Part shown: positions 1 to 64,000 of the stretch, one piece after another
Layout of the letters: every line of letters begins with the position of its first letter
How positions within the stretch are numbered: the first letter of the stretch is position 1
NCBI RefSeq assembly: GCF_001693735.1
Contig: NZ_LWDV01000009.1
Coordinates: forward strand, 294,589-358,588
DNA: 64,000 bases
Reading direction: 5' to 3'
Origin: Orenia metallireducens
GTDB lineage: Bacteria > Bacillota > Halanaerobiia > Halobacteroidales > Halobacteroidaceae
Position numbers and translations under genes: made by a program
Notes under the pieces: model-generated
What the model was told of the DNA's origin: nothing
Seen by the model: only the letters and a program-made list of their open reading frames with translations
The model's database searches: none

Positions 1-632
1 ACAGTATTAAGAACAGAACCTTTAGTGTACCAACTGTCACATAAAAGGATAACTTGGTATGATTCCAACAAATTCATTACAGTATCTATTAATTTTGAGG
101 CTAATTCAAGTTTACTCTTACTTTTATCATAGAGTTTATAGCCTATTGGCAAACTTAAATATCTAATTTGCCCCTTATGTTTTAAAGGAATATTAATAAC
201 TAGAGATACAAAACAATGTCCTTTTAGATAAGAACTTCCTGTTCTACTGGTATGGTCGAAAATCCTATAATAACAGTCAAATTTATTACCATACTTTGCT
301 TGTAAAGTATCATCTATACTTAGGAATATTGTTGTATCCCGTTGGGATACATTAATTAAGTTAAGTACTATTCGTAAAGTACAAAGCATTAACTTTTCTA
401 TAGAGAAATTAGTATAAGATAAAAAGTAGTAAAAAGAATTTAAAGCCTTATTGCTATACTTACTAATGAAATTATCATATAAAAAATTTATAGATCTTAT
501 TTCTTCCATAGAAATTATAGCCAATACTAGCCAATGAAATATTTGAAAACTTGGTTTTGTGAAAATAGAACGATATTTTAATAAATATTGTTTTAATGTT
601 TGGTTTATTGAATTATTGGGAATATTAATCAT
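1..632 (-). CDS. Transposase, N-terminal part (DDE, IS4/IS701-like)
   Basis: This is the N-terminal ~210 codons of the same transposase encoded whole at 21433-22758; the start codon is the complement of 630-632. It carries the first catalytic region (SIDDTLQAKYG) and the SRTGSSYLKGH motif. The C-terminal part is outside the window, so whether this copy is intact cannot be judged. Confidence 0.92.
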   Translation of the reverse strand, partial: MINIPNNSINQTLKQYLLKYRSIFTKPSFQIFHWLVLAIISMEEIRSINFLYDNFISKYSNKALNSFYYFLSYTNFSIEKLMLCTLRIVLNLINVSQRDTTIFLSIDDTLQAKYGNKFDCYYRIFDHTSRTGSSYLKGHCFVSLVINIPLKHKGQIRYLSLPIGYKLYDKSKSKLELASKLIDTVMNLLESYQVILLCDSWYTKGSVLNT

Positions 633-749
633 AGTCAGGCACCTCCTAGGTGTATTTTTCTCTGATATGATTATTATTCCTAGGATTAAGGTGTCTGATT
701 TTGTTATTTTTAGGTAACTTGTTTATCTAATTTCTTGTAAAGTGGTGTT
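1..749 (-). mobile_element. IS element, partial copy (cut by window edge)
   Basis: This stretch appears base-for-base identical to 22127-22875, the promoter-proximal part of the complete IS at 21412-22875. Identity ends at the terminal GTGGTGTT, after which the two copies continue into different DNA, so 749 is the element's outer right end. The rest of the copy lies left of the window. Near-perfect identity of two copies 21 kb apart implies recent transposition. Confidence 0.93.
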
Positions 750-1001
750 ATAGATTATTTAAAAGTTAAAATTTTAAGATTTCAGATTATTAGTTTAGAA
801 TTAATAAGAGATGGTCTAGAGAATCATTTTTAACAATATTATTATTAATTTGGGCAATCTTTATAATTAATATTGGTCTTGAAGTTTTATACTATGGAAT
901 TTACTGTTTTAAATGAAGAGTTTAACTCTTGTTATAAGATTTATTAATATTATGAAGTAAATTTTTATATTTAGAATTTGAAGAATAATGGAGGGATTTT
1001 G
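750..1001. other. Gene-free spacer upstream of malQ
   Basis: AT-rich DNA between the IS end and malQ. No open frame or convincing promoter hexamer pair was found. A GGAGGG ribosome binding site at 990-995 belongs to malQ. Confidence 0.5.
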
Positions 1002-2519
1002 ATGGAGTTTGAAAGAAGCAGTGGGGTACTTTTACATCCAACATCTTTACCAGGAAAATATGGAATAGGATCTTTAGGAAAGGAGGTCTATGAATTTATT
1101 GATTTTCTTAGTGAATCTAAACAGAAGTTATGGCAAATTTGTCCTTTAGGACCAACAGGATATGGAGATTCTCCTTATCAATCTTTCTCAGCCTTTGCAG
1201 GTAATCCATTGTTGATTAATCTTGAAGTATTGAAAGCAGAGGGGTTACTATCAGAGGAGGATTTAGAGTTAGAAGAGGAATTTGATCAAGGTTATGTCGA
1301 TTATGGTAGAGTAATCAACTTTAAATTTCCATTATATAGAAAGGCTTTTAAAAAGTTCAATACAGCAGCTTCTGATATTGAAAAGGGTAAATTTAAGGCT
1401 TTCTGTGTAGAAAATAAAGAGTGGCTAGAAGATTATACTTTATTTATGTCATTAAAGGATCACTTTAATGGAAGACCTTGGAGTGAATGGGAGAAGCCTA
1501 TCAAGTTTAGAGAAGAAGATGCTGTGGATAGATATAAAGAAGAGTTAAAGGATACTATAGAGTTCCATAAGTTTATGCAATATTTATTTTTTGAACAGTG
1601 GACTAAGGTAAAGTGCTATGCTAATGAGAAGGGAATCAAGGTTATTGGTGATATTCCTATCTTTGTTGCTTTTGATAGTGCGGATGCTTGGTCTAATCCA
1701 GAGATATTTCACTTTGATGAAAGAAGAAATCCTACTAAAGTGGCAGGAGTTCCTCCTGATTACTTTAGTAAAACTGGTCAATTATGGGGTAATCCTCTTT
1801 ATGATTGGAATAAATTAAAAGAGAGGGGTTATGATTGGTGGATAGATAGATTTAAGATTATTTTAAAACAGGCTGATATTGTTCGTCTTGACCATTTTAG
1901 AGGCTTTGAGGCTTATTGGGCAGTACCTGCTGGGGAAGAAACTGCGATTAATGGTAGTTGGGAAGAAGGTTCAGGAGCAGACTTTTTTAATGTTGTACGT
2001 GACAAGTTAGGTAAATTACCTATTATTGCTGAAGATTTAGGATTGATTACTGATGAAGTAGAAGAGTTAAGGGATGAGTTTGAATTTCCAGGTATGAAGA
2101 TTTTACAATTTGCTTTTGATACTGGAGAGAAAAATAAGTATTTACCACATAATTATGATGAAAACTGTATTGTCTATACAGGTACCCATGATAATGATAC
2201 CACTTTGGGATGGTTTTTAAATTTATCTACTGATGTTAAGAATTATGTTGAAGAGTATCTAGATATAGAAGCAAGTAATATCTGTTGGGGATTAATAGAA
2301 GCTGCTTGGTCTTCAATAGCTGTAATGGCTATTGCTCCTTTACAGGATATATTGTCTTTAGATAGTGGAGCAAGAATGAATACACCTGGTGCTTCCTCAG
2401 GTAATTGGCAATGGAGATATAAAAAAGATATGTTAACTGATGACATAATAAATAAATTAACAGCTTTGACAGAGAAGTATCGTATTAATGATCAGTTTGC
2501 TGATGTTGTGAATAAGTAA
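1002..2519 (+). CDS. malQ: 4-alpha-glucanotransferase (amylomaltase, GH77)
   Basis: MalQ transfers alpha-1,4-glucan chains between maltodextrins in the cytoplasm, releasing glucose. The protein is 505 residues, normal for the family, and opens with the typical RSSGVLLHPTSLPG. It contains GDIPIFVAFDSAD, the VRLDHFRGF nucleophile region, the IAEDLG acid/base region and THDNDTT, all GH77 landmarks. An in-frame TTG at 978 precedes the ATG at 1002, but GGAGGG six bases before 1002 marks the ATG as the start. It stands alone and is followed directly by a strong terminator; no other glycogen or maltose genes are adjacent. Confidence 0.96.
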   Translation: MEFERSSGVLLHPTSLPGKYGIGSLGKEVYEFIDFLSESKQKLWQICPLGPTGYGDSPYQSFSAFAGNPLLINLEVLKAEGLLSEEDLELEEEFDQGYVDYGRVINFKFPLYRKAFKKFNTAASDIEKGKFKAFCVENKEWLEDYTLFMSLKDHFNGRPWSEWEKPIKFREEDAVDRYKEELKDTIEFHKFMQYLFFEQWTKVKCYANEKGIKVIGDIPIFVAFDSADAWSNPEIFHFDERRNPTKVAGVPPDYFSKTGQLWGNPLYDWNKLKERGYDWWIDRFKIILKQADIVRLDHFRGFEAYWAVPAGEETAINGSWEEGSGADFFNVVRDKLGKLPIIAEDLGLITDEVEELRDEFEFPGMKILQFAFDTGEKNKYLPHNYDENCIVYTGTHDNDTTLGWFLNLSTDVKNYVEEYLDIEASNICWGLIEAAWSSIAVMAIAPLQDILSLDSGARMNTPGASSGNWQWRYKKDMLTDDIINKLTALTEKYRINDQFADVVNK

Positions 2520-2522
2520 ATT

Positions 2523-2560
2523 AAAAGAGAGGATGGTTATGGGTGACCATCCTCTCTTTT
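2523..2560 (+). terminator. Intrinsic terminator of malQ
   Basis: A 13-15 bp stem (AAAGAGAGGATGGT paired with ACCATCCTCTCTTT) closes an 8-nt loop and ends in a T run, starting three bases after the malQ stop codon. Confidence 0.9.
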
Positions 2561-2660
2561 AATTTACTATAATTTTAGTAAAAAAAGATTTATCAAAAAG
2601 TGATATAAGAAATAATAGTGTTTAAGCTAATAATGGTATGTTAGACTATAAGTACTCAAT

Positions 2661-2855
2661 TTATAAATATTTTTCATGGTGTTTTTGGAAGATATCACAA
2701 TGGCTATCATCCCAATTAACACAAAGGTCACATTTAGCTTCTTCTAAGGCTTCTAAATTATTTAAGATAGAAGCACCAAAGTTTTGAGCTACTGTGATTG
2801 CTTCATATTCGGGGCATTTGCTAGCAACCTTTTTTAATAGCTTGTCTTCATACAT
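2661..2855 (-). CDS. Small cysteine-containing protein, unknown
   Basis: A 64-residue soluble protein with cysteines at about 14, 42, 45 and 53, including a CDLC pair and a His-rich tail (FQKHHEKYL), which suggests metal binding. Its family was not recognised. AAGGAGG lies seven bases before the ATG, good evidence that it is translated. It is a single gene, convergent with malQ. Metal binding is inference from composition only. Confidence 0.65.
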   Translation of the reverse strand: MYEDKLLKKVASKCPEYEAITVAQNFGASILNNLEALEEAKCDLCVNWDDSHCDIFQKHHEKYL

Positions 2856-3182
2856 TAATGTTCCTCCTTGGTAAGGGAATTAGTTTTTATATCGATAATA
2901 ACTTGTTTATATATAGTTAATTTTTCTCAAAGTGATTTATTTTATACATTTAAAGTGAGGAAGCTAATTATTAATAATAAGTTAGTTGTTTTTTCATTTA
3001 CTTATTTATATAGATGTATGAATTTAAAGCTGAATCCCCATCTTTTTAAGAGTAAGGTGGGATTAAAAATCAATTGAAAGGCTGAGCAATTAATTGTTCA
3101 GTTTCTAGTTGTTTTAATAGAATAAGTCTATAAGAATTTAACATTTATATGTTATGTTTGTGTTAACGAAACTGGATTGTAG
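2856..3182. other. Gene-free spacer
   Basis: AT-rich intergenic DNA upstream of the subtilase promoter. A short open frame at 2868-3077 lacks a ribosome binding site and protein-like composition, so nothing is called here. Confidence 0.4.
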
Positions 3183-3234
3183 TTGACTCTTGAGGAAAAT
3201 TAAGTTATAATTTAGACAATGATACCAATTATCA
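3183..3234 (+). promoter_or_regulatory. Sigma-A promoter with Fur-box-like palindrome
   Basis: TTGACT (3183-3188) and TATAAT (3206-3211) are separated by exactly 17 bases, a near-consensus housekeeping promoter. At 3220-3234, over the expected transcription start, TGATACCAATTATCA matches the Fur 7-1-7 consensus TGATAATNATTATCA at 12 of 14 defined positions. This suggests repression by a Fur-family protein. The resulting leader to the subtilase is about 145 nt. Confidence 0.65.
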
Positions 3235-3362
3235 TGTTATTATTGATCTATACCTTTAATAATTAGTTAAGGAATTTAGTTGTTCAACACCTTGGTTATA
3301 ATTACTTATCTTTCATGATAAGAGTTATAATAAATTCCAAATATCTTTAGGAGGTATTAGTA

Positions 3363-4970
3363 GTGAGAAGAATTATTGTTATGATGTTGGTGTTTGTTTT
3401 ATTGTGTAGTGTAGGAGCTTTTGCTCAGAAGAAGGGAAGAACTAAATTAGTTGGTGATAAGAATGGTAATAAGATTTTTGAAGATTTAGAAGAAAAATTA
3501 GCAGAGATTAAAGGTAATTATAAATTGGATATAATTGTAGTCTTTAATAAAAATTTTACTAAGAAAGCTATAGAGGCAAAGATCGGTGCTTTTGATCTTA
3601 AATATAATTATAAAAATATTAATGCTTTCGCTGGTAAGCTAAATAAAGGGCAGATTAATGCTTTATCCCATATGCCAATGGTTAAGCATGTCCAATTAGA
3701 TGGAAAAGTCAAAGCTTATAATGATGATGCTACATATTGGTATGGAGCAGATAAGGTAAGTTCTGATTTCGGGTATGATGGAGATAGAGATGGTAACTTA
3801 GGTGTTTATAGCAAAGATGATGTAGTAGTTGCTGTTATTGATACTGGTATTGATGCTAACCATGTAGATTTGGATGAAGGTAAGGTACTTTATTTTAAAG
3901 ATTGGACTAGAAAGAATAGAACTGAACCCTATGATGATAATGGTCATGGAACCCATTGTGCAGGTACCATTGCTGGTACTGGTGAAGGAAATACTGCTTA
4001 TAAAGGTGTAGCACCAGGTGCTGCTTTAATTGGTCTTAAGGTATTAGATGCAAGAGGTAGTGGTTCTATGAGTGATATTGATGCTGCAATTGAATGGTGT
4101 ATCAATAATAAGGATACTTATGGAATTGATGTTCTTAGTATGTCCTTAGGTGCTGCTGGAAGCTCTGATGGTACAGACTCAACATCTATGTTAGTTAATC
4201 AAGCAGCAGATGCTGGATTGGTATCAGTAATAGCGGCTGGAAATGAAGGACCCAGTAATTATACTATTGGCACACCAGGGGCAGCTGAAAAAGCAATTAC
4301 TGTAGGAGCAATGGCAGATGTAGGAGAGGGTGGATATTATCAGGCTTATTTCTCTAGTAGAGGTCCTACAGCTGATGGAAGAGTTAAGCCAGATATATCT
4401 GCACCTGGTTATTATGTGATGAGTGTTGAAGCTAATACTACTAGTGGATACACTGAAATGAGTGGAACCTCAATGGCTACTCCATATACAGCTGGTACAG
4501 TAGCATTGATGCTAGACTCTAATCCTGCTTTAACTCCGACCGAAATTAAGAGTAAGATTATGAATACAAGTGTTGACTTTGGAGTAGCAGGAAAAGATAT
4601 TGACTATGGAGCAGGACGCCTTGATACTTATGAAGCTGTAAAATTTGCTGGGAGCTTATATGGTGTAGGAGTTACTCAGCCAAGTCACTATGTAGATGAA
4701 AATTATTTATCTGGTAGTGGTGATTACATTGAATATAATATTAATGTAGATACATTAGATTATCCGATAGCTGTTAATCTAATTATGTTAGATGATTATA
4801 CAGACTATGATTTATATTTATATGACCCATCTGGAAATCAAGTTGCAAAATCTATAGATACAAAAAGACAAGAAGACCTCTCCTATTTTCCAACTGTTAC
4901 AGGTCAATATGTTCTAAGGGCATATTCTTATAGTGGAAATGGAGATTATAGTCTTGATATAAGTTATTAA
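3363..4970 (+). CDS. Secreted subtilisin-like serine protease (S8) with PPC domain
   Basis: An extracellular endopeptidase of 535 residues. Residues 1-21 are a signal peptide (AFAQ cleavage region), ~30-120 resemble an I9-type inhibitory propeptide, and ~125-430 are the S8 domain. The catalytic residues are D160 (VIDTG), H195 (NGHGTH) and S370 (SGTSMATP), with N294 as oxyanion residue. The C-terminal ~100 residues look like a PPC beta-sandwich (DYDLYLYDPSG), often removed after secretion. Translation starts at GTG 3363 behind AGGAGG. The gene is monocistronic between a strong promoter and a terminator. The preference for nutrient or coat proteins cannot be read from sequence. Confidence 0.95.
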   Translation: MRRIIVMMLVFVLLCSVGAFAQKKGRTKLVGDKNGNKIFEDLEEKLAEIKGNYKLDIIVVFNKNFTKKAIEAKIGAFDLKYNYKNINAFAGKLNKGQINALSHMPMVKHVQLDGKVKAYNDDATYWYGADKVSSDFGYDGDRDGNLGVYSKDDVVVAVIDTGIDANHVDLDEGKVLYFKDWTRKNRTEPYDDNGHGTHCAGTIAGTGEGNTAYKGVAPGAALIGLKVLDARGSGSMSDIDAAIEWCINNKDTYGIDVLSMSLGAAGSSDGTDSTSMLVNQAADAGLVSVIAAGNEGPSNYTIGTPGAAEKAITVGAMADVGEGGYYQAYFSSRGPTADGRVKPDISAPGYYVMSVEANTTSGYTEMSGTSMATPYTAGTVALMLDSNPALTPTEIKSKIMNTSVDFGVAGKDIDYGAGRLDTYEAVKFAGSLYGVGVTQPSHYVDENYLSGSGDYIEYNINVDTLDYPIAVNLIMLDDYTDYDLYLYDPSGNQVAKSIDTKRQEDLSYFPTVTGQYVLRAYSYSGNGDYSLDISY

Positions 4971-4982
4971 AAATTATAAAGT

Positions 4983-5020
4983 AAAGGATTATATGATATT
5001 TTATCATATAATCCTTTTTT
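4983..5020 (+). terminator. Intrinsic terminator of the subtilase
   Basis: AAAGGATTATATGA pairs with TCATATAATCCTTT and is followed by further T residues, 12 bases after the stop codon. Confidence 0.88.
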
Positions 5021-5255
5021 ATTAGAATGATTACAATAAATAATATTTTATATTAATAATTACTATATCATAAGGGTTTGTGAATAGATAGTATAATCAT
5101 CCAACTTTAGACTGAAAGTGAAATTAAAGTTTGATTATGGTAAATGATCAGTAAAATATATAACCTTGTTTTAGGTCATATATGGAGAAGCATATAATGA
5201 CATTAATTATTTATTCTTTTTATCTACTGATGGCCAAGGGAAGGGTGGTAAATCA

Positions 5256-5399
5256 ATGGGAATAACCTTTACTAATAGTCTAATGAGAATAATAACTAAT
5301 AGTCTAGATATGTATTCATTGTTCAAACCATCATTGGTATTAGTTGGCATGAGTTTCTGCCTCCTTTTATTTAGTTTTTTATTATTTTATTATAATTAA
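5256..5399 (+). CDS. Possible small membrane protein (47 aa)
   Basis: A 47-residue frame with one hydrophobic segment near its C-terminus (VLVGMSFCLLLFSFLLFYY). AGGGTGG lies about eight bases before the ATG. It occupies an otherwise gene-free stretch between the subtilase terminator and mgsA. No family was recognised, and chance occurrence in AT-rich DNA is possible. Confidence 0.35.
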   Translation: MGITFTNSLMRIITNSLDMYSLFKPSLVLVGMSFCLLLFSFLLFYYN

Positions 5400-5460
5400 G
5401 ATTTTATTGTTATCTTTAATATTAGGGATTTATGTAAAATAAAGGTGAGGATAATATTAA

Positions 5461-5488
5461 AAAATCATGGAATATACTCCATGATTTT
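5461..5488 (-). terminator. Terminator of mgsA
   Basis: AAAATCATGG and CCATGATTTT pair around an 8-nt loop just after the mgsA stop. The symmetric A and T tracts could also stop transcription from the plus strand. Confidence 0.8.
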
Positions 5489-5497
5489 AAGGAAGAA

Positions 5498-5872
5498 TTA
5501 TTCATTTTTTAAAGATTCTAAAATCATGTCTGCAGTTGCCAAATTTGTAGCCAAAGGTACATTATGGACATCACAGACTCTAAGCAATGCACTAACGTCA
5601 GGCTCATGAGGTTGTGCAGTTAAAGGATCACGTAGGAATATAACTGCCTTTAATAAACCATTAGTTATTTGTGCTCCAATCTGTTGATCACCACCTAAAG
5701 GTCCTGAAGCCATTCTAATAACCTGCAGATTTGTATTTTCATTTAACTTTCTCCCAGTCGTTCCAGTAGCAATTAGCTCATATTTCTTTAGTATTGGCTC
5801 GTGATTTTGAGCAAACTCAATCAAATCATCTTTCTTTTTGTCATGGGCAATTAATGCTATTCTTTCTACCAA
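5498..5872 (-). CDS. mgsA: Methylglyoxal synthase
   Basis: It converts dihydroxyacetone phosphate to methylglyoxal and phosphate, a bypass that relieves sugar-phosphate stress. The 124 residues contain the family landmarks [16 protein letters not shown] and [11 protein letters not shown] (catalytic Asp in GGDQ) and [14 protein letters not shown]. Length is typical of short Firmicute forms. The start is TTG at 5872 behind a strong GGAGGG; no better ATG exists upstream. It is a single gene. Confidence 0.97.
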
Positions 5873-6048
5873 TTAAATCCCTCCTGTGATATTAATGTAA
5901 TTTAGTGGTTGATCTTACTTGAAAGATATATTCTAGATTAATATCATATTCCCTTTAATAATTTTAGATTACTAATAGCTAAAGTAGGGATTGTTATCAA
6001 AGATTAAAATTAAGCTACAATGATAATAGTTATTAGTAAAAGGCACGT

Positions 6049-6085
6049 AAAAAGACCTATCTTGCATGCAAGATAGGTCTTTTTT
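6049..6085. terminator. Terminator after the beta-barrel gene
   Basis: A perfect stem AAAGACCTATCTTG / CAAGATAGGTCTTT around GCATGC-like symmetry, flanked by A and T runs. It sits directly after the minus-strand stop at 6090 and could act in both directions. Confidence 0.88.
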
Positions 6086-6089
6086 AGAT

Positions 6090-6740
6090 TTAAAATGTAA
6101 TTTCAGCCCCAAAGTATAATCCCTGTAACCCTTCATTATAGCCAGCTATAGCTTGACTTTGATCATCACCAAAATGGTATTTTTCTCTTAAATACCCACC
6201 TTTAATACTAAAGGTATCAGTTAATTGCCCTCTAATAGCTAAGTTGAGTTTATAGCCTGAAAAATTTCCTCCAAACTCTATATCTTTAGTAGTGACATCA
6301 TATTTACCAAAGGGAAATATAGAAATATCACCATTAAAGTTTATCTTATCATGTAATGGTTGTATAGTTCTAAAGGATATAGGTATCCCGTAACCTCTAG
6401 TATCTGCACTATCCTCTTGTTTGTCTAAAGATTTAATTCCAAAACCAATATAATTTTCTCCTCTTCCAATAGTTAACTCTTTAAAGAAGGAGAAGTTTAT
6501 TAGATTATAATCTTTTATAGAACTTGTTTTAGTTGATTTGGCTGTAGTCAGATTCAGTTCAGATGGTAAGAAGATATTAGCACCATCATCTTTGTAAGTA
6601 AAGATAATAGCTCTTAAATTATGGTCGTTTAAGGTTTTAAGTAATCCTCCAGAGATTCCAAATTGATTATTGTCTTGGGCAAAGGCTGATAGTGTGAATG
6701 TTGCAGTAATTATTAAGGTTAAGATTATTATTCTCTTCAT
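6090..6740 (-). CDS. Secreted beta-rich protein, probable outer-membrane beta-barrel
   Basis: A 216-residue protein with a clear signal peptide (residues 1-21, ending SAFAQ). The remainder alternates short amphipathic strands and turns without helices or cysteines, and it ends in GLYFGAEITF. A terminal phenylalanine with alternating aromatics is the classical signal read by the BAM complex. This fits an outer-membrane porin-like barrel in a diderm Firmicute; Halanaerobiales are known to have outer membranes. No specific family or ligand was recognised. It is monocistronic. Confidence 0.65.
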   Translation of the reverse strand: MKRIIILTLIITATFTLSAFAQDNNQFGISGGLLKTLNDHNLRAIIFTYKDDGANIFLPSELNLTTAKSTKTSSIKDYNLINFSFFKELTIGRGENYIGFGIKSLDKQEDSADTRGYGIPISFRTIQPLHDKINFNGDISIFPFGKYDVTTKDIEFGGNFSGYKLNLAIRGQLTDTFSIKGGYLREKYHFGDDQSQAIAGYNEGLQGLYFGAEITF

Positions 6741-7040
6741 AAGCTAGTTTCCTTTCTATTTCTTAGGATTTTTAAATTAACCCTATGTATTTGCAAATGA
6801 ATATTATAGAAGATAAGTGTCTAAATTTATTGATTGCTATCTTTATTATAAATGATATCTATCAGTTTATAAATGTAATATTTATAGAAAGAGTGTGATG
6901 ATTAGGTATTGCTAGTAAATTTAATATAAGATAGGCATTAGTTTAGGTTTAGGGAGAGAGTTAATCTTAGTTAGTTCAATTATTTACCAGCTTATTATTT
7001 GTTTTAACTGACCATAATATTAATGGAGGTGGATTTCCCA
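6741..7040. other. Gene-free divergent spacer
   Basis: About 300 bases between the divergent beta-barrel and SASP genes. No strong sigma-A hexamers were found. The SASP promoter, expected to be sigma-G dependent, must lie here but could not be assigned confidently. Confidence 0.35.
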
Positions 7041-7214
7041 ATGGGACGTAAAACAATTATGTCCGATAAAACTAAATATGAATTGGCTGAGGAGTTAGGG
7101 TTTGCTGACAAGGTCAAGGATGGTGATTGGGGTAATATAACCACCCGGGAAGCTGGGTCGTTAGTTAAAAGAGCAGTAGAGAAGGTAGAAGAGATGATGG
7201 CTCAGCAGCAGTAG
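7041..7214 (+). CDS. sspF: Alpha/beta-type small acid-soluble spore protein, SspF-like
   Basis: This DNA-binding protein coats and protects spore DNA. The 57 residues follow Bacillus SspF closely as recalled: MGR..., MSDKTKYELAEELGF, GDWGNIT, REAGSLVKRA, and a Gln-rich tail MMAQQQ. An upstream in-frame ATG at 7023 lies inside the ribosome binding site GGAGGTGG, so ATG 7041 is the start. Expression in the forespore under sigma-G is known for the family. It shows that the organism makes endospores. Confidence 0.92.
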   Translation: MGRKTIMSDKTKYELAEELGFADKVKDGDWGNITTREAGSLVKRAVEKVEEMMAQQQ

Positions 7215-7306
7215 GTATAGAAGATATATCTGCTCAATAATATTCTGAATAAATTACTGGTTTAATAACTTTTGATTTGGACAGAATATTAATGGAGGTG
7301 GTTATT

Positions 7307-7384
7307 ATGTATTTATTATTTCACTCAAAGGAAAAGCAGAGTTTAGAAGAGAAGCAGCCTTTAATAGGTTATAGTGAATTATAG
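7307..7384 (+). CDS. Possible 25-residue peptide downstream of sspF
   Basis: ATG 7307 follows GGAGGTGG at a good distance and opens a 25-codon frame rich in K, E and L. The 16 bases ATATTAATGGAGGTGG upstream also precede sspF, so the leader looks duplicated. A terminator follows. It could be a real spore peptide or the decayed start of a second SASP gene; no family was recognised. Confidence 0.35.
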   Translation: MYLLFHSKEKQSLEEKQPLIGYSEL

Positions 7385-7431
7385 TAACCACCGAATAATT
7401 GAACTATTATAGAATTATAGTAGTTCAATGA

Positions 7432-7463
7432 AAAAGCAGTAGGGTATTAACCCTACTGCTTTC
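7432..7463 (+). terminator. Terminator of the sspF unit
   Basis: AAAGCAGTAGGGT pairs with ACCCTACTGCTTT around a 4-base loop, followed by a short T-rich tail. Confidence 0.85.
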
Positions 7464-7532
7464 TTATTTAATTACTAATTACTTACTATCTATGGCTATT
7501 CTCCAATCTGATAAAGGTAAAGTGAGATTATA

Positions 7533-8174
7533 TTAACGAGGTAATAAGAATAATATAGTAAAGAAGTGGCAGATACTTCCTCCTAAAACAAAGAGATGCC
7601 AGATAGCATGATTGTACTTCATCTTATTCCAAGCATAAAAGATGGTTCCTACAGTATAGAGTACTCCACCAATTACTAAAAAGACTATGCTATTTACATT
7701 TAAAACAGCTATTAAGGGTTTAATCACAAATATAACCAGCCACCCCATGATTATATATAAGATTGTTGAAAATATCTTAAACCGTCCAATCCAGAATATC
7801 TTATAAGCAATTCCCAAGACAGTTATTCCCCAAACGATACCAAAGATAGTCCAGCCTAGGGGTCCTCTTAAGGCAACCAAGGTCAAAGGTGTATAAGTTC
7901 CTGCTATCAATAAATAGATTGATGCATGATCAAATATACGAAAGATATCCTTTACCTTACCTTTAGGAAAACTATGATAGAGAGTAGAAGAAAGATAGAG
8001 TATGATTAATGTAGAACCATAAATACTAAAGCTGACTATGTACCATACATCTCCAAAGATGGTGGCTAGGACGACTAAGACGACAAGGGCAGCAATAGCT
8101 AAACCTAGACCAATCCCATGCAAAATAGCATTAGTAATCTCCTCAACAGTTATAGATTTTTTCTTATTATCCAT
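7533..8174 (-). CDS. Hemolysin III family integral membrane protein (PAQR-like)
   Basis: A 213-residue protein with about seven hydrophobic segments. The family motifs are visible: EEITNAILHGIGLGLA near the N-terminus, SSTLYHSF, RIFDHASIYLLIAGTYTP in the centre and HAIWHLFVLGGSICHF near the C-terminus. The conserved His and Asp residues are the zinc ligands in PAQR relatives. The cellular role in bacteria is unsettled despite the hemolysin name. It lies 93 bases from the cation-efflux gene on the same strand and may be cotranscribed. Confidence 0.92.
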   Translation of the reverse strand: MDNKKKSITVEEITNAILHGIGLGLAIAALVVLVVLATIFGDVWYIVSFSIYGSTLIILYLSSTLYHSFPKGKVKDIFRIFDHASIYLLIAGTYTPLTLVALRGPLGWTIFGIVWGITVLGIAYKIFWIGRFKIFSTILYIIMGWLVIFVIKPLIAVLNVNSIVFLVIGGVLYTVGTIFYAWNKMKYNHAIWHLFVLGGSICHFFTILFLLPR

Positions 8175-8267
8175 CTGATTCTCCTCTTTAATGTTTTTGT
8201 AGATACTTTATTATATTTAATTTTGATTAAATTATCAAGTGTAGATATTAAAATAAATTGTATTATA

Positions 8268-9158
8268 TTAACTAATCTTACCTTGGTGGTAAGGGTCGAC
8301 ATGAACCATGCAGTGTTTTACTTTATAGGTATTATTATCCTCAATTTTGTCATGTACTTTTCTGGCAATCTGATGACCTTCTATTACCGATAGGTTACCA
8401 TCAACAGCTATTGCCACATCTACATAAATTTTATTTGCGTGTATTCGGGTCTTTAACGTATTTATCTCAATAACTCCTTTAACTACTGATATATCAGCCC
8501 TAATCTGTTCAATGGTATCTTTATCACCAGCATAATCAACAAGTTGATTGATAGACTGTTTATAAATTTCTAAGGATACCTTGATGATTAAAAGTGAGAT
8601 AACCAATGAAGCTATGGGGTCTAATATTGGATAGCCAAATCTGGCCCCTGTAATTGCAATAAGAGTACCTATAGATGAAAAGACATCAGAACGATGATGC
8701 CAAGCATCTGCTAATAAAGCTGAGCTATCTAGTTTTTTCGCTCCCTTAATAGTATATCTATACATCCATTCTTTTATAATGATGGATAAGATGGCAGTAT
8801 ATAAGGTAACCATTCCTGGAGTCTGATAAGTACCTAGTTTGATTCTGTGGATGCCATCATAACCTATTCCTAGTGCAGTTATAAATAAAATTGTGGCAAG
8901 AATCTTTGCAATAACTGGTTTAATCTTCTCATGTCCATATGGATGATCATCATCTTCTGGTTTTTGAGCCATATGTAGACCAATCATAACAGCAACTGTA
9001 CTAATGATATCAGATAATGAGTGGACTCCATCAGCTATCATGGCACTACTTCTTCCTATGATACCTGCTAGTAATTTAATAAACGATAATAATAGATTCC
9101 AAAAGATTGTAATCTTTGATATTCTATTTCCTATCCTTGTTCTCTCTGCTTGTTTCAT
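8268..9158 (-). CDS. Cation diffusion facilitator transporter
   Basis: A CDF-family exporter of divalent metals (Zn, Fe, Mn or Co; specificity not readable). Six membrane segments fill residues ~10-215 and a cytoplasmic ferredoxin-like domain follows. The metal-site motifs HSLSD and DAWHHRSD are present, as is the DHPYGHEK loop. The start is placed at ATG 9158, where AAAGGAG precedes it, which drops 15 residues of an upstream in-frame extension and gives 296 residues, normal for the family. Confidence 0.93.
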   Translation of the reverse strand: MKQAERTRIGNRISKITIFWNLLLSFIKLLAGIIGRSSAMIADGVHSLSDIISTVAVMIGLHMAQKPEDDDHPYGHEKIKPVIAKILATILFITALGIGYDGIHRIKLGTYQTPGMVTLYTAILSIIIKEWMYRYTIKGAKKLDSSALLADAWHHRSDVFSSIGTLIAITGARFGYPILDPIASLVISLLIIKVSLEIYKQSINQLVDYAGDKDTIEQIRADISVVKGVIEINTLKTRIHANKIYVDVAIAVDGNLSVIEGHQIARKVHDKIEDNNTYKVKHCMVHVDPYHQGKIS

Positions 9159-9378
9159 ATAATACACTCCTTTATAAATCTTAAAGACTATTAGATGGTT
9201 CAATTAAATAAGACTATTACTATGTAGTTATTCTATATTATATGTGGCTCTCCTTCATCAAAATTGAGATTCTGTTATATCAATCTATTTTTTCTAATAG
9301 ATTTTAAATCTAATTTGATAGTTGTGTATACTTTTCCTTTTCCTTAAATATATTTTATATAGAAAAGGGGGAGTAGCT

Positions 9379-9909
9379 ATGAAATTATGTGATAATTGTA
9401 TTAAGGTACTATCATCTGAACTATCAGAAGAGTCGGTTAATACATTAAGAAGTTCTTTAGATCTATTTACGAGTAACAAGGAAATAACTATACGAGACTT
9501 GTGGGAGGTTACTAGGTTTGGCAAGCATAGAATGAATAAGGTGATAAGTGAGTTAGAAGAGGGGCTCTTTCTTAAAGCTAACCAAGAGGGAAGAAGGGTT
9601 TATTTAAAATTAACACCAATAGGAAAGAGGTTTATGGAACTAGATTTAGAGAATAGATTATCAGCTGAATCTGATCTAAAAGAGGTTAGTGATGAGTTTC
9701 AAGAGGTATCATTAAAGACTATAGATGAAGTTGAAGATTTTCAGGAAGAGATAGTAGAGAGTAATAACGATAATACAGAAGATATAGCAGAAGAGAGTGA
9801 AGAGATAGAAGAAAAAATTGAAAGTGAGCCAATAGTGGAGAAGAAAGATGATGGATCAAAAGATGATAAAAATAATAAAAAGTCTAAACCTATAGTTTGG
9901 GATTTTTAA
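9379..9909 (+). CDS. Winged-helix protein with long acidic tail
   Basis: A 176-residue cytoplasmic protein. Residues ~5-85 read as a winged helix (TIRDLWEVTRFGKHRMNKVISELEE then a basic wing, GRRVYLKLTPIGKRF). Residues ~95-176 are a low-complexity Glu/Lys/Asp tail ending PIVWDF. An N-terminal CDNC pair could bind metal. ATG 9379 follows GGGGGAG, so an upstream extension is dropped. It is probably a DNA-binding regulator; the target is unknown. Confidence 0.7.
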   Translation: MKLCDNCIKVLSSELSEESVNTLRSSLDLFTSNKEITIRDLWEVTRFGKHRMNKVISELEEGLFLKANQEGRRVYLKLTPIGKRFMELDLENRLSAESDLKEVSDEFQEVSLKTIDEVEDFQEEIVESNNDNTEDIAEESEEIEEKIESEPIVEKKDDGSKDDKNNKKSKPIVWDF

Positions 9910-9942
9910 ATTAATGGACCTAATTAGGTCCATTAATTTTTT
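9908..9942 (+). terminator. Terminator of the winged-helix gene
   Basis: AAATTAATGGACC pairs with GGTCCATTAATTT around a 6-base loop and runs into T residues. Confidence 0.88.
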
Positions 9943-9991
9943 GGTTAATTAAAGACATATTTGAATTTGATTATAAGTCTTAATAATACGG

Positions 9992-10489
9992 TTATTTATT
10001 TTCACTTAAGGCAAAATCTTTCATAAATTGTTCTTGGAGTAGGATAAAGATTAATAATGGAGGTAATAAAGTAATTACAGCACCAGCTATGACTACAGAC
10101 CAATTTGTTCCTTGGTCTCCAGTTCCTATTAGTGATTTTAGACCAATCTGAACCACCTGCTTCTGATTAGAAGTCATAATAATTAATGGCCATAAGTACT
10201 GATTCCAGACATAAATGAATTCAATTAGAGCTAAGGCACCGATAGTATTTAAAGACATGGGAACTAAGATTTGAAATAGAAACCTTAGCGGTACTACTCC
10301 ATCAACCTTAGCTGCTTCTACAATAGATTCAGGAAAGTTCATAAAATACTGTCTGAATAAAAATGTTCCTGTAGCACTGGCTAGGAAGGGGACTGTTAAG
10401 GCTAAAAAACTATTTCCCCAATTTAATTGTTTCATAAATTCAAATAAAGGTATTATTCTCACAGGAATAGGTAACATTAATGTAACGCG
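9992..10489 (-). pseudogene. Sugar ABC transporter permease, 3' fragment
   Basis: About 160 residues of the C-terminal half of a MalG/UgpE-type permease. It shows TLMLPIPVRIIPLF, then the EAAKVDG coupling loop that touches the ATPase (ESIVEAAKVDG), and the final LLPPLLIFILLQEQFMKDFA. Normal members are ~280 residues. Reading upstream, the frame runs to the IS982 boundary at 10490 and meets a stop inside the element. The missing 5' half is not found on the far side of the IS, where mnmH begins, so the insertion was accompanied or followed by a deletion. The rest of the sugar operon is gone. Confidence 0.85.
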
Positions 10490-11612
10490 TTGTGCTAGTT
10501 AAATTTAAATAGAAAAACCCCAGCAAAAGATGTTATCCTATAATAAATACAACCAATATTTAAAATAGGAGGATAACATATGCTGGAGTCCAATAACTAT
10601 TATACCATAGAAATTGAAAATTTAAGAGACTTTATTACTATTATTTATGTTATAATTGATGACATTTATCAAGAAGTAACCCCAACACATATTAAAGAAC
10701 GCCGTAATATTGATAAAGCAATCCTTTCTGATAGTGAGATAATTACTATCAGTATTGTAGGTGAATCACTTACTATTGATTCTGAAAAATCGTGGTTTAA
10801 TTTTGTAAAAAAGAATCTAAAGGATTTATTTCCAGAAGTATGCCATAGAACTAGATTTAATAGAACACTTAGGAATTTACATGCTGTATTAGATGAAATA
10901 CGAAAAAAATTAACTCTAATTCTTAATTATCAGTATGATAATTATAGAATTGTAGATAGTATGCCTATTCCAGTATGTGAATTTGCGAGAGCACATTTTA
11001 ATAAAACTTTCAGCGAAGCTGAATATGGTAATTGTGCATCTAAAAAAGAAACTTATTTTGGTTTTAAACTACATGCTCTTGTTACTTTAAATGGATATAT
11101 TACTGATTTTAATTTAACTCCAGCTAATGTAGATGATAGAGAAACTCTATGGGAACTAACTTCGCCATATCATTCTTTAAAAATTATAGGAGATAAAGGA
11201 TATATCAGTAATGACTTAAATGATATCTTAAAAGATGAGAAAAATATTGATCTTATCCCTATAAAACGAAAGAATAGTAAAGATCCGCACCCAAAAGCAT
11301 TTAAAAAAATAATCTCAAAGGTTAGGAGAAGGGTTGAAACGTCTTTTTCTCAACTTGATGAACAATTCAATATATCAAATGTACTCACAAAATCACTTTG
11401 GGGATTAACGACTAAAATTAAAGTTAAAGTTTTAGCACATAATCTAGGCTATTTCATTAATAAAACTCTTGGAAGAACAATTAATATCGGTCGAATTAAA
11501 GAGTTAATATTTGGATAATAATTACAAATAAATGTGATTATTATTCTAAGGTATTCTTTTTACTTCTATTCACTGGTAAATACATCCATATAAATTTCAT
11601 CTATTAGCACAA
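10490..11612 (+). mobile_element. IS982-family insertion sequence
   Basis: A 1123-bp element with terminal inverted repeats starting TTGTGCTA (10490-10497) and ending TAGCACAA (11605-11612). It is flanked by CGCG on both sides (10486-10489 and 11613-11616), consistent with a 4-bp target duplication inside AACGCGTT. It carries one intact transposase. It separates the permease stump from mnmH. Confidence 0.9.
10580..11518 (+). CDS. IS982-family DDE transposase
   Basis: A 312-residue transposase with the IS982 signature: DSMPIPVCEFARA around the first catalytic Asp, KLHALVTLNGYI, GDKGYIS around the second Asp, and a C-terminal RRRVETSFSQLDEQF containing the Glu. AGGAGG precedes the ATG. The frame is full length and shows no damage, so the element may still be active. 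Confidence 0.93.
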   Translation: MLESNNYYTIEIENLRDFITIIYVIIDDIYQEVTPTHIKERRNIDKAILSDSEIITISIVGESLTIDSEKSWFNFVKKNLKDLFPEVCHRTRFNRTLRNLHAVLDEIRKKLTLILNYQYDNYRIVDSMPIPVCEFARAHFNKTFSEAEYGNCASKKETYFGFKLHALVTLNGYITDFNLTPANVDDRETLWELTSPYHSLKIIGDKGYISNDLNDILKDEKNIDLIPIKRKNSKDPHPKAFKKIISKVRRRVETSFSQLDEQFNISNVLTKSLWGLTTKIKVKVLAHNLGYFINKTLGRTINIGRIKELIFG

Positions 11613-11655
11613 CGCGTTAATATACCTATATAACTTTGATTAATGCAGATCGATT

Positions 11656-12711
11656 TTAGTTGTTTATAAATTCAATTATTCTTTCTTTAATCTTCTCTAA
11701 ATCATCTTCTTCAATCTCTAAATCAAAATAATCACATTTATTCTGGGAATGTAGATAAAGTGGGTCATAATACTCAGTTAAGAGAATTTCAACCACTTTT
11801 TCTAGTTTTCCATTTTCACAGTAATTAACTAATTTATTATATTCTTTGTTACCAATCTTTTTAACTAGATGCTTCTTTATACAAGTTATAGCCTCTAAGG
11901 TTGCTTGTAGAAAGTGTTCTTCATCTTGATCATAGTTCCCTCTGTATTCATTAATGATTCTATCGATTCTGCTGTTCAGTGGGTTCTTAATTAAAGTATG
12001 GAGACCATTATTCATTGCTTCCAATAAAAAAGGAGGTAAGGTTGATATTCCTATTCGTTTACTTTCTGCTTCAATAGCAACGACTTTACTATCTTTTATT
12101 TCTTCTAACCTTTCCCATAATAAGGAATCAAACATTTTCTGATTTCTAGGCTGACCAAGACCAATGCTACCAAAAGCAGAGCCGCGATGGTTGGCTAACC
12201 CCTCTAAGTCTATTATTGCTATCCCAGCATCCTTTAATTTATATAATAAATCTGTCTTACCAATACCAGTAAAACCGTGAATTACCAATAGCTTAGCTGT
12301 CAATTGATAGTCTTGTAATTCTTTTAAAATAAAGTTACGATAAGCTTTATATCCTCCCTCTAGTTTATACACCTCAAAACCTGCTAGTTCACTAAATGTA
12401 GCAATACTTTCACTTCTCATGCCACCTCTAGCACAAAAGATTATCACATGCTGATAATTTTCGGTTAATTCTTTAATCTCTCTAATGATTTTAGGGATTT
12501 TAGGTGATACCAAATCCACTGCTAACAATCTAGCTGCAGCTGGACTCTGTTGAGTATAGATAGTTCCAACTTCAGATCTCTCTTCATTAGTAAAGATAGG
12601 GATATTGACCGCCCCAGGAATCGTTGATTCAGCAAATTCAGTTGGTGTTCGGACATCAACATAGATTACTGATTTTTTATTTAATAATTTCTGATAACTT
12701 ATTATTTTCAT
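11656..12711 (-). CDS. mnmH: tRNA 2-selenouridine synthase
   Basis: MnmH (SelU) replaces sulfur by selenium at the wobble 2-thiouridine of tRNA(Lys/Glu/Gln), using selenophosphate. The 351 residues comprise an N-terminal rhodanese domain with catalytic Cys93 (FCARGGMRS) and a P-loop domain with Walker A GFTGIGKT (146-153). The NHRGSAFG and GQPRNQ motifs are typical. It implies that the organism has selenophosphate synthase elsewhere. It is monocistronic; the IS982 element ends 43 bases beyond its stop. Confidence 0.96.
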   Translation of the reverse strand: MKIISYQKLLNKKSVIYVDVRTPTEFAESTIPGAVNIPIFTNEERSEVGTIYTQQSPAAARLLAVDLVSPKIPKIIREIKELTENYQHVIIFCARGGMRSESIATFSELAGFEVYKLEGGYKAYRNFILKELQDYQLTAKLLVIHGFTGIGKTDLLYKLKDAGIAIIDLEGLANHRGSAFGSIGLGQPRNQKMFDSLLWERLEEIKDSKVVAIEAESKRIGISTLPPFLLEAMNNGLHTLIKNPLNSRIDRIINEYRGNYDQDEEHFLQATLEAITCIKKHLVKKIGNKEYNKLVNYCENGKLEKVVEILLTEYYDPLYLHSQNKCDYFDLEIEEDDLEKIKERIIEFINN

Positions 12712-12952
12712 TTTAAAACTCTCCCATGTATAGTCTGTTCTTATTATTCTTTCTGTAAAGTTTATTTAACTCCTGCTTGATGTTGAATGAAAAGATATAA
12801 TTTCTTTAATTAAATTTATTTAATTATTAATAGTTTATTATAATATCCTAACAGAGAAATTTTATGAGTATAATATTCTATAATTTAGATAATAATGATT
12901 AAATAAATATAAAGGTCTTTTATAAAGATTTCTATATAATTAGATTCAGTGA

Positions 12953-13131
12953 CTTTTTTCTATTTATCACTTTCAAATCAGTAGTTCTATGGTATTAATA
13001 AATAATGTTATCATAGTTAAACTGAGATGTATTATCAAAAGAAGGAAATAGATATGGCAGAAGATAAGAGATATTTAATCCAGATCTGCGATTTTTTATG
13101 TAGCATGCTTATGATTAAATTAAATAAATAA
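12953..13131 (+). pseudogene. Duplicated miaB promoter and 5' end (miaB')
   Basis: Bases 12953-13082 repeat 22933-23061, the leader, ribosome binding site and first codons of intact miaB, with mismatches concentrated in the upstream spacer. It encodes MAEDKRYLIQ, identical to MiaB, and then diverges abruptly into unrelated DNA, ending after 25 codons at 13131. It is best read as the displaced end of miaB left when the 13.1-22.9 kb island inserted (attL-like). A simple segmental duplication cannot be excluded. Confidence 0.8.
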
Positions 13132-13427
13132 AAAAAGCCTAAGGCTAGTAAAATAGAGGAGTATTTAAAGATTTTTATTGTGTAAATTCTTTAATAAAGG
13201 ATGGAATTATAAAAGAAATAAAGGTTTTGAATGGCAATAATAAAGTCGCAAATTAATAATTAAAAGTGATATAAATTTGGAAGACATAAGAATTAAATCA
13301 TTGATATAATACTATAAGTTCAAACAGCAAGGGATAAGATTAAAAAGAGTCAAGAGCTTAAAAGCTTTTGGCTCTTTTGTTTTTCAGTAATATATATCCT
13401 ATTCTTAAAAGGGGATGTTGTCAATAA
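13132..13427. other. Gene-free left end of the island
   Basis: AT-rich DNA without a supported gene. A hairpin at 13342-13385 (AAGAGTCAAGAGCTT paired with AAGCTTTTGGCTCTT, then T residues) looks like an intrinsic terminator on the plus strand. No integrase or excisionase remnant was recognised. Confidence 0.45.
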
Positions 13428-13910
13428 ATGGATAAAGAAGAGACTAAAATAATTCAATGTAGTGGTAATAAGAGTGGTGGTTCTAGATGCACTAGAGAAA
13501 AGGAAATAGAGATAGATTTTGAAGGTAAGTGGTATTGCTAGCAGCACCAAAACAAGGCACAAAGTGTTACAGATATCGAAAATGAAGGATTGAGTCAAGA
13601 TCAACTTAAGGCTATAGACTTACTTATTTCAGGAGAGTTTACTAAGGCTGAAATAGCAAAAAAGTGTGACATTAGTAAAAGGCAGCTATATAGGTGGTTA
13701 GAGGAGGAAAATTTTAAATCAATTTATTATGAGAGATTAAATGAACTAAAGGATAAGTTTAACCCTAAGTTGCTTAATATGATTAATAATATTATGAAGT
13801 CGGCTCAACCAGAGGAGATAGACGATGAGCTGGATAAGATTGAGGCTTTGGAGAGGTTATTAGTTCTTAAGCGGGAGAAGAAGATTAGAGATTTCAGAAA
13901 TAACTTATGA
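13428..13910 (+). pseudogene. Phage terminase small subunit-like gene with in-frame TAG
   Basis: From ATG 13428 one reading frame continues to 13910, broken only by TAG at 13539-13541 (codon 38). The N-terminal part has a zinc-finger-like pattern (CSG, SRC, WYC*QH). The rest has a helix-turn-helix (TKAEIAKKCDISKRQLYRWLEE) typical of small terminase subunits. It lies immediately before and in frame with the terL remnant. The TAG could be a mutation or a readthrough codon; the damaged neighbours favour mutation. Confidence 0.65.
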
Positions 13911-14928
13911 GAGTTTTGTAAGACTATCTGTCCAGAGTTTTATCAAGAACATAGGTGGCATTGGAAGCTATTGTGTGGTACTTTGCAGAAGTTATATGAG
14001 GGAAATTTAGTTAATGAAGAGGGCAAAGTTTATACTAAGCTGGTGATGAATATGCCTTCTCGTCATGGGAAATCTAGAACCTTAATTAATTTCTGTAAAT
14101 GGGTATTGGGTAGGAAGAAGAGTAATAGGATTATCACCTGTAGCTATAATGATGCTGCCACTGATTTTTCTATATATACAAGGGATGGAATTATGGAGGT
14201 TAAGACCTATCCCCATGAGATTGTTTATGAGGATATCTTTCCTGAGAGTAAGATTAAGAAGGGAAATGCTATGCTCTGGTTTGTTATCAGAGAAGAGCTA
14301 TGAGAGTGTGAGAGTTAATATGGTGCCAGAGATATTCAGAGCAAATTATCATCAGGAGCCAATAGATCAGAAGGGTAAATTATATAAGTATTTTCAAACT
14401 TATGATAAATTACCTGAGAATTATGAGAGGATTATCTGTTATGTTGATACAGCTGATGAGGGTAATGATTATTTATGTGCTATTGTGGGAGTAGAGTATG
14501 AGGGAGAGGTTTATATAATTGATATTCTTTATACTAAGGGTGGAATGGAGGTTACAGAATCTCAGACTGCTGAGTTATTGGTAAGAAATAAGGTGAGTTA
14601 CTGTAAAATTGAGAGTAATAATGGTGGTCGTGGTTTTGCTAGAAATGTTGAAATGATATTATGGGAATATTACAGAAAAAGGAGTATTGATATTCAATGG
14701 TTTCATCAGAGTAAGAATAAGAAGGCGAGGATAATAGCGAATAGTAGCTTTGTGATAAATCACATTTACTTCTCTGAGGATTGGAGGTATAGATGGGCTA
14801 AGTATTATGAGTCAATGAATAGCTATCAGAAAGAGGGGAGAAATAGAAATGATGATGGACCAGATGCTACTACTGGATTAGCTGAGATGGTGAATGAAGG
14901 ATTTGAGTTGAGGATAGGGAGAGTGTAA
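13911..14928 (+). pseudogene. Phage terminase large subunit, internally deleted
   Basis: The N-terminal frame (13911-14303) begins in frame just after the small-subunit stop with CPEFYQEHRWHWKLL, then MPSRHGKSRT (Walker A) and SYNDAATDFS, and ends at FVIREEL*. The C-terminal frame (14281-14928, a different frame) resumes at RANYHQEP and covers the nuclease domain (YVDTADEGNDYL, ESNNGGRGFARN, DDGPDA). The ~150 residues with Walker B and the coupling motif are missing. The gene is therefore dead by deletion plus frameshift, and it lacks a clear start codon. Confidence 0.82.
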
Positions 14929-15194
14929 AAGATCAATTTACAGTGTACAGTTTACAGTTAAGACCGTTAGAAAATAAAGAGCAGAGGATAAGGGATAGAG
15001 GATAGTGAAGATTAAAAACAAGAACTTTTTAGTCCCAGATAAAAGAAGATAAATAAAAACATAAGATGATATTTTTGGAGGGATATGGTGGATTATGGAG
15101 AAATAGTTGTTAATAATATAGAAGTTCAAAATCAAAATTATGTTGATTAAATTTAATTTTTATTTTTATAATTTTTTAACAGGGAGATGGTCTA
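14929..15194. other. Spacer with a tacagtttacag-type repeat
   Basis: AT-rich gene-free DNA. At 14943-14962 it carries ACAGTGTACAGTTTACAGTT, one arm of the small palindrome family also found between mutS, mutL and miaA. No partner arm is nearby. Confidence 0.45.
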
Positions 15195-16004
15195 ATGGAG
15201 TTTACTGGGGGAAGTGCATTACATAATGGAGTTCGGTTTTCATCTACACATAAAACTGTTACTGTTACAATTAATGAAGATGATGAATTTAATACAAAAA
15301 TAGAAGATAATCTTGCTGTAAAGAAAAAAATACTTTTTAAAGGTGAAAGATTTATTAAGAAAATTCCTTTTATTAGAGGTTTTTATGATTTATTTAGATA
15401 TAATATTGAACTAATTGTAGTTTTTATAATTACTTTGTTTGTTGATTTAATTAATAATAATTATGATAAAATTAGTGGCTTAATTAGCAATGATCCAGAT
15501 GGTACAAAAAGTGAGATTGTTTTTGTGATTTTAAATATCTTTATTATTATAATTTTAATAATACTTTCGATAAAATCTATTAAAGAGATAATTAATCATT
15601 TAAAATTCTTAAAATTAACTCATGAATTTCACGGTGCTGAGCATAAGACAATTAATGCTTATTATGATCATAAAGACTTATCTATTGAGAAGGTTAGAAG
15701 AGCAAGCAGAGTAGCCTATGGATGCGGTACTAGTTTTTTAGCTTTTTGGATAACATGCTCTTTTTTATCGTTGTTCTTCTATAGAGGGTTTATGATTATA
15801 AATATAATCCTAGGTTATTCACTAGGCTATGAAATTTTTAAAATTAAGAAGGGGGAGAAAGTATTAGGTATATCTCTTTTTTATAAGTTATCTGCTTGGT
15901 TTCAGGATAAATTGTTTACAAGGGAACCTAGTGATAAGCAAATAGAGGTGGCTATATTTGCTTTTGAGACATTATTGGAAGAGGATAATAGGATAGATAA
16001 ATAA
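15195..16004 (+). CDS. DUF1385 membrane protein (YqhQ-like)
   Basis: A 269-residue membrane protein. It shows the DUF1385 pattern MEFTGGSALHNGVRF, a central membrane pair, FHGAEHKTINAYYDH, RRASRVAYGCGTSF and further hydrophobic segments. The HGAEHK and CGTSF motifs led to the family's annotation as a possible metal-dependent enzyme; no activity is established. AGGGAGATGG precedes the ATG. It is intact although both neighbours are phage pseudogenes, so it is either cargo or a separate arrival in the island. Confidence 0.85.
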   Translation: MEFTGGSALHNGVRFSSTHKTVTVTINEDDEFNTKIEDNLAVKKKILFKGERFIKKIPFIRGFYDLFRYNIELIVVFIITLFVDLINNNYDKISGLISNDPDGTKSEIVFVILNIFIIIILIILSIKSIKEIINHLKFLKLTHEFHGAEHKTINAYYDHKDLSIEKVRRASRVAYGCGTSFLAFWITCSFLSLFFYRGFMIINIILGYSLGYEIFKIKKGEKVLGISLFYKLSAWFQDKLFTREPSDKQIEVAIFAFETLLEEDNRIDK

Positions 16005-16181
16005 TGAATTACTTGATTTACCAAATTTAGGTTATAAGCTTATGGCTATAAATTTTAATAGATTAAAGGAATGTTAAGATAGTATGGTTAGTCATTAAAG
16101 ATTAATCTTCATCAGTGGCATATCTCATTAAAGAGGTGTGCTTTTTTATTTGATATTTAGATATAAATTGAGGTGATTAAG

Positions 16182-16400
16182 GTGAGAGTATTTAAAAAAT
16201 ATATCAAAGAAATATTACTTTGTTTAGCTTGGCTAATAGGTTGGGGGTTAACTACCTTGGCTTTTGTAGATTTATATGGTTTTTGGATATGGAAGTTAAG
16301 TTGTGGGTTATTATTATTAGGAGTAGTAGGATATAGATTTATCTTCAAAATTATGGTTGATAGATTATATATGCTGTCTTTAGAGGAAAAAGAAGATTAG
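16182..16400 (+). CDS. Small membrane protein of the prophage remnant
   Basis: A 72-residue protein with two hydrophobic segments (EILLCLAWLIGWGLTTLAF and LSCGLLLLGVVGYRF) and an acidic tail. GAGGTGAT lies just before GTG 16182, preferred over GTG 16173, which sits inside that site. Its stop is three bases from the portal remnant, so it was part of the phage late operon. Its function is unknown. Confidence 0.5.
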   Translation: MRVFKKYIKEILLCLAWLIGWGLTTLAFVDLYGFWIWKLSCGLLLLGVVGYRFIFKIMVDRLYMLSLEEKED

Positions 16401-16403
16401 GAG

Positions 16404-17560
16404 GTGATGATTATTAATATTTTTAAGAAGGTAGCAAAGGGTTTACAGGTTGAAGCTAATGCTAATCGTCCGAGATTAATGCCTAGTTATAGAATTGGTA
16501 AGCCACAGTTTAAGGATTGGAATACTGAAAGGGCTATTAATGAAGGGTTTAAGGTATCGACTTATGTTTATTCTTGTGTTTATCGGATTATGAAGGCTGT
16601 GGCTAGTATACCATTAAAGATTTATGAGGATGGGGAGTATAACCCAGAGCATCTTTTACAGGTGTTGTTGGATGACCCTCATCCTTTTTATAGTATGCAG
16701 GATATTATGGAGCGGATGGCTGCTCATTTGTATCTTGGGGGAATTCGATTATTCAAATAGTTAGGTTGGATAGTAAGGGAGGATTGCCAGTAGAGTTATT
16801 TCCTCTTAACCCCGATAAGGTCAGTCCTGTTCCTGACCAAGCGACTTTTATTAGTCATTATGAGTATAATATTGGGGATAGAATAGAGAGATTAGAAGCT
16901 AAGGATATAATTCATGATATGTTTACTGATCCTGCTAATCCTTATTGGGGGATGAGTCCATTACAGGTTGCTGCTATGATTGTAGATACTGATGTGGAAG
17001 CTATAAAATGGAATAAGGTTACGATGCAGAATCGAGCTATCACTGAGGGGGTCTTTGCTTTTAAGCATGATTTAACAGGTGCTCAATATAAGGAAGCTAA
17101 GGAGCATGTGAGGGAGCAGTATAGTGCTAAAGGGTGTGGACCGTGGGTTTTGGGGAATGAAGTGGAGTATATTCCGATGAGCTTAAGCCCTACTGAGATG
17201 GATTTTATCGAGTCAAGGAAGATGACTAGGGAGGATATTTGCTCTATCTTTCAGGTTCCTCTTCCAATGGTGGGAATTTATGATAAGGCTACTTTATCTA
17301 ATATTGAGACAGCGAGAAAGATATTCTGGTTAGATGGTATTATTTCTTATCTAAAGAATGTATTAGATACGTTAAATAAGAGCTTAGCTAAAGAGTTTGG
17401 TGATAATGTAGAGATTAAGGCTGATACCAGTATAGTTAAAGCGTTACAGGAGAATTTGAATGAGAAGGTAGATGCTGCTTATAAATTTAAACAGATGGGC
17501 TGGTCCTTAGAAGAGATTAACGAGAGATTGGATTTAGGATTTTCTAAGAGCAAGGGATAA
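16404..17560 (+). pseudogene. HK97-type phage portal protein, frameshifted
   Basis: Portal proteins form the dodecameric channel through which DNA is packaged. The first frame (16404-16760, 118 residues) carries STYVYSCVYRIMKAVASIPL and LLDDPHPFYS. It stops at LGGIRLFK*, whereas the adjacent frame reads NSIIQIVRLDSKGGLP and continues to 17560 with the family motifs DIIHDMF, GMSPLQVAAM and FQVPLPMVGIYDKATLSN. A single missing base near 16740 explains the break. The combined ~385 residues are slightly short, suggesting 3' loss as well. Confidence 0.88.
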
Positions 17561-17582
17561 GGGATGGCAAAATTAGTATTAT

Positions 17583-17628
17583 GAATAGAGCGAGGGGGAT
17601 TAATTATATATTCCTTCTCGCTCTATTC
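17583..17628 (+). terminator. Hairpin at the end of the portal remnant
   Basis: GAATAGAGCGAGGG pairs with CCTTCTCGCTCTATTC. The loop and right arm overlap the last codons of the convergent gene at 17600-17803, so it may serve either strand. There is no long T run. Confidence 0.55.
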
Positions 17629-17803
17629 TCTGTTTAATTCGTAATAGTCTCCTTTTTTCAAAGAATAGTTGAATTCTCTCTAAGGAATCTGCTGGATATT
17701 GTCTGATTTCTCTGTCTAGCTCCTTCATCATAGAGTCGATTCTATTAATATAGTCTGATTCTGTGGGAGGAATATCTAATGATAATTGTTGATGTTTCTG
17801 CAT
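17600..17803 (-). CDS. Small helical protein, unknown
   Basis: A 67-residue, highly charged, probably all-helical protein (MMKELDREIRQY, then RRLLRIKQRIEREG). Its length and heptad-like spacing recall small phosphatase or anti-activator peptides, but no signature such as the Spo0E SxxxD motif is convincing. GGCGGTGG lies six bases before the ATG. It faces the phage genes and flanks the structured RNA. Confidence 0.5.
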   Translation of the reverse strand: MQKHQQLSLDIPPTESDYINRIDSMMKELDREIRQYPADSLERIQLFFEKRRLLRIKQRIEREGIYN

Positions 17804-17939
17804 AAGACCACCGCCTTAATTAAGTTATTTGTATACTACTAGTATGCCTATATTATGCTAAAGATATGCAGAGTTTCAATAAATAATGCAAAGTTATGAT
17901 AAAAAATATTAAGTATATAACATAAGTTATTCCCGAACA

Positions 17940-18540
17940 TATTATCCTCACAACCAGCAATTTCTTTTGATGCTGTAAGGAGAAAAGGTCAAGGAGGAAC
18001 GCAAGTATGAGTAGTCCTTGATGTTTTCGACTGCAAGCATATAATTAGCAGGATTACGAGATACTATCGTGCTATGAATATGGTTGGATTTTTAAGGTTT
18101 TATCTCCCGGAAGCAACCTGAGGACAGATGAGAAACTGATGTGTCATTTCTCATCGCCTCAAATCGTGTCTCTCAATCTTCCCTGTCCCCTATTTAATGC
18201 AACCGTAATTGGCGAAGTGATCTGCTGAGCCTGTTCAGGAAGGGAGTTAAAGGGATAGGGGGTTTGGGGGAAAGGGGATGAGGGAAACAATGGGGTTGCG
18301 AAAAGTGCAGAATAGTTGAGGTAGAAGTAGTAATTTTATTGTCTTTATAGCTAGCATGGTTTTTATGCTGGCTGGGGAGGGAGATGCTCTTAGCTGAGTG
18401 TAAGTCCTGGAAAGCAGGATAGATACGGGAGTTCTGTGTTAACAGGTTGTAGATATCTTGCTTGGAAGGACTGGAACGGGCGTGGTTTTTAGGGATTGTG
18501 ATAGCAGGTGATTGTGCTGCTATGACTATCCCTTATATTT
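17940..18540 (+). ncRNA. Large structured non-coding RNA (~0.6 kb)
   Basis: This stretch is markedly richer in G+C than its surroundings, has no protein-like frame and is full of complementary segments. Examples are TCAAGGA 17989-17995 with TCCTTGA 18015-18021; GATGAGAAA 18127-18135 with TTTCTCATC 18147-18155; TGAGG 18119 with CCTCA 18157; CCCCTAT 18187 with ATAGGGG 18255; GCAACC 18199 with GGTTGC 18294; and AGTCCT 18403 with AGGACT 18467. The CCCCTAT and GCAACC pairings cross, implying a pseudoknot or alternatives. It ends in a terminator-like hairpin (GGGAT..ATAGCAG / CTGCTAT..ATCCC, 18492-18532). Size and prophage location recall the ROOL and GOLLD giant RNAs, but class membership is not established. 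The strand is inferred from the 3' hairpin. Confidence 0.75.
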
Positions 18541-18723
18541 ATATAGTATGACTTTATAGTAGTGATAGCCGAGATAAAAATTATAATTTATTTTTAAAGA
18601 GAAATGATAGTAAGTGAAGAATTAATGTTGACTATAGTATAAAAAATCGTAAGTTTTGAGTTCAGAATTAAAGACTTTTGTTCTTAAGTTAATAGCTCAT
18701 AACTTACGACTATTTTCTCTTAT

Positions 18724-19263
18724 TTAATATGATTCTATAAATTTATCAAGTATATCTTTAGCTTTGGCTACAACTCTAGGATGTGCACTTTTAGCACCTT
18801 TGAAATTTCTCTTCTTTTCATCTTTATAAATACCAAATCCATCCAAATCATAGGCTACCATCATTGATTTAGCTAAAGGTTGGTCAATTACTAGAAACCA
18901 TTCTCTAATTAAGGGATGTCTCTTAGGTAGATAAATAAATTCTATGTTAGGATGTGACTTTAAATTATCATCTTTTTCACCAAAGATATAGACTTTATCT
19001 ACATTATCGGCTATTTTTAGAAAACGGTCCCATATAGCACGTGCTCTAGAAATTTTTTGGAACCCAGCATAGACTGTTGCAGCTACCTTCTTTTTAAGTA
19101 CTACTTGTTCCATAATGTAACACATTCTCTCTAACTTAGGTATGTCAGATTCGAATTTTAAAGAAGTAGAACGTAACTTATTATCACTAACATCTCCTCG
19201 CAAATCTTCCACAGGTGATTCTAAATCAGAAAAAATATTTTGATATAAAGAAATTTTATCCAT
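18724..19263 (-). CDS. DICT sensory domain protein
   Basis: A 179-residue soluble protein. After ~45 residues it shows a DICT-like core: CYIMEQVVLKKKVAATVYAGFQKISRARAIW, VDKVYIFGE, EWFLVIDQPLAKSMMVAYDL. DICT domains occur with cyclic-dinucleotide, two-component and MerR/B12 photoreceptor systems and have been proposed to sense light or small ligands. It is the last gene of a probable three-gene minus-strand operon with the RibU-like transporter (31-bp gap) and the XRE/B12 regulator. The family call rests on recalled motifs. Confidence 0.65.
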   Translation of the reverse strand: MDKISLYQNIFSDLESPVEDLRGDVSDNKLRSTSLKFESDIPKLERMCYIMEQVVLKKKVAATVYAGFQKISRARAIWDRFLKIADNVDKVYIFGEKDDNLKSHPNIEFIYLPKRHPLIREWFLVIDQPLAKSMMVAYDLDGFGIYKDEKKRNFKGAKSAHPRVVAKAKDILDKFIESY

Positions 19264-19294
19264 CTTAAATCCCTCCTATGTTAATTAATAGTCT

Positions 19295-19876
19295 TTATTG
19301 GTTTTTAACATAATTTAAATCTAATTTCTTATTTAAAAGATAGGTTAAAGTAGTTAAAACACCTCCTTTAATAAGGTTAAAAGGAATAATAATAAAGATT
19401 AGATAGCTATTTAGATCTTTAATATATGGATTGACTTGTTGACTTAGTTTAATTATATTATCCAGTGAAATATTTAATATATTTTCATAGAGAGGTATAA
19501 TAATTATTAAATTTACTATTACTGCTGTGATTGTCATAACAAAGCTACCAATAATTAAAGATTTGAGAATAGAAAGATTATGATTATTATATAAATAACT
19601 ACTACTACCTACTAAACTAGCTCCAATAAGAAAGTTACTTAATTCTCCAATTCCTAGATTAGAGGAAATAAGTAGATGTAATAAGTTTTTTATTAAAATA
19701 ATACCTATAGCAATAATAGGATTGTAGATAAATCCAACAATTAAAGGTACAGTATCGCTAATATCTAACTTTAAGAAGAAAGGCATAAAGGGCAAATTAA
19801 TTTCAAAAAACATAATAAAAAAAGAAAGTACCCCAAAAATAGCTATATTAACGACTCTTTTAGTTTTAGATTCCAT
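19295..19876 (-). CDS. ECF transporter S component, RibU-like
   Basis: A 193-residue membrane protein with about six hydrophobic segments. KLDISDTVPLIVGFIYNP, then a LIKNLLHLL helix and GELSNFLIGASLVG, match the riboflavin-specific S components (RibU). S components bind vitamin and dock on the shared EcfT/EcfA energy module, which must be encoded elsewhere. No FMN riboswitch precedes it. Its place between a B12-type sensor and a DICT protein suggests that flavin supply is tied to that regulator. Riboflavin specificity is probable, not certain. Confidence 0.75.
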   Translation of the reverse strand: MESKTKRVVNIAIFGVLSFFIMFFEINLPFMPFFLKLDISDTVPLIVGFIYNPIIAIGIILIKNLLHLLISSNLGIGELSNFLIGASLVGSSSYLYNNHNLSILKSLIIGSFVMTITAVIVNLIIIIPLYENILNISLDNIIKLSQQVNPYIKDLNSYLIFIIIPFNLIKGGVLTTLTYLLNKKLDLNYVKNQ

Positions 19877-19917
19877 CTGTCACACCTCCTTTATCTAATT
19901 CAAATTAAATTTTTATT

Positions 19918-20817
19918 TTAAGTCTTATCATTTACTAAATCTTTAGCTATTTCAACAGCTGATTGTGCATTAGTAGCATAGGCATCTGCACCAGTCTTTT
20001 TCCATGAATTTTTATCGTACATAAAAGCTTGCCCACCAACTATAGTTTTTATTTCTTTAGCAGAACTTACTGCCTTGATTAAATTTGTAACTCCATTAAC
20101 ATTAAAGGGCAGTGTTGCTGAGATGATTAGGATATCAGCCTTTTTTTCTTCAATGTATTTAATAATACTATCAGTAGGAGTATTTATTCCTAAGTAATAA
20201 CTATTCCAACCTTCCATTTCAAAAAAATCAGCTACCATTCTCAATCCAAGATAATGAGACTCTCCAATTGATGTTACAGCGACAATAGAGTAATCTTTTT
20301 TTTGATTATTTTCTATATATGGATAGAGTTGATCTATGATTGATAGGGTAGCATGAGTAAAATAATGTTCATGAGCTACACTAATCTTATTTCTCTCCCA
20401 GAGTTTACCTACTTCATATAAAGCAGGTTCAAATACATGTAAGTAGATTTCTTTAATTGTTATTCCTTGTTTGATGACTCCTAATATTAATTGGCTTGCT
20501 TCTCTTTTCTTGCCTTTTAATAATAAATTAAAGTAATTTTTTCTTAACTTTATAAAGGTATCTTCTTTATTTTCTATATCAATAGTTGAATCAATATCTG
20601 AACTAATTTCTTTCATTTTAGTTCTACCTAATAAATAATCAAGGGATACATTAAAATAACCTGCAATTTGATTTAAAATCTCTTGTTTTGGAAATCTATT
20701 ATTTTGTTCATAGTTAGCTATGGTAGTTTGACTTAATCCTAATTCTTGAGCTAAGTCTATTTGCCGTAATCCTCTTTTTTTTCTTAATTTTTTTAATTTG
20801 GAAGCGAAATCACTCAA
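19918..20817 (-). CDS. XRE-type HTH regulator with CarH-like B12-binding domain
   Basis: A 299-residue regulator. Residues ~5-60 are an XRE/Cro helix-turn-helix (RQIDLAQELGLSQTTIANYE). Residues ~85-165 are a B12-capping four-helix bundle, and ~175-295 a Rossmann-type cobalamin domain. W140 and E150-H151 (W-x9-EH, in LWERNKISVAHEH) are the light-sensing signature of CarH, and ESHYLG (H188) is the cobalt-ligand motif. In CarH, adenosylcobalamin drives tetramer formation and repression, and light breaks it. Here the usual MerR head is replaced by an XRE head. The start is TTG 20817, seven bases after GGAGAG; an upstream extension to 20880 would cross the operator palindromes. Confidence 0.85.
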   Translation of the reverse strand: MSDFASKLKKLRKKRGLRQIDLAQELGLSQTTIANYEQNNRFPKQEILNQIAGYFNVSLDYLLGRTKMKEISSDIDSTIDIENKEDTFIKLRKNYFNLLLKGKKREASQLILGVIKQGITIKEIYLHVFEPALYEVGKLWERNKISVAHEHYFTHATLSIIDQLYPYIENNQKKDYSIVAVTSIGESHYLGLRMVADFFEMEGWNSYYLGINTPTDSIIKYIEEKKADILIISATLPFNVNGVTNLIKAVSSAKEIKTIVGGQAFMYDKNSWKKTGADAYATNAQSAVEIAKDLVNDKT

Positions 20818-20838
20818 TATTAACTCTCCTTTTATTAA

Positions 20839-20877
20839 TGTGTATACACAAATAATATCACAAAATGTGATATTATT
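20839..20877. promoter_or_regulatory. Two adjacent palindromic operators upstream of the B12 regulator
   Basis: TGTGTATACACA (20839-20850) is a perfect 12-bp palindrome. It directly abuts AATAATATCAC-aaaat-GTGATATTATT (20851-20877), a perfect 11-bp inverted repeat with a 5-base spacer. They lie 22-60 bases before the TTG start of the XRE/B12 gene. This is where an autoregulator would bind. Operator function is inferred. Confidence 0.7.
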
Positions 20878-21008
20878 CAAATGATAGTTTTATTTTATCT
20901 TTAATATGAGGAGAAGATATTATTTAAATTTAAATAATACCACAAAACGAAATAAAAGATAGGGGTATATATTTTACTATATGAGATTTAGAAATAATTC
21001 TATATTAT

Positions 21009-21150
21009 GGCGAAGTGGTCTGTCGAGCCTGTTCAGGAGGAAGTTAAAAGAAAAGAGGGTTGGGGGAAAGAGAATGAAGGAAACAATGGGCTTTGCTTTT
21101 AGGAATTGTGATAGCAGGTGGTTGTGCTGCTATGACTATCCCTTTTTTTA
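21009..21150 (+). ncRNA. Internally deleted copy of the structured RNA
   Basis: Bases 21009-21093 match 18211-18300 (GGCGAAGTG, GAGCCTGTTCAGGA, GGGGGAAAG, GGAAACAATGGG). Bases 21094-21145 then match the 3' hairpin at 18489-18535, including ATAGCAGGTG and GTGCTGCTATGACTATCCC, here followed by seven T residues. The ~190 bases between these blocks and the 5' third are absent. It is a relic or minimal paralogue and shows that the 3' hairpin and the central block are separable units. Confidence 0.75.
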
Positions 21151-21411
21151 GTTTCAAGAATATTTTAGAGGTATAAAATAGATTATCTAAAACATAAATG
21201 AAATAAAGATAAATTTTATAATTTAATCCAAGTTATTAAGAGTTCAGAAATGATAACTATTAAATATGTTTGTAATTTAAGCATGTATACAAAAAAGTGA
21301 TTAGCTCAGAGTATATTAAAAGTTTTTAAGCTAATATTGTTATATTCTTCAAATAATTTAAGAGGGGAAAATTTTATGAATGAAAAATTTAAATCTTATT
21401 TTAGTAACAAA

Positions 21412-22875
21412 ATCACCACTTTATAAGTTTGACTAAGCAACTTTATCTTTTTCTAAAAAATAATTAACAGCCTTTTGAATCTTAGAATAAATTTTGCTAC
21501 TTTCGAGTGAAGATACGAAACTATCAAAAATTAATTCCTTAGTAAGTCTATCAGCTATAGTTCTTTTTATTACTTGAGGACTTTTAAATTTATATTGCTC
21601 AAATTTTAGGTCTATAAATGGTAGTACTGAAACAAAAGTATAAGTAATGGCGAGTAAATTAACATACCTTTCTATAGCTTTTTTATTTCTTACCATATAG
21701 TTGCCAAAAGACCAGAAAAATTTATGCTGATAAAAGATAACTTCTATATTCCATCTAATATTATAAGCACAAAGTGGTACTTGCTTAAAATCAGTATTAT
21801 CATATTTGGTTTTTTCGACATCGTGATTTTTAAAAATATTAATCTCATCTGGAGTAATAGTACAAATAAATAACCTTGTAGAAGAAAATTTATCAATATC
21901 TTTAGTTGTAACTGTAATATATACTGGAACTTTAAAGAGTCTAGTCATCACCTTTCGAGTAGAAATGAAATATTTATTAGCCTTTTCATAAGAAAAGGCA
22001 TGAATATCTAATTTGTCACCTCTAAGTCTAGGTCTACCACGCTTTCCATTATGTTTAGGTGGCAAATCAAAAATTGCAGTATCTTTTCTTACTGCACCTA
22101 TTAAATCTAAGTTATCGTAAGAACTAACAGTATTAAGAACAGAACCTTTAGTGTACCAACTGTCACATAAAAGGATAACTTGGTATGATTCCAACAAATT
22201 CATTACAGTATCTATTAATTTTGAGGCTAATTCAAGTTTACTCTTACTTTTATCATAGAGTTTATAGCCTATTGGCAAACTTAAATATCTAATTTGCCCC
22301 TTATGTTTTAAAGGAATATTAATAACTAGAGATACAAAACAATGTCCTTTTAGATAAGAACTTCCTGTTCTACTGGTATGGTCGAAAATCCTATAATAAC
22401 AGTCAAATTTATTACCATACTTTGCTTGTAAAGTATCATCTATACTTAGGAATATTGTTGTATCCCGTTGGGATACATTAATTAAGTTAAGTACTATTCG
22501 TAAAGTACAAAGCATTAACTTTTCTATAGAGAAATTAGTATAAGATAAAAAGTAGTAAAAAGAATTTAAAGCCTTATTGCTATACTTACTAATGAAATTA
22601 TCATATAAAAAATTTATAGATCTTATTTCTTCCATAGAAATTATAGCCAATACTAGCCAATGAAATATTTGAAAACTTGGTTTTGTGAAAATAGAACGAT
22701 ATTTTAATAAATATTGTTTTAATGTTTGGTTTATTGAATTATTGGGAATATTAATCATAGTCAGGCACCTCCTAGGTGTATTTTTCTCTGATATGATTAT
22801 TATTCCTAGGATTAAGGTGTCTGATTTTGTTATTTTTAGGTAACTTGTTTATCTAATTTCTTGTAAAGTGGTGTT
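21412..22875 (-). mobile_element. IS element, complete copy (IS4/IS701-like)
   Basis: About 1.46 kb, bounded by imperfect inverted repeats CACCACTTTATAAG (from 21414) and CTTGTAAAGTGGTG (to 22873). It carries one intact transposase. A target duplication could not be fixed with confidence. It lies between the RNA relic and the miaB promoter, inside the right end of the island. The part 22127-22875 appears identical to window bases 1-749. Confidence 0.88.
21433..22758 (-). CDS. DDE transposase (IS4/IS701-like)
   Basis: A 441-residue transposase, intact. It shows SIDDTLQAKYG with the first catalytic Asp, SRTGSSYLKGHCF, LLCDSWYTKGSVL with the second Asp, and IRWNIEVIFYQHKFF with the catalytic Glu. 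This arrangement fits the DDE_5/IS701-like branch of the IS4 superfamily. GGAGG at 22763-22767 (complement) precedes the ATG at 22758. Confidence 0.9.
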   Translation of the reverse strand: MINIPNNSINQTLKQYLLKYRSIFTKPSFQIFHWLVLAIISMEEIRSINFLYDNFISKYSNKALNSFYYFLSYTNFSIEKLMLCTLRIVLNLINVSQRDTTIFLSIDDTLQAKYGNKFDCYYRIFDHTSRTGSSYLKGHCFVSLVINIPLKHKGQIRYLSLPIGYKLYDKSKSKLELASKLIDTVMNLLESYQVILLCDSWYTKGSVLNTVSSYDNLDLIGAVRKDTAIFDLPPKHNGKRGRPRLRGDKLDIHAFSYEKANKYFISTRKVMTRLFKVPVYITVTTKDIDKFSSTRLFICTITPDEINIFKNHDVEKTKYDNTDFKQVPLCAYNIRWNIEVIFYQHKFFWSFGNYMVRNKKAIERYVNLLAITYTFVSVLPFIDLKFEQYKFKSPQVIKRTIADRLTKELIFDSFVSSLESSKIYSKIQKAVNYFLEKDKVA

Positions 22876-22932
22876 GATTATTTTTAAAATCACTTTTAAT
22901 TTAGATGAAAAATTTCATATAATAAATAATAG

Positions 22933-23061
22933 CTTTTTTCTATTTATCACTTTTAAATCAATCTGTTTATGTTATAATATATAATGTTATAGTTTAGAAA
23001 TTGAGATGTATTATCAAAAGGAGGAAATAAATATGGCAGAGGATAAGAGATATTTAATCCA
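22933..23061 (+). repeat. miaB promoter/5' end, right copy of the island-flanking repeat
   Basis: This is the functional counterpart of 12953-13082. It includes TATAAT-like hexamers around 22972-22982, AAGGAGG at 23018-23024 and the first ten miaB codons. The pair brackets ~9.9 kb containing phage genes. If the island integrated within miaB, this 5' end would be the element-borne copy that restored the gene (attR-like). Confidence 0.75.
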
Positions 23062-24361
23062 AACCTATGGTTGCCAGATGAATGAGCACGATTCAGAAAA
23101 ACTGGCAGGGGTATTAGAGTGTGAAGGGTATCGTCCAACTGAAGAGTTAACAGAAGCTGACATTATCATTTTAAATACATGCTGTGTACGTGAGAATGCC
23201 GAATTGAAGGTCTATGGTAAAGTAGGACAACTTAAGAGATTAAAGGAAAAGAATCCTGATTTAATTATTGGAATCTGTGGATGTATGATGCAACAAGAAG
23301 ATGTAGTTAATGAGATTAAGACAAAATATCGCCATGTAGATATAGTTTTTGGTACTCATAATATACACCACTTCCCTGAGTTATTGAAGCAAGCTAAAGA
23401 GCAGAAGAATCCATTAGTACAGGTCTGGGATGAGAATACAGAGTTGATTCCAGATATGCCAGTACAACGGACTGATGACCACAGAGCCTGGGTTACTACT
23501 ATCTATGGATGCAATAACTTCTGTACGTATTGTATCGTTCCTTATGTAAGGGGAAGAGAGAAGAGCCGTCCAATTGAAGATATAGTTAGAGAGGTAGAAG
23601 AGCTATCTGCTGATGGGGTTAAGGAGGTTACTTTATTAGGTCAGAATGTAAACTCTTATGGTAATGATTTTGAAAATAAGACTGATTTTGCCGATTTATT
23701 AACAGCCCTTAATGAAGTTGAGGGTCTAGCTAGAATTAGATTTATGACCTCCCATCCAAAAGACTGTAGCGATAGATTAATTGAAGCTGTAGCTAAGTTG
23801 GAGAAGGTCTGTGATCACTTCCACTTACCAGTACAAGCTGGAAGCAATAAAGTACTTAAAGCTATGAATAGAAATTACACTCGTGAAGAATATATGGATT
23901 TAATTGAGCGGGTTAGAGCCAAAAATCCTAATGCGGCTATCAGTACTGATGTAATTGTTGGCTTCCCAGGTGAAAGTGAAGAGGATTTCCAGGATACCTT
24001 AGATTTATTTGAAAAAGTAGAGTATGATATGGCATATAGTTTTATGTACTCTAAGAGAACAGGTACTCCCGCTGCTAAGATGGAAGAGCAGGTTCCAGAT
24101 GATATCAAAAATGATAGATTACAAAGATTGATTGATTTACAGACTAAAATCAGTATGACTAAGAATCAACCATATCTCAATCAAACAGTAGAGGTATTGG
24201 TTGAGGGAGAGAGCAAGAATAACCCTGATACTTTAACAGGTAGAACTACTAGTAATAAGATAGTTATATTTGAGGGTGACAAGAATTTGACAGGGCAACT
24301 AGTTAATGTTAAAATAGACAAGGTACAGAGCTGGACTTTATATGGAACAATAGTCGATTAA
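23033..24361 (+). CDS. miaB: tRNA i6A37 methylthiotransferase
   Basis: MiaB adds a 2-methylthio group to N6-isopentenyladenosine at tRNA position 37, acting after MiaA, which is encoded 8 kb downstream. The 442 residues contain the N-terminal cluster cysteines C14, C50 and C84, the radical-SAM triad C160-x3-C164-x2-C167 (GCNNFCTYC), and a C-terminal TRAM domain. ATG 23033 follows AAGGAGG; an upstream in-frame start at 23006 has none. The promoter region is the right copy of the island-flanking repeat. Confidence 0.97.
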   Translation: MAEDKRYLIQTYGCQMNEHDSEKLAGVLECEGYRPTEELTEADIIILNTCCVRENAELKVYGKVGQLKRLKEKNPDLIIGICGCMMQQEDVVNEIKTKYRHVDIVFGTHNIHHFPELLKQAKEQKNPLVQVWDENTELIPDMPVQRTDDHRAWVTTIYGCNNFCTYCIVPYVRGREKSRPIEDIVREVEELSADGVKEVTLLGQNVNSYGNDFENKTDFADLLTALNEVEGLARIRFMTSHPKDCSDRLIEAVAKLEKVCDHFHLPVQAGSNKVLKAMNRNYTREEYMDLIERVRAKNPNAAISTDVIVGFPGESEEDFQDTLDLFEKVEYDMAYSFMYSKRTGTPAAKMEEQVPDDIKNDRLQRLIDLQTKISMTKNQPYLNQTVEVLVEGESKNNPDTLTGRTTSNKIVIFEGDKNLTGQLVNVKIDKVQSWTLYGTIVD

Positions 24362-24399
24362 GGCTCTGTGGCAAATAATCAAAAGGGATGTGTAGTTTT

Positions 24400-24777
24400 A
24401 TGTCAATTATGAAGAAAGCTAAAGATTTAGGAGATGCGATTGTAGAATCTACTGAATATAAGGAATTATTGGTAGCTCAAGACACTATGCAAGCTAATGA
24501 AGAAGCTCAAGGAATCTTACAAGAGTTTCAACAAAAGCAACAAATGGTACAGATGATGACTATGAATGGTCAAGAAGCAACTGATGAAGTAAGAGAAGAG
24601 TTAACAGCACTACAAACTAAAATGCAAGAGAATGAAGATATCAAGAACTTTATGGATGCTCAAAATAAATTTAATCAAGTAATGCAGACTGTTAATCAAG
24701 TTATCTCTGCAGCTTTAGCTGGAGAAGAAGGCGGTTGTGGTTCTCATGCTGGTGGATGCAGTGGCGGTTGTTGTTAA
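24400..24777 (+). CDS. YlbF/RicF-like protein with cysteine-rich tail
   Basis: A 125-residue helical protein of the YlbF/YmcA family (STEYKELLVAQDTMQANEEAQ, then FMDAQNKFNQVMQTVNQVI). In Bacillus, relatives form the Ric complex that affects mRNA processing, sporulation and competence and binds iron-sulfur clusters. The tail GGCGSHAGGCSGGCC has four cysteines and a histidine and may hold such a cluster. It follows miaB by 38 bases and ends at a terminator. ATG 24400 is preferred to 24388 for spacing from AAAAGGG. Confidence 0.85.
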   Translation: MSIMKKAKDLGDAIVESTEYKELLVAQDTMQANEEAQGILQEFQQKQQMVQMMTMNGQEATDEVREELTALQTKMQENEDIKNFMDAQNKFNQVMQTVNQVISAALAGEEGGCGSHAGGCSGGCC

Positions 24778-24793
24778 TAATTATAAATTTGAT

Positions 24794-24827
24794 AAAACTC
24801 TAGACATTTAAATGTCTAGAGTTTTTT
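24794..24827 (+). terminator. Terminator after the ylbF-like gene
   Basis: AAAACTCTAGACAT pairs perfectly with ATGTCTAGAGTTTT around TTAA and is followed by T residues. Confidence 0.92.
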
Positions 24828-25021
24828 ATATCTAAGTATTAATATGTTGAGAATATAGAACTGATTTCTTTAATTATAAATCTAATAATTATAAAATTTA
24901 CTAATTCAGAGCAATTTAAATATAGTTAAGTAATATAGGGCTATGGTCAATAAAGATGGTTTATTAATCCCTAGTTACCAGTTACTTACTACTTATCACT
25001 ATTATAAGGTAGGAGATTATC

Positions 25022-25915
25022 TTGCAGATTATTATTAAGATCTTTACAATGTTTCTTTTGACTATCAGTCTGATGCGTTTAATGGGTAAGTCTAGTATAG
25101 TACAATTAACTCCTTATGATTTGGTAGCTATTATCATCTTAGGGACAGTGGTAGCAGAGCCTTTAATCAGTACAGAGTTTCTACCAACAATCATTAGAGC
25201 AGTTGCTTTGGTTCTATTTTATATTATTTTTGCCAAGTTATCCCTGAATCAAATAATGAATAGATTCTTATTAGGTGAGCCAAGTATCTTGATTAAGGAT
25301 GGTCAGATTATAGAGGAGAATTTAGAGAAGGAGCACCTTTCTTTGTTGCAACTTCTATCTATTTTGAGAACAGAGGGATATTCCAAGTTGACAGAGATAG
25401 ATTTTGCTGTACTTGAACCAACAGGGTCTGTAAGTGTGATTCCGATACCATCAGCTCGCCCTGTTACCTTGGCTGATTTAGATATTGAGCGGGAGTATGA
25501 AGGGATTCCAATGGCAGTGATTATTGATGGGATTATTCAAAAGAGGAATCTAAAGCTTGTTAATAGAAGTGAAGAGTGGTTATTAGAGAAGTTAAAGAAG
25601 AGAGGGATTGACAATACCAAAGATATATTTTATGCTTTTGTTGAAGATAAGAGTGATAGGTTATATTTGAGTTTGAGAGATTCGGCTAATCTTAAGCAGA
25701 GAGAGGAAGTAAAAATAAAAAATAAAGAAGAAGTGGATAATTTTAAAATCTCAGAAGAAGATCAAGAGATATACTTAATCAAGGATGGGGAACTACAATT
25801 AAAAGAGTTAGCTAATATGGGGATAGATAAGTCAGAGCTTTTAAATTGTTTAGGAGTAAAGCATTTTGATAGCATTGAGGAGGTCAAGATTAAACAGAAA
25901 TTAGAGAATGACTAA
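25022..25915 (+). CDS. DUF421 (YetF-like) membrane protein
   Basis: A 297-residue protein. Three hydrophobic helices occupy residues 1-75 (MRLMGKSSIVQLTPYDLVAIIILG, RFLLGEPSILIKDG), followed by the DUF421 soluble domain (LLSILRTEGYSKLTEIDFAVLEPTGSVSV) and a charged extension. Bacillus relatives affect spore lipid or membrane assembly, but the activity is undefined. TTG 25022 follows GGTAGGAG. The TPYDLV and ILRTEGY landmarks make the family secure. Confidence 0.9.
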   Translation: MQIIIKIFTMFLLTISLMRLMGKSSIVQLTPYDLVAIIILGTVVAEPLISTEFLPTIIRAVALVLFYIIFAKLSLNQIMNRFLLGEPSILIKDGQIIEENLEKEHLSLLQLLSILRTEGYSKLTEIDFAVLEPTGSVSVIPIPSARPVTLADLDIEREYEGIPMAVIIDGIIQKRNLKLVNRSEEWLLEKLKKRGIDNTKDIFYAFVEDKSDRLYLSLRDSANLKQREEVKIKNKEEVDNFKISEEDQEIYLIKDGELQLKELANMGIDKSELLNCLGVKHFDSIEEVKIKQKLEND

Positions 25916-26008
25916 TAAAATCAAAAATATTTTCAATATTAGTAATTTTAAAGGTGAATTAGAGTAAACTTATTAGTAACAGATAATTTGAGGGGGTCTA
26001 ATTAAATC

Positions 26009-26140
26009 ATGACACATTGTAAAGCGTGTGGAGATGAATTGGTTAATGTCTACTTTGGTGATGATGGACGCTCAAAAAATGTACAACATAAGAGATGTTT
26101 AAATTGTAATGATGTAATTGTAACTAAAGAGGAGAGCTAA
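26009..26140 (+). CDS. Small zinc-ribbon protein
   Basis: A 43-residue protein with two knuckles, CKAC near the N-terminus and CLNC near residue 33, spaced as in a rubredoxin-like or treble-clef zinc ribbon. AGGGGG lies about ten bases before the ATG. A terminator overlaps the stop codon. No partner is indicated; such proteins often regulate or scaffold. Confidence 0.6.
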   Translation: MTHCKACGDELVNVYFGDDGRSKNVQHKRCLNCNDVIVTKEES

Positions 26141-26165
26141 AGAGTAGCCAATTTGGCTACTCTTT
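26139..26165 (+). terminator. Terminator of the zinc-ribbon gene
   Basis: AAAGAGTAGCCA pairs with TGGCTACTCTTT around a 2-3 base loop. Confidence 0.82.
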
Positions 26166-26323
26166 ATTATTTCAAGATAGAATTAATTGATGATATATCG
26201 TCTAAAGCTAAATAGAACTTTGGACCATACTTTATTATAAGCTTACTTTATGTTATAATAATAATTTGTAGATAACGACATTAACTTTAATAATATAGAT
26301 AAGTTTTAGGAGGTATTATATAT

Positions 26324-29038
26324 ATGGCTAAATTGACGCCAATGATGCAACAGTATCTTTCTATCAAGAAAGAGTATCAAGATACAATCCTCTTTTTTAG
26401 GTTAGGAGATTTTTATGAGATGTTCAATGAGGATGCCAAGATTGCAGCTAGGGAGCTTGAGTTAACCTTAACTGCTAGAAATAAGGGAAAGGGGGATGAG
26501 GTACCAATGGCTGGGGTACCTTATCACTCTTCGGAGTCCTATATTGCTAAATTGATTGAGAAGGGTTATCGGGTAGCAATCTGTGAACAGGTCGAGGATG
26601 CCAGTCAAGCCAGTGGCTTAGTTAAAAGGGAAGTAGTCAGGGTGATTACTCCAGGAACGGTAGTAAATAATAATATTTTAGAGGAGAAGAATAACAACTA
26701 TTTAGCGGCTATTGTTGGATCTGATAAGGGTTATGGGTTTTCCTTAGTAGATGTTTCCACAGGGGAATTTGCAGTGACCCAATTAGATGGAGCAGAGGCT
26801 GCTAATAAGGTAATTGATGAATTATCAAGAATCAATCCTGCTGAGGTATTATTAGATGATAAAGTCCGCTCATCTACTGAGATTATGGGCTTTATGAGAA
26901 GTCAAATCAATCCAATTATTACAAACATTAAAGAGAGTTTTGGCTATGATCGGGCTTATGAACTGTTAATAGACCATTTTGATACAATTACTTTAGAGGG
27001 CTTTGGTTGTGAAAATCTACCTTTAGCTATTCAAGCAGCTGGAGCAGTCTTAGACTTCTTAATTGAGACCCAAAAGAGGAGTTTAAAGCATATCAACCAA
27101 CTCTCTACATACGCTACTATAGATTATATGGTCTTAGATGCCAATACACGGCGGAACTTAGAGTTGGTTAAGACTATGCGTGATAAGAGTAAGAAAGGAA
27201 GTTTATTATGGGTTATCGATAAGACGGTAACTTCAATGGGGGGACGAAGGTTAAGGCGTTGGGTTGAACAACCACTACTTGATGTTGAAGAGATTAATCG
27301 TCGCTTAGATGGTGTTGAAGAGATTAGTAAGAATATCTTACTAAAAGAAGAATTAAGGGATTTATTAAATCAGGTCTATGATATCGAGCGCTTGATGGGG
27401 AAGGTGATTTATGGCTCTGCTAATGCTAGAGATTTAATTGCCTTAAAGAGTTCTTTAGAGATATTACCTGATGTAAAAGCTTCATTAGCGGAATTTGAAA
27501 GTAGTATGTTAGAGGAGTTAGAGGAAGATTTAGATAAGTTAGCAGATATAACAGAGTTGATTGAAAGCTCTATCCAAGATAAGCCGCCAACAACTATTAC
27601 TGAAGGTGGAATTATTAAGGAAGGCTATGATGAACAGTTAGATGAATACTTAGATGCCAAGAAGAATGGTAAGAATTGGATTATCCAACTTCAACAGCGT
27701 GAACGGCAAAGGACTGGGATTAGCTCGTTAAAGGTTGGGCATAACAAGGTTCATGGTTATTATATAGAAGTAACTAAGGCTAATTTAGATGCAGTTCCTG
27801 AGGATTATGTTAGAAAGCAGACCTTAAGTAATAGTGAACGTTATATTACCCCTGAGCTTAAAGAGAAAGAGTCGATTATCTTAGGAGCAGAAGAGAAGAG
27901 TATGGAGCTAGAGTATCAGTTATTTATCCATATCAGAGATAGAATCGCTGCTGAGACTGATCGGATTCAAAAATCAGCTAACATCTTAGCACAGTTAGAT
28001 GCTTTAATCTCGTTAGCTGAGGTAGCTCTAAATAATAATTATGTCAGACCTAAGGTCAATCACGGTGAAGTAATAGATATTAAATCTGGCCGCCATCCAG
28101 TGGTAGAAGCTATGCTTGATACAGAGGTCTTTGTCCCAAATGATACTTATCTAGACCAAGGTGATGAACGCTTCTCAATCATTACTGGGCCGAATATGTC
28201 AGGAAAGTCTACTTATATGCGCCAAGTTGCGTTGATTACTTTATTAGCTCAGATGGGGAGCTTTGTGCCAGCAGAATTTGCTGAGATTGGAATCGTTGAT
28301 AGAATCTTTACCAGAGTTGGAGCATCTGATGACTTGACTACAGGACAAAGTACCTTTATGGTAGAGATGAATGAGGTAGCCAATATCTTAAATAATGCTA
28401 CTAATAAGAGTTTAATTATCTTAGATGAAGTTGGTCGAGGGACAAGTACTTATGATGGTTTGAGCATTGCTTGGGCAGTAATTGAGTATATCAGTGATAC
28501 CGAGAAGATTGGTGCTAAAAGCTTATTTGCTACCCATTATCATGAGTTGACAGAATTAGAGGATAGGTTAGCAGGGATTAAGAACTATAATGTAGCAGTA
28601 CAGGAAGAGGGGGAAGATGTAATCTTCTTGCGTAAGATTATCCCTGGTGGAGCAGATCAAAGCTATGGAATCGAAGTAGCTAAAAGAGCAGGTATCCCTA
28701 AGCTAGTAATTGATCGTTCTAAGGAGATTTTAGCAAAGTTAGAGGAGCAAGAAGAGAAGACGATAGAAGTAACTACCAAAGATAAACAGAAGAAAGTTAA
28801 AGAAAAGAAAGTAGATAATATAGATAGTAAAGAGAAGCAGGAAGAAGATTCAATTAAAGCAGAGATGAAGATTAAAGAGAGTCTGGCTAACCCTGCTCAA
28901 ATGGCTTTATTCAATACTAAGCAGAGTGAAGTCTTGGAGAAGCTAAGTAAACTAGATATAATGTCCTTAAATCCCTTAGAAGCGATGAATCAGTTATACC
29001 AATTACAACAGAAAGCAAAGGAAGAGCTGAAGGGATAG
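26324..29038 (+). CDS. mutS: DNA mismatch repair protein MutS
   Basis: MutS recognises mismatches and recruits MutL. The 904 residues carry the mismatch-probing FYEMF near residue 30, connector and lever domains, Walker A TGPNMSGKST near 620, ILDEVGRGTSTYDG (Walker B) and ATHYHEL. Residues ~800-850 form a Lys/Glu-rich linker before a short C-terminal MutL/clamp-interaction region (NPAQMALF resembles a beta-clamp motif). GGAGG precedes the ATG. It heads the mutS-mutL-miaA run. Confidence 0.98.
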   Translation: MAKLTPMMQQYLSIKKEYQDTILFFRLGDFYEMFNEDAKIAARELELTLTARNKGKGDEVPMAGVPYHSSESYIAKLIEKGYRVAICEQVEDASQASGLVKREVVRVITPGTVVNNNILEEKNNNYLAAIVGSDKGYGFSLVDVSTGEFAVTQLDGAEAANKVIDELSRINPAEVLLDDKVRSSTEIMGFMRSQINPIITNIKESFGYDRAYELLIDHFDTITLEGFGCENLPLAIQAAGAVLDFLIETQKRSLKHINQLSTYATIDYMVLDANTRRNLELVKTMRDKSKKGSLLWVIDKTVTSMGGRRLRRWVEQPLLDVEEINRRLDGVEEISKNILLKEELRDLLNQVYDIERLMGKVIYGSANARDLIALKSSLEILPDVKASLAEFESSMLEELEEDLDKLADITELIESSIQDKPPTTITEGGIIKEGYDEQLDEYLDAKKNGKNWIIQLQQRERQRTGISSLKVGHNKVHGYYIEVTKANLDAVPEDYVRKQTLSNSERYITPELKEKESIILGAEEKSMELEYQLFIHIRDRIAAETDRIQKSANILAQLDALISLAEVALNNNYVRPKVNHGEVIDIKSGRHPVVEAMLDTEVFVPNDTYLDQGDERFSIITGPNMSGKSTYMRQVALITLLAQMGSFVPAEFAEIGIVDRIFTRVGASDDLTTGQSTFMVEMNEVANILNNATNKSLIILDEVGRGTSTYDGLSIAWAVIEYISDTEKIGAKSLFATHYHELTELEDRLAGIKNYNVAVQEEGEDVIFLRKIIPGGADQSYGIEVAKRAGIPKLVIDRSKEILAKLEEQEEKTIEVTTKDKQKKVKEKKVDNIDSKEKQEEDSIKAEMKIKESLANPAQMALFNTKQSEVLEKLSKLDIMSLNPLEAMNQLYQLQQKAKEELKG

Positions 29039-29138
29039 TGTACAGTTTACAGATAAATGACTACTGAAGAGTAATAAGTAAGCAAAATTTACAAATTACC
29101 ATATATTCTTTCAACTTAACTGTAAACTGTATACCGTA
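29034..29138. repeat. Palindromic element between mutS and mutL
   Basis: The arms share ACAGTTTACAG (29041-29052) and CTGTAAACTGT (29120-29130), with further partial pairing to each side. The left arm overlaps the mutS stop codon. The same arm sequence recurs at 14943 and 31154, so it belongs to a small dispersed family. In place it could form an RNA hairpin between the two cistrons. Confidence 0.6.
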
Positions 29139-29206
29139 CCTACGAGTCTAAAGAACAAGACTTTTCGTGTAAACCACTGTCAACTAAAAAATTGGGGGTG
29201 AGAGTA

Positions 29207-31147
29207 ATGGGCAAGATTAGAGTCTTAGCAGAGGATGTGGCAAATAAGATAGCTGCTGGTGAGGTGATTGAACGACCAGCCTCAGTGGTTAAGGAATTGG
29301 TAGAGAATTCGATAGATGCAGGGGCTAGCAAGATTGAGATTAAGGTTAAAAATGGTGGTAAGGATTGGATTCAAGTTATCGATAATGGTGAAGGGATGAG
29401 CCCTGATGATGCCAAATTGTCCTTTGAACGCCATGCTACTAGTAAGGTTGAACGGGCAAATGACCTCTTTGCTTTAAGGACTTTAGGGTTTAGGGGTGAA
29501 GCCTTGCCTAGTATTGCTTCTATATCTAGAGTGAATCTGACTACTAGAACTGAAGAGAGTTTAAGTGGGATAAAGTTAAGGCTAGTAGGAGGAGAGATAG
29601 AAAAAGAGGAGAGTTGTGGTGCTCCAATTGGAACAAATATTATCATTAAAGATCTCTTCTTCAATACTCCAGTTAGATATAAATATTTAAAGCAGATTTC
29701 TACAGAGATAGGTCATATCAGTGATATTGTCAATAGATTGGCTTTATCCTATCCTGAGATTGCTTTCTATTTAGAGCATAATGGACGGAAGATTTTAGAG
29801 ACTACAGGTAATGGGAATCTATTAGATGTGATCTTTAATATCTATGGTCGCCAAGTGGCTAAAGAGATGGTCAAAGTTGATTATTCAGACAATTATATGG
29901 AAATTAAAGGATATGTCTCTAAGCCTACAGTAACCCGCTCCTCTCGCAAACACCAATCTTACTTTGTCAATGGTCGTTATGTTAAAAGTAATTTGATGGG
30001 TAAGGCAGTCCAGGAGGCTTATCATACTCTATTAACGGTACATCGCCAGCCTATTGTGGTATTGAATTTGAAGCTAAATCCTATCTTAGTAGACGTAAAT
30101 GTTCATCCAACTAAGTTAGAGGCTAAGTTCAGTCGTTCTGAGATGGTATATGGATTGGTCCAAGAGGGAGTTACTAAAGCAATTAAATCCAGTGATCTAG
30201 TACCTAAGTTGAAATTAGACAAGAAGCAACAGCAGAGTAGAGATAATTATACTCAAAATGAATTGGTCTTAGCTGTTGATAAAAAGTATAGGTCTAAAAA
30301 GAAAGATAAATCTTCTCAATTAGAATCTAAGGTGGAGAATAAAAATTTTAATTACCGAGCTAATCATCCTCAAAAAGCTAAGAAGAGTAAAGAACTTAGG
30401 GCTAAAAAGATAGAGAAACTATTTAAGGTAGATGAAGATAAATTGGCTACAGCTAAAATAGAGTCTATAAAAGAGAATAAGGTAGAGAACAATATTAAAG
30501 AGACTGCTCAAGATTATAAGCCTGAAGATAATAATGCAAAGAAAGATAAAGAAATAGAAGATAAAAGGGTTGAATTGAATCTAGTTCCTATAGGTCAGAT
30601 TCATCAAACCTATATTATTGCCCAAGGCTTAGATGGGATGCATATTATCGATCAGCATGCAGCCCATGAGCGGGTTCGTTATGAAGAGTTGATGGCAGAG
30701 TTCAAATCTGGGGAAATCAAGACGCAAGAATTATTGATTCCCTTGAATTTGGATTTAACCTATCAAGAGGTAGAGATACTCAATCAAGATAAGGATAAGA
30801 TAGAAAAGTTAGGATTCATCTTAGAGAGCTTTGGTGGAAATAGCTATATTGTTCGTGGTGTTCCCACAGGGCTTTATAATTTAAATGATGAAGAGTTAAT
30901 CCGAGATTGTATAGATAAATTATTAGAAGAAGGTGAGCTTGGGGAAGCCTATGAATTGGTGGAGGATATCTTGATTATGATTTCCTGTAAAACAGCAATT
31001 AAAGCTGGTGATAAACTATCGATTCGGGAGATGAATAAATTGATTGATGAGATGGAACGTTATGGGGTGACTAATTGTCCTCATGGGCGTCCAGTAATGA
31101 TGCAGTTATCGAAAAAGGAGTTAGAGAAGGAGTTTAAGAGAACATAG
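29207..31147 (+). CDS. mutL: DNA mismatch repair endonuclease MutL
   Basis: MutL couples MutS to strand incision. The 646 residues have an N-terminal GHKL ATPase (NKIAAGEVIERPASVVKEL, DNGEGM, LGFRGEAL), a charged linker (~340-450) and a C-terminal dimerisation/nuclease domain. DQHAAHERVRYE is the DQHAxxExxxxE metal-site motif and CPHGRP is present, so this is the nicking type used by bacteria without MutH. ATG 29207 follows GGGGGTGAG; the upstream TTG at 29192 lies before that site. Confidence 0.97.
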   Translation: MGKIRVLAEDVANKIAAGEVIERPASVVKELVENSIDAGASKIEIKVKNGGKDWIQVIDNGEGMSPDDAKLSFERHATSKVERANDLFALRTLGFRGEALPSIASISRVNLTTRTEESLSGIKLRLVGGEIEKEESCGAPIGTNIIIKDLFFNTPVRYKYLKQISTEIGHISDIVNRLALSYPEIAFYLEHNGRKILETTGNGNLLDVIFNIYGRQVAKEMVKVDYSDNYMEIKGYVSKPTVTRSSRKHQSYFVNGRYVKSNLMGKAVQEAYHTLLTVHRQPIVVLNLKLNPILVDVNVHPTKLEAKFSRSEMVYGLVQEGVTKAIKSSDLVPKLKLDKKQQQSRDNYTQNELVLAVDKKYRSKKKDKSSQLESKVENKNFNYRANHPQKAKKSKELRAKKIEKLFKVDEDKLATAKIESIKENKVENNIKETAQDYKPEDNNAKKDKEIEDKRVELNLVPIGQIHQTYIIAQGLDGMHIIDQHAAHERVRYEELMAEFKSGEIKTQELLIPLNLDLTYQEVEILNQDKDKIEKLGFILESFGGNSYIVRGVPTGLYNLNDEELIRDCIDKLLEEGELGEAYELVEDILIMISCKTAIKAGDKLSIREMNKLIDEMERYGVTNCPHGRPVMMQLSKKELEKEFKRT

Positions 31148-31299
31148 TTGATAGTGTACAGTTTACAATTTACAATTAAGATTAAAATTAATAGATTTTA
31201 AAATGAAAACGCCGATAAAGATTAAGTTTTATATTTATTTAATTAGAAGTTTTAATAGTTTTAAACTTAACTGTTTATTGTACCTTATACACTGTCAAC
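31147..31299. repeat. Palindromic element between mutL and miaA
   Basis: The arm 31147-31180 (GTTGATAGTGTACAG...AATTAAG) is complementary, with a few mismatches, to 31266-31299 (CTTAACTG...CACTGTCAAC). Together they form a 34-bp imperfect stem with an 85-base loop. It begins at the last base of the mutL stop codon and ends 20 bases before the miaA start. Confidence 0.7.
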
Positions 31300-31319
31300 T
31301 GAGTAAGGGAGTGATATTT

Positions 31320-32258
31320 GTGCGAGAACCTGTAGTAGCGATTGTAGGACCTACTGCTGTAGGCAAGACTAGATTATCATTAACTTTGGCCCAAGATTTG
31401 CAGGGGGAGATTATCTCTGCAGATTCTATGCAGGTCTATAAGAGGATGGATATTGGTACTGCGAAGGCATCGGAAGAAGAACAGAGGCTAGTGCCCCATC
31501 ATCTAATAGATATTATCGAGCCAGATGAAGAATTTAGTGTTGCTGATTTTCAAGAGAGAGTAGATGAGTTGATTCCTAAGATTTATCGACGGGGTAAGCT
31601 TCCCATGTTGGTAGGAGGAACAGGGTTATATGTGCAGGCAGTAATCGAAGGTTTTATCTTTCCAGAGATGGAACCAGATTGGGAGTTAAGAGAGAGGTTA
31701 ACAGCAGAAGCAGAAGAGAAAGGGACGGAATTTGTTCATGATAAGTTAAGAAAGATAGACTCTAAGCTTGCTGATAAGTTACATCCTAATGATTTAAGAA
31801 GGGTAATCAGGGGAATTGAGGTCTATCAGCAGACTGGTCAGACCAGTACCTATTTTCAACAGAAGGCTGAAAATACACCTCCTCGATATCAAGCTGTCAA
31901 GATTGGTTTGAGAAGAAAGAGGGATAGTTTATATGAGAGAATAAATCAACGGGTTGATTTGATGATAAAAGAAGGATTAGTTGATGAGGTTAGAGAATTA
32001 TATAAAGAAGGTTATGACCGTAACTTGATTTCAATGCAAGGTCTGGGCTATAAAGAGATTATAGCTTACTTTGAAGGTGAATATGATTTACAAGAAGCGA
32101 TTAGACTAATTAAAAGGGATACACGCCATTTTGCTAAACGCCAGTTCACTTGGTTTAAACGTGATAAGAGCATCCATTGGTTTGATGTAGACCAATATGA
32201 TTTTGATGATTTACTCAAGGATGTTAAGGGACTGATTGAGTCTAAGATTGAGCTTTAG
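31320..32258 (+). CDS. miaA: tRNA dimethylallyltransferase
   Basis: MiaA transfers an isopentenyl group to A37 of tRNAs reading UNN codons, the substrate for MiaB. The 312 residues contain Walker A GPTAVGKT, ISADSMQVYKRMDIGTAK, HLIDI, VGGTGLY and the C-terminal KRDTRHFAKRQFTWF. An open frame extends upstream, but GTG 31320 follows AGGGAGTG and begins the conserved VAIVGPT block. The 39-residue extension would translate the palindrome and is rejected. Confidence 0.96.
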   Translation: MREPVVAIVGPTAVGKTRLSLTLAQDLQGEIISADSMQVYKRMDIGTAKASEEEQRLVPHHLIDIIEPDEEFSVADFQERVDELIPKIYRRGKLPMLVGGTGLYVQAVIEGFIFPEMEPDWELRERLTAEAEEKGTEFVHDKLRKIDSKLADKLHPNDLRRVIRGIEVYQQTGQTSTYFQQKAENTPPRYQAVKIGLRRKRDSLYERINQRVDLMIKEGLVDEVRELYKEGYDRNLISMQGLGYKEIIAYFEGEYDLQEAIRLIKRDTRHFAKRQFTWFKRDKSIHWFDVDQYDFDDLLKDVKGLIESKIEL

Positions 32259-32305
32259 AGTAGTTTTTAGAACTTAAACTCAGATTCGGGAGGTATAACT
32301 TCTCA

Positions 32306-32608
32306 ATGAAGTATAATAAAGAGGTCAGCAAGCTAATTCTTAAAATGAAAGAGAAGAAAGATGGTCAGCAGGATAATGTTTTAGTTACAACTAATGAGAA
32401 TTTAAGAGGGTTAAAGTGTCCTGTCTGTGAATGTGGTATTGATGAGCATGAGAAATATATCTATTGTTCAGTGATAGGTGCTTATATTTGCGATGTCTGT
32501 TGCCGCTATGAGCTCTGTAATGACTATAAGTTAGCTAATAAAGCTTTAGGTAAAGAGGTATTTAAAGATAATAATGAGATGATACTGCTTTGTCAGTGTT
32601 GTGAATGA
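32306..32608 (+). CDS. Cysteine-rich small protein, unknown
   Basis: A 100-residue protein with a basic helical N-terminus and eight to ten cysteines after residue 37 (CPVCECG, YCSV, CDVCC, LCN, CQCC). This pattern suggests two zinc or iron-sulfur sites. No family was recognised. GGGAGGT lies 11 bases before the ATG. It follows miaA by 47 bases and ends at a strong terminator, so it is probably the last gene of the mutS-mutL-miaA transcript. Confidence 0.65.
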   Translation: MKYNKEVSKLILKMKEKKDGQQDNVLVTTNENLRGLKCPVCECGIDEHEKYIYCSVIGAYICDVCCRYELCNDYKLANKALGKEVFKDNNEMILLCQCCE

Positions 32609-32609
32609 A

Positions 32610-32634
32610 AAGAGGGCAACCGCCCTCTTTTTTT
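32610..32634 (+). terminator. Terminator of the mutS-mutL-miaA run
   Basis: AAGAGGGC-aacc-GCCCTCTT followed by T residues, one base beyond the stop codon. Confidence 0.93.
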
Positions 32635-32639
32635 ATTTA

Positions 32640-33134
32640 TTCTGTTAATTTTTGAGATGGATTGTGATGGTTAATTGGTATATTGCGACACTTTTTGAGT
32701 CCACAGTGTACGGTGAATAGTAGATAGTTAAATTCTTTAAAAACGGAAAAAATTTTTGTTTGAACGAAGCAAAAATTGAGCTAAAATTTAGAGTTTAATC
32801 GGATTTTGATTAGAGAATCTGGTTAATGATAATGGATAGTATTCTGATTGCTGAGTGAGTGGGCTCTGCCACGAAGAGTCTCGGTCTGTAGGCTCGTAGA
32901 GATATTCCTTGATTTTTTGGTTACTTTTTCGCCCTGAAGGTACCATGCCTGAAGAAGTACTCTTGGGGTAGAACCTAAGAAATTTACTTACTTTTTACTA
33001 TGATAAATATTTTATGGAGTCTTATTACTTGTTGCTGATTCTACATAACTATTTATTCCATCTAGAGTCAATCGGTAATTATATAATCCTTACAATCATA
33101 TAGTATATAATAGAAACTATTTGGAGGGATTGTG
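32640..33134. other. Gene-free stretch with half of a palindromic element
   Basis: GTATATTGCGACACTTTT at 32678-32695 is the left end of the element family seen whole at 36462-36653. The matching right end is missing. A GC-richer block (~32860-32990, GGGCTCTGCCACGAAGAG and GCCCTGAAGG) has no open frame and no recognised RNA class. A GGAGGG site at 33123-33128 serves spoVK. Confidence 0.5.
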
Positions 33135-34097
33135 ATGCCCTTGAATAATAGTTCCAAAAAAAGGGAGATATTGCGAAGATTAGAGTTTGGAGATATTTCG
33201 ATTATAAAGGCTTTTGAGTTACTAAAGGAACAAGAGGTCAGTAAAGAAGAGAAGAAGATAGAGAAATTAGAGAAAGACCCTATAGAGGAGATAGTTAAAG
33301 AGCTAAATACCATGATTGGACTGAATAATATTAAAAACTTAGTTAAACAGCTTAGAGCTTTTGTAAGTATTCAAAAAGAGAGAGAGAAACAACAGTTGAA
33401 GGTTGATTCTTTAGTAATGCATATGATCTTTAAAGGAAATCCTGGTACAGGAAAGACTACAGTTGCTAGAATATTGGCTAGATTATTTAAGGAGCTAGGG
33501 CTTCTAGACAAAGGGCATTTAAAGGAAGTAGAGCGTGCTGATTTAGTAGGGGAGTATATCGGACATACAGCACAGAAGACTAGGAAGATGGTAGAGTCAG
33601 CTTTAGGTGGAATCTTATTCATTGATGAAGCTTATGCTTTAGCAAGGGGAGGTAATCGAGATTTTGGAAAAGAGGCAATAGATACCTTAGTTAAAGCTAT
33701 GGAGGATAATCGGGAAAATTTAATTGTAATTTTAGCAGGATATCCTAAAGAGATGGATTATTTCTTACAGACTAATCCAGGATTGAATTCTCGTTTTCCT
33801 ATTCAGGTAGATTTTGAGGATTATACTTTAGAAGAATTGATTGAGATAGGTAATTTAATGGTCAAAGAGCGAGAGTATACCTTCTCTAAGGGTGCTGAAG
33901 CTAAGTTATACAGTGTTTTAAGTAAGATGAGACAGGGTGCAGGAGCAGAGGAAGGAAATGCCCGTACAGTCCGTAATTTGATTGAAGAGTCAATCAGAAA
34001 TCAAGCAATTAGGCTTGTCAGTAAAGAGAAGATTACTAAAAAAGAATTGATGACAATTACTAGAGAAGACCTTCCTAAATATCAAATTGACAGTTGA
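33135..34097 (+). CDS. spoVK: AAA+ ATPase, stage V sporulation protein K
   Basis: A CbbX/SpoVK-type AAA+ protein of 320 residues. Residues ~1-55 are a helical leader, followed by the ATPase: Walker A FKGNPGTGKTT near residue 100, Walker B GGILFIDEAYAL, the second-region GNRDFGKEAIDTLVKAMED and sensor NSRFP. In Bacillus, spoVK acts in spore maturation; its substrate is unknown. ATG 33135 follows GGAGGG; the GTG one codon earlier is too close. It heads a four-gene run inserted between miaA and hfq. Confidence 0.92.
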   Translation: MPLNNSSKKREILRRLEFGDISIIKAFELLKEQEVSKEEKKIEKLEKDPIEEIVKELNTMIGLNNIKNLVKQLRAFVSIQKEREKQQLKVDSLVMHMIFKGNPGTGKTTVARILARLFKELGLLDKGHLKEVERADLVGEYIGHTAQKTRKMVESALGGILFIDEAYALARGGNRDFGKEAIDTLVKAMEDNRENLIVILAGYPKEMDYFLQTNPGLNSRFPIQVDFEDYTLEELIEIGNLMVKEREYTFSKGAEAKLYSVLSKMRQGAGAEEGNARTVRNLIEESIRNQAIRLVSKEKITKKELMTITREDLPKYQIDS

Positions 34098-34158
34098 TAA
34101 TTTGTAATTGGCAATCGACTACTATAAGTAGGTTGCCGATTGTAGATTATAAATTAAC
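34093..34158. repeat. Hairpin between spoVK and the GTPase gene
   Basis: GTTGATAATTTG and ATTGGCAATCGACTA pair imperfectly with TAGGTTGCCGATTGTAG and ATTATAAATTAAC. The left arm includes the spoVK stop. It resembles the palindromes at 29034 and 31147 in position, overlapping a stop codon, but not in core sequence. Confidence 0.5.
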
Positions 34159-34174
34159 TTTTTGGGGTGAGATT

Positions 34175-34774
34175 ATGACATCAGCTGTAATAGTAGGTCA
34201 ACCAAATGTAGGTAAGACATCTTTTTTAATCAATTTTGCTTATTATTTAGGTCTAAAAGAATTGAGATTTATGATTAAACAACCTGCAGGATTTGTATCA
34301 ACACGAACCTATCAGATAGAACAAGCCTATGATCAGTTAACCTCTAATGAACCCCATAAGACAAATAGTATTCAGAGTATACAGCTTAAATTACCTGTTG
34401 GTAAACAGGATAAAGATATTAGATTGGTAGATAGTTGTGGTCTAATTGATGAAATACATCAGCAAGAATATATCAGAAAATCTATGGCAGAGACCTTACA
34501 AGAATTGATGGTCAGTGAGATCGTCCTTCATATTATTGATTTAAGCCAATTAGGTGCTAAACGAGGGTTAAAAAGGATTGATCAGGAGATTTATAATTTT
34601 TTAAGGGATAGAGCAGGATATAAGATTTTGGCAAATAAATTGGATTTGGATATAGATCAAGAGAATTTAAGTAAGTTAAATGGATTTGTAGATAAGAGGT
34701 TGGTAGTACCTATTTCTGCCATTTATCAGGAGGGATTTGATCAGATTAAGGTCTTCTTATTAGATAATGTTTAG
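34175..34774 (+). CDS. Small GTP-binding protein
   Basis: A 199-residue P-loop GTPase of the TRAFAC/Era-like group. G1 is GQPNVGKTS, G3 is DSCGL (DxxG) and G4 is NKLD, with SA in VVPISAIYQ as G5. There is no RNA-binding KH domain or membrane anchor. ATG 34175 follows GGGGTGAG. It lies between spoVK and a membrane protein, so a sporulation or membrane role is possible but unproven. Confidence 0.85.
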   Translation: MTSAVIVGQPNVGKTSFLINFAYYLGLKELRFMIKQPAGFVSTRTYQIEQAYDQLTSNEPHKTNSIQSIQLKLPVGKQDKDIRLVDSCGLIDEIHQQEYIRKSMAETLQELMVSEIVLHIIDLSQLGAKRGLKRIDQEIYNFLRDRAGYKILANKLDLDIDQENLSKLNGFVDKRLVVPISAIYQEGFDQIKVFLLDNV

Positions 34775-34783
34775 GAGGATATG

Positions 34784-35335
34784 ATGGAGACAGTTAATAA
34801 TATTACCGTTATTTTCTTAACAGGCCTGGTGATTAAATTAATGGATGATTATTTAGATCAAGAGATTGATAGAATGAATGGAAGAAGGACCTTAGCGATG
34901 AGATTAGATAGAGGGACTCTACCTTATGCCCTGATTTTATTAACTTTTGCTGTACTGATAGAGTATCAATTGACAATAGCCTTGTTTTGGTCAAGTTATG
35001 TTGTAGGAATGGGGATGGATACCAATAGATTACCGACAGGTTTAAAGAGTTATCAAGAAGTTATGATTATGTTGATACTTGGATTTTTGGTTTTAGATTA
35101 TAGGTTATTTCTATTCTCTATATCGATAATTACTTTTATTCAATTAAGTGATGATTATATAGACTATTATTTAGAGGAATATATCAGCCGTGATAACTTT
35201 ATTAACTATCTAGGTAAGGTAGGGACTATTTTATTAGCTACAATTGCTTTAATGATCGCTTTGACTATAGATTGGCAGATGTCTATCTTGGTGGTTTTAA
35301 TTGCTAATATTGTGGTCTGGATACTTCATAGATAA
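34784..35335 (+). CDS. Membrane protein with Asp-rich loop, unknown
   Basis: A 183-residue protein with about five hydrophobic segments and two acidic loops, KLMDDYLDQEIDR near the N-terminus and QLSDDYIDYYLEEY near residue 125. DDxxD-like loops recall UbiA prenyltransferases, but the length is too short for that family, so the similarity is only suggestive. TAGGAGG overlaps the preceding stop, so translation is probably coupled to the GTPase gene. ATG 34784 gives better spacing than 34781. Confidence 0.7.
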   Translation: METVNNITVIFLTGLVIKLMDDYLDQEIDRMNGRRTLAMRLDRGTLPYALILLTFAVLIEYQLTIALFWSSYVVGMGMDTNRLPTGLKSYQEVMIMLILGFLVLDYRLFLFSISIITFIQLSDDYIDYYLEEYISRDNFINYLGKVGTILLATIALMIALTIDWQMSILVVLIANIVVWILHR

Positions 35336-35361
35336 CCGATTATGTACTGGGGGTGTATAAT

Positions 35362-35559
35362 TTGGAAGTTAAATATATCTCCTTATTAGTACTTATTTTC
35401 TTGACGATAGGTTATTTTTGGGGAAGATATATTGGTCATAAGGAAGGTTTGAAAGAGGGAAGGTTGCGAGCTCCTATAGCATTAAGAAAAAAGAGCTTAG
35501 AAGAGGGATTCTGTGTATTATGTGATGAAAACTTCAAGTTTGAAATGAAGGATTCTTAG
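35362..35559 (+). CDS. Small single-pass membrane protein with CxxC
   Basis: A 65-residue protein with one N-terminal transmembrane helix (YISLLVLIFLTIGYFWG), a basic stretch (GLKEGRLRAPIALRKKSL) and a CVLC pair near the C-terminus. TTG 35362 follows GGGGGTG; the GTG at 35353 overlaps that site. It ends the spoVK-GTPase run. Function is unknown. Confidence 0.6.
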   Translation: MEVKYISLLVLIFLTIGYFWGRYIGHKEGLKEGRLRAPIALRKKSLEEGFCVLCDENFKFEMKDS

Positions 35560-35689
35560 CTAGAGTATATTATAAAGTAATACAAGATTAAAGTGTTTAT
35601 ATCAGATGAAGGAAAAAATGATTTAATAGAGAATATATGTTTATAAATTGGGACTTAATTTTTATCTTAGATAAGAGGAGGAAATATTA

Positions 35690-35920
35690 ATGAAAAAACA
35701 GATTAATTTACAGGATACTTTCTTAAATGAAGTGAGAAAAGAGAAGATCAAAGTAACTATTTTCTTAATCAATGGTGTTCGTTTGGCAGGTTTGGTGGAG
35801 GGCTTTGATAATTTTACTGTTATTTTAAGCGCTGATGGCAAGCAGGAAATGATTTATAAACATGCTATTTCTACAATAGTCCCAGAGAAAGAGGTTAAGA
35901 GTCTGTTCAAAGATGAATGA
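35690..35920 (+). CDS. hfq: RNA chaperone Hfq
   Basis: Hfq is the Sm-like hexameric RNA chaperone that pairs small RNAs with mRNAs. The 76 residues carry both Sm motifs: [21 protein letters not shown] and [16 protein letters not shown], then [17 protein letters not shown] precedes the ATG. In many Firmicutes hfq directly follows miaA; here ~3.4 kb with spoVK intervene. A terminator follows. Confidence 0.97.
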
Positions 35921-35943
35921 TGTTTGTTTTATTATAGATATTT

Positions 35944-35978
35944 AAGGTTGATGGCTGTTTAGCTGTCGGCCTTTTTTC
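35944..35978 (+). terminator. Terminator of hfq
   Basis: AAGGTTGATGGC pairs with GCTGTCGGCCTT (one bulge), followed by TTTTTTCTTTTTT. Confidence 0.8.
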
Positions 35979-35982
35979 TTTT

Positions 35983-36378
35983 TTGATGTTTTTAAGAGGA
36001 TATTTGATTTTTTATATAGGTTTTATTTTATCATATCAATGGTTGTTACCACCACACAGATTCAGAGGTAAAGATGGTATTCTTAAATTTATTAAGCAAG
36101 TGGGAGCCATACAGTTTGACACTTTAAACCAAGTTGGATATAATTCTCATCTTGTGCTCCAGTCTAGAGTTGCTAATTATAAAGCATAGCTTCTTCAAGA
36201 GTTATTATATAGAAATCGAAAGTTAGTTGATGGCTGGGATAAGAATATGTCTATCTATTCTATAGATGATTGTTCTTATTTTAGTAGATATCGTCAACAG
36301 GCATATAAGAAATATAAGCACAGGTCTGACCTTACTGAAATACTCCCTATTATCTTAAATTCACCTTTTAAAAGGTGA
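35983..36378 (+). pseudogene. YcaQ-like winged-helix protein, truncated, with in-frame TAG
   Basis: The frame reads QWLLPPHRFRGKDGILKFIKQ.. then GAIQFDTLNQVGYNSHLVL, the N-terminal region of winged-helix (HTH_42) DNA glycosylases. It is broken by TAG at 36187-36189 and resumes in the same frame as LLQELLYRNRKLVDGWDKNMSIY. After ~130 residues it ends in a terminator-like hairpin; complete relatives are ~380 residues. It is a dead 5' fragment. Confidence 0.75.
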
Positions 36379-36385
36379 ATTTTTC
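36357..36385 (+). terminator. Terminator-like hairpin
   Basis: AAATTCACCTTTT pairs with AAAAGGTGAATTT, followed by T residues. It overlaps the end of the YcaQ-like fragment and may mark a deletion junction. Confidence 0.75.
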
Positions 36386-36461
36386 AATCTAAGTTACTTT
36401 AATCATTAGCTTAATTCACCAAAGATAGGGGCTGTTTAAATTTAAAATAAAATTTAATGGG

Positions 36462-36653
36462 GATATTGCGACAGTTTCAAATCTCACACCTCACCCTAAC
36501 CCTCTCCTTATCTAAGGAGAGGGAACAAATTCTTTCTTTTTGCTCTTGCTCCCCTTCTCCTAAGAGTAGGAGAAGGGGACGGGGGATGAGGTGTGGGGTT
36601 TTCTAACTATCAACTTTACACTATACATTGAGGTGAAAAAGTGTCGCAATATC
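36462..36653. repeat. Palindromic mobile-like element, complete
   Basis: It begins GATATTGCGACA (36462-36473) and ends TGTCGCAATATC (36642-36653), perfect 12-bp inverted repeats. The interior holds nested GC-rich inverted repeats (CCTCTCCTT / AAGGAGAGG; CCCCTTCTCCT / AGGAGAAGGGG; CACACCTCACCC facing GATGAGGTGTGG). No gene is inside. Related copies are at 32678, 47200 and 52432. The inner motif resembles CT-rich palindromes known from many bacteria, but the ends look specific. Confidence 0.8.
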
Positions 36654-37549
36654 TATAAAGGTACATTTAAATTTGACTCTAGAGTTATAAATCTGAATAG
36701 ATGTGTTATTATTAAATAAATGGATAATAATGATTTTATACAAGAAGAGGGTAAATTTGAAATAAATATGAATTTCATTAACTTACTAAATTAGAAGAGC
36801 AGGACTTAGTAGTAAGAGGAGTGAATTTAATATAAAAGGTTATCAATTTTGAGGATGAAAGGACTGACAACTAACAGATGAATATAAATAATTTTGAAAA
36901 AGAGATAAATGGAGTGATTTTAGAAAGAGGATACAACTATTATAATAATGGAAATATAGGTGAAGTGTATAAAGATGGAGAGAATGAATATGTTTTTGAA
37001 GTTTATGGAAGTGAAGAGTATGAGGTGGTTGTAGAAATAGCTGGAGATGGGGAGATATTAGATTCTAATTGTAACTGTCCCTATGATTTTGGACTTATAT
37101 GTAAGCACCAAGTAGCAGCTTATTTTGAATTAGGTGATATTTTAAATAATAAAAATACTAGAGAAGAGATAACTAAGAAGCCAGCAATAAAAGAAGTATT
37201 AGAGAGCCTTTGCAAAGAGGAATTAATTGATATTATAGTAGATATAGCTAAAAAAGATTTAAATTTGAAAAAAAATATTATCTTTAGATATTCCAAGGGT
37301 AATGATGGGGATGAACTAGAAAAGTGTCAAAAATTAATGGATGCAATAGTAAGGAAATATACAAAAAGAGAAGGTTTTATCTCATACAGAGAAACCTACT
37401 GGTTTGTAGCTGAGATGGAAGATTTATTAGAAAGGATAAGAGAGAAATATAAAGATAATAAACCTTTATTAGCCTTAGATATTGCCTTTGTAGTATTAGA
37501 CGAAGCCATAGAGGCTTTTCAATATGCAGATGATTCCAATGGTGATATA

Positions 37550-38768
37550 GATTTGTGAATCTAAAATGAAATTTATCCAAAATAATTCCTAGCACCTGCA
37601 CGTTGTTTTATCTTTTCAGGGTTACTATTAGTATAATCAGAAAATATCTTCAATTGGTTTGATAATTCTTCAATGGATGTATAAGCAGACTTATTAGATA
37701 AAAACTTCTTCATCCAATTCCACATATTCTCCTGAGGGTTAAGTTCAGGAGAATATGGAGGTTGGAATAATAGAAATAAATGATCTTTATTTTTGCGAAC
37801 AAATTTCTTTACTAGATCTGCTCTATGAATACTAGCATTATCTAAAAGTACAAAAGTTTTTTCTATACCTCTTTGATGGTCATATTCTAATAATTTTTCT
37901 AAAAAAGAAATAATTTCTGTAGCACAGATTGAAATAGAATCTTTTGTTCCTTTTTTATATTTTTCATAGAGGAAATAGAAATCTCTTAATACTTCAGTAG
38001 CACCTATGATATTAAGACCTTTACGTGTTCCATTCTTTTCAATTATAGTTGGTTGTCCTTTAGGACTCCAACTATAATAATTATTTGATTCTAAGAGAAC
38101 ATTTGTTTCATCTAAAGCCCAAAAAGATATATCGGAAAGAGGTTCAATGATATCTAGTAAATTTTTCGTTTTTTTTTAAACTCTTTTTGTAATTCAGGAT
38201 CTGCTTTAGTAGGTTTATAAAGTCCTCTTTTATAACTGAATCCTAACTTTTTAAGTAATTTTCTAATCATTGAAGAAGAATATTTAGGGCCATATTTATC
38301 TTCAACATATTTAGCAAGTAAAGCACTAGTCCATACATTTTGGATATAACCAAAATCATTAGGTTTTTTATTTACAACTATATATTTAATATCCTTAATG
38401 ATGTCTACTGTTAATTCACTTGGTATATTACCACCACGTTGGTCAATTATATTTAAAGGACTATCGTTCCATTGATTAATATACCTTGTAATAGTAGATC
38501 GAGATTTTCCTAAAGTATCCATGATTATTGTAGTATCAACGCCGTTATAACACATAATAACTGCCATTAATACAGAATTAGTATATTTACTTGAAGTTTC
38601 AGAGGCTAATTGTTGTAATTCTTCAATAGTATATCTGTGTAATGTTTTAACTTCAATGAATTTTCTGCCCATTTATAATAGCTCCTTTATATATAAGTTA
38701 TCTTAATTATAAATCTTTTTGGGCAAGATTAATACTGGAAAATTTCAGTCTAAGTTCACGAGACTATA
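37550..38768 (-). mobile_element. IS630-family insertion sequence
   Basis: About 1.22 kb with related ends (GATTTGTGAATCTA on the left; the complement of the right end reads GTCTCGTGAACTTA). Flanking TA/TATA occurs on both sides (37546-37549 and 38767-38770), as expected for IS630/Tc1-like elements, which duplicate TA. The transposase is in two frames linked by a poly-A frameshift site. Confidence 0.88.
37573..38672 (-). CDS. IS630-family transposase, probable -1 frameshift fusion
   Basis: The first frame (38672 down to 38154, 172 residues) is the helix-turn-helix region (TIIMDTLGKSRSTITRYINQW, KKLGFSYKRG). The second, in the -1 frame and ending at 37573, is the DDE catalytic domain (FWALDETNVLL, VLLDNASIHRA, PPYSPELNPQENMW). 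They overlap at a run of nine A residues on the coding strand (complement of ~38163-38177). This is a typical slippery site for programmed -1 frameshifting in this family, so the enzyme is probably functional. Confidence 0.85.
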
Positions 38769-39864
38769 TAGGTGGTTTTGTTTCAGAAGTAATAGAATCA
38801 ATAGATGAGATTATAGCTAATTCTGAAAATAAAGGTTTAAAGGTAAGGGGAGAAATATTTAAAAGATTGTTAAAAGAAAGTGATAACAAAATATTTGATG
38901 GTTGGGAAGAATATAGAGATAGTATAATTGAAATTTCTGCTAAATTTGCAGATGTTAAAGAGTTTAGAGATAAGCTCAAGTTAAAGATAGAGCACCTAGT
39001 TAGTAAAAATCTTGATAATACTTATCAGAGGTATCATAGTGAAAACTTGCTTCTAATATTATTTGAAATAATAGATGAATATGGCAGTGAAGAAGAGGCA
39101 GCAGAGTTTATAAAAGCAAACCTTAAATTTACAGCCTTTAGAGAGCTGCTTATAGATAGGCTAATAAAAGAGAAAGATTACTCAAAAGTTATAGAGTTGG
39201 CATTAGAGGGAGAAGTAAAAGACCAACAATATTTAGGGCTAGTATCAAAATGGAAAAAGATAAGATATACAGCTTATAAAGAGCTTGGACTTAAAGATGA
39301 ACAAGAGAGATTAGCAAAAGAACTATTCTTTGGTGGTGATTTTGAATATTATAAAGAACTAAAGGAATTACATAAAAGTGATGAAGAAATTTTTTATAAT
39401 CAAATAAAAGAAGAGTTAAAAAATAATAGGGACTGGCATGTGAAAAGAATCTATCTTAAGCTGATAGTTGAAAAGGAGGATTTAGCTGCGTTAATGGAAT
39501 TTGTAAGAGAGAATCCAAGAACTATCGAAAATTATGCAGAGATGTTAGTAGATAGATATGAAGATGAGGTTATAGAGATTTATAAAGATTTTATAAAAGT
39601 TGAAGCTAATTCTGCTTCAACTAGAAAGATGTATCAAAAGGTATGTAAAAAGCTTAAAAATTATAAAAATATTGCAGGTAAAGAAGATTTAAAAGAGCTG
39701 ATAAATGAGTTAAGTGTTATTTATAAAAGAAGACCAGCCTTCTTAGATGAATTAGGAAAGGTTAAGTAAAGGGTATAATAAATTAGTAGAAGCAGACACT
39801 AAAAGTAGTTGCTTAATTAAAGTTGCAAGTTAATATGAAATAAGAAAGGAGAAGAAGAGATACT

Positions 39865-41340
39865 ATGACAAAGGTACAAGCACCAATAGAAACAGGATGG
39901 AACTTAGAGAACAGTTATGCAAATTTGCCGAAATTATTTTTTAGTAATATCAATCCAACACCTGTATCTTCACCTAAGTTGATTATTCTAAATTACCCTT
40001 TGGCAAAATCTCTAGGGTTAAATATAGAAGAGCTACAAAGTGAAGAGGGGGTGGAGGTCTTTGCTGGTAATAGAGTCCCTGAAGGTGCTATCCCCCTTGC
40101 TCAAGCTTATGCGGGGCATCAATTTGGTCATTTTACGAGGTTAGGGGATGGTCGAGCTTTGTTGATTGGTGAACAGATTACCCCTTCAGGTAAACGCTTT
40201 GACATTCAGCTTAAGGGTTCAGGTAGAACACCCTATTCCCGTGGCGGTGATGGTCGAGCTACACTTGGACCGATGTTACGAGAATACATCATCAGTGAAG
40301 CGATGTATGGCCTTGGTATTCCTACTACCCGTAGTTTGGCAGTAGTGACAACTGGTGAGATGGTAAGGCGTGAAACTGAGTTGCCTGGTGCAATTCTAAC
40401 TAGGGTGGCTGCTAGCCATTTACGAATTGGAACCTTTCAATATGCTGCAAATTGGGGTACTAAGGAGGAACTTGAGATTTTAGCTGACTATGCAATAAAG
40501 CGCCATTTCCCACAGATTAAAGATGATGATAATAAATACCTTGCTTTACTTCAAGAAGTGATTAAGGCTCAGGCAGAGTTGATTGCCAAATGGCAACTAG
40601 TTGGCTTTATCCATGGGGTGATGAATACTGACAATATGACCATTAGTGGAGAGACTATCGATTATGGTCCTTGTGCCTTTATGGATACCTATGATCCAGA
40701 AACAGTCTTTAGTTCTATTGACCGTAGAGGTCGCTATGCTTATAAAAACCAGCCTCCTATTGGTCAGTGGAATCTTGCACGATTTGCTGAAGCCCTTCTA
40801 CCCCTGCTTCATGATGATCAGAAGGAAGCCATTAAGTTAGCCGAGGATGTACTTGCAGATTTTATTAAATTATATAATAGAAATTGGCTAGCAGGAATGA
40901 GAAAAAAATTAGGAATATTTAATGAAGAGGCAGAGGATGGAGACCTTATTGAGAAGCTTCTTAGTATAATGGAGGAGTATGATTTAGACTATACCAATAC
41001 TTTCTTGGGATTAACCTTTGATAAATTGGAGGATAGTGACTTGTATGATAACACAGAATTTGCCCAGTGGTATGAAAGATGGCAAAAGAGGCTAGATAGG
41101 CAGCAAGAGTCAAAAGAATCCTCCCATCAATTGATGAAAAAGAACAATCCTGCATTAATTCCTCGCAATCATCGAGTAGAAGAGGCACTAGAAGCTGCAG
41201 TCAAAGAAGGAGATTATAGTGTGATGGAGCACTTCCTTGAGGTTCTTGAAGATCCTTATGCCCATTCTTCTGAACAAGAGAAATATTCTATACCGCCTGA
41301 GCCATCAGAGATTCCTTATCGAACTTTTTGTGGCACCTGA
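39865..41340 (+). CDS. selO: Protein adenylyltransferase SelO
   Basis: SelO is a pseudokinase that transfers AMP to proteins (AMPylation) and is linked to redox stress. The 491 residues include [62 protein letters not shown] (inverted catalytic loop with Asp) and the C-terminal PYRTFCGT. Eukaryotic SelO has selenocysteine near the C-terminus; here it is Cys. GGAGAAG precedes the ATG. It is monocistronic with a terminator after it. Confidence 0.96.
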
Positions 41341-41350
41341 TTTCAAGGTT

Positions 41351-41387
41351 TTATCGATAGAAAGCCAGATGGTTTTCTGTCGATATC
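41351..41387 (+). terminator. Terminator of selO
   Basis: TATCGATAGAAA and TTTCTGTCGATA pair with one mismatch around a short loop. The following T tract is weak (TCTTT). Confidence 0.65.
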
Positions 41388-41559
41388 TTTAATGAAACTA
41401 ATTACTGACTAAATTTCGATAACTATATCATAAGCATTATGTTATAATGAAAATAACATTACTAAGATAGGAAGTTTAACAAAATGTGTCGTTTAAACCC
41501 ACGAGTAGATAGGTTGTATTCAGCCATCACGGAAAGCCCATTTTAGGCTTGGGGGGATT

Positions 41560-41729
41560 TTGCTTTTAAAAAATTATTCGGTAGTGAAGAGGGAAGAAAA
41601 GAAGGTATAGAAAAAGGAAAAAAGAAATGGTAAATAATTTACTTAAATTAAGAATAGGGATGAATAAAATAGTTGAAGCAAGGAGATTATCTAAGCAGGA
41701 AATACAAAAGATAAAAGATAACCTATAAA
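41560..41729 (+). pseudogene. Rpn/PD-(D/E)XK transposase-like C-terminal remnant
   Basis: One frame reads FGSEEGRKEGIEKGKKKW and the next continues MVNNLLKLRIGMNK and ARRLSKQEIQKIKDNL. This is the Glu/Lys/Gly-repeat tail of Rpn-family (recombination-promoting nuclease-like) proteins, broken by a frameshift and lacking the nuclease domain. A second remnant of the same tail is at 57716-57907. A hairpin (AAAGCCC..GGCTTGGGG near 41537-41556) lies just upstream. Confidence 0.65.
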
Positions 41730-41742
41730 AGGGTTATCTTTT
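41712..41742 (+). terminator. Terminator after the Rpn remnant
   Basis: AAAAGATAACC pairs with GGTTATCTTTTT around a short A-rich loop. Confidence 0.85.
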
Positions 41743-42093
41743 TCTTATAAAGGCTTACTTTTATTATTTTCGAGAATGATAAGGAAGACTTTAAACTAAT
41801 TAAGAAAACCTACAATAATTTAATAGTAGATAGAATTAAACTGCTATTAAATTAATCCTTGATATCATATTAGATATGGAGGATTATAGCTGATGGATGT
41901 CTACTTAATAAGAGAATCAATAATGACAATTACTCTCAAAACTTTTAATTTCTCCTTGATTTAAAACTTAAATCCTAGTAAAATAATTATAGTTAACCAG
42001 ATAGCTTTAAATCAGCTTTTAAATGAGTATTCGTTATTGTAGTTCACATTTATATATTATTAGTAATACACATTAATTAGGAGGAGAGTAGTT
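41743..42093. other. Gene-free spacer before dapF
   Basis: AT-rich DNA with no supported frame and no lysine riboswitch recognised. GGAGGAGAG at 42080-42088 is the dapF ribosome binding site. Confidence 0.45.
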
Positions 42094-42936
42094 ATGAAAT
42101 TTACAAAGATGCATGGATTAGGCAATGATTTTGTATTAATTGATTGTATTGAGAAGGAAGTAGAGAATCCATCTCAATTGGCTAAAGAGATGTGTGATAG
42201 AAACTTTGGGATTGGAGCAGATGGATTGGTATTAATCTTACCATCAGATTTAGCCGAAGCTGACTATAGAATGAGAATCTTCAATCCAGATGGTAGTGAA
42301 CCACAGATGTGTGGAAATGCAATCAGATGCTTTGCTAAGTACCTTTATGAAAGAGGATTAACAGAGAAGACTAACCTTAATATAGAGACTTTGGCTGGAA
42401 TGATTAGACCTGAACTAATCTTAAAGGATGGAGCAGTAGAGCTCGTTAAGGTTGATATGGGAGAGCCTATCTTAAGAAGAAGTGAAATCCCAATGGTAGG
42501 TGGTGACCAGGAGCAAGTAATCAAAGAAAAGTTAGTAGTTGGTACTGAGACCTTTGAGGTGACTACTGTATCTATGGGTAACCCCCATTGCGTTATCTTC
42601 GTAGATGATATTGAGAAGATCGAATTGAACAATTGGGGACCTCAAATTGAGACCCATGAAGTATTCCCAGAGGATATCAATGTAGAGTTTATCGAAGTCT
42701 TAAATAAGGATGAGATTGAAATGAGAGTTTGGGAACGTGGAGCAGGGATTACTTTAGCCTGTGGAACTGGGGCATGTGCTTCTACAGTAGCTTCTATCTT
42801 AAATGAATATACCAATCGTAAAATTACTGTTCATTTAGCAGGTGGAGACTTAGTAATTGAATGGGCAGAGGATAATAACCGGGTTTATATGAGTGGACCT
42901 GCTACTGAGGTCTTTGTAGGAGAATGGAAACTATAA
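42094..42936 (+). CDS. dapF: Diaminopimelate epimerase
   Basis: DapF interconverts LL- and meso-diaminopimelate for lysine and peptidoglycan. The 280 residues start MKFTKMHGLGNDFVLID and contain both catalytic cysteines: PQMCGNAIRCFAKY (about residue 73) and LACGTGACAS (about 220). GPQIETH and FPEDINVEF are also typical. GGAGGAGAG precedes the ATG. It stands alone here, without other dap genes. Confidence 0.98.
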   Translation: MKFTKMHGLGNDFVLIDCIEKEVENPSQLAKEMCDRNFGIGADGLVLILPSDLAEADYRMRIFNPDGSEPQMCGNAIRCFAKYLYERGLTEKTNLNIETLAGMIRPELILKDGAVELVKVDMGEPILRRSEIPMVGGDQEQVIKEKLVVGTETFEVTTVSMGNPHCVIFVDDIEKIELNNWGPQIETHEVFPEDINVEFIEVLNKDEIEMRVWERGAGITLACGTGACASTVASILNEYTNRKITVHLAGGDLVIEWAEDNNRVYMSGPATEVFVGEWKL

Positions 42937-43057
42937 AAAGTAGAGAATTAATATTAAATCAAGTTTTCATTATGAAAGAATAAAGACTTATTTGATTACG
43001 AATAGTTTTGTTTTTTTTAAAACTATAAGGGAGAATGGAAATTATAAGCTAAATTCT

Positions 43058-43087
43058 TAGAGCAGATTATAGTAGTCTGCTCTTTTT
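43058..43087 (+). terminator. Terminator downstream of dapF
   Basis: AGAGCAGATTA pairs with TAGTCTGCTCT, followed by T residues. It lies ~120 bases after dapF; the 42937-43057 stretch holds no gene. A second gene-free run continues to 43264. Confidence 0.8.
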
Positions 43088-43264
43088 CAATTTTTATTAG
43101 AATGTTGATTACTCTTCACTTTTCATTAGCAACTTATTACTATCTATAAAGAGTTGAAAATTAGAGTGATAAATGAGATAATTAAAAAATAGTCTGCGAA
43201 TTTAACTAGAGTTAATTTTTGATAAGGAAACCTATTATACATTGAGTAGAGAGGAGTTTAGAAG

Positions 43265-44989
43265 ATGAAGAAGACTAGGAGTTTAAAATTAGTGGTAGCT
43301 GTACTTTTGATTATAAGCTTGATTTTAACAGCTTGTGGTGAAAAGGAGTTTACCGAGAATGAGAAGTCGAGTAGAGATGACAAGTATGGAGGGACTTTAA
43401 TTACTGCTGGTTTATTGAGTGATCCAGGAAGTTTTAATCCAATAACTAGCTCTGAACATTCAGAAATTGCTGGTATAGTTTTAGAGAGTCTAACTGACTT
43501 TAATCCTGAAACCTTAAAGATAGAGCCAGAGTTGGCTAAAAGTTGGGAAGTAAGCAATGATGGTCTAGAATGGACTTTTTATTTAAGAGAGAATGTCAAA
43601 TGGCATGATGGAGAGCCTTTTAGTGCTGATGATATAATCTTTACCTATGATATAATCTATGATGAGAATATTCCTAACAGTGCCAAGGATGGAATGATTA
43701 TCGGAGGTGAAAAGATCAAAGTAGTAAAGGTAGATGATTATACTGTAAAGCTGATTCTACCTCAACCTTATGCACCTCTGTTAAGCCAATTGGATGGTTT
43801 TGTGATCTTACCTAAGCACAAGCTATATCAGATATGGAAAGAAGGGAAGTTCAATCAAAGTTGGGGAATAGATACTAAGGTAAGTGAAATTGTAGGAACT
43901 GGTCCTTATAAATTTGTTGATTATAAGGTTGGTGAAAGGCTTGTCTTTGAGCGTAACCCATATTATTGGAAGAAGGACCAAGAAGGTAATCAACTGCCTT
44001 ATATTGATCGTGTAGTTCGTCAGATTGCAGGAAGTAGAGAGACTCAGGTGCTCAAATTTGAAAAAGGGGAGACCCATGTTGTAGGAATTAAGAATAGTGA
44101 TTATAGTAGAATGAAGGTAATGGAGGATGAAAAGAACTTTACCTTATATGATGCTGGACCAACTTGGTTTAAATCACTGATCTCCTTTAATCAGAATCCT
44201 AATAATCCCAATTTAAAGGAAGAGCCTTGGAAGTATAAGTGGTTTACCAATGTTCATTTTAGAAGGGCGGCTGCTTATGCAGTAGATAGAGAGACTATTA
44301 TCAATCAGGTCTATGCTGGTTTTGGTCAGCCTGACTTTAATGCAGTCAGTGCCCCTAATAAGCGATTCCTAAATCCTAATGTTAGAAAGTACCCTTATGA
44401 CTTAGCTAAAGCTAGAGAAGAACTAAAACAGGGTGGCTTTAGCTGGAATAATCAAGGTCAGTTAATAGATCAAGATGGTCGAGTTGTAGAGTTCACCTTT
44501 GTAACTAATGCTGGTAATGAATTAAGTGAGGCTAATTTAAATATTATCGCCAATGGCTGGAAAGAGCTAGGGATGGTTGTACATGCTACACCTATTGACT
44601 TTAGTAAACTGGTCAGGCAACTTACCAGTGAATATACTTGGGATTCTTTCTTCCTCTATTTTAATGGAAGCCCAGAGCCAAATAGTGGTTCTAATGTTTG
44701 GAAGTCTAGTGGAAATCTCCATATGTGGAATCCAAAGCAGAAAGAACCAGCTACCCAGTGGGAGGCAAGAATAGATGAACTCTTCTTAAAGGCTGCTACT
44801 ACTTCTAACTATGAAGAGCGTAAGAAGTATTATGATCAGTGGCAAGAGATTATAGCAGAGCAGGTTCCAGTTATCTTTACAGCAGTTCCTGATGCAATCT
44901 ATGGTGTTAGAAATACTCTAAAAAATGTAAGTTCCAATGCCTTAGGTGGGGTATTGTGGAATTTAGAAGAGCTCTACTTGGAAAAATAG
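43265..44989 (+). CDS. Peptide/oligosaccharide ABC transporter substrate-binding lipoprotein
   Basis: A 574-residue SBP_bac_5 family protein. The signal peptide ends in LTAC (lipidated Cys24). Family landmarks are WEVSNDGLEWTFYLRENVKWHDGEPFSADD, GTGPYKFVDYKVGERLVFERN, and FRRAAAYAVDRETI. It captures peptides, nickel chelates or oligosaccharides; the ligand is not readable. GAGAGGAG precedes the ATG. It heads a three-gene unit with two permeases; no ATPase genes follow. Confidence 0.93.
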   Translation: MKKTRSLKLVVAVLLIISLILTACGEKEFTENEKSSRDDKYGGTLITAGLLSDPGSFNPITSSEHSEIAGIVLESLTDFNPETLKIEPELAKSWEVSNDGLEWTFYLRENVKWHDGEPFSADDIIFTYDIIYDENIPNSAKDGMIIGGEKIKVVKVDDYTVKLILPQPYAPLLSQLDGFVILPKHKLYQIWKEGKFNQSWGIDTKVSEIVGTGPYKFVDYKVGERLVFERNPYYWKKDQEGNQLPYIDRVVRQIAGSRETQVLKFEKGETHVVGIKNSDYSRMKVMEDEKNFTLYDAGPTWFKSLISFNQNPNNPNLKEEPWKYKWFTNVHFRRAAAYAVDRETIINQVYAGFGQPDFNAVSAPNKRFLNPNVRKYPYDLAKAREELKQGGFSWNNQGQLIDQDGRVVEFTFVTNAGNELSEANLNIIANGWKELGMVVHATPIDFSKLVRQLTSEYTWDSFFLYFNGSPEPNSGSNVWKSSGNLHMWNPKQKEPATQWEARIDELFLKAATTSNYEERKKYYDQWQEIIAEQVPVIFTAVPDAIYGVRNTLKNVSSNALGGVLWNLEELYLEK

Positions 44990-45002
44990 AAGATAATCTT
45001 TA

Positions 45003-45040
45003 AAGAGGGTGGCTGCTTAATTGGTCACCCTCCTCCCTTT
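45003..45040 (+). terminator. Intercistronic hairpin after the substrate-binding gene
   Basis: GAGGGTG (45005-45011) pairs with CACCCTC around a 13-base loop. It lies between the binding protein and its permeases and may act as an mRNA-stability element or partial terminator, keeping binding-protein levels above permease levels. Confidence 0.6.
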
Positions 45041-45076
45041 GTAGTATTTATTCTAAATTATGAGAGGAGTGACAGG

Positions 45077-46045
45077 ATGTTAACTTATATATCTAAGAGG
45101 CTACTACAGGTAATTCCATTATTACTGATAATTTCAATGGTTAGCTTCTTTATAATGCAATTTACTCCAGGGGATTATCTTGAGACCTTAAAGATGAATC
45201 CAGATATCTCAAAAGAGCTAATCAATGATTTGAAGGTCAAGTACGGTTTAGATAAGGGTCCTGTAGAACAGTACTTTCGGTGGCTTTGGAGAGTATTGCA
45301 TTTAGACTTTGGTAGGTCCTTTAAATGGAATGCCCCAGTAACAGATGTTATGGGTAGTAGGTTATTAAATACCTTAATCCTATCCTTAGCTGCTATGGTG
45401 ATTAGTTGGGGGATGGCTATACCAATTGGAGTGCATTCAGCAGTCAAGAAGTATAGCTGGAGTGATAATATTCTAGGTGTTTTTGCTTTTATAGGATTAT
45501 CGATTCCTAACTTCTTTTTTGCATTATTATTATTATTTCTGATAGTGAAGTTCGATATCAACCTACCTATCGGTGGAATGACCAGTGTTGATTATGAATG
45601 GCTAAGTCCTTGGGAGAAAGTTATTGATGTATTAAAGCATCTTTTAGTTCCTGCTATTGTATTAGGGACTGCATCAGTAGCTGGATTGATGCGCCAGATG
45701 AGAGGGCAGATGATAGATGTAATGAGAGAAGATTATATTAGAACAGCTCGGGCTAAAGGTTTGCAGGAAAGAAGAATTATTTATAAGCATGCCTTTAGAA
45801 ATGCGATTAACCCTCTAATAACTATCTTTGGCTTTCAATTAAGTGGACTCTTAAGTGGAGCAGCCTTAACAGAGATTGTAACTGCTTGGCCAGGGATGGG
45901 GAGGATGATGCTAGAAGCTGTTAGAGCAAAGGATATCTATCTAGTAATGGCAGGGCTGATGATGGGGAGTTTATTATTGATAATTGGAAATTTAGTTGCT
46001 GATATATTATTATCTCTGGTAGATCCTAGGATTAGATATGATTAA
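45077..46045 (+). CDS. dppB: Peptide ABC transporter permease, DppB/OppB type
   Basis: A 322-residue membrane protein with six helices. The N-terminus MLTYISKRLLQVIPLLLIIS, FFIMQFTPGD, and the ATPase-coupling loop REDYIRTARAKGLQERRII are diagnostic. PGMGRMMLEAV near the C-terminus is also typical. GAGAGGAG precedes the ATG. It pairs with the DppC-like permease 14 bases downstream. Confidence 0.94.
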   Translation: MLTYISKRLLQVIPLLLIISMVSFFIMQFTPGDYLETLKMNPDISKELINDLKVKYGLDKGPVEQYFRWLWRVLHLDFGRSFKWNAPVTDVMGSRLLNTLILSLAAMVISWGMAIPIGVHSAVKKYSWSDNILGVFAFIGLSIPNFFFALLLLFLIVKFDINLPIGGMTSVDYEWLSPWEKVIDVLKHLLVPAIVLGTASVAGLMRQMRGQMIDVMREDYIRTARAKGLQERRIIYKHAFRNAINPLITIFGFQLSGLLSGAALTEIVTAWPGMGRMMLEAVRAKDIYLVMAGLMMGSLLLIIGNLVADILLSLVDPRIRYD

Positions 46046-46059
46046 AGGGGTGAAGAAGA

Positions 46060-47166
46060 ATGGCTAAATTAAAGATTAAAGAAGAGAGGAATAAGGACAC
46101 TTCTAATAGAGAAGAATATTCTTTTTGGAAAGATAAACTTTCATTATTAGCTAAACACTCCATGGCAAGTATAGCTGCTGTTATTATTTTGATATTATAT
46201 CTAGTGGTTATTTTGGCTGGCTTCTTAGCTCCCTATCACCCAAATCAGGCTTTTAAGAATCATTTCTTCCATCCGCCTACTAAGATTCACATTAAGGATG
46301 ATGATGGACTGACTTGGCCCTATGTCTATGCTACTAAGGAGGTAGGTTGGGCAAAGTACGAAGAGGATAAAAGCAAGAAATACCCAATTAATTTATTTTA
46401 TCATGGAAGTGAGTATAAGTTTTTAAAGTTGATTCCAACCAATATTCACTTTATAGGGGTAGATGAATCAGCCCATCTCTTTTTAATGGGGACTGATAAT
46501 TATGGAAGGGATATCTTTAGTAGAATACTATTTGGAGGAAGGGTATCGATGTTCTTAGGTTTTGCTGGGATATTGATTACCAGTATCTTTGGATTATTAA
46601 TTGGAGGAGTTGCAGGTTATTATGGGGGTTGGATTGATAGCCTATTAATGAGAATAGTAGAGGTGATTTTAAGTATTCCTAGCTTCTATCTATTATTGGC
46701 CTTAGCGGCAGTATTACCGATTAAATTATCCTCTACTTTTAGATTTTTCTTAATAATTCTGATTTTATCCTTTATTGGCTGGGCAGGGATGGCAAGGGTA
46801 GTTAGAGGAATGGTGATGGCGATTAAGGGGCAAGATTATGTAGTGGCAGCTCAATCTTTGGGTGCTAGTGATTTTCGAATAATTTGGAAGCATATCTTAC
46901 CAAGAGCAACGACCTATGTAATTGTTAGAGCGACTTTGGCTATACCTGGGTATATTTTGATGGAATCAGGCTTAAGCTTTATTGGATTAGGTATTCAACA
47001 ACCTGATGCTAGTTGGGGTAATATGTTAAGTTCAGCTCAGTCAATAACCAAGATAACTTCATTTCCGTGGCTATTAATACCGGGACTGATGATTTTTATC
47101 ACCATCTTATCCTTTAATCTATTAGGTGATGGGGTTAGAGATGCTTTAGACCCTAAGAATGAGTAG
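46060..47166 (+). CDS. dppC: Peptide ABC transporter permease, DppC/OppC type
   Basis: A 368-residue permease. After helix 1 (~35-60) there is a ~90-residue external segment (FLAPYHPNQAFKNHFFHPPT through GVDESAHLFLMG) before GTDNYGRDIFSRILFGGRVS, longer than in usual DppC. The coupling loop is KGQDYVVAAQSLGASDFRI and the C-terminal FIGLGIQQPDASWG and NLLGDGVRDALDP are intact. The cognate ATPases (DppD/F) are absent from the next genes, so they must be encoded elsewhere or shared. Confidence 0.93.
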   Translation: MAKLKIKEERNKDTSNREEYSFWKDKLSLLAKHSMASIAAVIILILYLVVILAGFLAPYHPNQAFKNHFFHPPTKIHIKDDDGLTWPYVYATKEVGWAKYEEDKSKKYPINLFYHGSEYKFLKLIPTNIHFIGVDESAHLFLMGTDNYGRDIFSRILFGGRVSMFLGFAGILITSIFGLLIGGVAGYYGGWIDSLLMRIVEVILSIPSFYLLLALAAVLPIKLSSTFRFFLIILILSFIGWAGMARVVRGMVMAIKGQDYVVAAQSLGASDFRIIWKHILPRATTYVIVRATLAIPGYILMESGLSFIGLGIQQPDASWGNMLSSAQSITKITSFPWLLIPGLMIFITILSFNLLGDGVRDALDPKNE

Positions 47167-47199
47167 AGTTATAGATAGATTTAAAGTGGGATTTAATAA

Positions 47200-47292
47200 G
47201 TATATTCAGACAGTAACGAGTGACAAGTAACAGGTGACAAGTTAAGTTCTTTACTGGTTACTTGCCACTAGATACTAAAGTATCGTAATATC
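47200..47292. repeat. Small member of the palindromic element family
   Basis: It starts GTATATTCAGACAGTAAC and ends AAAGTATCGTAATATCC, matching the ends of the elements at 36462 and 52432 with a few changes. The interior (AGTGACAAGTAAC / GGTTACTTGCCACT) is a different inverted repeat. The gap 47167-47430 holds no gene. Confidence 0.6.
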
Positions 47293-47430
47293 CTTTTACT
47301 GTATAATCTGTTCTACTGGCACAATATCTTAGAATAGAATATTATTATAGAATTTATTAATCTCTAGCAGGAAAACTCTCTTAAAGGGAGAATAATAACT
47401 TGTTATATATAAAGAATGGAGTGGAATTAG

Positions 47431-47758
47431 ATGTTTAAGGTCCTATAGCTAAAGAGACCTTATATTCTTAGTCTTGACAGTGATCAGTGGTATAATATAT
47501 TTACTTTTTCCTATATTAAGTTTGATTCCTAATCAATCGTAGTTCAATAAATGGAGAGGTTAAGTATCGGAATTATCGTGAAGGCAACTTCTTACCTGCT
47601 TTTAAGAATCATGCTTTTGAGATTAATGAAAAATTATGTTGGAATAGAGAATCAGTAGATGAAGGTTTTGGACTGATTAAATTTGGTTCTTGTACTGAGG
47701 TTATTATGCCTGAGTATGTAGAGGTAAAGGTTAAAGAAGGTAAGAGGTAGAATTACTA
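47431..47758 (+). pseudogene. psd: Phosphatidylserine decarboxylase remnant
   Basis: Start-region pieces read IAKETLY and LVLTVISGIIYLLFP after frameshifts. From ~47553 the frame reads NGEVKYRNYREGNFLPAFKN, FEINEKLCWNRES, GFGLIKFGSCTEVIMPEYV. This matches a short Psd with its G-S self-cleavage site (KFGS). The DPER and active-site segments between the two pieces are missing. Psd converts phosphatidylserine to phosphatidylethanolamine, the step after PssA, encoded 22 bases downstream. Confidence 0.75.
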
Positions 47759-47779
47759 TCATTGGGGAGGTAGTTGGGA

Positions 47780-48331
47780 ATGATTAGAGAGTTTTTAAGA
47801 GAGAGAAGTATCAAGGAGTCTGTTGATTTAAAATTGATTCCTTGTGCAGTGACTATGGGGAATCTATCTTGTGGAATAATAGCTATTTTAGCTATTATCC
47901 AAGAAGAGATGCATCTAGCTCCACTATTTATCTTATTAGCAGGTCTTTTTGATGTATTTGATGGGAGGATTGCTAGGGGTCTTGGAGCAACAAGTGACTT
48001 AGGAAAAGAGTTAGACTCTTTAGCTGATATAGTTTCCTTTGGTATTGCTCCAGCGGTATTGGTTTGGAGAGTAGGACTGATAGAATTGGGTGGTTTTGGG
48101 CTATTGTTGGTGGTTTTATTCTCTATGGCAGGTGCCTTGAGATTAGCAAGGTATAATATCACAGAATTTGATGGTTCTTATGTGGGAGTACCAATTACTG
48201 TAGCAGGGGCTTTATTGGCTTTTGTTAGCTTTTTTAGTTATAAGTATTCAGTACCTGTGGAGCTTCTAATCTTATTGATAATACTACTATCTTATTTGAT
48301 GATCAGCAAAGTTAAGATTCCTAAATTATAA
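47780..48331 (+). CDS. pssA: CDP-diacylglycerol-serine O-phosphatidyltransferase
   Basis: PssA makes phosphatidylserine from CDP-diacylglycerol and serine. The 183 residues show the CDP-alcohol phosphotransferase motif in DVFDGRIARGLGATSD and GKELDSLAD, followed by SFGIAPAVLVW and RLARYN, typical of PssA. There are about five membrane helices. ATG 47780 follows GGGGAGG. With psd decayed next door, phosphatidylserine may accumulate unless another decarboxylase exists. Confidence 0.93.
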   Translation: MIREFLRERSIKESVDLKLIPCAVTMGNLSCGIIAILAIIQEEMHLAPLFILLAGLFDVFDGRIARGLGATSDLGKELDSLADIVSFGIAPAVLVWRVGLIELGGFGLLLVVLFSMAGALRLARYNITEFDGSYVGVPITVAGALLAFVSFFSYKYSVPVELLILLIILLSYLMISKVKIPKL

Positions 48332-48456
48332 GGTTGAAATTATATCCTATTATAAAATATTTTAGAAAATATAAACCTTGAAGAGGTATTGCCCTTTAAA
48401 TATTGAATAATTATAGTAAAAAGAATTAATTTAATATCTTAGGGGGAAAAGTTATT

Positions 48457-49068
48457 ATGAAGAGATTCTTACTAATCTTATTACTGCTTTTAATGGTATT
48501 ATTCCCTAATAAAATTTGGGCTGTCAGCAAGGTTGAAGGTAAGTGGCAGGAGGTAGCTTTAGAGAGGAATAATCTATTAAATGATGATAAAGAAAATATA
48601 GTAGCAAAATATGAATTAGCTGTTGCATATGCTAATTTGGGGAAGATAGAGCAAGCCACGGAGATATTTAAAAGTTTAGATGAGACAAAAGGAAAAGAGG
48701 TACTAAAAGAGATTATTCCTAAGTATGAGATGATAGTAGAGAATAATACTGATGATATTATAGATAGTAATTATTTAGCATTTGCTTATTATATAATTGA
48801 AAATTACAAGGATTCTAAGCAATTATTTAATAGATTAGTTAAGTTAGACCCACAAAATATCTGGTCTTATAATTATTTAGCTGTGGTAGAGCATGAACTA
48901 AAGAATTATAATCAGGCTGAGAGGACATTAAAGAAATCTTTAGAAATAAAAGAGAGTGAATATACCCACTTTCTTTTAGGTGCCAATTATTATAAGAAAG
49001 GAAAAATCTTTAAAGCTTTATATCATATAGGCAAAGGTGGCAAAGGTGTCTCCTTATTCTTAAATTAA
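48457..49068 (+). CDS. Secreted or anchored TPR protein
   Basis: A 203-residue protein with an N-terminal signal segment (MKRFLLILLLLLMVLFPNKIWA) and about four tetratricopeptide units, for example ELAVAYANLGKIEQATEIFK, LAFAYYIIENYKDSKQLFNR and YLAVVEHELKNYNQAERTL. TPRs mediate protein-protein contacts. AGGGGG precedes the ATG. It lies alone between pssA and a terminator; its partner is unknown. Confidence 0.8.
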   Translation: MKRFLLILLLLLMVLFPNKIWAVSKVEGKWQEVALERNNLLNDDKENIVAKYELAVAYANLGKIEQATEIFKSLDETKGKEVLKEIIPKYEMIVENNTDDIIDSNYLAFAYYIIENYKDSKQLFNRLVKLDPQNIWSYNYLAVVEHELKNYNQAERTLKKSLEIKESEYTHFLLGANYYKKGKIFKALYHIGKGGKGVSLFLN

Positions 49069-49084
49069 ATAAGACCAATTAATT

Positions 49085-49115
49085 AAGACGAGGTTCTTAG
49101 GAATCTCGTCTTTTT
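49085..49115 (+). terminator. Terminator of the TPR gene
   Basis: AAGACGAG pairs with CTCGTCTT, extended imperfectly by GTTCTTAGGAAT, then T residues. Confidence 0.85.
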
Positions 49116-49176
49116 CTATTCACAGTTTTAGTTAAGAGTACATAAAATATATGTATAAAAATTTGGAGGTGATTTG

Positions 49177-50166
49177 ATGAAGAGATTATTGACTGGAAGT
49201 TTGGTATTAATCTTGTTGTTGACCTTAAGTTTTGGTGCTTTTGCAAAGACTAAGGTTAGGTTAAATGAAGTTGTTCATTCTATCTTCTATGCACCTCAAT
49301 ATGTGGCAATACATAAAGGATTCTTCGATGATGAGGGATTGGATATAGAATTATCTACTGCTTGGGGTGGTGACAAAGCAGCCACTAGTTTGATGTCTAA
49401 TAATGCTGATATAGCTTTAATAGGTCCTGAGACAACTCTGTACATCTATCAGCAAGGGGCAGATAATTATCTGGTTAACTTTGCTCAATTGACCCAAACA
49501 GCAGGTTCTTTTCTATTAGCAAGAGAACCTATGCCTGGTTTTACTTTAGAGGATCTAAGGGGTAAGAAGATTATTGGTAATCGTCCAGGTGGTGCTCCAG
49601 AGATGGTAATGGAGTATACTCTACGCCATAATGGGATAGAGCCCTTTAAAGATGTAGATATTGTTACCAATTTAGACTTTACAGCAAATGCACCAGCCTT
49701 TAAGAATGGATTAGGTGATTTTGTACAATTATTTGAGCCAAAGGCTTCACAATTAGAAGCTACAGGTGCTGCACATGTAGTAGCCTCTTTTGGAGAGCTT
49801 GGTGGAAAGGTACCTTATACAGTTTATATGGGAAGAAAGAACTATATTAAAGAGAACCCACAAACAGTCTTAAAGTTTACTAAAGCAGTCTACCGTGCTC
49901 AGAAGTGGGTTTATTCCCATTCAGCTAAAGAGATAGCTAGAGTGATTAGACCTTCTTTTCCAAATATAGACTTTGATATTTTAATAAAGGTAGTGGATAG
50001 ATATAAGAGCCAAGATACTTGGTCCCATAATCCAATTCTAAAGAAGAAGGATTTTGAACATTGGCAAGAGATTATTATGGAAGCTGGAGAGTTAGAAGAG
50101 ATGGTTGACTATAGAGTATTAGTGAATACCAACTTTGCTAGAAAATCTATCAATTTAGTAGAGTAA
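49177..50166 (+). CDS. ABC transporter substrate-binding protein, NMT1/SsuA type
   Basis: A 329-residue periplasmic-type protein with a signal peptide (ending FGAFAK). VVHSIFYAPQYVAIHKGFFDDEGLDI and the GGDKA, DIALIGPE and IGNRPGG motifs place it in the NMT1/SsuA/TauA/ThiY superfamily. Ligands range from sulfonates to pyrimidine thiamine precursors. ATG 49177 follows GGAGGTGA. It forms an operon with the ATPase (12-bp gap) and permease (8-bp overlap). No riboswitch precedes it, so the ligand cannot be assigned. Confidence 0.92.
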   Translation: MKRLLTGSLVLILLLTLSFGAFAKTKVRLNEVVHSIFYAPQYVAIHKGFFDDEGLDIELSTAWGGDKAATSLMSNNADIALIGPETTLYIYQQGADNYLVNFAQLTQTAGSFLLAREPMPGFTLEDLRGKKIIGNRPGGAPEMVMEYTLRHNGIEPFKDVDIVTNLDFTANAPAFKNGLGDFVQLFEPKASQLEATGAAHVVASFGELGGKVPYTVYMGRKNYIKENPQTVLKFTKAVYRAQKWVYSHSAKEIARVIRPSFPNIDFDILIKVVDRYKSQDTWSHNPILKKKDFEHWQEIIMEAGELEEMVDYRVLVNTNFARKSINLVE

Positions 50167-50178
50167 GGGGGGATAGTT

Positions 50179-50946
50179 GTGTCTAAGGTAGAGTTTAAAG
50201 ATGTAGGAATGAAGTACCATACTTTAGAAGGTGAGACAGAAGCCCTTAAAGACCTAAGCTTTACTATAGAAGATAGTAAATTTATCAGTTTGATCGGTCC
50301 TAGTGGTTGTGGCAAGAGTACTACTTTATCACTTTTGGCAGGATTACTATCTCCAACAGATGGTCAAGTGATGATTGATGGTAAAGAAGTAATGGGTATC
50401 AATCAGAAGGTTGGTTATATGTTACAGGAAGATTATCTCTTTCCTTGGAGGAGTATTCTAGATAATGTCTTATTGGGACTGGAAATTAGAGGTCAGCTCA
50501 ACGATGCTAGTAGAGAGAGGGCACGCCAATTGTTAGCTGATTATGGACTTGGAGATTTTGAAGATTATTATCCTACCCAATTATCAGGGGGGATGAGACA
50601 AAGAGTGGCTTTAGCCAGAACTTTAGCCATTGAACCTGACATCCTTCTATTAGATGAACCCTTTTCTGCTTTAGATTATCATACCAAGTTGGCCTTGGAG
50701 GATGAGGTTGCCCAAATATTAAGGGAAGAGAAGAAGACTGTTATCTTGGTAACCCATGATATTGGAGAAGCAATTGCTATGTCTGATAGGGTATTGGTCT
50801 TTAGTGAACGCCCAGGACAAATTAAGAGTGATCATAAGGTAGACTTGACTATAGAAGGGGAGTATTCAACCTTTAAAGCAAGAGAATCAGTAGAGTTTAA
50901 TAGGTACTTCAATTCCTTATGGGAGGAGTTGGATATCTATGTTTAA
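50179..50946 (+). CDS. ABC transporter ATPase, SsuB/TauB type
   Basis: A 255-residue nucleotide-binding subunit with Walker A GPSGCGKST (~39-47), the Q-loop MLQEDYLFPW, signature LSGGMRQRVALARTLA, Walker B ILLLDEPFSALD and H-loop VTHDIGEA. The DYLFPW Q-loop is typical of the nitrate/sulfonate/taurine group. It starts with GTG behind AAGGGGGG and overlaps the permease start. Confidence 0.94.
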   Translation: MSKVEFKDVGMKYHTLEGETEALKDLSFTIEDSKFISLIGPSGCGKSTTLSLLAGLLSPTDGQVMIDGKEVMGINQKVGYMLQEDYLFPWRSILDNVLLGLEIRGQLNDASRERARQLLADYGLGDFEDYYPTQLSGGMRQRVALARTLAIEPDILLLDEPFSALDYHTKLALEDEVAQILREEKKTVILVTHDIGEAIAMSDRVLVFSERPGQIKSDHKVDLTIEGEYSTFKARESVEFNRYFNSLWEELDIYV

Positions 50947-51769
50947 GTTTATTGAAGGAATATTGAGTAAAGGTGCTGTTAGTAAAGAGCATGGTCAATA
51001 TTTAAGGAGGGTCAGATTAAAGAAGATAGGAGTTAAGTTCTCCCAATTGTCCATTCTAGTAGTAATTATTATAGCTTGGGAGCTAGCTGCCAGATATAAA
51101 GTTATTGACCCTTTCATTACCAGCTATCCAACCCAGATAGTTAAGACCATCTACCAGATGGCTTTAAATGGAGAACTTGTCAAACATACTTGGACTACAA
51201 TTTATGAGACCTTGGTAGGGTTTAGCTTAGGTGCAATAATAGGTTTGATAGTAGCTACTGCTTTATGGTGGTCTGATTATCTATCTAAGGTTTTTGAACC
51301 TTATATTGTCTTATTAAATGCCCTGCCTAAGATGGCATTAGGTCCAATCTTGATTATTTGGTTAGGTAATGGAGTGACTGCGATTATAGGAATGTCATTA
51401 TTAGTCTCAATAATAGTAACCATTATGATGGTTTACAATGGTTTTAAGGAGACAGATAAAAATAAAGTCAAGCTACTACGTACTTTAGGAGCAAATGAGT
51501 TCCAAATCTTTAAAAAGGTAGTCTTGATGGAAAATCTACCGACTATCTTCTCTGCTCTAAAGGTGAATATAGGTTTATCTTTAGTAGGAACGATAGTAGG
51601 AGAATTTTTAGTCTCAAAAGCTGGATTAGGTTATCTAATAGTCTATGGTGGTCAAGTCTTTAAGTTGAGTTTAGTAATGACCAGTGTGATTATTTTATGT
51701 ATAGTTGCAGGATTATTATATTATTTAATAGTTTGGTTAGAAAAAAGTTTAATCAAATGGGATACTTGA
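50939..51769 (+). CDS. ABC transporter permease, SsuC/TauC type
   Basis: A 276-residue protein with six helices. The N-terminal IIIAWELAARYKVIDPFI and the coupling region LLRTLGANEFQIFKKVVLMENLPTIF, with VGEFLVSKAGLGYLI, are characteristic. Its ATG lies inside the last codons of the ATPase gene (8-bp overlap), indicating translational coupling. Confidence 0.94.
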   Translation: MFKFIEGILSKGAVSKEHGQYLRRVRLKKIGVKFSQLSILVVIIIAWELAARYKVIDPFITSYPTQIVKTIYQMALNGELVKHTWTTIYETLVGFSLGAIIGLIVATALWWSDYLSKVFEPYIVLLNALPKMALGPILIIWLGNGVTAIIGMSLLVSIIVTIMMVYNGFKETDKNKVKLLRTLGANEFQIFKKVVLMENLPTIFSALKVNIGLSLVGTIVGEFLVSKAGLGYLIVYGGQVFKLSLVMTSVIILCIVAGLLYYLIVWLEKSLIKWDT

Positions 51770-52084
51770 TCAATCTCTCTGCCTAGCAGGGGGATTTCTT
51801 TTATCTGTTTATAATCATTGGAATCATTAATCTTTTTATCGCATAGTGAATAGGTTAATTTAAGAGGAGTTAATGGAAGTTAGTCAGTTTTGTTTATGTT
51901 ACTTTAATTAACTATGATTCCAGAGGGATTTGATAGAAAATTAGTTGGAGAGATATTTCAGGGACCTTTTAAGAGAGTAGTAAATTTATTTAATAATATA
52001 TATCAGGAAAATATAAGCTTTGATTATCAGGAGGGATTTTAGGGGTTTATATACCTAAAAAATTAGAGTAAAGGAGGGGTTTAA
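51770..52084. other. Spacer before the gerP-like cluster
   Basis: No supported gene. A 42-codon frame at 51914-52042 (MIPEGFDRKLVGEIFQG) lacks a ribosome binding site and may be a remnant. AAAGGAGGGG at 52070-52079 serves the following pseudogene. Confidence 0.4.
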
Positions 52085-52347
52085 TTGGTAATAGAAGGTG
52101 GTCAACTTGTTATCTTTTTAGGTACTTTTGATGTAAATGCTTTAGAGAATACCTCACAAGTAATCTTTGGTGATGATAACTTCTTTCAAGCCAAGATAGT
52201 CAAGTTAAGAATAACCTAGTTACAGGGCAGATTTATGGTGACTTTGATGTTAATATTCAACAACCAGTTGCTTCACCAATTTATGATTCAGATGGGCTAG
52301 ATATGAATTCACCAGCTATTCAGACACCATTGGGGTTAGAAGATTGA
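52085..52347 (+). pseudogene. GerPA/GerPF-like spore protein, frameshifted
   Basis: TTG 52085 behind AAAGGAGGGG opens FLGTFDVNALENTSQVIFGD, which stops early. The neighbouring frame continues NNLVTGQIYGDFDVNIQQP and SPIYDSDGLDMNSP to 52347. A one-base loss near 52197-52205 restores one ~88-residue protein with the same plan as the three intact paralogues downstream: a beta strand, S..V..GD, then G.I.G, then a DxDxxD tail. Confidence 0.65.
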
Positions 52348-52431
52348 TAAAGTATTTTTGATAGTCTGGCTTTTATAGTCAGGCTTCCTTGTGATAGTTA
52401 AATTTGAATATGGATAATAGCAGTTAATGGG

Positions 52432-52644
52432 TATATTGCGATACTTTTCACACCTCATCCCCAACCCTTCTCCTACTCTTAGAAGAAGGGAGAAAAGTAA
52501 AAGAGAAAGAGTTTCCCCTCTCATTAGTTAAGGAGAGACTGGTTGTGTACGAAGAGTAATTGAACTGTATTACTCGTAGGGGGATTAAGGGGTGAAGTGT
52601 GAGGTTTTGAACTTAATTTTTAACTATAAAAGTATCGTATTATC
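52432..52644. repeat. Palindromic element, second large copy
   Basis: It begins TATATTGCGATACTTTT and ends AAAAGTATCGTATTATC. Inside are CACACCTCATCCCC and, near the other end, GGGGTGAAGTGTGAGG, plus CCTTCTCCT / AGAAGAAGGG and CTCATTAGTTAAGGAGAG blocks. Its layout matches the element at 36462-36653. It separates the frameshifted gerP-like gene from the intact ones. Confidence 0.75.
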
Positions 52645-52824
52645 TATCTATTACAGTAATTCTTCTACTAGCCGTAGAACCTTAGATTTACTTATTTGCT
52701 TAATCATATAAATAGGCAAGATAACATAAGTTTTAATTAAAGGTAATAACTTTATTTAGACTTTATTCCAATAATTTTTTATTGAATCTAAGATTATAAA
52801 CTTTTTTTCAAAGCATCTTAAAAA

Positions 52825-52854
52825 TTAACCAATTTGCTCTATAAACATAATATA
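52825..52854 (+). promoter_or_regulatory. Possible sigma-K promoter of the gerP-like cluster
   Basis: CATAATATA (52846-52854) fits the sigma-K -10 consensus CATAnnnTA, and AACC about 15 bases upstream fits the AC of the -35. It lies 40 bases before the first intact gene. GerP operons in Bacillus are mother-cell (sigma-K) transcribed, so the match agrees with the gene content; short AT-rich matches can be chance. Confidence 0.5.
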
Positions 52855-52893
52855 AATAGAATAGCTATGATACTAATGAGGAGGGAATGATTT

Positions 52894-53133
52894 ATGTCTG
52901 TAAATATTATATATAATGCTATCAATGTCAATAGCCTTAATACCAACTCTACAGTGTCTATTGGTGAAAATGCCCAGACTAATTGGGACTCTCATAATAA
53001 AAATAATTATGGTAATGGTAGTCATTATGGTATAGTTAATGTTTTAGCACCATCAAATATAATTTTTGATAATGATATTTTAGATACACCAATAAATGAC
53101 CCAGACTTTGTACCAACAGCCCAAGCTGAGTAA
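52894..53133 (+). CDS. GerPA/GerPF-like spore coat protein 1
   Basis: A 79-residue beta-rich protein: INVNSLNTNSTVSIGENAQ, then SHNKNNYGNGSHYGIVNV and a tail DNDILDTPINDPDF. The plan of strand, S-x-V-x-x-G-[DE]-N-x-Q, G-x-G and acidic D-x-D-x-x-D tail recalls GerPA/GerPF, small coat proteins needed for germinant passage through the Bacillus spore coat. GAGGAGGG precedes the ATG. It is the first of three tandem paralogues. Confidence 0.6.
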   Translation: MSVNIIYNAINVNSLNTNSTVSIGENAQTNWDSHNKNNYGNGSHYGIVNVLAPSNIIFDNDILDTPINDPDFVPTAQAE

Positions 53134-53151
53134 CTCTAAGGGGGGATGATA

Positions 53152-53400
53152 TTGGATAAGGAAGGAAATCAGATTGTGGTTTTTGAGAGTATTAATGTCA
53201 ATTCTATCAATACTTTATCAGGAATCTTTGTAGGAGATAACTTACAATGCTTTTGGAGAGCACAAAATAAATTGAATTCAGGCTTTGGTGAGGTAAAGGG
53301 AGAAGGCAATCTAGTTTTAACCCCTTTTAATGTTGTAGCTGATCCAGATTGTATTGATAACCCATCTATTTATCATGAAATGGAGGATAATAATGGCTAG
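53152..53400 (+). CDS. GerPA/GerPF-like spore coat protein 2
   Basis: An ~82-residue paralogue of the preceding protein: INVNSINTLSGIFVGDNLQ, FWRAQNKLNSGFGEVKGEGN and the tail DPDCIDNP. TTG 53152 is chosen because the AAGGGGGG site directly abuts the ATG at 53146; the two differ by two residues. It overlaps the next gene by 8 bases, showing a tightly coupled operon. Confidence 0.6.
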   Translation: MDKEGNQIVVFESINVNSINTLSGIFVGDNLQCFWRAQNKLNSGFGEVKGEGNLVLTPFNVVADPDCIDNPSIYHEMEDNNG

Positions 53401-53584
53401 GATTAGGTTCAAAAATCTTAAGATAGAGAATATTAATAATTCTTCAGGAATTTTTTCTGGTGACAATTTGCAGGTTAAATGGAAGTCTTATGTACAGCAA
53501 AGTAGTGGGTATGGAGAGTTGCAAGGCAATTTTAATAAAGTAGATAAGGTTAAGAGTGTAGTTGTTAAAAGGGAAAGTAAATAG
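53393..53584 (+). CDS. GerPA/GerPF-like spore coat protein 3
   Basis: A 63-residue paralogue: LKIENINNSSGIFSGDNLQV, then QSSGYGELQGNFNKVDKV. It lacks the acidic DxDxxD tail of the other copies and ends in a basic VVVKRESK. ATG 53393 follows TGGAGG within the 3' end of the upstream gene. Confidence 0.58.
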   Translation: MARIRFKNLKIENINNSSGIFSGDNLQVKWKSYVQQSSGYGELQGNFNKVDKVKSVVVKRESK

Positions 53585-53768
53585 TTATAAATTATTTGAA
53601 ATTTACTTCAAATTGTTCATTTATATAGATTTCTAATTTAAAGTTGAGGTCTATAGTATCTAATTAATACTGGTTACTGTTATCTAACTCTAATCTTATA
53701 TAGTTCAATTTAAAGTTTAACTACTATAATTTATACAGTTATATAATGAAGAGGATGGAGGTGAGCAT

Positions 53769-54224
53769 TTGAAGTGGCTAGATAAGATAAAATGGATATT
53801 CAAAGGAGATAAAGCAGAAGGACCGTCAAAAGAGGTTGATGATATAAATAAAAGGTTAAAATTGATAGAAGAGATACTCAAGGAGATTAAGAAGAAGCCA
53901 CTTAAATGCCATATTACTATAGAAGAACTCAATTTAGATAATCTTCAATTAGAGAATTTAATCTTTAATTTTGAAAAAATCGATGTAAAGGAGTTAAGTG
54001 GTGCTTTAAATATAGGTAATAACTTTGGTGTTACTGTAAATAAAGAGGGTAAGAAGAATGATAAGAAAAAAGATAAGAAGATAAAAGAAGATTTATTAAA
54101 AAAGGTAAAAATAAAGCAAAAGAATGAGAATAAAGAAGTTTTATCAAAAGAATTACAAGCAAAAGTAGAAGATAAGCAAAATACTAAGACTAATCCTATT
54201 ATTAATAAACGTTACATATTGTAA
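53769..54224 (+). CDS. GerPC-like spore protein
   Basis: A 151-residue protein. Residues ~20-50 form a short coiled coil (DDINKRLKLIEEILKEIKKK). Residues ~65-95 read LIFNFEKIDVKELSGALNIG, close to the GerPC core pattern (I-x-Y-x-F-D-Q-L-x-V-x-x-L-x-G-T-L-N-I-G, recalled). The C-terminal ~55 residues are Lys/Glu-rich. TTG 53769 follows GGAGGTGAG. Its place after three GerPA/PF-like genes supports the call. Confidence 0.62.
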   Translation: MKWLDKIKWIFKGDKAEGPSKEVDDINKRLKLIEEILKEIKKKPLKCHITIEELNLDNLQLENLIFNFEKIDVKELSGALNIGNNFGVTVNKEGKKNDKKKDKKIKEDLLKKVKIKQKNENKEVLSKELQAKVEDKQNTKTNPIINKRYIL

Positions 54225-54272
54225 GTTTAATTTCGCTAATAAGACTATATTACGATTTACAGGAGGGTTGAA

Positions 54273-54554
54273 ATGTCATTTTTATCACCTAACTTTGTAA
54301 TTGGAGAGATAAAAATCGGTACTATTGAAGGAGCTTCATGTGTCAATTTAGGAAATAACCTTCCTATTGGATTTGAAAGTTATAAAAAATCTAGTCAGGG
54401 TTTTGGATCAATTAGTGGTGATAATAACAATATTGAAGAGATAGCGGCTTTGCTTAATGACTTAAGTAAGATAAATATATATGAAGAAGATGATGATATA
54501 CCTGATTGGACTAAAAGGTTAATAGCTGATAAATTAGCAGAATCTAAAAGATAG
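54273..54554 (+). CDS. GerPB/GerPD-like spore protein
   Basis: A 93-residue protein beginning FLSPNFVIGEIKIGTIEGAS with CVNLGN next, like the short GerPB/GerPD proteins (I-x-I-x-x-V-x-x-S-S-x-x-x-I-G). Then SSQGFGSISGDNNNI links it to the other paralogues. The C-terminal ~40 residues are helical and charged. GGAGGG lies seven bases before the ATG. Confidence 0.55.
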   Translation: MSFLSPNFVIGEIKIGTIEGASCVNLGNNLPIGFESYKKSSQGFGSISGDNNNIEEIAALLNDLSKINIYEEDDDIPDWTKRLIADKLAESKR

Positions 54555-54593
54555 GATTCTGTTATTTCTATTAAATAAGAAGGAGGAGATTTA

Positions 54594-55100
54594 ATGAGTG
54601 GGAATTTTGGAAATAACGGAGGTATTGATTTCTCTTATATAAAGAATTATATCGATGATATCTTGGAAAAATCTTTAGGTCAAAATGATGATAACCAATC
54701 TTTTAATTTTGATAGTGAAGGTTTACAAAATTATATTCAAGATATGATAGCTATATCTTTACAGCAAGGCTTTAATAATTCTAAGAATACTTTTGATTCA
54801 TCAAATTTATCTAGAAATAGTAATTATCCTACACCTGAAATCTTTGAGACCCATGACTATAGAATTTTGAGAGTAGATATTCCTAAAGGAGTAAGCAGAC
54901 GCCATATTGAGTCATTTGTGAGAGGGAATCAACTAGTTATTAAATGGGGACCAGGGATAGAAGATCAGATTATACCAATTACATTTGATATGGACCCAGA
55001 TAATGTGAAGGGGGTTGTTAAGGATAACATTTTAGAATTGAGATTCTCTAAGGATGTCAAGATTGAAGCTAAATCTATAGAGATTGAACATCTAGGTTGA
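54594..55100 (+). CDS. Hsp20/alpha-crystallin-like spore protein
   Basis: A 168-residue protein. A Gln/Asn-rich N-terminal half precedes an alpha-crystallin-like beta sandwich: YRILRVDIPKGVSRRHIESFVRGNQLVIKWG, then VKGVVKDNILELRFSK. Hsp20-type proteins (CotP, CotM, GerT) occur in spore coats and germination systems. AAGGAGGAG precedes the ATG. It follows the GerPB-like gene by 39 bases and shares its probable mother-cell expression. Confidence 0.65.
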   Translation: MSGNFGNNGGIDFSYIKNYIDDILEKSLGQNDDNQSFNFDSEGLQNYIQDMIAISLQQGFNNSKNTFDSSNLSRNSNYPTPEIFETHDYRILRVDIPKGVSRRHIESFVRGNQLVIKWGPGIEDQIIPITFDMDPDNVKGVVKDNILELRFSKDVKIEAKSIEIEHLG

Positions 55101-55345
55101 AGTAGCTTCTAAAAAGTAAGGAGTAAGGAGTTTTTTCTGCTATAAGCATCATTGGTTATCTACCCTTAGAGGCTTATTTATAAAATTATGTATTAGTAAT
55201 AAATATAGGACAATATTCTTTAGCTTGAAAGGTGGATTACTTATCCATCTTTTTTATTATTTATGCAGTATATAGTTTTAAGCATTCATATTTCACCAAG
55301 TTACTCCAATGTGAATAAATTAATAAGTAGAAAGGAGGAGATTTA

Positions 55346-55432
55346 ATGTTTCTAAAGCTGCTAGAAAGTATAACATCAAATAGTCTGACTAATTCTAAGG
55401 TACAGCAAGTCAGAGGAGAATCTATACCCTAA
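55346..55432 (+). CDS. Possible 28-residue peptide
   Basis: ATG 55346 follows AAAGGAGGAG, the same ribosome binding context as the Hsp20-like gene (GGAGGAGATTTAATG at both). The 28 codons (MFLKLLESITSN..) have no recognised family. It may be a small spore peptide or the decayed start of a further paralogue. The 55101-55345 stretch before it holds no gene. Confidence 0.4.
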   Translation: MFLKLLESITSNSLTNSKVQQVRGESIP

Positions 55433-55536
55433 AGAATCAGATCCTTGTTTTGATCCTTAAAAGAGATAGAGTTATTAGTAACTATTTTTATTTTATGTAA
55501 TATAATGGTATTAAGAGAGGAGGGGTTGATTAACAG

Positions 55537-56010
55537 ATGAATAAACTTACTAAAAAGGATATGCTAGATATAGCTCGTGAGATGATGAATATGAAGAGAG
55601 AGTGGCATGAAAATCCTAATAATGAGGATTTAAGCTTTCTAATTCAGCAGATATATCTATCGATTGAAAATGAGTTGGAAGCAGCAGCGTATTATAAGGC
55701 TTTAGCAAAGATAGCTCCTAATCAATTCGCAGCAGAGATGTTATCAGAGTTTGCTGATGATGAAAGGGGGCATGCTTATCAGTTTCAAAAGGCCTATGAA
55801 AGATTAACGGGAAATCCTTATAAGCCACCAACAGAGTTTGAATTTGAGTTTGAATTAGAAGCAGATGACTATGAAGAATATTTAGAAAGTAGGATTTTAG
55901 ATGAAACGGCTGATTTTAAAAAATATAAGAATTTTTATCTTATGACAAATAACCCATATTTAAGAGATATATTTTTTGATGCTATGCATGATGATTCGTG
56001 CATATGTTAA
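55537..56010 (+). CDS. Ferritin-like (rubrerythrin-type) spore coat protein, 3'-truncated
   Basis: A 157-residue four-helix protein. IENELEAAAYYKALAKIAP supplies the first E of the di-iron site and DDERGHAYQFQKAYERLTG the ExxH partner. The second half repeats the plan (RILDETADFKKYKNFY.. and IFFDAMHDDSCIC*). Relatives end in D-E-x-x-H-A followed by a last helix; here the frame stops just before that His. The final ~15-20 residues are missing, next to the recombinase gene 36 bases away. GAGGAGG precedes the ATG. Confidence 0.7.
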   Translation: MNKLTKKDMLDIAREMMNMKREWHENPNNEDLSFLIQQIYLSIENELEAAAYYKALAKIAPNQFAAEMLSEFADDERGHAYQFQKAYERLTGNPYKPPTEFEFEFELEADDYEEYLESRILDETADFKKYKNFYLMTNNPYLRDIFFDAMHDDSCIC

Positions 56011-56015
56011 TTATG

Positions 56016-56048
56016 AATTTAGCCCCGTTAAAAATGGGGCTAAATTTT
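56016..56048. terminator. Bidirectional terminator between coat gene and recombinase
   Basis: AAATTTAGCCCC pairs with GGGGCTAAATTT around a short A-rich loop. It touches the recombinase stop codon and lies 6 bases after the truncated coat gene. Confidence 0.88.
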
Positions 56049-57627
56049 AAAAGTAGTACTCTAGATCAATCTTTCCTTTATCATAGATAATCTTTTTAAT
56101 GATACTCTGTAAGAGGTTTCTTTGGTCTTCAAAGTTCATAGTATCAAAATTTTCTTCAAATAGGTCTAACTGGCTTCTTAGATATTCTTCAGAGTAGAGC
56201 TCATTAGAGTGTTCTAGGATTTGGCTATCTATACTCTGTAGCTCAAGCTCTAATTTATTTCTTTTAGCAGCCAGTTCCTCTGCTTCTTCTTCAATGATAG
56301 TGATTAGGTGTTCAGAGCTTAACTTCTTAAGTTTACTGATTAAATTCTTCTCTTCAGCAGTTATCTCCTTTAATTTAGTATTAATCTCTTCTGCTTTATT
56401 CTTCAAAAGGGTGATAGATTCCTGGAGTTCATCCTTCAAATTTCCAATCTCTTTACTTAGATTGTCCTTTTTACATAATTCTTTAAGGCGAGCGATTACT
56501 AAATTCTCAGCATACTCAGCTTTAGTGGATTGACCTTCACAGACTATCTCTCCCATGTTGCGGCCTCGACATTTATAGTAGCTATAGTCTTTCTTGCTAC
56601 CATCAGCTAAAGTCTTAGTAGAAGAGTAATAGGTCATAGCCCTACCACAATCAGAGCATTTGAGTAGATAGGCTAATAGTCCTTTGACTCCAGTTCCTGC
56701 TCTAGAAGGTCTATTTGCTCGTCTGTCACGCTTTCTCTGAGTCTTAATATAAAGATCAGAAGAGACTATCCCATTATGTTCTGCTACAGCTATGAGCCAT
56801 TTAGATTTATCTCTAACTGCACCGATTTCATTTTTAGACTTTCTACGGTTATATCTAAGCAGTGCTTTTTTTCCATCGATTGCTTCTTGATTAAAGACCT
56901 CTATATCCTGCTTCTCAAAGTAAGCTATAATTTCCTTATCAGCAATGCAATAGAGGGGATTGGCCAAAATTTCACCAATGCGTGATGGAGCCCAGGTCTT
57001 ACCGTTAGAAGATTTAATCTTGGCTTTGTTGGCCCGTTGAGCAATCTGATTGAGGCTTCCTCCAGGCTCTAGATACCAGGTATAGAATTGTTTAATTATT
57101 TCTGCTTCTTCTTGATTTATCTCTAAGCCTTCATCGGTTAAGTTATATCCATAGGGGGTGGTCCCACCATTCCATTGACCATTGGCTGCATTTCTAAGTA
57201 AATTATCTTTGACTCTCTCTGAGGTCATTTCACTTTCAAACTGGGCAAAGTCTACTAGTATATTTCTAATAAGTCTACCGATAGGGGTAGAGGTATCAAA
57301 CTGTTGGGTAATAGAGACAAAGTTGACCTCATACTTATCTAGTACCTTCATATAATTATGGAAGTCGGTAACTGATCTAGCAAAGCGGTCTAGTTTGTAG
57401 ACCATTAGATAGTCAGCATTTAGGTTATCTCGCTTGATGTTTTGAAATAGCTTTTGAAAGGCTGGTCTATTAGAAGAGCGACCAGAGTAGTCTAGGTCTA
57501 TGTAAGTGTCTACTAGCTCAATATCTTGTAGCTTGCAGTATTGTTTGATCTTTTCTAATTGAGTATCTTGGGTAATCATTCCATCGCGGGCTTTTGATAC
57601 TCTGATATAGGCTATAGCTTTTTTCAT
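56047..57627 (-). CDS. Large serine recombinase (phage/skin-element integrase type)
   Basis: A 526-residue site-specific recombinase. The catalytic resolvase domain spans ~1-145 (nucleophile S11 in YIRVSKARDG; YKLDRFARS). The recombinase domain is ~155-270 (GTTPYGY). A zinc ribbon has C324, C327, C353 and C363, and a long coiled coil covers ~390-510. Such enzymes integrate and excise prophages and the sigK skin element without host factors, aided by a directionality factor. The frame is intact. It converges on the truncated ferritin-like gene. Confidence 0.95.
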   Translation of the reverse strand: MKKAIAYIRVSKARDGMITQDTQLEKIKQYCKLQDIELVDTYIDLDYSGRSSNRPAFQKLFQNIKRDNLNADYLMVYKLDRFARSVTDFHNYMKVLDKYEVNFVSITQQFDTSTPIGRLIRNILVDFAQFESEMTSERVKDNLLRNAANGQWNGGTTPYGYNLTDEGLEINQEEAEIIKQFYTWYLEPGGSLNQIAQRANKAKIKSSNGKTWAPSRIGEILANPLYCIADKEIIAYFEKQDIEVFNQEAIDGKKALLRYNRRKSKNEIGAVRDKSKWLIAVAEHNGIVSSDLYIKTQRKRDRRANRPSRAGTGVKGLLAYLLKCSDCGRAMTYYSSTKTLADGSKKDYSYYKCRGRNMGEIVCEGQSTKAEYAENLVIARLKELCKKDNLSKEIGNLKDELQESITLLKNKAEEINTKLKEITAEEKNLISKLKKLSSEHLITIIEEEAEELAAKRNKLELELQSIDSQILEHSNELYSEEYLRSQLDLFEENFDTMNFEDQRNLLQSIIKKIIYDKGKIDLEYYF

Positions 57628-57673
57628 GATATCACTCCTTCTTATTTAATTATAAATTAATGGAGATAAAAAA

Positions 57674-57715
57674 ATAACCCCTGAGTTTAAAATATAATTA
57701 CTCAGGGATTTAACT
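57674..57715 (-). terminator. Hairpin upstream of the recombinase
   Basis: AACCCCTGAG pairs with CTCAGGGATT around an AT-rich 15-base loop. It lies between the Rpn remnant and the recombinase and would end transcripts of the former. Confidence 0.7.
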
Positions 57716-57907
57716 TTATTTTAGATTTTCTACTTCTTGCTTATTCAAACCTGTTGCTTCACATACCTGTAATCCCATATTCAACAAATTCCTAGCAGTA
57801 TTTAGTCTCCCTTTTTTCTCTCATATTTTTATTCCTTCTTCTGTAGCACCTATTATATTAGTAACTTGGTCATGAATTGGTTTTTGTCGACTCTCATAAA
57901 TAAAATT
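57716..57907 (-). pseudogene. Rpn-family protein, C-terminal remnant with in-frame TGA
   Basis: The frame reads YESRQKPIHDQVTNIIGATE, then EGIKI*EKKGRLNTARNLL and VCEATGLNKQEVENLK. It is the C-terminal tail of an Rpn/PD-(D/E)XK transposase-like protein, interrupted by TGA where Gly is expected. The nuclease domain is absent. The same tail occurs at 41560-41729. Confidence 0.65.
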
Positions 57908-57922
57908 TTTGTGTATTATTCT

Positions 57923-58174
57923 TTAATCTTCTTCTTTCTTTAGTGGAATAATCCAGATTATAATATTGATAACTATAACTCCTATTCCTAAATAGTAAGA
58001 TACTGCATCTAGATCAGGTCCATAGATATTTCCTATAGCAAAAAAGGATATAAATAAAAACAAAGCAAATGCAAAGACTATTGTAAGTAATGTTAAGATT
58101 ATCTTTCCTAATTTAGTTCTAATCTTAAATAAGCCTATAATAAATGCAACTAAAAGCATACTGAGTAGTTCCAT
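57923..58174 (-). CDS. Small membrane protein, unknown
   Basis: An 83-residue protein with three hydrophobic segments (LLSMLLVAFIIGLFKI, ILTLLTIVFAFALFLFISFF, YYLGIGVIVINIIIWIIP) and an acidic tail. AAAGGAG precedes the ATG at the expected distance. It is the gene just beyond the leftmost attC-like site and is not obviously a cassette itself. Confidence 0.55.
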   Translation of the reverse strand: MELLSMLLVAFIIGLFKIRTKLGKIILTLLTIVFAFALFLFISFFAIGNIYGPDLDAVSYYLGIGVIVINIIIWIIPLKKEED

Positions 58175-58316
58175 CTTTAACTCCTTTTAAAAATTTTTGT
58201 TGTAAACTCTTTTTTAGGTGCTACTTACCCCAAGAATTATCTTATAGCATTAGTTTAATCATCTGCTTAATATCTCTTTAAATAAATTAGATAATCAAGT
58301 GGAGTAGGGGAGTCTT

Positions 58317-58357
58317 TATAACGTTTAGGTATTGCCGCTGGCAATACTGTGTTAGAC
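58317..58357 (-). repeat. attC-like site A (short form)
   Basis: On the minus strand it starts GTCTAAC, an exact RYYYAAC core, and ends CGTTATA. Between them GTATTGCC and GGCAATAC form a perfect 8-bp stem around AGC. At ~41 bp it is short for an attC but has the expected order of cores and stem. It lies 13 bases after the methyltransferase stop. Confidence 0.6.
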
Positions 58358-58370
58358 GATCGTAGGCTTT

Positions 58371-59039
58371 TTACTTTACTCCTACATAAATAGCTGCTTC
58401 TTTTTTCTTGAATATTAAATCAAATTTACGATAGCCAACCTCTTTGAATAACTTTTCCTGTGTTTTTATTGAAAATGGTATATCAATATGGAAAAAACCA
58501 TCAGTTAAATTCTCTTGATTCATTTGCTTTTTAAATTGTTTTAATAATCTTTTTTCTTTTCCTTCCGAAACAACATAGTCACCTTCTATATACTTACCAT
58601 TATTATTTAAAGATTTTAAAATCTTTGTGTATAATTTCTTTTTGGTATCATAAAGCAAATGATGAATAGTCATAACTGAAACTACATAATCAAATTTGTT
58701 TTCCCCAAATTCTAATGTAAGATAAGAATCTTTAACAACATTAATTTGATCTACTTTATCTTGATACTTCTTTAATAATATTTCTAACATCTCAGCAGAA
58801 ACATCTACCCCTATTATCCGTGCATTAGGAGCTTTTTCAAATATATATTTTAACTCTAAGCCAGTTCCACAACCTATATCTAATATCTTTATTTTTTCAT
58901 TTGTTTTAATAATTGGATCAGCAATTGTTTTGTAAAATTCTTCAAAGTTATTAACATTATTTTTCATGTATTCATCATATGATGCTGCTCTTTTATTAAA
59001 AAATTCATTCATCTTTTCTGACTTGTTTATTTCAACCAT
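58371..59039 (-). CDS. Class I SAM-dependent methyltransferase
   Basis: A 222-residue methyltransferase. ILDIGCGTGLELKYIF is the SAM-binding motif I, IGVDVSAEML motif II, and FDYVVSVMTIHHL motif IV. The substrate is not readable; the size fits small-molecule or ubiquinone/menaquinone-type enzymes, but no such pathway is nearby. It is the leftmost gene of the cassette-like array, with attC-like sites on both sides. Confidence 0.88.
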   Translation of the reverse strand: MVEINKSEKMNEFFNKRAASYDEYMKNNVNNFEEFYKTIADPIIKTNEKIKILDIGCGTGLELKYIFEKAPNARIIGVDVSAEMLEILLKKYQDKVDQINVVKDSYLTLEFGENKFDYVVSVMTIHHLLYDTKKKLYTKILKSLNNNGKYIEGDYVVSEGKEKRLLKQFKKQMNQENLTDGFFHIDIPFSIKTQEKLFKEVGYRKFDLIFKKKEAAIYVGVK

Positions 59040-59101
59040 TTACTTATCACTTCCTTTATTTTAAATTAAGACAATCAATATCTACCCACTAGGCCTATGT
59101 C

Positions 59102-59236
59102 AGATAACGTCCCGCAGCTTCGCGACGTCCCATCAATGCTCCTATAATTTAGTTTAATGCAACCTAAATTTCATAAGTCAGCTCCAGCTCCTATTTATGC
59201 ACTGCAACTGGATGTCGCTAAGATGCTGTTATATGA
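59102..59236 (-). repeat. attC-like site B
   Basis: About 135 bp. The left arm (AGATAACGTCCCGCAG then TTCGCGACGTCC) is imperfectly complementary to the right arm (GGATGTCGCTAAGATG then CTGTTATATGA). The loop contains CATAAGTCAGC, shared with sites C and G. It begins 63 bases before the methyltransferase start and ends 49 bases after the GATase stop. The AAC and GTT core triplets are in place; the flanking core bases match RYYYAAC only partly. Confidence 0.7.
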
Positions 59237-59284
59237 AGAACCACGCCCCACATAACTGCATCTTTATTTGCAATCATAAAAATC

Positions 59285-59983
59285 CTATCTGTAAGCTGCT
59301 TTAATAAAACCAGTAATTAATGGATGAGGCTTTTCATTTGTCGATCTAGTTTGGGGAACAAACAAAGTTCCGATATAAAATTTATGGTTAGGAAGTTCTA
59401 TAATTCTTGCTTCTTGAGTATCATCAATTCCTACAACTTTTAGCCCTGCCTTATCAATCTTTTTTTGATAATCAGGATTTAAACCAAAATTACAATAATA
59501 CTTTTCTTCAATTTTAGTTTCATTATATAAGGAAAATACTTTAGATTGTTTATTTGTAATTGTAATGGGTAATTTCTTACCTGCAAGTGAACAATTCAAC
59601 TTGTTAATTATCAATTTTGAAGAATAAGGGTCATATTCAGCATGTTGAGATTCTTCTATTCCCATAATATTACGAGCATATTCTAACACAAGATGTTGAA
59701 AACCTCCACATGTTCCAAAAGTAGGGATATTATTTTCACGCACATATTGAATACAATTCAAAGCCCCTACTAAACTTTTATAAGGACTCCCTGGTGCTAT
59801 CCAAACAGCATCATATTCTGCTATAGGTTCTAAATTCTTCTTATTTTTAAACATTTCAGTTGAAAACCATTTTACTGATGTTTCAACTCCTAAATTATTT
59901 GCAGAATGCTTAATAGCTTTGTTCAGACTAGAATGTGGATTAAAATCAGGTTCATATTCTCCTATAACTGCAATCTCTATCAT
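59285..59983 (-). CDS. CTP-synthase C-terminal-like GATase domain protein, triad altered
   Basis: A 232-residue stand-alone class-I glutamine amidotransferase fold. It has the oxyanion-type GSPYKSLVGAL and a nucleophile elbow with Cys92 (GTCGGFQH). At residues 208-211, where active enzymes have FHPE with the catalytic His and Glu, it reads FVPQ, followed by PHPLITGFIKAA as in CTP synthases. Hydrolysis of glutamine is therefore unlikely. Related stand-alone proteins are known as CTP synthase C-terminal region-related proteins; their function is unknown. Confidence 0.85.
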   Translation of the reverse strand: MIEIAVIGEYEPDFNPHSSLNKAIKHSANNLGVETSVKWFSTEMFKNKKNLEPIAEYDAVWIAPGSPYKSLVGALNCIQYVRENNIPTFGTCGGFQHLVLEYARNIMGIEESQHAEYDPYSSKLIINKLNCSLAGKKLPITITNKQSKVFSLYNETKIEEKYYCNFGLNPDYQKKIDKAGLKVVGIDDTQEARIIELPNHKFYIGTLFVPQTRSTNEKPHPLITGFIKAAYR

Positions 59984-60032
59984 TTCTTTTTTCCTCCTTA
60001 AAAATTTTTTATCTTAAAGTTGCGTGGTCTTT

Positions 60033-60167
60033 CACATAACGTCCCGCAGGTTCGCGACGTCCCCATCAACACTCCTTACCTCTAATTAAAAATACAAGCT
60101 CACATAAGTCAGCCTCACTTTCACTTATCCTCGCTAGGTGGGATGTAGCTAATCCGCTGTTAGGTGA
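60033..60167 (-). repeat. attC-like site C
   Basis: About 135 bp and closely related to sites B and G. The left arm is CACATAACGTCCCGCAGG and the right arm ends GGGATGTAGCTAATCC then GCTGTTAGGTGAA. On the minus strand the first core is ACCTAAC, an exact RYYYAAC. The loop carries CACATAAGTCAGCC. It lies between the HNH stop and the GATase start. Confidence 0.75.
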
Positions 60168-60183
60168 AGTTGACCAACCACCA

Positions 60184-61035
60184 TTAATCAGAAAATTCTT
60201 CTTTCATTTTTTTAGCCCATGCTAATGATTTCTTTGAATCTCCTAAATATCTGTTAACTTTTGAAATCCTCATAAATCCTCCAATTGGCTTAGAAGTAGC
60301 ACCAATAATTAATCCCCCTTGGACATTCTCTGTAAAATTACCTTGAACTAACATATTATTATTGGTTATTAACATATGGTCTTCATCTATTAAAATTTCT
60401 ACACCATTACAAAGAAATCTGCCTTTTTTAATACTAATCTTATTAGGTGGTTCAAATGTTATTCTGATTAAAAATTTTCTTGCTTTTTCTCGAACAGTAA
60501 GAGTTTGTCCTACTAACTCAATATCCCAAGGGCTAGTTGAATATACAAGTTCATTATTACTTATTTGTAGCACTAAATTATTAAACTTATCAAATAAATT
60601 AATATTTAGAAATAATTGATTATCCTCTAAAACAAACCCCACTAATGGAATTCCATCAATAATTAAAGGGATCATTTCAGTAATCTGGCTTTTGATATTT
60701 GCAGAAAAAACATTTCCGCCAATATCTACTTCACAAGAGTTATCATCAAAGTGGAGTGATAAAGGGCTACTAGAACCTTTCCTTAAATTATAAGGATTTT
60801 TATTAGCTTCAAAAACTTTTTCTCTAGGTAAAAGACCTGTTGTTACTTCCTTATGATGCTTATCGCACAACAAAGTGATATCTTCCGCTTTATGTTCTTG
60901 AACCTTCGACCATTCTTTCATATGGTCATATTCATAAAGAGGAAATCCACATATTACACATCCAAATCCACACCTTTGCCTCACTTCTCTTTTTATAGGT
61001 AATGGTATATTTCTACTATTGTTTTTATTAGACAT
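60184..61035 (-). CDS. HNH endonuclease-domain protein
   Basis: A 283-residue protein. Residues ~10-85 are an HNH/treble-clef nuclease: CGFGCVICGFPLYEYDHMKEW, then DITLLCDKHHKEVTTG, with CxxC pairs and the DH and HH catalytic residues. The C-terminal ~190 residues are beta-rich and unrecognised; they could bind DNA or act as a sensor. ATG 61035 behind GGAGGG is preferred over GTG 61065, which lies in an attC-like arm. Cassette genes with HNH domains may be defence or modification-dependent nucleases; that is inference. Confidence 0.8.
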   Translation of the reverse strand: MSNKNNSRNIPLPIKREVRQRCGFGCVICGFPLYEYDHMKEWSKVQEHKAEDITLLCDKHHKEVTTGLLPREKVFEANKNPYNLRKGSSSPLSLHFDDNSCEVDIGGNVFSANIKSQITEMIPLIIDGIPLVGFVLEDNQLFLNINLFDKFNNLVLQISNNELVYSTSPWDIELVGQTLTVREKARKFLIRITFEPPNKISIKKGRFLCNGVEILIDEDHMLITNNNMLVQGNFTENVQGGLIIGATSKPIGGFMRISKVNRYLGDSKKSLAWAKKMKEEFSD

Positions 61036-61061
61036 ATTCTTTCCCTCCATATTGGTCAATT

Positions 61062-61228
61062 TCACCTAACTTGTATATTAACGACATACTTCGTTTAACT
61101 CCCTAAATAAGAAGTATTAACGACATGTGTAATAAATTCCTGCTATTTAGTGGTATTAACGACATATGTCGTTAATATTCTTTTAAATAAATTCTCTAAT
61201 TTAATATCAGTCTCATAATTGCTTCCCT
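61062..61228 (-). repeat. Cassette-type non-coding repeat, copy 1, left half
   Basis: It begins with a core-like TCACCTAAC and contains TATTAACGACAT three times, ending in the perfect palindrome TTAACGACATATGTCGTTAA (61156-61175). It matches 62877-63040 closely. The match stops at ATAATTGCTTCCCT, where DNA carrying the LysE gene begins. Confidence 0.75.
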
Positions 61229-61299
61229 TAGTAATAGAGTAAATTTGATACACCATTCACAGTTACCCTTTGAAATATATATTCTAGATTTAGAAGTAA

Positions 61300-61938
61300 T
61301 CACTTACTCTCAGATGAATTTCTTATAATTTCTATAATTCTTAATATACCATAACCTATTAAAATGAAAGCAACTAACATGTTAGCCAATTGAACGATTA
61401 ATGGTGAGATCAATGTTTTTAATATTGTTATAATGAATATAGAGACACTAAGGAAAAGAGGTGTAGCAAAACCTGCTGACAATCCAAAGATCACTAACTC
61501 TTTTTTGCTTAAGGAATATTCAACTGATCTAGCTGCAAATACGCTAGTCCAAAAAAGAATTGTTAATGGACTAGATATAGTCAATAAAAAAGCTGAAATA
61601 AAACTTTTAAATAGATTTGATGAGGGGTCATTTATAGTTAAACTAATATTAACAGAATTTGAAATACTTATAGCCATATAAAAGCCAAAAGCAATAAGAA
61701 CAATGGAACTGATAGTTCCTAAAGTTTTTTTGATCTTTTTCTTTTCTAATAATTTACCTATTCCAGCGATAGCCAGTGCTATATATAAGTAATCTACAAT
61801 TGTTACAGCAGCAACTGCAAATAATCCATCGATTAAAGATTTTTGAAGTGCAAGATTTGCTAGAAAGAAGAAGACAGGTCCTATGGCTATTTGTAGAATC
61901 AATCCTGTTGATAGACCTCTTAAGAATACTTTTTTCAT
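61300..61938 (-). CDS. LysE-family amino-acid exporter
   Basis: A 212-residue membrane protein with six hydrophobic segments. GLSTGLILQIAIGPVFFFLANLALQKS at the N-terminus and the central NDPSSNLFKSFISAFLLTISSPLTILFW match LysE/RhtB exporters. Substrates are basic or other amino acids. AAGGAGG precedes the ATG. The gene sits inside a repeat unit that is uninterrupted elsewhere in the array. Confidence 0.88.
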   Translation of the reverse strand: MKKVFLRGLSTGLILQIAIGPVFFFLANLALQKSLIDGLFAVAAVTIVDYLYIALAIAGIGKLLEKKKIKKTLGTISSIVLIAFGFYMAISISNSVNISLTINDPSSNLFKSFISAFLLTISSPLTILFWTSVFAARSVEYSLSKKELVIFGLSAGFATPLFLSVSIFIITILKTLISPLIVQLANMLVAFILIGYGILRIIEIIRNSSESK

Positions 61939-61979
61939 TTAATAAAGTCCTCCTTTAAGGATGGGAGTCATCCTAATAG

Positions 61980-62196
61980 TATAATTACTTCCCTCATAAA
62001 GTAGAGTAGGGAAGGGGTAATCAAAACCCCCTTAACAAAAATAATATATATTACTTCTCCATGATTGACAACAATACCAATAGTAGATGATGAGTAATGC
62101 TAAATAAGCTTAAAGATGAAGTAGTGGAGCTAGTATAGAAGTACTGTTGTTGATTGTTAGCTTATTTATTATAGTGACTAAAGTTGTTATGTGAAG
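61980..62196 (-). repeat. Cassette-type non-coding repeat, copy 1, right half
   Basis: It resumes at ATAATTACTTCCCT and matches 63026-63186 (AACAATACCAATAG, GATGAGTAAT, AAATAAGCTTAAAG, GTAGTGGAGCTAGTATAG). It ends in GTTATGTGAAG (62186-62196), the same shape as the right arms of attC-like sites B and C. Confidence 0.72.
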
Positions 62197-62207
62197 ACTA
62201 CGGGGTT

Positions 62208-62300
62208 ACATAACGTACCAGGGATTTAAGAATTTTATGTTGGCTTAGGTTCATAAATTTGGATGGAGCGTAGCGGAATCTTAAATCCCATGTTATACGA
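62208..62300 (-). repeat. attC-like site E
   Basis: About 93 bp. ACATAACGTACCAGGG on the left and CCCATGTTATACGA on the right enclose a perfect 11-bp stem GGGATTTAAGA / TCTTAAATCCC. The inner loop differs from sites B, C and G. It ends 9 bases after the kinase stop, and its left end follows the LysE-containing repeat. Confidence 0.68.
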
Positions 62301-62309
62301 TCGTTCAGT

Positions 62310-62852
62310 TTATGCGAAGTAATTAATTGCTTCTTTTATAGTTTTCTTAAAATCCTTTCCAGTATCAATAAAAGGAATATTATATTCTTCACATTTCTTT
62401 TTAACTTCAATACTTTCATCAATATACTCCTGTATTATTGCCTTTAATTCTTCCTCTGATAATGACTCTGTCCAGTCAGAAGAACGTGAATATTTTCTAA
62501 TAAAATTATACTTGTCTTCAAGACTTATTTCTGTATAACCAAAATAAATTATTTTACTGATTTTATCTAATTCATATTTTCTAACATCATCAGGAGTAAG
62601 TTGATATATGTCGATTACCACTGATATATCTTCATAATTTATATGTTTGATTAGTTCTTTAAGGAAAGGTGCTACTCTTTTGCTAACAACTTTATAGTTA
62701 TCATAATGAGTTATTCCTAAATTCGGATACAATTTATTAAAAGTTGATACAAAACTATCAAACGGTATATATGAATAATTATGAGCTTCAGAAGTAGTTT
62801 TAGCGACTGTTGATTTTCCTGATCTTGGAATTCCAGCAATTATTATTATCAT
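62310..62852 (-). CDS. P-loop NTPase / small-molecule kinase-like protein
   Basis: A 180-residue P-loop protein with Walker A GIPRSGKST at the N-terminus, an Asp-containing FDSFVSTF segment and VVIDIYQLTPDDV as the second strand. The layout resembles nucleoside or antibiotic kinases of the zeta-toxin/AAA_33 group. The substrate is unknown. There is no strong ribosome binding site, as is common for integron cassette genes. Confidence 0.78.
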   Translation of the reverse strand: MIIIIAGIPRSGKSTVAKTTSEAHNYSYIPFDSFVSTFNKLYPNLGITHYDNYKVVSKRVAPFLKELIKHINYEDISVVIDIYQLTPDDVRKYELDKISKIIYFGYTEISLEDKYNFIRKYSRSSDWTESLSEEELKAIIQEYIDESIEVKKKCEEYNIPFIDTGKDFKKTIKEAINYFA

Positions 62853-62876
62853 AGTATCACTCTTTCTCTAAATGAA

Positions 62877-63186
62877 TGTCATATAACTTGTATCTTGACG
62901 ACATACTTTGTTTAAACCTCTAAATAAGAAGTATTAACGACTTCCTGCTATTTAGTGGTATTAACGATATATGTCATTAATATTTTCTTAAATAAGTTCT
63001 CTAATTAATATCAATATCACAATTACTTCCCTCACCAAACAGAGTAGGGGAGAGGTAATCAAAATATTTCTAATAAAAATAATATGTATTATCTCTCCAT
63101 GGTTGGCAACAATACCAATAGGAGGGGATGAGTAATATTAAATAAGCTTAAAGGTGAAAGTAGTGGAGCTAGTATAGAAGTACTAT
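62877..63186 (-). repeat. Cassette-type non-coding repeat, copy 2 (uninterrupted)
   Basis: It begins TGTCATATAAC and runs through TATTAACGAC and ATTACTTCCCT to GTAGTGGAGCTAGTATAG without a gene. It equals the two halves at 61062-61228 and 61980-62150 joined. The palindrome of copy 1 is degraded here (TTAACGATATATGTCATTAA). The rest of 63187-63370 is AT-rich and gene-free. Confidence 0.72.
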
Positions 63187-63370
63187 TATCTGATGTTGCG
63201 GATTCTCAATATTAACTAACACGCCACTAATATTTTTAATGCATTATCAACCAATTTAACAACAGTTATTATTTATTGTCAAAATTTAATAAATTATTAT
63301 TTAAGTAAAAAATATTTGCTTTTAAACTTTTTATAATTGAAATTACTAATTTTTCTTTATGATTTTTTTG

Positions 63371-63778
63371 TTACTTTTTTCTTTTAGTCAAACAATCATC
63401 TTTTTTAAACCCAAATTTCTCATATAGGCTATGGGCATCTCTAGTTTTCAAAAGCTGCAAAGATACATTCTTTATACTAGGATGATTTGTTGTGGTTTTT
63501 ACAAGCCATTTTCCCAAACCATTTCCTCTATGCTTTTCATCTATAAATACATCAGCAATCCAAGCAAATGCAGCTTTATCAGTTACTATTCTAGTAAAAC
63601 CTATTTGTTTTTTATTTTTGAATAAAGATATAAAGATCGAGTTATCTATCGAATTTATTATAATTTCTCGTGTCCTATTATTTGCCCAATATGTTTTATG
63701 TAAAGAATTAACAACAAAATCAATGTTAATTTTTTCTTTATCATCTGTTATCAAATAATCATCTTTTCTGATTTCCAT
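63371..63778 (-). CDS. GNAT-family N-acetyltransferase
   Basis: A 135-residue acetyltransferase. The acetyl-CoA motif is DVFIDEKHRGNGLGKWLV (R/Q-x-x-G-x-G/A), and SLYEKFGFKK is the usual last strand region. The N-terminal RTREIIINSIDNSIFISL is also typical. The acceptor is unknown. AAAGGAG precedes the ATG. GNAT genes are frequent integron cassettes. Confidence 0.9.
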   Translation of the reverse strand: MEIRKDDYLITDDKEKINIDFVVNSLHKTYWANNRTREIIINSIDNSIFISLFKNKKQIGFTRIVTDKAAFAWIADVFIDEKHRGNGLGKWLVKTTTNHPSIKNVSLQLLKTRDAHSLYEKFGFKKDDCLTKRKK

Positions 63779-63865
63779 AGTTTAATCTCCTTTTGTCATT
63801 TATCTTTAACCTACTACAATATTAACTAATTAAAAAATAATTTCTATCAATAATCTCAAAAGCAA

Positions 63866-64000
63866 TGTCAGATAACGTCCCGCAGGTTCGTGACGTCCTT
63901 GCTAACGCTCCTAGCCTAAATCAAAACTACAATCTTACATAAGTCAGCCCCAACCCTCATTTATACACCTTAACTGGGATGTTGCTAATCTTATGTTATG
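63866..64000 (-). repeat. attC-like site G (cut by window edge)
   Basis: The left arm TGTCAGATAACGTCCCGCAG, then GTTCGTGACGTCC, the loop ACATAAGTCAGCCCC and the start of the right arm TGGGATGTTGCTAATC match sites B and C closely. The window ends inside the final GTTATG, so the right core is incomplete. Its presence shows that the array continues to the right. Confidence 0.72.

Follow-up and report, generated by a model that had tools for sequence, protein, structure and literature searches.

A doubled miaB start around a decayed phage-related island, and integrative elements at the same codons in Halanaerobiia and Clostridia

The start of miaB is present twice in the window, the 64,000-nucleotide stretch of DNA analysed here, which belongs to an Orenia-like genome (Halanaerobiia). 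The island between the two copies is very probably what is left of an integrative element. In the phage-related family to which it is assigned, a large serine recombinase (LSR), or serine integrase, would insert the element in the first miaB codons, at T-(Y/W/F)-G-C, and so split the gene; the right junction was probably restored to native sequence later. The island is a remnant derived from this miaB-targeting LSR family and not a working member of it. This reading draws on the junctions, on the recombinases and gene content of relatives, and on the decay in the window, all of which are seen in the sequence. The features concerned are the following.

11656 to 12711, reverse strand: mnmH, the left flanking gene outside the island, by homology to O. 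metallireducens.
12953 to 13082, forward strand: left copy, the B half-site or host half of attL, in which a decayed miaB promoter, ribosome binding site (RBS) and ATG (13054) precede about 9 codons.
13083 to 13134, forward strand: the crossover core in decayed form, then a P' arm that stems from the element and holds a stop codon (13129-13131), by the match of the P' arm to relatives.
13428 to 13910, forward strand: TerS (small terminase), a pseudogene by premature stop; PHROG 2538, 68.7% to Halonatronum TerS.
13851 to 14928, forward strand: TerL (large terminase), a pseudogene with about 107 middle residues lost; tblastn pieces 10-150 and 258-480 of 480, PHROG 30251.
15195 to 16004, forward strand: DUF1385 membrane protein (Pfam PF07136), between terminase and portal.
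16173 to 16400, forward strand: 75-aa membrane protein, a conserved neighbour of the portal gene, 50% to an 81-aa Halonatronum protein.
16404 to 17563, forward strand: portal, split by a frameshift near 16757; 82-87% to the Halonatronum portal, Pfam PF04860.
17600 to 17803, reverse strand: 67-aa conserved reverse-strand gene beyond the portal, 68.7% to its Halonatronum counterpart.
18724 to 20880, reverse strand: three genes without phage character (Pfam), for a DICT-domain protein, a membrane protein, and a regulator with HTH and B12-binding domains.
21433 to 22758, reverse strand: IS transposase (DDE_5, Pfam PF13546), 175 bp left of the right copy.
22933 to 23066, forward strand: right copy, with the miaB promoter (TATAAT, 22973-22978), RBS (GGAGG, 23020-23024), ATG at 23033 and a host-type half-site.
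23033 to 24361, forward strand: intact miaB, 86-94% identical to miaB of two congeners in an unbroken match.

The earlier note had described a duplicated segment of about 130 bp with promoter, RBS and ten codons of miaB at both borders, and this is confirmed: 12953-13087 corresponds to 22933-23066 at 84-86%, the repeat search of the window giving 86% for 12996-13087 against 22975-23066 and 84% for 12953-12995 against 22933-22975. In a search of the whole 3.47 Mb genome the miaB 5' region matches, apart from its own position, the left copy only (86%, E 1.4e-36), and there is no third copy. The -10 element of the right copy matches those of relatives, and that of the left copy is degraded. In the left copy the RBS lies at about 13041-13045 and the ATG at 13054 starts a 25-codon ORF with its stop at 13131, the initial 9-10 codons of which are miaB codons; the codons of the two copies are identical at 28 of 31 bases. 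No tRNA gene that might serve as an alternative att site is present in the window, and no Rfam family matches its 12-24 kb portion.

Aligned base by base, the homology of the copies extends through the core, AACCTATGG (23062-23070) on the right and GATCTGCGA (13083-13091) on the left, and the five differences between these are all transitions (5/5), the pattern that decay of a duplicated sequence would produce. At 12953-13134 a truncated miaB 5' end stops at the T-(Y/W/F)-G-C codons and is followed by a P' arm, and positions 12954-13134 are 79.6% identical to the left copy of Orenia metallireducens MSL40 (taken as a sister species; O. metallireducens below). The score of the window P' arm against that of O. 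metallireducens or Halonatronum was reached by 0 of 2000 shuffles, and its score against the P' arms of two further genomes, G010 and G012, by about 40 of 2000. The left copy is identical to the O. metallireducens B half-site at 21 of 24 positions. The right copy agrees with the host-type half-site (B, attL) of O. metallireducens at 23 of 24 positions and with the element-type half-site (P, attR) at only 10 of 24, and thus looks native, the decayed copy being the left one; an element-type P half-site before the miaB body (attR) is absent from the window. On this comparison the miaB start of the window is probably native in type, the right copy here not having been supplied by the element.

In O. 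metallireducens, which likewise has two miaB-start copies, the truncated copy reads MAKDKKYLIQTYGCPCNIARMIKLNI up to a stop and is followed by a terminator-like hairpin, with a 570-aa LSR about 1.5 kb past it together with ImmA-like and CI-like genes. The miaB gene proper has new first codons, MTLLKDKKEHRGFYLTVTYGCQ, and upstream of it lie a PDC-S18 gene, PglZ, PglX, BrxC, BrxB and BrxA, and then an amidase, a holin and a head-tail connector. The att core is common to attL and attR in every pair read (AACCTACGGTTGTC in O. metallireducens), and the conserved miaB start MAKDKKYLIQTYGC-QMNEHDSEK is recovered when the two host halves from O. metallireducens are put together. Both element ends lie on one contig in Halonatronum saccharophilum DSM 13868, where the truncated start occupies about 7.8-7.96 kb and the miaB gene, its first codons new, lies at 81 kb, some 73 kb away, and the LSR is 64% identical to that of O. 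metallireducens. The order there is attL, LSR, repressor-like genes, anti-repressor, DnaD- and DnaC-like loaders, TerS, TerL, portal, protease, capsid and connector, then holin, endolysin, an Ssp/Dnd-type system, CRISPR III-B genes and miaB. The succession of TerS, TerL, membrane protein, portal and reverse-strand gene is common to Halonatronum and the window, and the slot that holds the DUF1385 gene in the window is occupied by other genes in relatives.

The miaB-linked LSR family was found in 4 of the 59 genomes of the class, the remaining two being G010 and G012, whose LSRs adjoin truncated miaB starts. Tape-measure and further tail genes are present on the contig of G010, whose LSR is of the same kind, so that the same integration module also serves tailed elements. 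Of the four relatives, Halonatronum is the one with both element ends on a single contig; in O. metallireducens, G010 and G012 they are on different contigs, which counts against the explanation. Each species is represented by one genome. The earlier note had the element supplying miaB with a new promoter and start, and this is true of the relatives in which the right end was read, which have an element-supplied promoter, start and codons; it is not supported for the window, with its right half-site of host type. The element-type sequence left of the core in attR, GGTTTCTATCNAACT, is common to O. metallireducens and G012 and unlike the host-type attL, and every intact element read has a distinct P half-site. 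The left copy in the relatives keeps a good promoter, RBS, and short ORF with stop and terminator. In another member of the bacterial family (G005:C1:932000-951900) CRISPR-associated genes lie upstream of miaB; no related LSR was found in that genome, and the genes may be cargo from an older element at the same site.

A profile built from the O. metallireducens and Halonatronum LSRs was used to search for further elements, and matched in Clostridium ihumii, C. peptidivorans, an Alkaliphilus MAG, a Clostridium MAG and IMG/VR contigs. At all four clostridial loci and in the IMG/VR contigs L095 and L097, the end adjoins a short ORF in which a miaB start breaks off at (E/I/S)-T-(W/Y/F)-G-C and is closed by foreign codons or a stop; in three other IMG/VR contigs with LSR matches the flank was too short or held no miaB start. 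The phage records FP_Brigit and MT835491 have related LSRs (41-43% identical) with no miaB start at the ends examined, and so no free attP was seen. Integration into the miaB 5' end, as the earlier note proposed, is supported by LSRs beside truncated miaB starts in four other Halanaerobiia, four clostridial genomes and two virus contigs. The predicted site of the related recombinases spans the conserved cysteine codon and is thus likely to be present in many Clostridia-related bacteria.

The mechanism that we infer would begin with recombination by the LSR at the T-(Y/W/F)-G-C codons, splitting miaB. The left end would retain the old promoter and first codons, to which the element, in intact relatives, adds a stop and often a terminator-like hairpin, and at the right end an element-borne promoter, RBS, start and new codons would be fused to the remaining miaB, whose expression should persist because this end supplies promoter and start. 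In the window the right junction would subsequently have been overwritten with native sequence, with the left copy as donor in a gene conversion or a native allele as partner in recombination. The attR site was thus probably restored to native sequence and the element trapped, the loss of attR blocking excision, which fits the decay.

Three other histories can be set against this one. The right copy could be, along the lines of the earlier note, the element's own P arm, bearing in this lineage a host-like promoter and codons, with the left copy as the original host 5' end; the element itself would have restored miaB, with no later conversion. In every relative read the promoter and start do come from the element, and the codons on the two sides agree at nearly all bases, but the right half-site is of host and not phage type, and the intact elements all have a distinct P half-site, making this version unlikely. 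Duplication of the miaB start as part of a segment or by an IS, with no integrase and with phage fragments arriving separately, would suit the IS close to the right copy, the others nearby and the lack of an integrase in the island; it is highly improbable, however, given that the left copy stops exactly at the crossover core of the LSR elements and is followed by their P' arm, and that the phage genes belong to the same element. That the left copy functions as a regulatory leader or encodes a short peptide, instead of being a scar, is scarcely credible: the good promoter, RBS and terminated short ORF of the relatives' left copies would speak for such a function, but in the window both the -10 and the RBS are degraded, and the short ORF is unconserved beyond the core.

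Integration followed by restoration of the right junction does not account equally well for the whole island. No LSR or other integrase is present within it (13.1-22.9 kb), so that its own integrase has to be deduced from relatives, which counts against the explanation. The description of the copies as bracketing phage genes holds for the left half of the island, with its broken terminase-portal module, and fails for the right half, where the three non-phage genes and the IS are found; this half is unaccounted for by the integration model and also counts against it. The membrane protein among the three resembles, from its sequence, an ECF S component. A second, distant LSR is encoded at 56563-57630 of the window, about 32-35% identical to the miaB-linked LSRs and unlinked to miaB, and was rejected as the island integrase on these grounds; the tyrosine integrases of the window genome are located elsewhere in the genome and were likewise set aside. 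A dispersed, structured-looking repeat occurs at 18205-18560, about 0.7 kb after the portal module, and at 21008-21150, with 17 matching pieces in three genomes and no Rfam match; related copies follow portal genes on two contigs of O. metallireducens and occur elsewhere in the genus.

Homology to O. metallireducens around mnmH runs from 11665 to 12936 and stops 17 bases before the left copy. In relatives, mnmH or its neighbour had been expected by the earlier note to be directly linked to miaB, and this was not found, although in O. metallireducens attL lies about 20 kb from mnmH on the same contig, compared with 240 bp in the window. The gene nearest attL is an arabinofuranosidase there and mnmH here, so that the outer flank has been rearranged in one or the other, a further point against the explanation. 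As an ancestral miaB neighbour in the family mnmH was rejected, since no other genome in which the two genes were located has them linked. No relative was seen to carry the island genes at the same place without the duplication, the case that the note had named as refuting. O. metallireducens also has a piece of a portal gene 1.8 kb from mnmH (G001:C10:94232-94583), outside the miaB-linked element.

Over the 85 nt before the ATG, the attL and attR promoters of the same genome are 96% identical in O. metallireducens, 87% in Halonatronum, 93% in G010 and 98% in G012, and at background level (64-73%) in Alkaliphilus, C. peptidivorans and C. ihumii, percentages that disregard gaps and are inflated for AT-rich sequence, so that local scores against shuffles are the better guide. 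These scores are 103 to 175.5 in the four Halanaerobiia (shuffle maxima 36.5 to 51.5) and 35.5 to 44.5 in the three Clostridia (shuffle maxima 37.5 to 58), the best cross scores between genera being about 35 to 66. In all four Halanaerobiia lysogens, the predicted new miaB promoter of the element is a near-copy (87-98%) of the host's own, which was unexpected. Such a match could have arisen if aberrant excision captured the host promoter, if gene conversion homogenised the two copies in the lysogen, or through both. On balance, a slight preference goes to serine-integrase phages and islands specialised on the miaB start, of which those of Halanaerobiia would bear the miaB promoter and leader of their own host, the copy being re-acquired or homogenised in each host lineage; miaB would then be expressed as before in the lysogen, even as large defence systems enter at this site. 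Defence genes lie between the ends in two relatives, BREX in one and the Ssp/Dnd-type system with CRISPR III-B genes in the other. The host-matched promoter raises the question of where the phage-borne copy originates and whether tRNA modification stays constant in lysogens.

Capsid-forming phage-inducible islands (cf-PICIs) carry capsid and packaging genes without tail genes, and a helper phage induces them and supplies the tails. The Halonatronum element resembles them in its terminase, portal, protease, capsid and one connector, and differs in the presence of holin and endolysin and in the size of the interval between its ends. No clear tail gene was found among the Halonatronum proteins searched (a subset of ORFs), with two weak tail matches in one 1085-aa protein, and O. 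metallireducens has connector, holin and amidase in the same order. Two genera, represented by Halonatronum (G004:C7:28684-41474) and by the end of an O. metallireducens contig (G001:C25), contain phage-like elements in which terminase, portal, protease, capsid, connector, holin and endolysin occur and no clear tail gene was seen; these are possibly capsid-forming satellites or tail-deleted prophages.

Neither miaB as an LSR or integration target nor host-matched promoters at such elements were found reported in the literature searched, most subscription journals lying outside its coverage. With sequence-defined attL/attR pairs from several hosts, miaB joins the few protein genes that mobile elements enter and rebuild at the 5' end. 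The islands at dusA insert in the 5' end of a tRNA-modification gene, replacing it and bringing promoter-like sequence, and their integrases form a separate family, a 21-bp semiconserved repeat marking each end (PMC4482086). As with the miaB elements, the new 5' end comes from the element, the original 5' end lies at the other border, and both prophages and islands act as carriers; target gene and integrase family differ, and the parts of that report drawn on here do not mention a host-matched promoter (PMC4482086). A new promoter and start at the gene-proximal end, as at dusA, is found in the intact relatives of the miaB elements and not in the window. Burkholderia phage JC1 has a serine recombinase and integrates at the 5' end of rimO with an 18 bp shared core (PMC9144972), and is like the miaB elements in having a serine recombinase, in its short core and in entering the 5' end of a methylthiotransferase gene, rimO being a miaB paralogue, and unlike them in the target itself and in its unrelated host (PMC9144972). 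Given the dusA and rimO precedents, the type of event at miaB is already known.

What the first reader, a model, noticed from the sequence alone, without database searches (positions are those of the whole stretch)
17940..18540. Large ornate non-coding RNA in a prophage remnant
About 600 bases, richer in G+C than the surroundings and without any frame, contain at least seven long-range or local helices, two of them crossing, and finish in a terminator-like hairpin. Size and prophage setting fit the class of giant phage RNAs (ROOL, GOLLD), but I cannot match a consensus; it may be a new class.
Basis: partly seen in the sequence, partly recalled or inferred. Interest (0 to 1): 0.88.

Follow-up and report, generated by a model that had tools for sequence, protein, structure and literature searches.

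The report
New giant structured phage RNA
A stretch of DNA in a decayed bacterial virus encodes a large, intricately folded RNA that is not a gene for a protein, matches no catalogued RNA family, and recurs in related viruses of salt-loving bacteria, sometimes beside genes that fight other viruses.

Summary
Window 17935-18540 (+) is a G+C-rich, frameless stretch that folds better than shuffles. It matches none of 4227 Rfam families. Homologues occur in 8 of 61 genomes searched (7 of 8 of the window's family plus one of another family), and two viral contigs carry the core. Covariation is strong: in the core 18 of 46 pairs change on both sides with pairing kept; in the 3' domain 25 of 33. There are 56 G-U cells and no A-C cells, which points to RNA of the + strand.

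The window copy is a damaged example: about 207 nt of the 5' domain are deleted, 76 nt are inserted, and the host prophage is broken (terminase fragment, split portal). The complete Orenia copy is about 750 nt. In Orenia/Halonatronum phages the RNA lies directly after the portal gene; in Natroniella between early genes and holin. Variable cargo follows, including restriction systems and a phosphorothioate defence island (strong defence matches in 4 of 13 copies).

Most likely it is a new class of large ornate phage RNA, comparable in kind to ROOL and GOLLD but a member of neither. Its biochemical function is inferred, not shown. Crossing helices were not confirmed; no transcript data were available.

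The parts
13590..13910 (+). terminase small subunit-like gene of the prophage remnant
   Evidence: PHROGs terminase small subunit, E 1.5e-13
14149..14928 (+). terminase large subunit, C-terminal fragment (259 aa; 477 aa in viral contig L078)
   Evidence: Pfam Terminase-T7_RNaseH-like; PHROGs TerL; L078 ORF
15195..16004 (+). DUF1385 gene lying between terminase and portal, as in viral contig L078
   Evidence: Pfam DUF1385 E 9.6e-26; a similar ORF lies at the same place in L078 (by eye)
16404..16760 (+). portal protein, N-terminal piece, cut by a stop
   Evidence: Pfam/PHROGs portal; translation
16766..17560 (+). portal protein, C-terminal piece in another frame
   Evidence: Pfam portal E 4.3e-47
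17583..17628 (.). inverted repeat between portal and the small ORF, possible two-way terminator
   Evidence: read from sequence; similar sequence in some relatives
17600..17803 (-). small divergent ORF (67 aa), conserved in Orenia/Halonatronum copies, decayed in G002a and G002b
   Evidence: tblastn 87-89% in L031/L032, 67% in L035; no Pfam or PHROGs family
17935..18540 (+). the structured RNA (window copy, internally deleted)
   Evidence: homologues; fold z -5.5
17970..18041 (+). 5'-domain hairpin ATGCT...AGCAT
   Evidence: RNAalifold of 6 related copies; nearly invariant there, so weakly tested
18045..18057 (+). point where about 207 nt present in relatives are missing, at a 10-nt direct repeat
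   Evidence: blastn pieces q1-135 = L031 3034-3168 and q126-380 = L031 3376-3631
18103..18301 (+). conserved core (model R1, 223.5 bits)
18113..18118 (+). P1 5' strand, pairs with 18294-18299
   Evidence: 3 of 6 pairs with both-side changes; coordinates
18119..18161 (+). P2 long hairpin
   Evidence: 9 of 17 pairs with changes on both sides
18163..18190 (+). P3 5' strand (pyrimidine-rich), pairs with 18258-18291
   Evidence: 6 of 13 pairs with both-side changes in the lower part; the upper 10 pairs are invariant or change on one side only
18211..18231 (+). P4 hairpin in the loop of P3
   Evidence: 7-bp versions GAUCGGC, GACCGGC, GGACGGC and 6-bp GGCUCG in relatives; weak in Orenia
18258..18291 (+). 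P3 3' strand (purine-rich)
18294..18299 (+). P1 3' strand
18300..18375 (+). 76-nt insert, shared only with copy G002a among the copies aligned
18393..18481 (+). 3' domain (nested helices 18393-18399/18476-18481, 18413-18421/18454-18462, 18433-18437/18442-18446)
18492..18532 (+). 3'-terminal hairpin
   Evidence: 11 of 14 pairs with both-side changes
21008..21150 (+). second, decayed copy (part of core plus terminal hairpin)
   Evidence: R2 60.3 bits; R1 24.8 bits

Best explanation
The sequence is a relic copy of a new class of large (about 750 nt in the complete Orenia copy), modular, protein-free structured RNA carried as an accessory gene (moron) by temperate phages of halophilic Halanaerobiales-type bacteria. 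Shown: the homologous family, the conserved secondary structure with compensatory changes, the sense strand, and the phage setting. Inferred: the RNA is made as a discrete transcript and acts in trans as a folded RNA, probably as a scaffold or cage in the manner proposed for ROOL and GOLLD. In that view it serves the prophage or its host during lysogeny or lysis, and it travels at the head of the phage's accessory (sometimes defence) gene region.
For: Homologues in 8 of 61 genomes, with core R1 hits in 8 of 59 of the class, plus viral contigs L077 and L078. Covariation: core 18 of 46 pairs and 53 cells, shuffled mean 15.3, 0/500; 3' domain 25 of 33 pairs and 71 cells, shuffled mean 19.0, 0/500. 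Held-out copies score 137.9 (L077) and 121.8 bits (L078, cut) with R1, and 117.8 and 68 bits (G006:C29, G005 second copy) with R2. G-U 56 cells, A-C 0 of 969 cells with letters; alignments fold better in sense than antisense. Phage neighbours: portal, head protease, capsid, TerL; endolysin, DnaC/DnaD loaders, holin; TerS/TerL/portal remnants. No protein gene was seen to be shared by all copies. No Rfam match.
Against: No expression data. The promoter scan shows no excess (4 sites against 3.9 expected). No oligomerisation evidence. The window copy has lost part of its 5' domain. Core and 3' domain occur apart: G025 and L077 have the core but no R2 match, and G006:C29:35415 has the 3' domain without the core; that does not suit a single rigid particle. 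Two of 13 strong copies (L039, L045) show no phage gene in the stretch fetched. The following genes differ, but a cis role cannot be excluded.
Confidence: 0.5

Rival explanations
1. A cis-acting leader: a giant 5' untranslated or antitermination RNA that controls transcription of the accessory genes placed behind it.
For: In the loci read, the accessory genes mostly follow the RNA on its own strand, at about 0.05-1.1 kb. In Natroniella the RNA lies just after a late-activator-like gene and before cargo and holin. An inverted repeat after the portal might end late transcription.
Against: Downstream genes and gap lengths are not conserved; the RNA ends in a hairpin usually followed by T-rich sequence; in the window the next genes lie on the opposite strand; no reporter or RNA-seq data.
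Confidence: 0.22
2. A cassette-boundary or recombination element: the 3' hairpin and tail are the exchanged unit by which phage cargo is swapped, and the RNA is the fixed head of such an array.
For: Hairpin copies without the core recur, starting sharply at the hairpin, between cargo genes of Natroniella prophages. A tail ending GTTGGCCCG is conserved beyond the hairpin in many of those copies and in a G005 copy. The G005 defence island is bracketed by two inverted copies.
Against: Strand-specific compensatory change in core and 3' domain shows selection on RNA. No recombinase is tied to the hairpins. Shared terminators spread by ordinary recombination would look alike. Some hairpin copies lie beside genes that were not identified as phage.
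Confidence: 0.13
3. A guide or ribozyme RNA of a mobile element (IS605/IscB omega RNA, group II intron) that has lost its protein.
For: RNA-only copies, several per genome, hairpin at the 3' end; a weak group II D1D4 hit lies on the other strand in L009.
Against: No group II, HEARO or other intron family matches the RNA; no TnpB, IscB or reverse transcriptase among the neighbours tested; the place beside the portal is conserved.
Confidence: 0.05
4. A DNA-packaging RNA working with the portal, like the phi29 pRNA.
For: Directly after the portal gene in the 4 close portal loci and in L078.
Against: Natroniella, G005 and L077 copies lie in the early/lysis region; a copy lies beside a Rep3-type initiator; it is several times longer than pRNA (recalled, about 120-174 nt).
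Confidence: 0.05

Closest known systems
ROOL RNA
   Same: Large ornate RNA of phages and prophages, no known protein partner or function (PMC12286853, passages read).
   Different: No Rfam match here; few copies near tRNAs; narrow host range as searched; modular, with core and 3' domain separable.
GOLLD RNA
   Same: Phage/prophage, many members over 800 nt, less conserved 5' region with conserved 3' region, function unknown (PMC12286853).
   Different: No Rfam match; here the core can occur without the 3' domain; no tRNA beside most copies.
OLE RNA
   Same: About 600 nt, ornate, in Bacillota extremophiles (partly recalled).
   Different: Phage setting here; no Rfam match.
Phage-encoded abortive-infection RNA of the AbiF system
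   Same: Phage-encoded RNA tied to a defence gene (PMC12373285, listing and abstract start only).
   Different: Here the neighbouring protein changes from copy to copy, so no dedicated partner.

Membership tests
ROOL | match to the Rfam covariance model | tested here: not met
   No ROOL match in the window or in 12 homologue loci, even at relaxed E-values
ROOL | RNA-only oligomeric cage | not testable with these tools
   needs biochemistry or cryo-EM
ROOL | encoded in phage or prophage, often near tRNA islands | tested here: inconclusive
   Phage setting met in most copies; tRNAs found in 2 of 19 loci scanned
GOLLD | match to the Rfam covariance model | tested here: not met
GOLLD | expression rises during phage lysis | not testable with these tools
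   no RNA-seq held
OLE | match to the Rfam covariance model | tested here: not met
large ornate phage RNA (the kind) | several hundred nt, no coding frame, covariation-supported elaborate structure, in phages | tested here: met
large ornate phage RNA (the kind) | discrete abundant transcript | not testable with these tools
   no expression data
group II intron / HEARO omega RNA | family model match and partner protein | tested here: not met
   no model match over the RNA; no such protein among the neighbours tested
integron cassette array | attC-type sites with an integron integrase | tested here: inconclusive
   repeated hairpins between cargo genes; attC core motif not seen by eye (motif recalled); one phage-type integrase beside copy G002a

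The most novel reading that the evidence does not exclude
The RNA is the fixed head of a phage cargo platform: a giant RNA and its 3' hairpin-tail unit mark and organise a swappable array of anti-phage defence genes in temperate phages, with the hairpin as exchange boundary and the RNA regulating or protecting the cargo. I know of no described RNA-headed cassette system of this sort (recalled; searches showed none).
Probability: 0.13. Interest if true: 0.88.

Novelty: new variant of a known kind. Interest (0 to 1): 0.68.

Why it matters
Very few classes of giant ornate phage RNA are known and none has a settled function. A further class, unmatched by any Rfam model, gives an independent case to compare, in cultured bacteria with several natural variants (without the core, or without the 3' domain). 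Its repeated placement ahead of accessory regions, some with strong defence-gene matches, suggests a testable link between giant phage RNAs and phage-borne immunity.

Tried and rejected
Rfam at gathering and relaxed thresholds gave only chance-level hits over the RNA. blastn against 50,697 phage and 72,556 plasmid records: no match. Pattern hits L047 (viral), L051 and L055 (genomes) are chance matches inside unrelated sequence. The R1 hit at window 36413-36609 (22.9 bits) looks like an unrelated C-rich/G-rich inverted repeat. A search for the 3'-hairpin pattern in viral contigs gave nothing. R1 in 299 genomes of the phylum found only 2, both already known. RNAalifold on A4, which held truncated rows, lost the long helix, so A5 with complete cores was used. 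Rows left out of A5: L078 (cut), G000:C4, G002:C8 (two), G004:C4 and window 21008; left out of A3: window 21008, the G006:C29 copies, hairpin-only copies, L046, G002:C8 first copy, and G025/L077, which lack the domain. The structures were derived from the same alignments that were then counted; shuffles, slides, held-out hits and the sense/antisense comparison are the controls. Single-sequence folding energy does not tell the strands apart. An enrichment test of defence genes near the RNA was not run.

Full report
Observation. The stretch 17940-18540 has 43.3% G+C against 32.3% for the window (above 99.4% of equal tiles), and no ORF over 43 aa overlaps it. Its minimum free energy is -212.1 kcal/mol, z -5.5, with none of 20 shuffles as low; the opposite strand gives z -5.9, so only comparison can tell strand and reality. 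Rfam gives no match at gathering thresholds in the window and only chance-level hits at E up to 10 around the RNA; 12 homologue-bearing loci gave no credible match over the RNA either.

Relatives. DNA search of 61 genomes found matches in 8: 7 of the 8 genomes of the window's own family and one of another family in the class. The phage and plasmid collections gave nothing. The exact-pattern scan of the 84,980-genome collection gave 8 stretches, of which 6 are true and 2 are chance. IMG/VR gave two true viral contigs, L077 (35-kb record) and L078 (6 kb), and one chance hit. The core covariance model R1 finds 8 of 59 genomes of the class and 2 of 299 drawn from the phylum, both already known. 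The 3'-domain model R2 finds 7 of 59. So the family is narrow as far as searched.

Anatomy. In the complete Orenia copy G001a the RNA is about 750 nt (L031 3050-3795; z -7.4). A 5' domain (6 copies, 7 of 74 predicted pairs with both-side change) is followed by the core and the 3' domain. Core: P1 closes it, P2 is a long hairpin, P3 is a long pyrimidine/purine helix, and P4 is a hairpin in its loop. On 12 complete cores (A5), 98.9% of cells pair, 18 of 46 pairs have changes on both sides, and 53 cells do so against 15.3 in shuffles; 0 of 500 shuffles reach the observed value on four of five measures, 48 of 500 on the fifth, the number of pair types. The upper 10 pairs of P3 are invariant or vary on one side only, so they are untested by covariation. 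P4 is GAUCGGC/GCCGAUC in G005, GACCGGC/GCCGGUC in G025, GGACGGC/GCCGUCC in L077 and GGCUCG/CGAGCC in Natroniella, but is not clearly formed in several Orenia copies. 3' domain on 14 rows, three of them cut by contig ends: 95.0% of cells pair, 25 of 33 pairs with both-side change, 71 cells against 19.0 shuffled, 0 of 500 on all five measures. Sliding partners by 1-3 columns destroys the signal in both.

Controls for circularity. The structures were derived from these alignments. Copies not used in R1 score 137.9 bits (L077) and 121.8 bits (L078, cut off). Copies not used in R2 score 117.8 bits (G006:C29:35415) and 68 bits (G005:C1:2151161). Over both structures, 969 cells have letters on both sides: 56 are G-U and none A-C; shuffles give about 43 A-C cells (26 + 16). 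RNAalifold prefers the sense strand in both alignments (-21.4 against -15.7 and -52.8 against -47.0 kcal/mol; larger covariation terms). This supports selection on RNA of the + strand, with the caveat that the folding program itself allows G-U and not A-C.

State of the window copy. Relative to G001a it lacks about 207 nt at a 10-nt direct repeat and carries 76 nt (18300-18375) shared only with G002a. Upstream are a terminase small subunit-like gene, a TerL fragment, a DUF1385 gene and a portal split into two frames. The viral contig L078 shows the same order with uninterrupted ORFs of 477 aa (terminase) and 399 aa (portal) (assigned by eye from the translations). A second decayed copy lies at 21008-21150. 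The window copy is therefore probably a relic.

Setting. I count 13 copies whose core scores above 100 bits with R1 (L045 and L075 are one place): window, L031, L032, L033, L034, L035, L036, L037, L038, L039, L045, L077, L078. Phage genes were identified in the stretch held for 10 of the 13 (for L078 by its ORF translations); L038 carries a holin-like ORF by resemblance only; L039 and L045 show none. The portal gene precedes the RNA in window, L031, L032, L035 and L078: all four portals of 88% or more identity found, plus L078. Two weaker portal hits (a 72% fragment with stops on G001:C10, and a 35% hit in G057) have no RNA match. In L035 and L034 a head protease follows after cargo genes. In L036 and L037 the RNA lies between DnaC/DnaD-type early genes and endolysin or holin. 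Degenerate or divergent copies also lie beside a Rep3-type initiator (G002:C8) and upstream of a sulfate transporter (G000:C4).

Cargo. Genes behind the RNA differ from copy to copy. Strong defence matches (PADLOC): a type IV restriction enzyme in L033 (E 2.4e-89), an HaeIII-type restriction enzyme with methyltransferase in L039 (2.8e-51; 5.6e-109); PbeA (1.9e-256) in L036 with SspA, SspB and SspC in the same island (L140), and an AAA restriction protein in L077 (1.3e-46), beside a D12 methyltransferase. That is 4 of 13 strong copies. Others carry ankyrin, LRR, Ig-like, DUF6414, HATPase or unknown proteins. The window's own following genes (DICT, ECF transporter, B12-binding regulator) are not defence-like. 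No background rate was measured, so enrichment is unproven.

Modularity and the repeated hairpin. G025 and L077 have the core but no R2 match. G006:C29:35415 has the 3' domain with the core missing. The terminal hairpin alone, beginning sharply at its first base, recurs in or near the cargo regions of Natroniella (G006:C29, C20; G007:C41, C93). In many of those copies a tail ending GTTGGCCCG follows, also present behind the second G005 copy, so the hairpin need not be the RNA's end there. In G005 the defence island lies between two inverted copies. These may be shared terminators spread by recombination, or boundaries of exchange; I cannot decide.

Mechanism. The commitment is to a trans-acting, protein-free structural RNA carried as a phage accessory gene, at 0.5. 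Shown: family, structure, strand, phage setting, variable neighbours. Inferred: transcription as a discrete molecule, action in trans, scaffold or cage formation. The main rival is a cis leader of the accessory region (0.22).

Comparison with the known. The passages I read of PMC12286853 describe ROOL and GOLLD as phage RNAs of unknown function that form RNA-only cages, often near tRNA islands. The present RNA matches neither model, and tRNAs were found in only 2 of 19 loci scanned. It plausibly works like them; it is not a member of either. I found no paper describing it in the listings of searches of an open-access library that lacks most subscription journals.

Noticed in passing
window 36413-36609: C-rich/G-rich inverted repeat (CCTCACCCTAACCCTCTCC ... 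GGAGAAGGGG), probably a miniature mobile repeat; it gives a weak hit to the RNA model (22.9 bits).
   Followed up: partly
window 15195-16004; L078 2675-3265: A DUF1385 gene lies inside the phage head module between terminase and portal in the window remnant; a similar-looking ORF sits at the same place in a viral contig.
   Followed up: no
L109 12223-13330 (G006:C29, minus strand): A 3'-domain variant of the RNA lies shortly downstream of what looks like a CRISPR array with 37-nt repeats (by eye).
   Followed up: no
L126 around 1200-1300 (G005:C1 near 2150.9 kb): A sequence that looks like a selenocysteine tRNA gene (by eye; ARAGORN did not call it) lies beside the second RNA copy of G005, a possible prophage attachment site.
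   Followed up: no
L043 5562-7100 (G002:C8): A divergent RNA copy lies directly after a Rep3-type replication initiator on a 108-kb contig, perhaps a plasmid or phage-plasmid.
   Followed up: no
window 17836-17860: Palindrome around TACTAGTA in the divergent region between the small ORF and the RNA, kept in several relatives (by eye); operator-like.
   Followed up: no

Follow-up and report, generated by a model that had tools for sequence, protein, structure and literature searches.

The window, by which we mean the whole 64,000-nt stretch of Orenia metallireducens DNA that was analysed, ends in six unrelated open reading frames that all lie on the minus strand according to the ORF list and Pfam, as the first-pass annotation had described them, together with folding intergenic sites, two repeat regions and, at lower coordinates, the integrase gene of a prophage. 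These features are listed below in window coordinates; positions marked C9 are those of the contig, and R1 is the covariance model of the sites.

55537-56010, plus: 5' part of a host gene that the prophage interrupts; its 3' remnant lies at C9:404681-404755 (76% over 25 residues)
56047-57627, minus: large serine recombinase, prophage integrase (phrog_95 integrase, E 3.6e-114)
58316-58357, minus: attC-like site A, short type of ~42 nt; R'' GTCTAAC, stem AGTATTGCC/GGCAATACC, R' GTTATAA
58371-59039, minus: SAM-dependent methyltransferase, cassette gene (PF13649, E 8e-20)
59102-59234, minus: attC-like site B, 133 nt; R1 104 bits, E 4.4e-20 (in training set); repeats D2, D8
59285-59983, minus: class-I glutamine amidotransferase-like (GATase), cassette gene (PF00117, E 7e-17)
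60034-60165, minus: attC-like site C, 132 nt; R1 109.9 bits, E 2.5e-21 (in training set)
60184-61065, minus: HNH-like protein, cassette gene (phage family phrog_6544)
61058-61200, minus: attI-like repeat region within the array; TTAACGACATATGTCGTTAA repeats ending at cassette start GTTAGGTGAAATTGACC; repeats D3, D5, I1, I16
61300-61938, minus: LysE-type transporter, no attC-like site after the gene (PF01810, E 2e-17)
62208-62298, minus: attC-like site E, 91-nt type; R1 61.7 bits, E 4.2e-11 (in training set)
62310-62852, minus: AAA_18 P-loop protein, cassette gene (PF13238)
62875-63006, minus: second attI-like repeat region within the array; repeats D3, D5; motif C9:357549
63013-63187, minus: non-coding unit upstream of the attI-like region; repeats D1, D12, D14
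63371-63778, minus: GNAT acetyltransferase, followed by an attI-like unit (PF13508, E 1.5e-12)
63870-64001 (C9:358458-358589), minus: attC-like site G; R1 88.5 bits, E 9e-17 (not in training set)

The cassette array and its sites

Judged by its sequence, this end of the window is part of a genuine chain of integron-like gene cassettes, and the claim that one of the (former) Firmicutes has an integron-like array, its genes closely followed on the 3' side by homogeneous attC-like sites, was borne out. Genes on one strand are each followed by an attC-like site, save for two. The palindromes reported between most of the genes were located as sites A, B, C, E and G; none follows the genes at 61300-61938 and 63371-63778, each of which is succeeded by a unit of ~300 nt with an attI-like repeat region at its end (61058-61200 and 62875-63006, respectively). 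The non-coding unit has a second copy, split by the LysE gene, at 61975-62148. The window holds the distal end of the array, with A as its last site, and the array continues beyond the right end of the window to about C9:373.5 kb, where its upstream end is an attI-like region adjoining phage repressor genes.

The finer description of the sites given earlier also stood. Both arms said to be common to B, C and G, and the ATAAGTCAGC loop, are present in all three (G running one base past the window end at 64000); the RYYYAAC cores of A and C are the R'' boxes GTCTAAC and ACCTAAC; and the sites said to lie just 3' of stop codons are 13 (A), 50 (B), 18 (C) and 11 nt (E) away from them. Site A is too short for R1 and lies outside its scoring, and site E has a long near-perfect L stem (GGGATTTAAGA/TCTTAAATCCC; fold z -2.4). 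With at most 1 mismatch allowed, the 3.47-Mb genome contains 17 forward and 0 reverse copies of a 14-base site core (ATAACGTCCCGCAG), and reversed-pattern controls gave 1 and 0 matches. Covariance-model matches in this genome number 36, and the attC-like sites of this genome and its relatives 75. A search of the window sites against Rfam returned no matching family, the one weak match being a microRNA family far below threshold, and the site pattern was not found in IMG/VR.

The array is not the ordinary sedentary chromosomal integron that had been proposed; it is cargo of a ~54-kb prophage, situated between the serine integrase and the repressor of that element. Terminase, portal, capsid and transglycosylase genes lie with the integrase and repressor between the halves of the split host gene, and it is on this split gene that the prophage ends rest, a direct repeat having been looked for there and not found. 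In one relative (G001), a 58% identical serine integrase sits beside the same host gene, and this related prophage has no array between its integrase and repressor-like genes.

Covariation and cassette-end complementarity

The recurrence of the sites exceeds chance, and the covariation of their arms far exceeds it: 90.2% of cells in the hairpin arms are paired versus at most 44% in slid controls, and double-change cells number 112 versus 40 ± 6 upon shuffling. Single array-form sites fold only modestly better than their shuffles (z -2.2, -0.2 and -2.4), and the signal is one of recurrence, covariation and cassette-end complementarity rather than of any single hairpin. As expected of attC, the sites vary in sequence and keep their fold, with R and L arms, an unpaired spacer and extrahelical base(s); the bulge reads TCCC, and the L arm has a mismatched or extra base.

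The start of each cassette is complementary to its own end over ~18 nt, as in the HNH-like cassette, where 61052-61070 matches 60159-60177 over 19 nt (95%). Such complementarity, defined as at least 10 matches over 15 positions, was found in 93 of 127 consecutive pairs (shuffle mean 3.1, maximum 10), and that of the Bacteroidota is based on few pairs (5/32). Position 11 is A in all 93 cassette starts and G in 91 of the 93 reverse-complemented ends, an invariant wobble that pairs on the bottom strand only. Wobbles favour the bottom over the top strand by 128:16, and the sites of joined circles have folding energies of -30.8 kcal/mol for the bottom and -26.9 for the top strand, the bottom being better in 80 of 86; this bias is suggestive only, hinting at recombination of a single-stranded bottom strand. 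Sequence comparison also placed one cassette in three different contexts, its junctions falling at G|TT. Because a generic RYYYAAC/GTTRRRY finder yielded almost nothing on IntI loci, the control was a class 1 array inspected by eye. Its cassette ends are complementary over 9-13 nt, and as such extended complementarity is not in itself unique to the present system. What is distinctive is only the length of the complementarity and the invariant A/G difference at position 11, which is absent from the class 1 array.

The candidate recombinase

An IntI with its additional domain had been anticipated to the right of position 64000. No recombinase lies within ~50 kb on that side, and a TIGR02249 search gave no match above the cut-off, either here or in 60 relatives, the genome's own recombinase falling below it in two pieces; true IntIs, used as positive controls, score 422-476 bits. 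The defining enzyme of an IntI-type integron, an IntI bearing the additional I2 domain, was consequently not found. Of the observations that the first-pass annotation had named as counting against it, a genome devoid of IntI is thus literally the case, whereas palindromes unrelated to gene boundaries clearly are not.

The only candidate for the integrase, encoded by an intact gene at C9:757348-758511, ~400 kb from the window, is a tyrosine recombinase with an Xer/IntI-like core, a HARP-like N-terminal domain and no I2. At the I2 region it has 15 residues in place of a 57-residue segment in IntI (a spacing of 58-60 residues in I2-less proteins versus ~100 in IntI), and in a tree it falls outside the IntI clade. 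It scores 231.8 bits against NF040815 (XerA_Arch, 'site-specific tyrosine recombinase/integron integrase'), over the 220-bit NCBIfam cut-off, as do three of four relatives (L101, L072 and L077 pass; L109, at 196, fails). The resemblance to HARP (PF07443) is weak, with matches in 13 of 32 family members (E up to 0.5, best 5.2e-6) and none in the genome's own protein, and the beta-beta-alpha-beta-beta-alpha N-terminus predicted by a structure model agrees with HARP in outline only. A simple LexA consensus (GAACNNNNGTTC), sought as an SOS control, was absent from the 250 nt upstream of 17 recombinase genes. The recombinase at the C10 locus is degraded, and C8 carries a truncated N-terminal copy; the suggestion that the latter is an ORF cut by the contig end was rejected, since the ORF is itself truncated and precedes an assembly gap.

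Homologues occur in 26 of 61 genomes, and co-occur with three or more sites at a Fisher p of 5e-7, a value that overstates independence because the genomes are related. Seven genomes have at least three sites and no full recombinase match, some retaining C-terminal fragments (G011, G028, G023). In the relatives, the gene is immediately followed by an attI-like region with repeats and by an array on its own strand. Downstream arrays are on the same strand in 50 versus 3 cases among relatives and in 38 versus 3 at other HARP/no-I2 loci, as compared with 0 same-strand versus 3 opposite sites at 34 loci of related recombinases without the N-terminal domain; the sites are all in one orientation relative to the recombinase. 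Recombinase and array are likewise paired in Bacteroidota and on a plasmid of Chryseobacterium, and a recombinase search of IMG/VR gave two contigs with arrays. In most genomes examined, repeats and then GTTANRYG follow directly after the recombinase stop codon (they are not bracketed in L065, L066, L077 and L078), so that an attI-like site, recognised by sequence only, adjoins the integrase gene, with the ends of the first cassette complementary. The repeats have TTARCGACAT in common with the L arm of the attC-like sites. The attI-like region at 61058-61200 is laid out like the one that follows the recombinase gene, and the motif of the array matches that of the latter; this palindromic motif is confined to three integron loci of the genome.

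Discussion

We consider it most likely that the region forms the far end of an integron-like cassette array recombined by the I2-less tyrosine recombinase with the HARP-like domain. The best reading is of a widespread system that would be integron-like in its working, yet no IntI integron by the standard definition. A cassette would comprise a single gene or a few, together with a recombination site that folds, and in the excised circle the bottom strand would form a long hairpin in which a 4-nt bulge (TCCC) separates an outer arm of ~18 bp, containing the invariant T.G wobble, from an inner arm of ~16 bp. The recombinase is envisaged to bind this hairpin, its partner in recombination being the double-stranded attI-like region (TTAACGACAT repeats with GTTANRYG at their end) that immediately follows the recombinase gene, with a crossover at or beside G|TT, which would make that point the entry of new cassettes. 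It is reasonable to postulate that the HARP domain, the long hairpin arms and the position-11 wobble take over the job that I2 and the extrahelical bases perform in IntI, in which case attC-type sites need no I2 and may predate it. The array in the window would then be an orphan copy of the platform, possessing attI-like sites and cassettes and mobilised in trans. Since it lacks a recombinase, any movement would require an enzyme supplied in trans; the intact gene lies ~400 kb away, and its action on this array is putative. That these systems form a separate, widespread integron lineage, whose HARP-bearing I2-less recombinases act on folded single-stranded cassette sites, with the HARP domain, arms and wobble in this role, has in our estimation an even chance of being correct.

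The array could also be the CALIN of a canonical sedentary chromosomal integron, its I2-bearing IntI being elsewhere in the genome or lost. CALINs are common (PMC9668308, PMC9024848), and the anatomy of the array, its RYYYAAC/GTTRRRY-like boxes and its gene order resemble those of ordinary integrons, but the TIGR02249 result, the adjacency of the sites to an I2-less recombinase in relatives and Bacteroidota, and the match of the array's attI-like motif to the region downstream of that enzyme make such an origin very unlikely. We regard as only slightly less unlikely that host XerC/D, or another of the further tyrosine recombinases in the genome, moves the cassettes with the HARP recombinase a mere neighbour; XerCD, which has no I2, can use a folded single-stranded site in the case of CTXphi (PMC4792948), yet it is the HARP/no-I2 family that co-occurs and co-localises with the arrays, its relatives without the N-terminal domain having no same-strand sites, and it is after its stop codon that the attI-like repeats with the L-arm sequence lie. 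Dispersed repeats retained between genes by chance, such as REP-like elements or terminators without a role in recombination, would account for the modest folds of individual sites, and palindromes 3' of stop codons could well terminate transcription. Such repeats would not be expected to vary in sequence type with their structure kept, to show a cassette-specific complementarity that vanishes on shuffling the ends, to bound the same cassette at G|TT in three contexts, or to keep a single orientation relative to a recombinase, and this account is highly improbable.

A different matter is whether the prophage array is a frozen relic, in which true cassettes were brought by the phage and are now immobile. 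This concerns only the present activity of the array in the window and is compatible with the recombinase-driven system we favour. The missing recombinase, the related prophage without an array at the same gene, and the degraded and truncated copies at C10 and C8 all speak for it, while the intact recombinase gene in the same genome and the intact first-cassette complementarity (GTTAAGTGAAATTGGTC/GTTAAGTGAAGTTGGTC) speak against it; in sum, we hold it to be possible but doubtful.

Cassette capture has been stated to need the I2 domain, which is not known from any other protein (PMC7790495). How I2 arose has been called a chicken-and-egg paradox: how could I2 have been selected in the absence of attC sites, or attC sites in the absence of I2 (PMC4792948)? 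Natural attC-like sites without I2 would render this question directly testable, and an I2-less system could help to show how integrons evolved. If real, cassette shuffling would be wider than recognised in halophilic anaerobes, in Bacteroidota and in their prophages and plasmids. Complete integrons in Firmicutes have been reported only from Limnochorda pilosa (PMC9024848); the usual integron finder requires the IntI-specific domain (PMC9668308), and therefore I2-less platforms would escape it or be listed as CALINs. Our literature search, which had most subscription papers and preprints outside its scope such that an earlier description is possible, returned nothing relevant on Halanaerobi integrons or on a HARP domain with a tyrosine recombinase.

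Among known systems, the IntI integrons (class 1, the Vibrio superintegron and sedentary chromosomal integrons) are alike in their few-gene cassettes with a folding attC-like site in one orientation, in RYYYAAC-like and GTTRRRY-like boxes, in an attI-like region beside a tyrosine recombinase, and in complementary cassette ends with the bottom strand favoured for folding. They differ in that the recombinase here is without I2, outside the IntI clade, equipped with a HARP-like N-terminal domain and read towards its array on the same strand. A Treponema IntI (L158) has, by eye, a HARP-like N-terminal region too, but with its I2 insert and a score of 421.7 bits it ranks as a true IntI. Archaeal integrons (Ghaly et al. 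2022, PMC9668308) are likewise comparable in their attC-like arrays and their distribution outside Proteobacteria, but their IntIs possess the IntI-specific domain, on which their detection depended. In the present system, group II introns assigned to the Rfam family D1D4-7 sit within attC-like sites, in cassette orientation and after position 11 of the R' arm, whereas the Group IIC-attC introns of PMC7923331 are described as opposite to cassette transcription. Prophage-borne cassette arrays, both integrons and CALINs, have already been described (PMC9892861); those were detected by IntI and attC models, whereas the array here belongs with an I2-less family. Last, CTXphi and other XerCD-exploiting elements share the use of a folded single-stranded site by an I2-less recombinase, but have no dedicated integrase, attI-like platform or multi-gene cassette array (PMC4792948).

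Results

The window spans C9:294589-358588, and its terminal 5.7 kb carries six unrelated genes, all on the minus strand. Four of the six have an attC-like palindrome on their 3' side, and a fifth site is truncated where the window stops; the one-strand run with palindromes between most genes, as described in the first-pass annotation, is indeed present. A 14-base site core has 17 copies in the 3.47-Mb genome, all in forward orientation and none in reverse. They fall into four groups (C9:353-372 kb; C9:738-756 kb, with additional sites from 729 kb on; C9 near its end; and C10:66-76 kb). The principal features are:

C9:352.9-373.5 kb, whole window-end array, starting at an attI-like repeat region
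C9:757348-758511, sole intact candidate recombinase, adjoining the 729-756-kb array

One cassette of the window's array (L018:7391-8275) encodes a product assigned to PF04439, the streptomycin adenylyltransferase family (E 1e-80), and a 919-aa HD-CE + HATPase protein similar to defence-type ATPases lies in the array region (L018:14927-17686). A non-coding unit of ~300 nt ending in the attI-like region is repeated inside the array (window 61975-62148 and 63013-63187; C9:361740-362040), one copy being split by a LysE gene; it may be an extra entry site, a promoter or a hybrid site.

On the coding strand the sites read NNNTAAC, A, L'' arm (e.g. GCACCTTAGCGACATCCC), variable centre, L' arm (e.g. 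GGGACGTCGCGAAGCTGC), GGGAC and GTTANNN, a layout common to several sequence families of 91 to 158 nt, site A being just ~42 nt. With the structure set by hand on an alignment of 37 sites, 90.2% of cells were paired and 112 double changes were counted (pair counts), against 40 +/- 6 in shuffles and 10-23 in slid structures. Folding of individual window sites is unremarkable when taken singly; over 75 sites, the bottom strand folded better than the top in 54 (mononucleotide shuffles). Group II introns (RF02012, RF00029) lie within the R' arm of sites in the source genome and a relative, G002. At L021 (C10:72.3-75.5 kb), L041 (C9:736-738.7 kb), L042 and L169, group II introns follow GTTANNYGACA, the insertion point lying just past position 11 of the arm, and have the orientation of the cassettes.

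Between consecutive sites, cassette start and end are complementary (at least 10 of 15 positions) in 93 of 127 pairs, and in at most 10 after shuffling. All starts carry A at position 11, where 91 of the 93 reverse-complemented ends carry G, so that the bottom strand has a wobble pair here and the top strand a mismatch; wobbles of this type number 128 to 16, bottom versus top, and the pattern recurs in all 5 passing pairs from Bacteroidota. Excised circles, with ends joined, fold at a mean of -30.8 kcal/mol (bottom) and -26.9 (top), the array form at -20.4. In G003 a single 620-nt cassette was found in three contexts, with breaks at G|TT. The strand bias in wobbles and folding energy suggests that the sites may recombine in a strand-specific manner.

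A homologue of the recombinase is carried by 26 of the 61 genomes (source plus 60 relatives), and at least three attC-like sites were found in 22 of these 26 versus 7 of the 35 lacking it (p 5e-7); some site-bearing genomes without the full recombinase keep C-terminal fragments. In most genomes examined, TTAACGACAT-type repeats lie directly 3' of the recombinase stop codon and run into the first cassette start. A motif finder placed 50 sites on the same strand and 3 on the opposite strand at the relatives' loci, 38 and 3 at further loci, mostly from Bacteroidota, whose recombinase has the N-terminal domain but lacks I2 (the additional domain of IntI integrases), and 0 and 3 at related recombinases without the N-terminal domain; zero sites at IntI loci is not informative, because the motif was derived from I2-less systems. 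The pairing extends to a Chryseobacterium plasmid and two IMG/VR contigs.

Discussion

The IntI with additional domain that had been predicted is absent: a profile search found no true IntI in any of the 61 genomes, and known IntIs, scored with the same model as a positive control separate from that search, lay far above the cut-off. The candidate recombinase has all the invariant tyrosine recombinase catalytic residues, and IntI profile matches to it are split into two pieces; a segment that spans 57 residues in the solved structure of an integron integrase, 2a3v, spans 15 here. The spacing of two conserved motifs is 58-60 residues in proteins without I2 (65 in a few) and ~100 in true IntIs, and I2-bearing IntIs form a single clade (100/100), outside which the I2-less recombinases fall. 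The predicted structure of the candidate (pLDDT 85) is nearest to 2a3v and XerA, and its N-terminal ~70 residues match HARP weakly, a domain that may serve as a hairpin reader. An IntI of Treponema sp. RGIG10193 (L158) combines a HARP-like N-terminus with an I2 insert, and is possibly informative for the order of domain gain. Elsewhere in the genome, a truncated recombinase gene keeping the N-terminal domain alone stands ahead of an assembly gap (C8:685181-685516; L189), and on C10 (L021:7661-7889; C10:77.7 kb) the remains of a degraded recombinase adjoin attI-like repeats and a short array, a decaying second platform.

An integrase had also been expected to the right of 64000; the array start found there is an attI-like region that no recombinase adjoins. 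A large serine integrase lies left of the array, and ImmA/repressor-like, terminase, portal, capsid and lysis genes lie right of it. A host gene that is whole in G002 is split here: the 5' part stops next to the serine integrase, at window position 56010, and the 3' part lies at C9:404681-404755. Given the phage genes on both sides and the split host gene, a ~54-kb prophage carries the array as cargo; G001 has a related prophage next to that gene, in which the repressor-like genes directly adjoin the integrase with no array between. Phage-borne cassette arrays are already known (PMC9892861). A lone attC-like site stands just beyond the right end of the window's prophage (L023:18016-18146; C9:406.0 kb). 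Genome-wide, the palindromic attI-like motif occurs only at the intact-recombinase locus, the degraded C10 locus and the window's array; on the latter the recombinase would act, if at all, in trans.

We found no description of an I2-less integron-like system in the literature searched. Judged from its sequence organization, the system appears to work like an integron, and to this extent the integron-like reading of the array stands; by the standard definition it falls outside the IntI integrons, since I2 was sought and is lacking. Complementarity between cassette start and end is likewise present in IntI integron cassettes, but in a class 1 integron array, read by eye, the ends match over 9-13 nt without any A/G position of the position-11 type.
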